A stretch of 24,534 nt of DNA, taken from positions 1-24,534 of IMG/VR virus record IMGVR_UViG_3300040856_000966; one strand, given 5' to 3'. The translations under genes and the position numbers were made by a program. Positions 1 through 24,534 of this stretch are shown piece after piece. A model generated the notes under the pieces. That model was not told where the DNA came from. It made no database searches and saw only the letters and a list, made by a program, of their open reading frames with translations. This DNA comes from a virus. How positions within the stretch are numbered: position 1 is the stretch's first letter; every line of letters starts with the position of its first letter.

Positions 1-1
1 T

Positions 2-2776
2 TTTACAGATGCGCAAATAACTAATAAAATTATAATTGGTTCTGTAGTACACTCTTCTGGTACTATTGATTTTGTAAAAACATTCCCAATCACAGCGTAT
101 GGTGCTTCTGCGCAAATAGCAGAATTTGCTAGAATGTTTGGTCCAATGAAAAAGACTGGACACAAAATCACAGCTAATGGAGCTAATAGATCAATTGACA
201 GATCAGCTGGTACAGCTTTTGCTTTTGGTAGAAACTATAGTAATGATCCAAATAATCCATCTATTGTAGCTGATACTGCAAAAACAATATGTAGTATACA
301 TAGGTATTATTCTGATGGATTAGGTGGTCACGTTAAGGATACAAATGCTGGCGCTGGTTATACTACGTTAGATCCAACAAACTATGATGCTGCTGGTACA
401 TTAACAGCAATGAACACAGCTAAGTTTAGTGTACAAAGATTATATTTCTTCCCAACAACACCTGACGTAGTTATAGCATATTATGGTAAAGGTTTTTATA
501 ACTCAATAGAAGAGGCGGAAAAATCATACTTAATAGAATCTTTTGAAGAAGCAGATAATACAGCTACACAAGCTATTTATCTTGGTTCTATAGTATTAAA
601 AGGCGATGCTACAGCATTGAATAATGCTACTCAAGCTAAGATACTTACTGCTGGTATATTTAGAAGTCTAGCCGCTGTTAATATTGGTGGAGTTGCTGTA
701 GACGCTGTATTAAATGATTTAGTAGACGTAAATGTTTCTTCAGTAGCCAATGATAATATATTAAAATATAATGGCACATCTGGTCAATGGGAAAACACTG
801 GCGGTTATAATAATACTAACTGGGACACAGCTTATGGCTGGGGAGATCACTCAACTATTGGTTACTTAACTACAGAAACTGATCCTGTGTTTACAGCGTC
901 TGTTGCTGGAAGTATTACCTCAACACAAGTTACAAATTGGGATACAGCATATAGCTGGGGAGATCACAGTACTGAGGGATATTTAACTTCTGCCTCGCTT
1001 ACTGAAACAGATCCTGTATTTGTTGCTTCAGAAGCATATAATATTACATCTACAGACACAACCAACTGGGATACTGCTTACGGTTGGGGTGACCATAGTT
1101 TAGTAGGTTATCTTACCTCGTATACAGAAACAGATCCTATATTTAGTGCATCAGCTGCAGCCGGTATAACAAGTACAAATATTACAAATTGGAATACTGC
1201 TTATGGTTGGGGAGATCATAATCTTGGTGGTTATGTAGATACCGCTAATAGCCCAGGTGCAAATGAATTTGCTAGATTTACAGATGCTAATACAATTGAA
1301 GGTAGAACAGCTAGTGAGATAAAAGCAGATCTTAGTTTAGAAATTGGTGTAGATATTCAAGCCTACGATGCTGATCTTACTACTTTAGGTGGTTTAGCTA
1401 AAACAGACGGTAACTTTATTGTTGCTAATGGTACAACTTGGGTTGCTGAATCTGGTAATACTGCTAGAACATCACTTGGCCTTGGTACTTCTGATAATCC
1501 TACATTTAATAACTTAACGGTATCTGGTAACTTAACAATATCTGGTACAACTACAACAGTAAATACTGAAACTATAAACCTTGCAGATAATATTATACTT
1601 ATTAATAGTAATGCAACTACAGGTGAAAACGGCGGTATTCAAGTTGAGCGTGGTAGTACAGGGACCGATGCGTCTTTGATATGGGATGAAACAAATGATT
1701 ATTGGAAAGCTGGTTTAGTAGGTTCAGAATATCAATTACTTACAACTAACAGTACAATACCTTACTCAAGTTTATCTGGCACACCTACGATACCCACTGT
1801 TAACAACGGAACACTTACTGTTGAAGGTACAGGTGTTTTAGGTGGTAGCGGTACGTTTACAGCTAATGATTCTTCTTCACCAACTATTAGTATAACACAT
1901 GATGCTGTAACCAGAACAAATAATAACTCTACGGCTTCGCCATCACATGGTGGAACATTTACAGCTATTGACAGTATTACTACATCTACGGAAGGTCACG
2001 TTACTGCAGTAAATACTAAAACAATTACCTTGCCTTCAGACGCACAAGGTGTAACTAGTATTACAGCTGGTACAGGATTATCTGGAGGAACTATAACATC
2101 TACAGGTACTGTAGCTATTGCAGATGGAGGAATTGATGCAGATATGTTAAAAGCATCAGGAGGCACTTCATTAGGTGCAGGAACAGCTAATTATCACTTA
2201 ATATCAAATGGTGATGGTACTTTTGATTGGCAGCAAATGCAAGGTTCACTTTCGGCTGGTAATGGTATTGACTCTACGCAGCTTAGCAGTAATGTAATTC
2301 AAGTATTAGCTGATCAAAGAGATTATATAGAACAAATTGGTTTTGATACTAATAACTATTATGTTTCTACATCTGCTTTACATACTTGGTATTTTGGTGG
2401 TAGCAAAGCAATGGAGATAGATTCTACAAATAAAGATCTAATAGTTGCTGGTGATGTTATTGCTTATTCAACAAGTTTATCAGATGTATCTTTAAAAGAT
2501 AATATTATTACCATAGATAACGCTTTAAGTAAAGTTGAAGCAATGCGTGGTGTTGAGTTTGATTGGAATAGCGGTTCAAGAAAAGGTAATCACGATATTG
2601 GTGTTGTAGCACAAGAGGTTGAAAAGATATTGCCAGAGATTGTGTATAGCAAAAAAGACCTTGAAGGTAATGAGGTTAAAACAGTAGACTACGAAAAGAT
2701 TACAGCTGTACTTATTGAGGCTGTAAAAGAACTATCACAAGAAGTAAAAGAATTAAAAAAACAAATAAACGCATAA
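2..2776 (+). CDS. Tail fibre with C-terminal S74 self-cleaving chaperone (5' partial)
   Basis: The frame is open from the left edge, so the true start is outside the window. The ATG at 134 is probably internal, because the 44 upstream codons read as continuous protein. The visible part is 924 residues. It has an N-terminal globular region, then four repeats of about 41 residues around TNWDTAYGWGDHS and ETDPVF (nt 815-1240). A Gly/Thr-rich shaft follows, with GNLTISGTTTTVNTETINLA and DETNDYWKAGL motifs widespread in marine fibre proteins. The C-terminus is a peptidase S74 (intramolecular chaperone) domain beginning SDVSLKDNI. Ser827 of the visible protein (nt 2480) and Lys832 (nt 2495) have the i, i+5 spacing of the Ser-Lys dyad in the endosialidase family, where the chain is cut just before the Ser after trimerisation. 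It ends in a short coiled coil. Role inferred: trimeric receptor-binding fibre. The next gene starts 3 nt later. Confidence 0.88.
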   Translation, partial: FTDAQITNKIIIGSVVHSSGTIDFVKTFPITAYGASAQIAEFARMFGPMKKTGHKITANGANRSIDRSAGTAFAFGRNYSNDPNNPSIVADTAKTICSIHRYYSDGLGGHVKDTNAGAGYTTLDPTNYDAAGTLTAMNTAKFSVQRLYFFPTTPDVVIAYYGKGFYNSIEEAEKSYLIESFEEADNTATQAIYLGSIVLKGDATALNNATQAKILTAGIFRSLAAVNIGGVAVDAVLNDLVDVNVSSVANDNILKYNGTSGQWENTGGYNNTNWDTAYGWGDHSTIGYLTTETDPVFTASVAGSITSTQVTNWDTAYSWGDHSTEGYLTSASLTETDPVFVASEAYNITSTDTTNWDTAYGWGDHSLVGYLTSYTETDPIFSASAAAGITSTNITNWNTAYGWGDHNLGGYVDTANSPGANEFARFTDANTIEGRTASEIKADLSLEIGVDIQAYDADLTTLGGLAKTDGNFIVANGTTWVAESGNTARTSLGLGTSDNPTFNNLTVSGNLTISGTTTTVNTETINLADNIILINSNATTGENGGIQVERGSTGTDASLIWDETNDYWKAGLVGSEYQLLTTNSTIPYSSLSGTPTIPTVNNGTLTVEGTGVLGGSGTFTANDSSSPTISITHDAVTRTNNNSTASPSHGGTFTAIDSITTSTEGHVTAVNTKTITLPSDAQGVTSITAGTGLSGGTITSTGTVAIADGGIDADMLKASGGTSLGAGTANYHLISNGDGTFDWQQMQGSLSAGNGIDSTQLSSNVIQVLADQRDYIEQIGFDTNNYYVSTSALHTWYFGGSKAMEIDSTNKDLIVAGDVIAYSTSLSDVSLKDNIITIDNALSKVEAMRGVEFDWNSGSRKGNHDIGVVAQEVEKILPEIVYSKKDLEGNEVKTVDYEKITAVLIEAVKELSQEVKELKKQINA
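815..1240 (+). repeat. Four tandem ~41-codon repeats in the fibre
   Basis: Repeat units begin at 815, 932, 1061 and 1184, so the periods are 117, 129 and 123 bases. Each encodes TNW(D/N)TAY(G/S)WGDH, then GYL or GYV; the first three continue into ETDPVF or ETDPIF and a Ser/Ala stretch. Spacing varies by whole codons and third positions have diverged, so this is a protein-level repeat of a fibre shaft, not recent DNA slippage. Confidence 0.85.
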
Positions 2777-2779
2777 GTT

Positions 2780-5700
2780 ATGCCAATAGAAAGCTCAGGT
2801 GAAATTAGATTAAGAGGTGCTGCTGGTGACAACAGAACTGATATTAACGAAGAGATCAACGGTAACGCAACTGATACTGATGTTTCTTTAGGTACATTAA
2901 ATACATCCGCGTTTACTAATGTTGCTGATGGCACAACTGTATCCGGTAGATCTATGTCTGAAATGCGTGGTTATGCCGCGTTTGATTCTGCTTTTCCTTC
3001 TACTGAAGCTGATGGTGCTTTAGGTGAAAGTTTATTGCTTAATAGTAATGATTCTACATATTTAAGATTTACACCTTCTTTAACAGGAAACGAATTAGTT
3101 TATACTGTAAGTTGTTGGGTTAAAAAACAAAATGATAGTACTGTTTATTTATTAGGTTCAAAAAATGGTAGTTATTTAGATGGTGGAATAATACAATTAT
3201 CTGGCAACACTGTGTCTTATAGCGTTAATGGTAATGTATATAATAAAAACTTTACAATTCCAACATTAGATTATAGTTCTTGGTATAATTTTGTAATGGC
3301 TATTGATCATACTAAATCTTATGTAGAAGATAGAATAAGATTATATATTAATGGTATAGAAATAAAAGAATACAGTACAGCTAATTCAGGTTTACCACCT
3401 CAAAATTATAATTCTCCCGCTTTTAATCAATCTAATGTACCAATAGATATTGGTATGCTTGCTGGTTATTTTACAGCTTATGCAGATATTACAATAGCCG
3501 ACTTTAAATTTATAGACGGTAAACAACTACGCCCAGATAGCTTTGGTGAGTTAGTGCAAGGTATATGGATACCTAAAGCATTTAATACACCTAGTACAGA
3601 TACAGAAATTACAGCTAATCTTTTGGCTAATTATCAGTTAAATGGTGACGTAACGGATGAAACTACAAATTATAACGGTACAAATACTAATGTAACTTTT
3701 TATCCTAATAATTATGGTATAGGTGATTTTAATGGAAGTTCTAGTAAAATAACATTACCTTCTAGCGCTAATTTATCTCCTACAAATAATTTTTCTTGTT
3801 CTGTTTGGTTTAATTCAGATGTTTCATCAACTTTTTCTTCTATTATTGCTTATAATGCTTCGGCGGGTCCTTATTGGAGTATATTTACACACTCTTCTGG
3901 CACAAATAATTTAAGAATATCAGTTGCTGGAAATAATTATTATACGCCTGATTATTCTTATAGACCAGGAGAATGGCATCACGTATCATTTTCAAAATCA
4001 TCAACCACTGGTGTACAAGTATATTTAGATGGTATAAAAGTAGTAGACGAACCTAGTGCTACTAGTAATGCTTCAGCGGTTGATAATGGTGATGTTAGAA
4101 TAGGTTCCTATAAAAATAATTATTATTATTTTAATGGAAAAATTGGAGCTGTTAAAATATTTAATGCTCCTTTAACTGAAAGCGAAAATTTACAAGAATA
4201 CAACGCTACAAAACACAAATACACTTACGGTTTAAACGGTTTCTGGTTACCACTTAATAATACATCGACTGGTAGCATAGATAGTAGCAGTAATTTAAAA
4301 CTGCATTTAGATGCGTCTGATAGCTCTTCATATAGTGGTAGCGGTACAAACTGGAATGATTTAACTAGTAATAATAATGACGGTACAATATCAGGCGCAA
4401 GCTTTTTATCTTCAACTAATGGCGGTGTGTTTATTTTTGATGGTAGTAATGATAAAGTTGATTTAAATTCTTTACAAAGTTTTTTTGGACAAAAACAAAC
4501 CTTTACAGTTGAATTATGGTTTAATGCGCCTAGTTCTTCAACTGGCAACAGATCATTATTTGATGATTATAATTATTCTAATCAAAATATAGCTCTTTAT
4601 TTATATGATGGAGTTTTAAATTATTTCGGTAGATATAATAATATTGATATAGGAGGTATAAATTCTGGATCAGTAACCTATAATGATAATAAGTGGCACC
4701 ATGTTATTGTTACATCTGATCAATCTACTATAAAGTTATATGCGGATGGTAAACTTATTGATAGTGGAAGTGTACCCTCAGCATCTTATTCCGGAGGAAC
4801 ACCAAGTGTTGGTATAGGAAGACAAACTCATCCAGGTTCTTCAACTTATGGTTATTGGGTGGGTAAAATAGCACAAGTAAGAGTATATGATAAAGCTTTA
4901 ACAGCTCAAGAAGTTATTACAAACTACCGCGCTACACAAGGTAACTACGAACAAGTAAGTACAGTAGATATATCTGGTAATGCTAATAGCTTTACATCAA
5001 CTAATATAGATGCTACAGATCATATTAAAGATGAGCCATTAGATAATTATCCAACTTTTTCATTTAATCAAAGTGCTATGACAGGTAGCAACTGCGTTTA
5101 TAGTAATGGTGGACTTACTGTTGATAATACTTCAATTGGTAGTGCATATGCAAGGCATTCTGGCCCTGCATTACCTACCACAGGAAAATGGTATTGGGAG
5201 GCTACGTATACAGGTAATGGTTTTGGTTATTGTTTGTTTTCAGGTATAGTTCCTGAAAATTTTTGGTATAGTGCTACGGGTTCTTCTATGCGACAATTTG
5301 CAGCTAGCTATGGAATATATGGTTTAGAAGACGATGGAGATTTTTGGGCGCTTGGTACGAATACATTAGACTTAACTACATTAAATACTACAGATAAAAC
5401 CGCTGGTTTTGCTTATGACGCTGATAATGGAGATTTATATATTTACATAGAGGGCGTTGTACAAAACTCAGGCAATGCCGTTGCAACAGGATTAAGTGGA
5501 GAAAAGAAAATATTTGCTCAAGTTGCTGGAGCTGCGGGACACAGCGGTTTAATTTTTGATTTTGGTCAAAATGGATTTAAATATGATCCACCAATAGGCT
5601 ATTTATCTCTAAACACTAAAAACCTTCCAGCCCCTGCGTTTGACCCAGATGGTGCAACACCAGATAAACCAAGTAATTACTTTAAAGCTGTAACATATCA

Positions 5701-8700
5701 AGGTAACGGTGGTACACAAGGTGAAGCTTATGGTTATAAAGAAGGTAGTAGAGCTGCGGTGTTTAATGGTAGTAGTAGTAGGATTACTATACCTGAAATA
5801 TCTCCTGATTCTATATCTATGTGGATTAATTTGGATACTCTTAATAGATACGATGCTCCACTTGGTCATTCAACAAACACTGCAAATTATATATATTGGG
5901 CAGATAGTTCAGAATCTTATCAATTAAGATTAGGGGGTTCTTTATTTGGAAGTGGTACTGCAAAAGATACAGTTGGTGCTGTTGGTGGTTGGGTTAATGT
6001 TATTTTTGTAGATAATGGTTCAGGAACTGTAACTTGTTATATAAATGGAAATAGCGCAGGTAGTGTTAGTGGAAGTTTACCTTCTTTTAATGAAATAGGA
6101 GGAAGAACAGCAGGAACAGACCAATATTTACAAGGCAAAATAGACGAAGTAAGATTTTTTGACAAAGCATTAAACTCAACAGAAGTAGGTTATCTTTATA
6201 ATGATGATACATCTAACATTGATGCTATTAGTAACCTTGTTGCGCATTATGATATGGAAGGTGATGCAAATGATAGCTCTGGTTATGCGGGGGATACTGT
6301 GGTTACATTATCTAGTGATGCTTATGGATATGCTTATGCTAATAGTTCTGTAAATGCTGGTAAATATTATTGGGAAATTGATTATTTCGAATCTTATTAT
6401 GGCAGTACTGGTGTATTAATGGCTGGGGTTGTTAATACTAACTATAAAACAACAAGTTGGCATTCAGGGACAAATTATTTCTACTATGCAGGTAATGGTA
6501 ATAAATATTCTAATGGCAGTAGTTCTGGTTATTCATCTGCTTATAATGCTCCAGTTACTATTGGTGTAAAATTAGATATGACAAATGGAACTATCGGTTT
6601 TACAAGAAATGGATCGGATTTAGGCACTGCTTATACAGGTTTGTCAGGTTATTATCATCCTGCGGTTGGTACTGGTATTGCAGCTGATAAAATCAAATTT
6701 GTATTTGATTCAAATGATTGGGTATATTCAGCACCAAGTGGATATAGTGAATGGACAGCACAAATAACTTCCCCTATAATTGCAGGGGGTGGAGCTACCG
6801 CCGTACAAGAAACATATAACGGTACAGACACTAACATAACTTACACTCAAGATAAACCTTATGGTAATATTGATGTTGGGTTTGCCCCGGATTTGGTGTG
6901 GATAAAATCAAGAAATGCTTCAGCAAGTCATGTATTATCAGATTCCGTAAGAGGTGCTAATTTAAAATTAAGGACTAATAGCACAGCACAAGAGGCAGGA
7001 ACAGACTACGGAGTTGTAACTTCTTTTGATGCAAATGGATTTACAGTTGGTGGAACTATTGATACAGGAGATGTAAATTATTTTGATAGGACTTACGTCG
7101 CTTGGGCTTGGAAAGCAGGAGGAAAAGCTGTTGAAAACACAGATGGAGTAACATCAGGTAGTGTAACTGCGGTAACTTCAACAGTTAGTGCTAATCAAGA
7201 TGCAGGATTTAGTATTAATAAATTCACAACACCTTCAAGTGGATTTCCTTCTTGGGGTCACGGATTATCTGAATCACCCGAACTAATAATATTAAAAGCA
7301 ACAGGATTAACGCAAAATTGGATTGTTTACGCTCCTTCAATATTAGGACAAAAAGATGGAAATTTAAATACGACTGCTGCTTTTACTTCTTATTCCCCTG
7401 ATATTATAAGCGTAGATAGTAGCAAAATTGACATAGGTCGTTCAGGATATGGATTAAGTGGTAGTTCAACTTACATCGCCTACTGCTTCCATTCAGTAGA
7501 TGGTTTCTCTAAAATTGGCTCGTACACTGGAAATGGTTCATCTGATGGCCCATTTGTTTATACAGGGTTTAAACCGGCTTGGATAATGGTTAAATCTGCT
7601 TCAGCAGGAAACAGCTATAATAATTGGTTTATCTACGATAATGCTAGAACAAGAAGTAATGCTACTATGCCTGGTTTAGCAGCAGACGTTTCTGGTGCAG
7701 AATTTAATAATTCAAGTGGCCATTTAACTTTTTCAAATGGTTTTAAAATAAACTCAAGCGGAGGCGAGTTCAATACAAATGGTCATACCTACATCTACAT
7801 GGCATTTGCTGAAGACCCAGTTAAATACTCTAACGGTGTAGCTACATTAGGTGATGGTAATGAATTTATTCAAGGTGGTAATTACCCTGAAGATAATTTT
7901 AATACTACATTGTATACAGGAACCGGGGCGGCACAAAAAATTACTACAGGCATTGATGCTGATTTTGTGTGGACTAAAACTAGAACATATTCAAGTGTAA
8001 CAAGCCATAGGTTGGTTGATACTTTAAGAGGACCAAAAAACCATTTATATCTTCCAAATAATTTAATTGAAACTTTTGATGCGGCTGGTATTACAATTGA
8101 AGATGATGGATTTTCATTTGCAGGTAATGAAGGGGCTAACCTTTCAGGAGCACCAACTGTTGCGTGGTCATGGAAAGCTGCTGGTAATGCTAATACATAT
8201 AATATATTAGAAAACGGTACTGTAACATCAAGTGCATCTGCTTCTACTTTAGGATTAACAAATAGTACGGTTACATTAAATGGTATTAGTGCTAATAAAG
8301 ATAATGGTTTTAGTATTATTAAATATACAGCTTCAGGCGATAGTGGTCAAAAAGTAGATCATGGGCTTTCTAAACCGCCTGAATTTATGATTATTAAAAA
8401 TTTAACAACAGCACAAAACTGGCTAGCTTATAATACAGTAACTAATTTAGGAAATTCAGATTTAGATTATGGTTATTTGAGTCTTAATTATGCATTTAAT
8501 TATTATGGGAATAGTGGCACTAAATATCCTGACTCATCAATAATAAACCTAGGAACATCTACTTTTGATGGGTCTAGCGATTCATTTATATGTTATGCTT
8601 GGCATTCTGTTCCTGGTTTTAGTAAAATAGGATATTACACAAGTAATGCTTCAGTGAAAATACAAACTGGTTTTCAACCAAAATGGATAATGATTAAGTA

Positions 8701-8926
8701 TGCCGGTGTGGCAAATAATTGGTGGATAATGGACACGCATAGGTACGGGGGAGAGACTGGGTTGCATGGTGGTATGTTAGTTAAACCATATTTAATTGCA
8801 GATGATTCAGTTAATGAATCTTCGGGTCCAATTAATGGTTCGGTTGAATTTGTTGAAGATGGATTTTACCCAACAAACTTTTTTAATTCAAATGGTGTAA
8901 TTTACATGGCATTTGCACACAGATAA
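2780..8926 (+). CDS. Giant LamG/SPRY adhesin-like tail protein (2,048 aa)
   Basis: This modular protein probably sits at the virion surface and contacts host glycans. The N-terminus (MPIESSGEIRLRG, then DVSLGTLNTSAF) is of a kind seen at the start of many marine phage tail proteins and may be the virion anchor. Modules in order: LamG-like about 80-265, 276-478 and 500-722, recognisable by FDGS or FNGS, W(H/Y)xxV and the closing VRVYDKAL-like strand. Then come an SPRY-like module about 758-946 (GKWYWEATY), LamG about 960-1145, and a second SPRY about 1173-1330 (GKYYWEIDY). Finally there are six modules of the GFxPxWIxxK type, arranged as two copies of an A-B-C set (1345-1680 and 1710-2048). 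There is no S74 domain, no enzyme motif and no signal peptide. ATG at 2780 follows the previous stop by 3 bases and has no Shine-Dalgarno. Virion role is inferred from module content and position. Confidence 0.82.
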   Translation: MPIESSGEIRLRGAAGDNRTDINEEINGNATDTDVSLGTLNTSAFTNVADGTTVSGRSMSEMRGYAAFDSAFPSTEADGALGESLLLNSNDSTYLRFTPSLTGNELVYTVSCWVKKQNDSTVYLLGSKNGSYLDGGIIQLSGNTVSYSVNGNVYNKNFTIPTLDYSSWYNFVMAIDHTKSYVEDRIRLYINGIEIKEYSTANSGLPPQNYNSPAFNQSNVPIDIGMLAGYFTAYADITIADFKFIDGKQLRPDSFGELVQGIWIPKAFNTPSTDTEITANLLANYQLNGDVTDETTNYNGTNTNVTFYPNNYGIGDFNGSSSKITLPSSANLSPTNNFSCSVWFNSDVSSTFSSIIAYNASAGPYWSIFTHSSGTNNLRISVAGNNYYTPDYSYRPGEWHHVSFSKSSTTGVQVYLDGIKVVDEPSATSNASAVDNGDVRIGSYKNNYYYFNGKIGAVKIFNAPLTESENLQEYNATKHKYTYGLNGFWLPLNNTSTGSIDSSSNLKLHLDASDSSSYSGSGTNWNDLTSNNNDGTISGASFLSSTNGGVFIFDGSNDKVDLNSLQSFFGQKQTFTVELWFNAPSSSTGNRSLFDDYNYSNQNIALYLYDGVLNYFGRYNNIDIGGINSGSVTYNDNKWHHVIVTSDQSTIKLYADGKLIDSGSVPSASYSGGTPSVGIGRQTHPGSSTYGYWVGKIAQVRVYDKALTAQEVITNYRATQGNYEQVSTVDISGNANSFTSTNIDATDHIKDEPLDNYPTFSFNQSAMTGSNCVYSNGGLTVDNTSIGSAYARHSGPALPTTGKWYWEATYTGNGFGYCLFSGIVPENFWYSATGSSMRQFAASYGIYGLEDDGDFWALGTNTLDLTTLNTTDKTAGFAYDADNGDLYIYIEGVVQNSGNAVATGLSGEKKIFAQVAGAAGHSGLIFDFGQNGFKYDPPIGYLSLNTKNLPAPAFDPDGATPDKPSNYFKAVTYQGNGGTQGEAYGYKEGSRAAVFNGSSSRITIPEISPDSISMWINLDTLNRYDAPLGHSTNTANYIYWADSSESYQLRLGGSLFGSGTAKDTVGAVGGWVNVIFVDNGSGTVTCYINGNSAGSVSGSLPSFNEIGGRTAGTDQYLQGKIDEVRFFDKALNSTEVGYLYNDDTSNIDAISNLVAHYDMEGDANDSSGYAGDTVVTLSSDAYGYAYANSSVNAGKYYWEIDYFESYYGSTGVLMAGVVNTNYKTTSWHSGTNYFYYAGNGNKYSNGSSSGYSSAYNAPVTIGVKLDMTNGTIGFTRNGSDLGTAYTGLSGYYHPAVGTGIAADKIKFVFDSNDWVYSAPSGYSEWTAQITSPIIAGGGATAVQETYNGTDTNITYTQDKPYGNIDVGFAPDLVWIKSRNASASHVLSDSVRGANLKLRTNSTAQEAGTDYGVVTSFDANGFTVGGTIDTGDVNYFDRTYVAWAWKAGGKAVENTDGVTSGSVTAVTSTVSANQDAGFSINKFTTPSSGFPSWGHGLSESPELIILKATGLTQNWIVYAPSILGQKDGNLNTTAAFTSYSPDIISVDSSKIDIGRSGYGLSGSSTYIAYCFHSVDGFSKIGSYTGNGSSDGPFVYTGFKPAWIMVKSASAGNSYNNWFIYDNARTRSNATMPGLAADVSGAEFNNSSGHLTFSNGFKINSSGGEFNTNGHTYIYMAFAEDPVKYSNGVATLGDGNEFIQGGNYPEDNFNTTLYTGTGAAQKITTGIDADFVWTKTRTYSSVTSHRLVDTLRGPKNHLYLPNNLIETFDAAGITIEDDGFSFAGNEGANLSGAPTVAWSWKAAGNANTYNILENGTVTSSASASTLGLTNSTVTLNGISANKDNGFSIIKYTASGDSGQKVDHGLSKPPEFMIIKNLTTAQNWLAYNTVTNLGNSDLDYGYLSLNYAFNYYGNSGTKYPDSSIINLGTSTFDGSSDSFICYAWHSVPGFSKIGYYTSNASVKIQTGFQPKWIMIKYAGVANNWWIMDTHRYGGETGLHGGMLVKPYLIADDSVNESSGPINGSVEFVEDGFYPTNFFNSNGVIYMAFAHR
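6812..7819 (+). repeat. First copy of A-B-C super-repeat in the adhesin
   Basis: This covers residues 1345-1680 of the adhesin. Module A ends VAWAWKAGG, module B ends IAYCFHSVDGFSKIGSYTGN, and module C ends YIYMAFAEDP. The same order of module endings recurs in the second copy at 7907-8923. Similarity is clear in protein but weak in DNA. Confidence 0.75.
7907..8923 (+). repeat. Second copy of A-B-C super-repeat in the adhesin
   Basis: This covers residues 1710-2048. Module A ends VAWSWKAAG, module B ends ICYAWHSVPGFSKIGYYTSN, and module C ends VIYMAFAHR, which is also the end of the protein. It is almost the same length as the first copy (339 against 336 residues). Confidence 0.75.
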
Positions 8927-8967
8927 AAATACGTAATAAATTATTATATTAACTTAAATTTTATACA

Positions 8968-9219
8968 ATGAAAAATCAAATTAAAACTGAAGAGCTGACT
9001 AAGCTTCAAAATTTATCAACTGTGTTAAAAACAACACAAACACAATTAGGGTCAATTGAAATACAAAAGCATACACTTTTACATAGATATGACCTGATTA
9101 GTCAAGAGTTAAATAAATTTAAATCTGAACTACAAGAAACTTATGGTAAGATTAATATCAACGTAGAAGACGGTAGTTACGAAACAATTAAAGAAGATGA
9201 ATCTAATACGAAAGATTAG
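8968..9219 (+). CDS. Small coiled-coil protein of unknown function
   Basis: The 83-residue product is mostly one predicted coiled coil. Leu/Ile heptad spacing runs from about residue 8 to 60 (EELTKLQNL, then LGSIEIQKHTLLHRYDLISQELNKF). A conserved-looking YGKININVEDGSYE segment and an acidic tail follow. Small proteins with an IQKHxLLH-like core occur near the terminase in marine phages; I recognise the type but know no function for it. A 41-base A/T-rich gap without a Shine-Dalgarno precedes ATG. The next gene may start inside this one. A structural or assembly role is only inferred from the neighbours. Confidence 0.72.
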   Translation: MKNQIKTEELTKLQNLSTVLKTTQTQLGSIEIQKHTLLHRYDLISQELNKFKSELQETYGKININVEDGSYETIKEDESNTKD

Positions 9220-9415
9220 TATTGGTCGTGACTATAAGAACGATGCAATGCATTATTCAATAGGACAAGAGGTCTTTGGAGGTCACACTATATCAGAAAT
9301 ACTAGAAGAACAAGACTGCTATAAAATATATATTAAAAAGAATGATGAGGTTTTGCCTTGGAAAGAGTTTAATAAGAATATGGCAGTATCAATTGAATTT
9401 AATTTAGAATATTAA
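9197..9415 (+). CDS. Small unknown protein
   Basis: The product is 72 residues with no domain I recognise. It reads as a small beta-rich protein: MHYSIGQEVFGGHTISEI, a polar turn, KIYIKKNDEVLPWKEF and a hydrophobic end. The ATG at 9197 overlaps the previous gene by 23 bases. The in-frame ATG at 9248 would give 55 residues without overlap. I keep 9197 because the segment just before the second Met (IGRDYKND) reads as a natural part of the fold, but the start is uncertain. The stop shares one base with the next start (TAATG), suggesting translational coupling. Confidence 0.6.
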   Translation: MNLIRKISIGRDYKNDAMHYSIGQEVFGGHTISEILEEQDCYKIYIKKNDEVLPWKEFNKNMAVSIEFNLEY

Positions 9416-10014
9416 TGAAGCATACACATGCTTATATTGTTGAACCAATTGAAGGTAGATACAATAATAAGAAAGATGTTGAAGGTCAAGAATTAATATT
9501 AAATACATCAATTGAAGATCATAAGTTTGTAAATAGATCTGGTATTATAATTGAAACACCAGTTATTAAAGACGAATACGATCTACAAATAGGTGATGAA
9601 GTAATTATTCATCATAATGTATTTAGAAGATATTATGACATAAGAGGCAATGAAAAAAATAGTCGTAACTATTTTGAAGAAAATAAATACTTTTGCTTTA
9701 GTGACCAAATATTTTTATATAAAAGAGGTGGTAAATGGTACACCCCACCAGGTTTCTGCTTTGTAAAGCCAATTAAAAGTACTAATGATCTATCTGAAGA
9801 CAAAGAAGAGCCGCTAAAAGGTGTTTTAAAGCACGTAGGACGCGATTTAAGAGACTTTGGGCTACAAGATAATGATTTAGTAGGTTTTACACCAAACAGT
9901 GAATATGAGTTTGTTGTAGAAGGCGAGCGATTATACAGAGTACCACTTAATTCAATTTCAATTAAATATGAACGCAAAGGAACTGAAGTCGAATATAATA
10001 CAAGCTGGGTATAA
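9415..10014 (+). CDS. Tandem GroES-like (Cpn10-fold) co-chaperonin-like protein
   Basis: The 199 residues read as two GroES-like barrels in a row. In the first (about 5-104), EGQELILNTSIEDHKF aligns with the GroES mobile loop. LIL at 27-29 stands where GroES has its GroEL-binding IVL, followed by a SGIIIETP strand and LQIGDEVIIHHNVF, which matches the GroES KVGDIVIFN strand. SDQIFLY closes the barrel. The second (about 110-186) has FCFVKPI, PLKGVLKHVG (matching GEVLAVG), LQDNDLVGF, and VEGERLYRVPLNSISI (matching the GroES ending EEVLIMSESDILAI). Its loop is short, polar and lacks an IVL-like tripeptide. Inferred role: cap for the host GroEL during capsid or tail protein folding, as T4 gp31 does for its capsid protein. 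The gene starts by TAATG coupling and overlaps the next gene. The assignment rests on hand alignment only. Confidence 0.62.
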   Translation: MKHTHAYIVEPIEGRYNNKKDVEGQELILNTSIEDHKFVNRSGIIIETPVIKDEYDLQIGDEVIIHHNVFRRYYDIRGNEKNSRNYFEENKYFCFSDQIFLYKRGGKWYTPPGFCFVKPIKSTNDLSEDKEEPLKGVLKHVGRDLRDFGLQDNDLVGFTPNSEYEFVVEGERLYRVPLNSISIKYERKGTEVEYNTSWV

Positions 10015-10243
10015 GGCAGTACATGAACTTATACGAGTGGCAGAAGAAGAAATAATTGTTGAAGGTGGTGATGATGAACTTGCCGCTGATAGATTAAAAA
10101 ATGCTGCTGCTACAAAAAAGCTTGCAATATTCGATGCTTTTGAAATTCTTACACGCATAGAAGCTGAAAAGAATTTAATGGAAGATAAACCCATTGAAAA
10201 GAAAGAAGCATTTGGTGGATTTGCTGAAAGAAGATCTAGGTAA
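9968..10243 (+). CDS. Small helical protein before TerL; possible small terminase
   Basis: The 91-residue protein is strongly helical and rich in Glu, Ala and Lys. It has an amphipathic N-terminus (MNAKELKSNIIQAGYKAVHE), an acidic turn (EGGDDELAADRL), a second helix (KKLAIFDAFEILTRIEAEK) and a basic tail ending FAERRSR. Its place immediately before TerL and its TAATG overlap with the TerL start suggest a terminase small subunit or packaging partner. I see no clear DNA-binding helix-turn-helix, so this is inference. The gene begins 47 bases inside the GroES-like gene. No later in-frame ATG was found near the overlap, and the first residues fit the helix, so the long overlap seems real. Confidence 0.6.
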   Translation: MNAKELKSNIIQAGYKAVHELIRVAEEEIIVEGGDDELAADRLKNAAATKKLAIFDAFEILTRIEAEKNLMEDKPIEKKEAFGGFAERRSR

Positions 10244-12450
10244 TGTACAAACAGACATTAGTTAAAACTGTAACACCAGTTAAACCTAATATAATCAAAA
10301 GATTAAATAGGTATAATAAATGGAATTATGGTTATAATAAAGAACACGATATTGTTGTTATAAGTAAGAATGGTAAGATTGGTGAGATAATTGAAATACA
10401 GAATTTGTGTATAGCATTACCTCCGGTACCTAAAGAAATAGATAACAATAATAACAGATGGACGCCACATGAGTTTCCTAAGGAGCTTAAAAACGTAAAA
10501 AGTATATTTGATTGGGAATCATACCCGGAGTCTTTTAAAAACAAATGGTATGCATATATTGATAGAGAATTTACAAGACGCGAAGAAGGTTATTGGTTCA
10601 ATAATAAAAATGTCGCTACTTATATTACTGGTTCTCATTATATGTACCTGCAGCACACCAAAATTGATGTTGGGAAGCCAGATTATAGAGAAGCAAACAG
10701 ATTATTCTTTATATTCTGGGAGGCTTGCAAGGCAGATAAAAGGTGTTACGGAATGTGCTACCTCAAGAATAGACGGTCTGGATTTAGCTTTATGTCATCA
10801 GCAGAAGCTGTTAACCAAGCTACAATTACATCAGATGCTAGATTTGGAATATTATCAAAATCCGGAGCTGATGCTAAAAAAATGTTTACAGATAAAGTTG
10901 TACCCATATCAGTTAACTACCCATTCTTTTTCAAACCAATACAAGATGGAATGGATAGGCCAAAATCAGAATTGGCATACAGGGTACCAGCATCCAAACT
11001 CACTAAAAAGTCGATTACGGAAACGAGTGAAAAACAAATACTCGAAGGACTCGATACGACGATAGATTGGAAAAATACTGGTGATAACAGTTATGATGGT
11101 GAGAAGCTTAGATTATTAGTACATGATGAATCTGGCAAATGGGAAAGACCTGATAATATATTAAATAACTGGAGGGTAACAAAAACAACGTTACGATTAG
11201 GTAGCAGAATTATAGGAAAGTGTATGATGGGATCGACATCTAATGCATTAGAAAAAGGTGGTGATAACTTCAAAAAACTTTATTATGACTCAGATGTTAC
11301 AAGACGAAATAAAAATGGACAGACTAGCTCGGGATTATATAGTTTGTTCATACCTATGGAATGGAACTACGAAGGATACATTGATTCTTTTGGATACCCT
11401 GTCTTTGATACTACAGAAGAACCCGTCCTTGGAAATGATGAAGACTATATCGATACCGGAGTCATAGACTTTTGGGAAAACGAAGTAGATGGATTAAAGC
11501 ACGACAGTGACGGTTTAAATGAATATTACCGTCAATTCCCTCGTACTGAAGAACATGCGTTTAGAGATGAAGCTAAAAACAGTATATTTAATTTAAGTAA
11601 AATATACGAGCAAATTGATTTTAATGAAACTGCTATAAGAGATGGACTCGTTACTAAAGGATCATTTAGTTGGGAAAACGGAATAAAAGACACAAAAGTT
11701 ATATTCTCACCAAATCCATCAGGTAGATTTTTAGTTAGCTGGACACCTCCTAAAAACCTAGAAAACAACGTAATAATAAAGAATGGAATGAAATATCCTG
11801 GTAATGAGCATATGGGAGCATTTGGGTGTGACTCATACGACATATCGGGAACGACAGACGGAGTAGGTTCTAAAGGTTCATTACATGGCCTTACTAAATT
11901 TAGTATGGAAGATGCTCCGCCTAATACATTTTTTTTAGAATACGTAGCAAGACCTCAAACTGCTGAAATATTTTTTGAGGATGTATTAATGGCTATCATA
12001 TATTATGGTATGCCAATATTAGCAGAAAATAACAAACCTAGATTGTTATATCATTTAAAACGAAGAGGTTACAGAGGATTTTCAATGAATAGACCTGATA
12101 AAATTTGGAATAAATTATCTGTAACAGAAAAAGAAATAGGTGGAATACCCAACACATCTGAAGATATAAAACAAGCTCACGCTGCCGCAATTGAAACATA
12201 TATAGATAAATATGTTGGTTACAATGAAGAAGGTAGCGGTAATATATATTTTAATAGAACATTAAATGATTGGGCAAAATTTGATATAAATAAACGAACA
12301 AAGTATGATGCAACTATTAGTTCTGGGCTCGCTATTATGGCTTGCAATAGGCATTTATATCATCCAAAGCCAAAATACGAAAAACAATCATTAGGAATAA
12401 AAATAAAAAGATTTAATAATAAAGGAATGCATTCGCAAATAATTAAATAG
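10243..12450 (+). CDS. terL: Terminase large subunit (DNA-packaging ATPase and nuclease)
   Basis: TerL drives ATP-powered DNA packaging into the procapsid through the portal and cuts the concatemer. In this 735-residue protein the P-loop is deviant: K175-NRRSG-F181-S182. The lysine opens the motif and Phe stands where GKS/GKT has Lys, the pattern of lambda gpA. Walker B is LLVHDE with D295 and E296. The coupling motif is GSTSN at 330-334. The C-terminal RNase H-like nuclease has GAFGCDSYD (D530, D533), a likely second acidic position (E566), and a last acidic residue in YDATISSGLAIMA (D689). The length is on the long side for TerL and suits crAss-like and related marine phages. Start is TAATG-coupled to the preceding gene; portal follows after one base. 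Confidence 0.93.
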   Translation: MYKQTLVKTVTPVKPNIIKRLNRYNKWNYGYNKEHDIVVISKNGKIGEIIEIQNLCIALPPVPKEIDNNNNRWTPHEFPKELKNVKSIFDWESYPESFKNKWYAYIDREFTRREEGYWFNNKNVATYITGSHYMYLQHTKIDVGKPDYREANRLFFIFWEACKADKRCYGMCYLKNRRSGFSFMSSAEAVNQATITSDARFGILSKSGADAKKMFTDKVVPISVNYPFFFKPIQDGMDRPKSELAYRVPASKLTKKSITETSEKQILEGLDTTIDWKNTGDNSYDGEKLRLLVHDESGKWERPDNILNNWRVTKTTLRLGSRIIGKCMMGSTSNALEKGGDNFKKLYYDSDVTRRNKNGQTSSGLYSLFIPMEWNYEGYIDSFGYPVFDTTEEPVLGNDEDYIDTGVIDFWENEVDGLKHDSDGLNEYYRQFPRTEEHAFRDEAKNSIFNLSKIYEQIDFNETAIRDGLVTKGSFSWENGIKDTKVIFSPNPSGRFLVSWTPPKNLENNVIIKNGMKYPGNEHMGAFGCDSYDISGTTDGVGSKGSLHGLTKFSMEDAPPNTFFLEYVARPQTAEIFFEDVLMAIIYYGMPILAENNKPRLLYHLKRRGYRGFSMNRPDKIWNKLSVTEKEIGGIPNTSEDIKQAHAAAIETYIDKYVGYNEEGSGNIYFNRTLNDWAKFDINKRTKYDATISSGLAIMACNRHLYHPKPKYEKQSLGIKIKRFNNKGMHSQIIK

Positions 12451-12451
12451 C

Positions 12452-14875
12452 ATGGCTGAAACAATTTTAAAAAGTTCATTTCCAAGTCAAATAGCAAGCG
12501 ATGCTGAGAAGGCTAGTTTAGAATATGGATTAAAAGTAGCTCGTGCTATTGAACACGAATGGTTTAAAAGAGACTCTGGTGCTACGCGTTTTTATTCTAA
12601 TAGAGATGAATACCATAGACTCAGACTATATGCTAGAGGTGAGCAGTCTGTAAAAAAATACAAAGATGAATTATCAATTAATGGTGATTTGTCTTATCTT
12701 AATTTAGATTGGAAACCTGTACCAATTATTCCTAAGTTTGTAGACATTGTTGTAAATGGCATGTCAGATAGACTTTATGATATTAAAGCATTTAGCCAAG
12801 ACCCGTCATCTGTTCAAAAAAGAACAAAGTATGTTGAGTCTGTTTTAGTTGATATCCAAACTAAAGAGCTAACTGAAAAAATAAAAGCTGACTTTGGTAT
12901 TGATTTATTTGCAAATGATCCAAGTAAATTACCAGAAACTGAAGAAGAATTATCATTGCACATGCAGCTTGAATATAAGCAAGCAATTGAAATAGCTGAA
13001 GAACAAGCTATAAATTCTGTAATGAATGCTAATAATTATGAATTAACTCAGCGTAGAATTAATTATGATTTAGTTACAATTGGTATTGGCGCGGCTAAAA
13101 ATGAATTTAATACTTCTGAAGGCATTAAAGTTAAATATGTAGATCCTGCTGATATTGTTTATTCTTATACATATTCACCTTATTTTGATGATATATATTA
13201 TATTGGTGAAGTTAAAAGTGTAACAATCAACGAGTTAAAGCAACAATTCCCGGCATTAACAGAAGAGGATTTAAATGATTTAACTAAACAAGGCACACAA
13301 ACATCTGCATCGCACAATCGTTTTATAAATGAAGATAGTGTACTTGACGCAAATACAATTCAAGTTTTATATTTTAATTATAAAACATATAATAATGAAG
13401 TATTTAAAGTAAAGAAAACAGCTAGCGGTGCTGATAAAGCAATTCCTAAAAGTGATCAATTTAATCCGCCAAAAGATGATAGAGCAAGATTTTCAAAAGA
13501 AGCAAGATCTATTGAGGTAGTATATGATGGTGCTTTTGTATTAGGAACAAAAAGAATACTAAAGTGGGAGTTAGCTAAAAATATGATACGTCCTAAAAGC
13601 GATACAACAAAAGTAATGTTAAATTATCATGTTGTTGCTCCTCGTATTTATAAAGGACGCATTGAGTCACTTGTAAGCCGTATTACTGGTTTTGCTGATA
13701 TGATACAGCTAACGCATTTAAAACTGCAACAAGTAATGTCAAGAATGATTCCAGATGGGGTATACCTTGATGCTGATGGTTTAGCAGAAATTGATTTAGG
13801 TAATGGTACAAACTATAATCCGCAAGAAGCATTAAATATGTTTTTTCAAACGGGTTCTGTTATTGGTAGATCAATGACAACAGAAGGCGATATGAATCCT
13901 GGTCGTGTACCAATTACTGAATTAACATCAAATGGCGGTAATAATAAAATAAGTTCACTTATAAGCACTTATAATTATTATTTACAAATGATCCGTGATG
14001 TAACAGGTTTAAATGAAGCAAGAGACGGTTCAACACCTGATGCAAATGCTTTAGTGGGTGTACAAAAGCTTGCAGCTGCAAATTCAAATACAGCTACAAG
14101 ACATATATTACAATCAAGTTTATATTTAACAGCAAAAACTGCTGAAGCAATTAGTTTACGTATATCAGACGTATTGGAGTTTTCGCCAACAAGAGATGCG
14201 TTTATATCAAGCATAGGAAGATTTAATGTTGGTACGTTAGAAGATATTAAAAACATGCACTTACATGATTTTGGTATTTTTATTGAATTAGCTCCAGACG
14301 AAGAAGAAAAACAAATGCTTGAAAATAATATACAGCAGGCATTAGCTAAAGACCAAATATATCTTGAAGATGCAATTGATATTAGAGAAATTAAAAATAT
14401 TAAACTTGCTAATCAATTACTAAAAGTAAGACGTAAGAAAAAAATTGAACAAGATCAACAAGCACAGCAACGTAATATTCAAGCCCAAGCAGATGCTAAT
14501 TCACAAAATACACAAGTAGCAGCTCAAATGGAAATTCAAAAGAATGAAGCAATTACAGGACAAAAAGTTCAACTCATTCAAATTGAAAATGATCTTGAAA
14601 TGCAAAAAATGATGCAAGAAAAAGAACTTAAGAAAGAACTTATGAAATATGAGTTTGATCTTAATATTGCTCTTAAAGATAAAGAAAACGAAGTGATTGA
14701 TAAAAAAGAAAAGTATAAAGAGGACCGTAAAGATGAAAGAACTCGTATACAAGCATCACAGCAATCTAAACTTATAGAGCAAAGAAAAGATAGAAAAGGT
14801 GAACAAGAATTTGAATCTGCAGGAAATGATACAATGGGTAGCGGATTTAATTTAGAAATGTTTGAACCTAGATAA
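12452..14875 (+). CDS. Portal protein (807 aa)
   Basis: The portal forms the dodecameric vertex for DNA entry and is the docking site for TerL and the tail. Evidence is the position directly after TerL, the length (typical of podovirus and crAss-like portals) and portal-like segments. These are the N-terminal helical region with DEYHRLRLYARGEQ and PIIPKFVDIVVNGMSDRLYD, a wing-type YVDPADIVYSYTYSPYFDD, and a stem/clip-like segment with GRIESLVSRITGFADMIQLT. DVTGLNEARDG then precedes helices around residues 530-570. From about residue 650 to 790 the chain becomes a long Gln, Glu and Lys-rich helix, probably coiled coil, which would fit the barrel that portals extend into the capsid. ATG at 12452 follows the TerL stop by one base without a Shine-Dalgarno. 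Confidence 0.9.
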   Translation: MAETILKSSFPSQIASDAEKASLEYGLKVARAIEHEWFKRDSGATRFYSNRDEYHRLRLYARGEQSVKKYKDELSINGDLSYLNLDWKPVPIIPKFVDIVVNGMSDRLYDIKAFSQDPSSVQKRTKYVESVLVDIQTKELTEKIKADFGIDLFANDPSKLPETEEELSLHMQLEYKQAIEIAEEQAINSVMNANNYELTQRRINYDLVTIGIGAAKNEFNTSEGIKVKYVDPADIVYSYTYSPYFDDIYYIGEVKSVTINELKQQFPALTEEDLNDLTKQGTQTSASHNRFINEDSVLDANTIQVLYFNYKTYNNEVFKVKKTASGADKAIPKSDQFNPPKDDRARFSKEARSIEVVYDGAFVLGTKRILKWELAKNMIRPKSDTTKVMLNYHVVAPRIYKGRIESLVSRITGFADMIQLTHLKLQQVMSRMIPDGVYLDADGLAEIDLGNGTNYNPQEALNMFFQTGSVIGRSMTTEGDMNPGRVPITELTSNGGNNKISSLISTYNYYLQMIRDVTGLNEARDGSTPDANALVGVQKLAAANSNTATRHILQSSLYLTAKTAEAISLRISDVLEFSPTRDAFISSIGRFNVGTLEDIKNMHLHDFGIFIELAPDEEEKQMLENNIQQALAKDQIYLEDAIDIREIKNIKLANQLLKVRRKKKIEQDQQAQQRNIQAQADANSQNTQVAAQMEIQKNEAITGQKVQLIQIENDLEMQKMMQEKELKKELMKYEFDLNIALKDKENEVIDKKEKYKEDRKDERTRIQASQQSKLIEQRKDRKGEQEFESAGNDTMGSGFNLEMFEPR

Positions 14876-14887
14876 TTTTTATTTAAC

Positions 14888-14907
14888 CAATTTTATATTA
14901 TTTTATT
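14888..14907 (+). promoter_or_regulatory. A/T-only leader CAATTTTAT-N11 before the scaffold-like gene
   Basis: CAATTTTAT is followed by exactly 11 A/T bases and then ATG. The same element with the same spacing stands before the gene at 17688. There is no Shine-Dalgarno. It may be a late promoter element or a leader for initiation without Shine-Dalgarno; the sequence cannot decide. Confidence 0.4.
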
Positions 14908-16152
14908 ATGGCTGAAGAAGCAAACAATGTTGAAGAGACTGTACAAGAAACAGTTGAGCAACAAGTAGAAGAACAACCGCAAGCGGAAGTTCAAGAAGAA
15001 GAGAAACCTAGTAATGTTACTGTTGATGATGATGGTACCATTAAAATAGATTTAAGACAACAACCTCAAACCGAAGAAACAGATGCCGTTCAAGAGCAAG
15101 AAACAACAAGCGTGGATGTGGGCGAACGAACCGAAGATAGCGCGGAAGTGGACCAAGAAGTACGGTCCGATAACAATGAAAGTACAGCAGAAGAGCAAGT
15201 CCTCGAGCTCGTACAAGATGAAGAAACGGTAGAACAAGAAGCTACATTAGCGGATAAAATAAAAGATATTCCTAATAAGCTTAAAGAACAAGAGGAAGAT
15301 GTAAATAATAATCAAGAAACCAATCAGTTACCAGAAAACATTGACAAATTAGTCAAATTTATGGAAGAGACTGGTGGTACGCTCGAAGATTATGTAAATC
15401 TTAATAAAGACTATGATAGTATGGATGATACGCAATTATTGCGTGAATACTATCAACAAACCAAACCGCATTTATCAAACGATGAAATTGATTTCTTAAT
15501 TGAAGACAATTTTTCATATGACGAAGAAGTTGATGAAGAGCGAGATATAAAAAGAAAAAAATTACTATTTAAAGAATCAATTGCTGAAGCTAAATCAAAT
15601 CTTTCTAATCTGAAGAATCAATATTACGATGATCTTAAGTTAAGTTCAAAGTTAACTTCAGAACAAAAAGAAGCGGTTCAGTTTTACAACGATTATAAAG
15701 TTGAACAAGAATCAACACAAAAATTGCGCGAACAGCAACGAAACATTTTTGAACAACAAACTAATAATTTATTTTCAAATGAATTCAAAGGTTTTGAATA
15801 CAAAGTTGGAAATAATAAATATAGGTTTAATGTAAAAGATGTTGATAGTGTTAAATCATCTCAATCGGATATAAACTCATTGGTTAGCAAGTTTGTTAAC
15901 GAAAACAATGAATTATCTGATGCGGGTGGTTATCACAAAGCACTATTTACCGCAATGAATTCAGATGCTATTGCAAATCATTTTTATGAGCAAGGTAGAG
16001 CAGACGCTATTAAAGAGTCTATGGCTAAATCTAAAAATGTAGATATGGCTCCTCGCCAAGGTCATGAAGCGGTTACAACAAATTCTGGATTTAAAATCCG
16101 CGCAGTTAGTGGTGATGACAGTTCTCGATTAAGAATTAAAATGAAACAATAA
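14908..16152 (+). CDS. Acidic scaffold-like / head assembly protein
   Basis: The 414-residue, very acidic and helical protein lies between portal and major capsid protein, the usual place of the scaffold. Residues 1 to about 130 are low-complexity Glu, Gln and Val (VEETVQETVEQQVEEQPQ). The middle is helical, with a DDTQLLREYYQQTKPHLSNDEIDFLIED segment resembling structured parts of other head-assembly proteins and a coiled-coil stretch around 210-280. The end is compact and basic (SRLRIKMKQ), like the basic C-terminal tails with which some scaffolds bind capsid protein. No protease motif is visible. Bases 15061-15240 have about 48% GC, far above their flanks. Function is inferred from position and composition; an internal virion protein is the alternative. 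Confidence 0.7.
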   Translation: MAEEANNVEETVQETVEQQVEEQPQAEVQEEEKPSNVTVDDDGTIKIDLRQQPQTEETDAVQEQETTSVDVGERTEDSAEVDQEVRSDNNESTAEEQVLELVQDEETVEQEATLADKIKDIPNKLKEQEEDVNNNQETNQLPENIDKLVKFMEETGGTLEDYVNLNKDYDSMDDTQLLREYYQQTKPHLSNDEIDFLIEDNFSYDEEVDEERDIKRKKLLFKESIAEAKSNLSNLKNQYYDDLKLSSKLTSEQKEAVQFYNDYKVEQESTQKLREQQRNIFEQQTNNLFSNEFKGFEYKVGNNKYRFNVKDVDSVKSSQSDINSLVSKFVNENNELSDAGGYHKALFTAMNSDAIANHFYEQGRADAIKESMAKSKNVDMAPRQGHEAVTTNSGFKIRAVSGDDSSRLRIKMKQ

Positions 16153-16171
16153 CAATAAAAAATAATTAAAA

Positions 16172-17614
16172 ATGGGATTATTTGGAACAGGTGGATCGTT
16201 TCCTGCTGGGTTAACACCTTCACCTACTAAAACACTTTTCTCAGGTAACTACCTGACTTTTGATTCTGCCTCTGGAGGTGGAACATTTGCACAACAATTT
16301 TTACCAGACGTATACGAAAAGGAAGTTGAGCGTTACGGAAATCGCTCTGTTTCTTCTTTCTTACGCATGGTAGGAGCTGAAATTCCTTCTGCTTCAGATC
16401 AAGTTATTTGGTCAGAACAAGGAAGATTGCATATTGCGTATGACGCTGCTGCAGCAAATACTGGAACTAACGTAATTACTGAAGCTGGACACGCTGTACG
16501 CGCTGGACAAACTGTAGCTGTTGCTGAAGGACTTGTAACTGTAAAAGCGGTTGTTATTTCTGTAACTACTGATACTTTTACTGTTGCTCCTTATGCTGAG
16601 CAAACTCTTGATGCTGCTGGTTTATCTACTGGTACTGATGTAGCTGTTAAAGTATTTGTTTATGGTTCTGAATTTGCTAAAGGTTCTGCTGGTATGACAG
16701 GATCTGTAGATGCTGGTTTCCAACAGTTTAGCAATTCACCAATCATTATCAAAGATAAATATTCTATTTCTGGTTCTGATACTGCTCAAATCGGATGGGT
16801 TGAAGTAACCACTGAAAACGGTGCTTCTGGATACTTATGGTATTTGAAGTCAGAGCATGAAACAAGACTTCGTTTTGAAGATTATCTTGAAATGTCAATG
16901 GTTGAAGGTGAATTAGCTGCTACTGCTGGTAATGGTTCTGAAGCTGCTGATCAAGGATATAAAGGTACTGAAGGTCTTTTTGCTGCTATTGAAAGCCGTG
17001 GAAATATTTATCAAAACTTTAATTCTGGTGAAGCTACTTTAAGCAATGCTGGAGCAGATAGAACTGCACTTCAAGACTTTGATGAAATTCTTAAAAATCT
17101 TGACAAGCAAGGAGCTATTGAAGAAAACATGCTTTTCTTAAACAGAGCTACTGCACTTGCTTTTGATGATATGCTAGGAGCTGTAAATGCTCACTATAAC
17201 GGTGGTACTTCTTACGGAGTATTTAACAACAGTGAGGACATGGCACTTAACCTAGGGTTCAGTGGTTTCCGCAGAGGATCTTATGACTTCTACAAAACTG
17301 ACTGGAAATACTTAAATGATGCTGCTACACGTGGTCTTACTGAAGATATTGATGGTGTAATGGTACCTGCTGGTACTTCAACTGTATACGATCAGCAACT
17401 AGGTAAGAACATTAAGCGTCCTTTCCTACACGTACGTTACAGAGCTTCTGAAGCTGACGATAGAAAAATGAAATCTTGGATCACTGGATCTGTAGGTGGA
17501 GTTTACACTTCTGACGTTGATGAAATGAATGTACACTTCTTGTCTGAAAGATGTTTATGTGTTCAAGGAGCAAACAACTTTACTTTATTTAAGTCTGTTA
17601 CTCAGGGAGCATAA
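16172..17614 (+). CDS. Major capsid protein, HK97 fold
   Basis: The 480-residue protein is the right size for, and sits at the position of, a crAss-like or related marine podovirus capsid protein. Segments I recognise as capsid-like are FLPDVYEKEVERYGNRSVSS and FLRMVGAEIPSASDQVIWSE near the N-terminus, LRFEDYLEMSMVEGELA in the middle, FLNRATALAFDDMLGA, and a C-terminal FLHVRYRASEADDRKMKSW region. Residues about 93-172 form a beta-rich block (HAVRAGQTVAVAEG onward) that looks like a domain inserted in the fold. There is no cleavable pro-domain that I can see. Codon choice differs from the neighbours, with many GCT, GGT and ACT and fewer AT-ending rare codons, as expected of the most expressed gene. 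A strong hairpin terminator follows 16 bases after the stop. The leader is A-rich with no Shine-Dalgarno. Confidence 0.9.
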   Translation: MGLFGTGGSFPAGLTPSPTKTLFSGNYLTFDSASGGGTFAQQFLPDVYEKEVERYGNRSVSSFLRMVGAEIPSASDQVIWSEQGRLHIAYDAAAANTGTNVITEAGHAVRAGQTVAVAEGLVTVKAVVISVTTDTFTVAPYAEQTLDAAGLSTGTDVAVKVFVYGSEFAKGSAGMTGSVDAGFQQFSNSPIIIKDKYSISGSDTAQIGWVEVTTENGASGYLWYLKSEHETRLRFEDYLEMSMVEGELAATAGNGSEAADQGYKGTEGLFAAIESRGNIYQNFNSGEATLSNAGADRTALQDFDEILKNLDKQGAIEENMLFLNRATALAFDDMLGAVNAHYNGGTSYGVFNNSEDMALNLGFSGFRRGSYDFYKTDWKYLNDAATRGLTEDIDGVMVPAGTSTVYDQQLGKNIKRPFLHVRYRASEADDRKMKSWITGSVGGVYTSDVDEMNVHFLSERCLCVQGANNFTLFKSVTQGA

Positions 17615-17623
17615 TTATTAATG

Positions 17624-17666
17624 TAAGGATGAGGCGTCTTTAGGGCGCCTCTATCTTTACTTTTTA
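17624..17666 (+). terminator. Rho-independent terminator after the capsid gene
   Basis: GAGGCGTC (17631-17638) pairs with GGCGCCTC (17644-17651) around a five-base loop TTTAG, with one T-G pair. A weaker outer stem flanks it. A T-rich run follows, ending TTTTT at 17661-17665. This is the most GC-rich short element of the intergenic DNA. Confidence 0.8.
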
Positions 17667-17667
17667 T

Positions 17668-17687
17668 CAATTTTATTATATTATATT
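17668..17687 (+). promoter_or_regulatory. A/T-only leader CAATTTTAT-N11 before the 276-aa gene
   Basis: This is the same CAATTTTAT with an 11-base spacer to ATG as at 14888. It lies directly after the capsid-gene terminator, where a new promoter would be useful. That location favours a transcription signal, but a translation leader is also possible. Confidence 0.42.
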
Positions 17688-18518
17688 ATGGCTAAGAAAA
17701 AAGAAGCTGTAGAGAGCTTAGACACTCCTGTAGCACAAGTGATTGAAACATCACAACCAACAAAACCTATTCAAAAAAAAAATGAATGGGAAATTAAAGA
17801 TAGAACTTATATTTTAATAGGCAATAAAGCGCCTATAACTTTTACCCTCGCATCAAGACATCATAGCAGAAATCCTTTAATGTGGTGGGATGAAGAAAAA
17901 AGTATGAGTAGAGAATTAAGATATGCTTCTAATCAAAACTCACCGTTTAAAGATGAGCAAAATGGTTTTTCAACTTTGAAGCATATTGTTTTTAGAAATG
18001 GTTCATTATTTGTACCAAAAGCTGATCAAGCTTTACAAAAATTATTATCATTATATCATCCTCAAAAAAATTTAACATATTATGAGGCTGATGCAGTTGC
18101 TGAAGCTAAAGATGATTTACAAGATCTTGAACTTGAAATTGCAGCACTTAATTTAGCACGTGATTTAGATATAGAACACGCAGAAGCTGTTTTAAGAGTT
18201 GAACAAGGTTCAGGGGTATCAAAAATGACTTCTTCAGAAATTAGAAGAGATTTATTGTTATTTGCAAAAAGAAGCCCTGCAACTTTTGTTTCATTAGTAG
18301 AAGATGATAATGTACAGCTAAGAAACTTTGCAATTAAAGCAGTTGAAGGCGGTATTATTAATTTATCAGGTGATCAAAAATCATTTCACTGGGCAAGTAA
18401 TAATAAAAAATTAATGTCAGTACCTTTTGAAGAAAACCCGTACAGTGCATTTGCATCGTATTTAAAAACAGACGAAGGTGTTGAGGTTTATAAATCAATA
18501 GGAAAGAAATTAAAATAA
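17688..18518 (+). CDS. Head-module protein of unknown function (276 aa)
   Basis: I do not recognise a named domain. The N-terminus is a Lys/Thr/Pro-rich linker (about 1-34). A compact part follows with RTYILIGNKAPITFTLASRHH and LMWWDEE, then GSLFVPKADQALQKLLSLYHP. A helical segment rich in Ala, Glu and Asp (about 130-185) leads to a C-terminal region, SPATFVSLVEDDNVQLRNF then GIINLSGDQKSFHWASNNKK. It lies straight after the capsid gene and sits between two hairpins with its own A/T leader, so it may be its own transcription unit. The position suggests an auxiliary, decoration or internal capsid protein; that is inference only. Confidence 0.75.
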   Translation: MAKKKEAVESLDTPVAQVIETSQPTKPIQKKNEWEIKDRTYILIGNKAPITFTLASRHHSRNPLMWWDEEKSMSRELRYASNQNSPFKDEQNGFSTLKHIVFRNGSLFVPKADQALQKLLSLYHPQKNLTYYEADAVAEAKDDLQDLELEIAALNLARDLDIEHAEAVLRVEQGSGVSKMTSSEIRRDLLLFAKRSPATFVSLVEDDNVQLRNFAIKAVEGGIINLSGDQKSFHWASNNKKLMSVPFEENPYSAFASYLKTDEGVEVYKSIGKKLK

Positions 18519-18526
18519 ACCACAGT

Positions 18527-18559
18527 AGTGATAGGGTCACTAAGGTGGCCCTTATCATT
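18527..18559 (+). terminator. Long intergenic hairpin, probable terminator or attenuator
   Basis: The segment folds into about 14 base pairs with a single bulged T and a TAAG loop (18541-18544). The core is GGGTCAC facing GTGGCCC, with an outer AGTGAT facing ATCATT. No clean T-run follows, only a T/A mix (TTATCATTATAAT), so termination efficiency is uncertain. It could also be an RNA-stabilising or processing hairpin. Confidence 0.6.
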
Positions 18560-18573
18560 ATAATATAAAACAT

Positions 18574-19257
18574 ATGATTAGCGTAGATACAGTATACCAA
18601 AGAGTATTAGCAATCCTAAATAAAGAAAATAGAGGATATATGACTCCGCAAGAATTTAATCTTCTTGCTAATCAAGCTCAATTAGAAGTATTTGAGCAAT
18701 ATTTCTACGACTTAAATCAATTTAACAGAATGGGCGAAATTACTAATGAGTTCGCTAATATAGTTAAAAACATAAAAGAAAAAATAAATTTATTTAAAAC
18801 AAATGCTACTTTAACTAAAAGCAGTGATAAATTTATTTTGCCTAATAATTTATATAGATTAGGCACAGTATACTATAATGATTATATAGAAGTTGAAGAA
18901 GTAAACGAAAATGAATTACTTTTTATTAATCAATCTCCACTTACAAGACCAGATTCTACAAGACCTTTGTACGTAAGAACGGGTAATCGTATAGCCGTAT
19001 ATCCATCTGGTATTACTTCAAATATTAAATGTTCACTTATAATTTCTCCCGCTAGACCTAATTGGGCATATGAGGAGATTAATAATACACCTATGTATGA
19101 TTCAACAAACTCAACTGATTTTGAATTGCATGAATCTGATGAAACTACAATAGTGTATAAGATATTAAGTTATGCTGGATTAGTTATAAAACAACCTGAA
19201 ATTAGTCAAGTTGCTGAGCAAAAAGATAGTATTAAAACCCAAAAAGAAAAATCATAA
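18574..19257 (+). CDS. Ring/adaptor-like (tail connector) protein
   Basis: The 227-residue protein opens with MISVDTVYQRVLAILNKENR then GYMTPQEFNLLANQAQLEVF, a helical start I recognise from structural genes of crAss-like and related marine phages. A long helix (ANIVKNIKEKINLF) follows, then a beta-rich part with IAVYPSGI and SLIISPARPNWAY, and a C-terminal helix. Its place after the head genes and before a second such protein suggests a ring below the portal, comparable to head-tail adaptors of short-tailed phages. No enzyme motif is visible. ATG at 18574 follows the hairpin by 14 bases without a Shine-Dalgarno. The next gene starts 3 bases after this stop. Confidence 0.78.
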   Translation: MISVDTVYQRVLAILNKENRGYMTPQEFNLLANQAQLEVFEQYFYDLNQFNRMGEITNEFANIVKNIKEKINLFKTNATLTKSSDKFILPNNLYRLGTVYYNDYIEVEEVNENELLFINQSPLTRPDSTRPLYVRTGNRIAVYPSGITSNIKCSLIISPARPNWAYEEINNTPMYDSTNSTDFELHESDETTIVYKILSYAGLVIKQPEISQVAEQKDSIKTQKEKS

Positions 19258-19260
19258 AGA

Positions 19261-20154
19261 ATGGCTTTAGCGAAATACACTCCAAAAGATTATTACGATG
19301 GTAAAAATAAAGGCTATTATCAGTTTATAACACTTTCTGATATTATAAGTAATTTTATGGTTTCTTATGTTGGTGATGATAAAATTATAAAAAGTACAAA
19401 AAGACCAGAGGTTGCTTATCATGCTCAGCGGACTTTACAGGAATTGAGTTATGATACTATTGATAATATAAAAGCAATTGAAGTTGAAGTACCACCTTCA
19501 TTATCCATACCTATTCCTCATGATTTTGTAAACTATGTAAGAATAACTGCTGTTGATGAAGCTGGCATTGAAAGGCCATTAAAACCTGTTGATATTACAT
19601 CAGCCCCAACTCCAATATTGCAAGATGATAAATATAACTATCTTTATGATAATAAGGATAATTTATTAATAGCAACAGAAAGTGAGGCAATAAAAAGATT
19701 TAAGGATAATAAATCTGGCGAAAATAAACTACAAGATGCAAGTGAGCTAACTTATCTTGAAGAAGGTTATGGTTATAATGTGGATTATGGAAAAAGATAT
19801 GGTATTGATCCGCAACGTGCAACAAAAAACGATTTATTTGTTATAGATCAAAGAAGAGGTGTAATATCATTTAGTAGTGGTGTTAAAGGTAAGATATTAA
19901 TAATTAAATATGTATCTGACGGTCTTAACATTGATGATGATTCTAAAATACACAAGTTTGCAGAAGAAGCCATGTATAAATCAATAGCGCTTGCTATTAT
20001 GTCTGCAAAAACAAATATACCTGAATATCAAATAAATAGACTTAAAAAAGAAAAGAAAGCTGCTATGCGCACCGCTAAGTTACGTCTTGCTAATATAAAT
20101 ATAGAAGACTTAACTCAAGTAATGAGAGGTAAATCGAAACAAATTAAACATTAA
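19261..20154 (+). CDS. Second ring/adaptor-like tail protein
   Basis: The 297 residues include VAYHAQRTLQELSYDTID, then IKAIEVEVPPSLSIPIPHDF and VNYVRITAVDEAGIERPL, a pattern common to tail-tube or adaptor proteins of marine podoviruses. Further on, ISFSSGVKGKILIIKYVSDG precedes a helical, basic C-terminus (IHKFAEEAMYKSIALAIMS, INRLKKEKKAAMRTAKLRLA). The start of the C-terminal helical part resembles adaptor folds that sit on the portal, such as the P22 gp4 or T7 gp11 class, but that is a structural guess. It lies between the first ring protein and the giant tail protein with 2-3 base gaps, so the three are likely translated from one message. Confidence 0.78.
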   Translation: MALAKYTPKDYYDGKNKGYYQFITLSDIISNFMVSYVGDDKIIKSTKRPEVAYHAQRTLQELSYDTIDNIKAIEVEVPPSLSIPIPHDFVNYVRITAVDEAGIERPLKPVDITSAPTPILQDDKYNYLYDNKDNLLIATESEAIKRFKDNKSGENKLQDASELTYLEEGYGYNVDYGKRYGIDPQRATKNDLFVIDQRRGVISFSSGVKGKILIIKYVSDGLNIDDDSKIHKFAEEAMYKSIALAIMSAKTNIPEYQINRLKKEKKAAMRTAKLRLANINIEDLTQVMRGKSKQIKH

Positions 20155-20156
20155 AT

Positions 20157-23100
20157 ATGGCAGAGCTTAAGCATACTTTTACGTCCGGTCGAATGAATAA
20201 AGACTTGGACGAAAGACTTATTCCTAATGGAGAGTATATTGACGCACAAAATATACAAATATCTTCATCTGAGGGATCTGATGTTGGCGCTATTGAAAAT
20301 TTATTAGGTAATGAAAAATTATCTAAATTAAATTTAAAAAATGCGAAGACACTAGGTAGTATTGCTTATAACTTAAAAGATAAAATATATTGGATTGTTA
20401 CATCAGACAACATAGATGGTATATATGAGTTTGATGAAAAACAACAAAATGTTTCGCCCATACTTATAGATAGCAAAGAAACTAAATCCATTAATTTAAA
20501 TGGTGCTATTGTGTATAGCAATGTTGACAATGAACTTATTATAGATAATTTTAATCCGGGAAGCATTAAAGAATTAATTGGTGATGATTTGCCCGCTGCT
20601 ATTGATGAAGAAAAATTAGTAAAAAATAATATTTACATTTCTTCTTTTGATCCGTATATTAGAATATCTATACCAAAAAACACTGTTGTAAAAAAAGATA
20701 CAAATGAAAAAATTGTATTTAAAAACGTAGAATATAATGGTAAAAAATACAAAGCTGATTTAAAAGCTAGATATACTTCAAACGGTATATTAAATTTTTC
20801 TAAAAACAATTTAATTACTGGTATAAATATAGTAGATGATCTTTTGTTTTGGACTGATAATCTTAACCAGCCAAGACGTATAAATATATCTTCATTTAAA
20901 AAGCATACTGATGGTGAGTTTAACAAAGACACACAGATAGAGTATGCTGAAAAAGATCCTACAACTAAACAAGTAACAAAACTCAAAAGAAACTTTACCG
21001 AAGATGATATTTCTGTAATTAAGAAATCTCCTATGTATGCACCGTCTATGGAATTATATGATTCTGTAACAGACGGTATAGTTGATATTAAATATACTTT
21101 AAATTTATCAAACCTATATATAGGTCAAATATTTACGTTGAGTAGTTTAACTAATGTGCCGTCTTGGGTTGTTGGTGATTTTGTTACAATACAATCTGAT
21201 GCTGCTGACTTTGTTTTAGATGCATCGGTAAAATCTGTTACAGATACATCTGTTGAATTAAGTCTAGCTACTATATCTGGTGATATTGATAATATATCAT
21301 ATGACTGTAATATAAATCTAAAACAAAAGAAAGCTTTATATGAACTTAATTTTGTAAGATTTGCATACCGTTGGAAATATAAAAACGGTGAATACTCTAC
21401 ATTATCACCTTTTACAGAGCCTGCATTCATTCCGAATGAATTTAAATATGACGGAAAAGAAGCTTTTAATTATGGTATGATTAATAAGCTACAGCGAGTT
21501 ATATTAAATAACTTTGATTTAGGTAAGGATGATATAGCGGAAATAGATATATTATTTAAAGAAGGTAGAAACCAAAACATATATGTTCTTAAAACAATTA
21601 AAAAGTTAGATTTTACTAATGAGTATATAATTACTAAAGAACAAATACACTCTGTAATACCTAATGATCAGCTATTAAGAGCATGGGACAATGTACCTAA
21701 AAGAGCTAAGGCACAAGAAGTTACAGCTAATAGGGTTATATATGGTAATTATACACAAAACTATGATGTATATAGTGAACCGAATATAAGTGTATCTACT
21801 ATTGCTAGACAAGATGATTTAAATAGAACAATAAAGTCTAATAGAACATATCAAATAGGGGTAGCTTACATAGATGAATATAATAGACACACACCTGTTC
21901 TTTCTAATGATACTGGGGCTTTTGAAATTACAAAAGATAACTCTGTATTAAAAAATCAATTTTCTTTAACCCTTAATAATCAACCACCAGCATGGGCTAA
22001 ACATTTTAAATATTATATAAAAGATACTTCTGGTGAATATTATAATTTATCTGCAGATAGATATTATAAAGATACAGAAAATGGATTTACTTATATATCA
22101 TTTCCATCATCAGATAGAAACAAAGTAACTAATGACCATTATCTTATATTAAAGAAAAATCATGGAGATAATAATCCAGTTTTAGAAAAAGATAATAGAT
22201 ATAAAATTATTGATATATTTTCTGATCCTCCAGAATTTATAACAAATAGGAAGCGTATTGTATATTCTTTAGGAGATATTGTTTTTACTGATGACTATGC
22301 CGGATCTGGAGGGGGTACAACTATTACTAATAAAACAGATGCCGAAGAAAATGCGCCATTAAAAGATTATGCTACTATTCAAATTAAACAAGCAAACTCT
22401 AGTGCAGATGGGGTTAGCTTAGATGATGCAAATGAAATTAAACCTGGAAGATATATTTCTTTTGAATACTTGGGCAAAGAGTCTAAAAAATATAAAATAA
22501 AAAGATTATCACAACATCCATCTGGAGATAATGAAATTAAAATTGATTTTGAAGAACCTTTTGGTGACGATGTTGAAATAATTTATAATAAAAATACTGG
22601 TAATTTAGGAGACGCGACTACTAATTTTGGTGTTAATATGAATATTTCAGAAGAATATTCAGCCGCTGGAGATAAAGAATTTGATGGAAGATTTTTTATT
22701 AAATTAAAAACAAATTCTGTTTTAGAAAATTCTATAATATCTCAGACTATTGGAGGTGTTAGTTATTTAGCTAAAAAATCAATACCACTTATTGGGGTTT
22801 ATTCTAAAAATGATGATAATGGAACTGGTAGAAGAGGCGAAAATAGTTGGTCTAATATAAATAGAATTAAAGACAACGCATCAAAAGATCCTAAAAATGA
22901 ATTTGTTGTTTCTGATGGTGGTACAGCTATACCAGGTAACACACCTGAGTCTGGTAAAAGAGTTGTAAAAGGTAGTTTAGAGTATAATATTACTTTAGAG
23001 TCAGCTACTGAAAACATGCACCGAAGTATCGATAGTTTAGCCAAATTAGCTAAAATTGGAAATTTTGTAAGATTTGTAAATGCTGATGGTACTCTTCATC

Positions 23101-24534
23101 ATGACACTATATATGAGATTGGAAACGTATCTGTTGATTCATACGAAACAAAATATGGGGCAAGTGGACTTTGGTCTGCCAAAGGAACTATAAAAAGAAT
23201 AAGTTTCAGATTTATTGATGAAAATGGTGATTTTAAAGCTTTAGATGCTAATGTTGTAAAAAGAGGTGACGATACTTGGGGTGAAGAACCTCAAATGGAG
23301 ATATTACAAGAGTTAACTGAAGAGAATGTTTTAATAAAAGATCCAGCTATATTTGAAACTGAGCCATTAGAGAGAAAAACAGAGCTTGATATATACTATG
23401 AAACTGAAAAGGCAATATCAATTGAAGAGCATGGGCAAACCCATACACTAAATTGGTATAATGCTATTTCGTTTGGCAATGGCGTTGAATCTAACCGTAT
23501 TAGGGATGATTTTAACGCGATATTTATAGATACAGGTGTTAGAGCATCAACCGTGCTCGCGGAGCCCTTTAAAGAAGAGCATAAGTTTAATGGATTAATT
23601 TGGTCTGGTATTATTAATTCAAGATCAGGTACAAATCAGTCTAACCAATTTAACATGGCAAACACTATAACGAAGGATTTATTACCTTCTTATGGTAGCG
23701 TGCAAAAGTTATTTGCTAGAGACGGTGATATTGTTATTTATTGTGAAGATAAAATTGTAAGGGCTTTAGCAGATAAAGATATACTCTACAATGCTGATGG
23801 ATCTGCAAACGTTACGGCAAGTAGAAATGTAATAGGTAACGTAATTCCTTTTGCTGGAGAATATGGTATATCACAAAATCCTGAATCATTTGCTTTTTAT
23901 GGTTTTAGAGCATATAATGCTGATCCAAAACGCGGTGTTGTACTAAGATTGTCGCGAGACGGAATTACACCTATTAGTGCAGCTAATATGGGAAGTTATT
24001 TTAGGAACACACTGTTTGGCTATGACAGTGAAATAATAGGTTCTTACGATAACAGAAATAAATTATATAACTTATCGTACGGTAATGATACTATATGTTT
24101 TAGTGAAGATGTAAATGGCTGGGTAACTTTTAAAAGCTTTTTACCACAAAATGGTATATCATTAAATAATATTTATTATAGTTATTATGATGCTGAATTA
24201 TGGCAACATGATTTTGTAGATGCAATACGAAATAGATTTTATGGTGAACAGTATTATTCATCAATTGAACTTAATATAAACGACAATCCTTCTGTAGTTA
24301 AAAAATATAAAACTTTAGGATATGAAGGAACTGAAGGTTGGAAAGCTAGTGTTATTACTGACCAACAAACAAGTTCAGAATTGACTTTTAAAGAAAAAGA
24401 AAACAAGTATTTTGTAAATATAACTGGTGAAGCTAAAGAGCTGGACAGCATTGATACAAAAAACTTTTCTGCACAAGGCTTAGGTAGATCAGTCAGAAAA
24501 ACATCAATATCATTTGCAACAGGTGATGTAGTTG
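20157..24534 (+). CDS. Giant tail protein, muzzle/stabilization-like (3' partial)
   Basis: The ATG at 20157 follows the previous stop by two bases. The frame is open for 1,459 codons to the right edge, so the C-terminus is missing. The N-terminus, FTSGRMNKDLDERLIPNGEY then IDAQNIQISSSEGSDVGAIE, is a recognised opening of large structural proteins beside ring genes in marine and crAss-like phages, often named stabilization protein. FGNGVESNRIRDDF at about residues 1104-1117 is the other signature. The body is beta-rich, with bladed WYNA, RFAYRWKYKNGEYS and YRIKDxF-like strands. No enzyme motif was seen. By position and size it likely forms the outer part of the short tail that closes the DNA channel, as the muzzle does in crAss-like virions. 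Exact role is inference. Confidence 0.85.
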   Translation, partial: MAELKHTFTSGRMNKDLDERLIPNGEYIDAQNIQISSSEGSDVGAIENLLGNEKLSKLNLKNAKTLGSIAYNLKDKIYWIVTSDNIDGIYEFDEKQQNVSPILIDSKETKSINLNGAIVYSNVDNELIIDNFNPGSIKELIGDDLPAAIDEEKLVKNNIYISSFDPYIRISIPKNTVVKKDTNEKIVFKNVEYNGKKYKADLKARYTSNGILNFSKNNLITGINIVDDLLFWTDNLNQPRRINISSFKKHTDGEFNKDTQIEYAEKDPTTKQVTKLKRNFTEDDISVIKKSPMYAPSMELYDSVTDGIVDIKYTLNLSNLYIGQIFTLSSLTNVPSWVVGDFVTIQSDAADFVLDASVKSVTDTSVELSLATISGDIDNISYDCNINLKQKKALYELNFVRFAYRWKYKNGEYSTLSPFTEPAFIPNEFKYDGKEAFNYGMINKLQRVILNNFDLGKDDIAEIDILFKEGRNQNIYVLKTIKKLDFTNEYIITKEQIHSVIPNDQLLRAWDNVPKRAKAQEVTANRVIYGNYTQNYDVYSEPNISVSTIARQDDLNRTIKSNRTYQIGVAYIDEYNRHTPVLSNDTGAFEITKDNSVLKNQFSLTLNNQPPAWAKHFKYYIKDTSGEYYNLSADRYYKDTENGFTYISFPSSDRNKVTNDHYLILKKNHGDNNPVLEKDNRYKIIDIFSDPPEFITNRKRIVYSLGDIVFTDDYAGSGGGTTITNKTDAEENAPLKDYATIQIKQANSSADGVSLDDANEIKPGRYISFEYLGKESKKYKIKRLSQHPSGDNEIKIDFEEPFGDDVEIIYNKNTGNLGDATTNFGVNMNISEEYSAAGDKEFDGRFFIKLKTNSVLENSIISQTIGGVSYLAKKSIPLIGVYSKNDDNGTGRRGENSWSNINRIKDNASKDPKNEFVVSDGGTAIPGNTPESGKRVVKGSLEYNITLESATENMHRSIDSLAKLAKIGNFVRFVNADGTLHHDTIYEIGNVSVDSYETKYGASGLWSAKGTIKRISFRFIDENGDFKALDANVVKRGDDTWGEEPQMEILQELTEENVLIKDPAIFETEPLERKTELDIYYETEKAISIEEHGQTHTLNWYNAISFGNGVESNRIRDDFNAIFIDTGVRASTVLAEPFKEEHKFNGLIWSGIINSRSGTNQSNQFNMANTITKDLLPSYGSVQKLFARDGDIVIYCEDKIVRALADKDILYNADGSANVTASRNVIGNVIPFAGEYGISQNPESFAFYGFRAYNADPKRGVVLRLSRDGITPISAANMGSYFRNTLFGYDSEIIGSYDNRNKLYNLSYGNDTICFSEDVNGWVTFKSFLPQNGISLNNIYYSYYDAELWQHDFVDAIRNRFYGEQYYSSIELNINDNPSVVKKYKTLGYEGTEGWKASVITDQQTSSELTFKEKENKYFVNITGEAKELDSIDTKNFSAQGLGRSVRKTSISFATGDVV

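Follow-up and report, generated by a model that had tools for sequence, protein, structure and literature searches.

The window, by which is meant the whole 24,534-base stretch of a virus record that was analysed here, encodes a 2,048-residue protein that is probably a tail-fibre-like adhesin with a tip of tandem DUF7483 domains, each offering three fixed slots (A, B, and C) in which modules are exchanged singly by recombination. The parts of the protein are collected in Table 1. TerL, portal, and structural genes were recognized downstream of the adhesin with PHROGs. In the phage collection, the window TerL matches those of Flavobacterium, Cellulophaga, and related phages, at about 46% for the Flavobacterium entries among the matches listed, and reaches 63% with the uncultured podovirus ctfjg026, whose whole record gave no DUF7483 match; a Bacteroidota host for the window phage is plausible. 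The sole match to NCBIfam fell below the cut-off and lay over the LamG region.

Table 1. The adhesin ORF of the window and its parts. Positions are those of the window and residues those of the ORF; the HMM border run itself used stop-to-stop numbering, which equals the residue number plus 1.
Feature	Residues	Position	Strand	Basis	Remark
ORF, 2,048 aa		2780..8926	+		LamG repeats (PF13385), SPRY, then two C-terminal DUF7483 blocks
LamG (Laminin_G_3)	554-712	4439..4915	+	Pfam	best of 4 stretches in the protein
SPRY domain	1195-1310	6362..6709	+	Pfam	immediately ahead of block 1
Module A1	1340-1449	6797..7126	+	HMM borders	
Module B1	1470-1573	7187..7498	+	HMM borders	81% identity to B of locus L161
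Module C1	1574-1680	7499..7819	+	HMM borders	
Inter-block linker		7820..7879	+	HMM borders, model	20 residues; low confidence in two-block model
Module A2	1701-1803	7880..8188	+	HMM borders	
A2-B2 linker		8189..8287	+	HMM borders	long, 33 residues
Module B2	1837-1944	8288..8611	+	HMM borders	
Module C2	1945-2048	8612..8923	+	HMM borders	runs to the stop codon

The A-B-C block is already known as a family, each set corresponding to one Pfam PF24299 (DUF7483) domain. The whole protein scored 481.4 bits in 2 stretches against a curated cut-off of 27 bits, and the separate matches of 313.1, 114.7, and 78.3 bits all exceeded it. Block 1 covers positions 20-330 of the 330-position model and block 2 covers it in two pieces (2-124 and 109-328), so that both sets span nearly its full length. 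In contrast to what is described here, the description line of PF24299 holds neither a three-paralogue make-up nor slot-wise exchange. Searches of one library of open-access papers found no paper with the word DUF7483, none on RB11-B as a Synechococcus phage, and no account of a three-slot, slot-preserving exchange of modules. What is new here is the reading, from sequence profiles, of A, B, and C as three paralogous modules of about 100 residues.

The original prediction had placed six modules of a GFxPxWIxxK kind, in the order A-B-C and again A-B-C, at the end of this protein. All six motifs are present in that order (at residues 1442, 1570, 1671, 1796, 1941, and 2040), and C1 and C2 fit the consensus, but A1, A2, B1, and B2 fit it only loosely. 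The motif FHSVDGFSKIGSYTGN, which had been given as the end of module B, does not belong there: B stops at HSV, and C opens with GFSKIGSYTGN as its first strand, as judged by the HMM borders and by strand E245-251 of the predicted model. The sets are also longer than the 336 and 339 residues first proposed, the HMM borders giving 341 (1340-1680) and 348 (1701-2048). When pairwise scores were compared with 300 shuffles each, modules of the same letter were the closest pairs (A1/A2 z 12.0, B1/B2 z 22.8, C1/C2 z 17.8), and A1 was nearer to A2 than to B1 or C1, as had been expected. Among the 12 cross-type pairs the best were A1/C1 (z 5.4) and B2/C2 (z 5.1), the only two to beat all shuffles, and most were at chance; the modules are therefore not equally similar in all pairings. 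Blocks 1 and 2 of the window share 28-47% identity per module and are no closer than block copies within other proteins (mean 42-45% identity, 59 pairs); they are an old pair.

The first hint that the three module types are homologous was that A, B, and C merge in unconstrained HMM iteration, the profile of any one module absorbing the other two. Module calls were therefore made by competitive assignment, which replaced free iteration. Direct comparison of profiles gave scores of 97.4 for A-B, 115.0 for A-C, and 72.0 for B-C, with alignments running almost end to end, against 8-24 for 15 controls (nine reversed, six LamG/SPRY). Scores of the modules with LamG/SPRY profiles (hhalign, 8.1-13.4) were on the level of the reversed controls, although the modules may still have a distant fold in common with these families. 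Across 314 blocks, the highest cross-slot identities were 48% (A-B), 56% (A-C), and 48% (B-C), whereas identity within a slot reached 100%. Since the modules are paralogous and yet exclusive to their slots, the triplication is old and the three types parted long ago. Modules also cross rarely between first and second blocks, with one A pair and one B pair found in two-block proteins.

A single block was predicted by AlphaFold2 (83 aligned blocks) with a mean pLDDT of 86.4 and a pTM of 0.87, values under 50 being confined to residues 1-25, and the model superposed on the BFVD model of a 38%-identical viral protein at 2.0 Å over 341 columns. The expectation that the block packs as a single unit is thus borne out by prediction. 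The two-block model (16 sequences) had a pTM of 0.52 and a linker under 50, and did not fix the relative orientation of the blocks; it may be read, cautiously, as two units on a flexible tether. Within blocks, a B-C spacer is absent in 318 of 324 cases, and of 307 A-B linkers, 207 are 13 or 14 residues long. Inserts of at least 60 residues were found in 25 of 307 A-B linkers versus 2 of 324 B-C junctions, the A-B insert being a LamG domain in 17 of 302 blocks. Locus L244 carries a LamG-like insert at the A2-B2 linker of its second block, the place of the 33-residue linker in the window, which has possibly lost an insert. A sequence search of the PDB with the block matched no chain. The best Foldseek match was 7pln_B (E 5e-3, probability 0.30), and VIA-align gave a best Z of 5.2, with most rows, including cupins and glycosidase beta domains, covering the middle of the block. 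These scores were too weak for a fold to be named from them, and because the fold matches are weak and none is by sequence, carbohydrate binding by the block cannot be claimed.

DUF7483 blocks are widespread in marine phages. A query with both window blocks found matches in 69 of 50,697 phage records, mostly from Pelagibacter, Synechococcus, and Roseobacter phages, and 25 of the 69 were taken for module reading; all 28 module-bearing ORFs in them read as (ABC)n. In the viral data four scans were made, each limited to the best 80 of 280, 80, 267, and 394 relatives, respectively; scans with A, B, and C singly were added to avoid a bias toward whole blocks, and L081-L083, which are the window itself, were left out. 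In 88 module-bearing ORFs from the 80 best viral loci and the window, the strings were ABC (50), ABCABC (30), ABCABCABC (1), and partial (7); six of the partial strings reach the end of the locus, and that of L077 ends 11 bases short of the contig end. The best-80 scans together gave 258 distinct module-bearing ORFs, of which 167 are clear of locus ends, and 160 of these 167 are (ABC)n, so the predicted A-B-C order does recur in related proteins. The seven exceptions are two strings in L116, which seem to be a single gene broken by a change of frame, AABCBC, AABCBCABC, and three cases of ABCBC; AABCBC would result from the insertion of a block into the A-B linker of another. Proteins carry 1, 2, or 3 blocks. 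The data support A-B-C as an architectural unit and, by structure prediction, a probable folding unit.

The block lies at the end of its protein: of 82 ORFs with C as their final module, 81 have it within 60 residues of the stop. Among 179 ORFs intact at the 5' end, the stretch ahead of the first A is shorter than 60 residues in 69, and the other 110 are fusions with a longer one, with LamG in 112 and SPRY in 68 of the 179. In many pelagiphages the block is a separate ORF of about 340 residues, and in isolate pelagiviruses this stand-alone gene follows shortly after genes for a tail fibre and a lectin-domain protein. The block is matched by PHROG 24898 ("tail fiber protein"), and the combination by which phage tail fibres are recognized, a C-terminal adhesin domain in a fibre-like ORF with adjoining tail genes, is found here. 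The block most likely serves in recognition at the tip of the fibre. It could instead be a virion domain with a structural or decorating role that binds no receptor and varies under other pressures, as might be suggested by PHROG 19943, which matches part of the block and is categorized under head and packaging as a virion structural protein, and by the want of a good match to a fold with known ligand binding. The C-terminal place, the LamG and SPRY partners, and the adjoining tail-fibre genes speak against such a domain and make it unlikely.

It had been proposed that the three-module block, and not the single module, is the unit of evolution. This did not hold, as lone modules are replaced while their neighbours are still 85-100% identical. 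A pair count was made on all 283 distinct blocks from the best-80 scans, leaving out blocks with any module shorter than 75 residues. Between different loci, 80 block pairs have one or more modules in common at 85% or higher amino acid identity; 55 of these have another module at 60% or lower, 21 are alike in all three, and 4 are intermediate. The shared module or modules in the discordant pairs were C only (17), A only (13), B only (8), A and C (5), B and C (5), or A and B (3), so that all six two-state patterns are seen, and 4 further discordant pairs have one intermediate module. For example, in L021 and L058 the DNA on either side of B agrees at 98.5% over 1,604 and 671 nt, and their B modules are only 46% identical in protein, whereas L180 and L183 have B, C, and 4,110 nt in common at 99.6% and differ in A. 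Alleles within a slot are about 40% identical. Spearman correlations between A, B, and C distances were 0.10-0.28, compared with 0.37-0.51 for the halves of one module, in 91 of 119 blocks that had been filtered to less than 85% mean identity, a filter that favours discordant pairs. The almost invariant order, the one predicted folded unit, and the 21 fully concordant pairs are what inheritance and exchange of the block solely as a whole would give; this is nevertheless very unlikely in view of the 55 discordant pairs and the weak distance correlations, which together led to rejection of the block as the unit of inheritance.

The window offers its own case, which also contradicts the block as the evolutionary unit. 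Compared with L244, the closest genome found (TerL 87-88%), block 1 is 58% identical in A, 45% in B, and 59% in C, but with the more distant L161 (TerL 79-80%) the values are 37, 81, and 39%. B1 and the modules that flank it thus have different histories. Fragments of at least 70% identity in otherwise divergent proteins, the mark of domain-shuffled receptor-binding proteins, are found in this family, B1 of the window included.

Cultured isolates show the same mosaic pattern. The host of RB11-B, S-B43, and RN05-S alike is Synechococcus MW02. Between RB11-B and S-B43, identity is 99% in B but 58% in both A and C; between RB11-B and RN05-S it is 94% in C, 53% in A, and 40% in B. In the latter pair the DNA agrees at 96-100% upstream of the block for 600 nt, drops to 48-86% across A and B, and regains 94-100% in C and beyond. 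Of the 465 pairs among 31 isolate blocks, no others reach 75% in any module, and these two are both mosaic. Unless misassembled, the three genomes contradict whole-block inheritance as well. Most of the sequences are uncultured contigs and the module junctions are conserved, as chimeras joined at conserved borders during metagenome assembly would require; given the cultured isolates, however, the mosaics are not a product of metagenome assembly. Over the 90 nt that open or close the divergent module, exact runs moreover stayed below 21 nt in 49 of 66 junctions (maximum 37, the A-B linker being uncounted), and assembly chimeras are highly improbable. Quick, uneven substitution in lone modules, for which the variable module interiors might be cited, is scarcely credible as an imitation of exchange, since divergent alleles recur near-unchanged in other backgrounds (B of L058 and L036 at 93%, B of RB11-B and S-B43 at 99%) and DNA identity falls sharply near the borders. 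Exchange of single modules by recombination is well supported by these sequence comparisons.

To locate the ends of shared DNA, tracts of at least 120 nt at 90% or higher identity were scanned in 296 of 314 blocks without selection by module identity. Between mid-A and mid-C, 115 tract ends from 73 block pairs were found, 91 in the junction-side halves of modules and 24 in the mid-module halves; exchange is accordingly not restricted to borders. No more than 45 nt separates 47 of the 115 ends from a junction centre, against an expectation of 25% (p = 1e-4 if the ends were independent, which they are not). Ends were within 60 nt of the junction in 33 of 34 and 30 of 35 cases among pairs preselected as discordant, and these figures are biased by that choice. 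The borders are the most conserved parts of the block (0.96 bits at A/B and 1.39 at B/C versus 2.0-2.3 in module interiors), which stretches the apparent tracts and blurs the true crossover points. The longest direct repeat between the window blocks, 44 nt at 82%, consists of the A/B border and the start of B. Homologous crossover at the borders would account for both the swaps and the preserved order. The gene was also considered as a target of a diversity-generating retroelement: no reverse transcriptase was found among 9 ORFs of the window compared with Pfam or 8 compared with PHROGs, and a repeat scan of positions 6700-9000 showed module-scale repeats only, the window being a genome fragment. 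As to an invertible switch, the inverted repeats seen are weak, with arms 78-84% complementary.

The preferred reading of single-module exchange in fixed slots can be drawn together as follows. Each DUF7483 domain consists of three paralogous, beta-rich modules in slots A, B, and C, packed as one unit according to prediction, and the blocks most likely form the distal end of the fibre, where they would bind the host surface. The short conserved A/B and B/C borders may act as crossover zones, as the tract ends suggest, so that a module would be swapped only for an allele of the same slot and the A-B-C order is kept. At a second, slower level, whole blocks are duplicated in tandem, and the A-B linker takes up inserted domains such as LamG, both as seen in relatives. 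More tentatively, DUF7483 may serve the phages of the ocean as a natural combinatorial library for recognition, in which slot alleles are pooled across lineages through border recombination and host range depends on the combination, not on point mutation, with tandem or nested blocks raising the number of combinations.

An unnamed Pfam domain is thereby given a clear hypothesis, that of an adhesin with three slots, which tolerates the swapping of its pieces and keeps its fold. How a phage tip chooses its cell matters for phages of SAR11 and marine cyanobacteria, and piecewise trading between phages may allow the cell-binding tip to be remodelled module by module. Isolates of the same host that differ by lone modules are natural experiments on which piece of the tip picks the cell. 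Phylogenies of whole fibre genes, and host predictions in such phages, average over pieces of differing history.

Two known systems are comparable. In the metaviromic islands of marine phages, tail fibre genes, lectin-like genes, and recognition regions within genes vary in populations (Mizuno et al. 2014, PMC3909814), and probable recognition regions likewise vary in the DUF7483 proteins. That report describes under-recruitment, and its main text, in which the word "recombination" does not occur, gives no rule of module exchange, unlike the slot exchange seen here. In the shuffling of phage receptor-binding proteins, near-identical fragments in otherwise divergent tail proteins are taken as a sign of recent recombination (Smug et al. 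2023, PMC10684548), and near-identical fragments shared by divergent proteins are likewise seen in DUF7483 blocks. The tail examples given there involve swaps of non-homologous C-terminal domains, whereas in DUF7483 three homologous modules in fixed slots are replaced singly.

The linker between modules A and B holds a LamG domain in 17 of 302 blocks, and in 13 of these 17 cases the carrier is the second of two blocks. In the window, the region between A2 and B2 (8189-8287) consists of a long linker only, whereas its closest relative, L244, has a LamG-like insert. The module order AABCBC, found in the related loci L196 and L197, looks like a block nested within the A-B linker of another block. 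Inserts that separate B from C, of ~130 residues, were seen only in L067 and L068.

Features of the window and of the closest related genome
Feature	Coordinates	Position
Fibre-like ORF, 924 aa	2-2776	Upstream of adhesin ORF
LamG-like insert	L244 ORF residues 1896-2133	Between A2 and B2

The fibre-like ORF ends at its C terminus in a Peptidase_S74 chaperone domain and contains approximately four repeats of the NWDTAYGWGDHS type.

Anomalies of frame and strand were also noted. A frame change in locus L116 apparently divides an ABCABC gene into AB and BCABC, which appears to reflect a sequencing error or a pseudogene. Pelagibacter phage HTVC200P carries a DUF7483 gene (L322:3483-4523) that is encoded on the other strand from the neighbouring genes listed for it, possibly as the result of an inversion; a second DUF7483 gene of this phage shares the strand of those neighbours.
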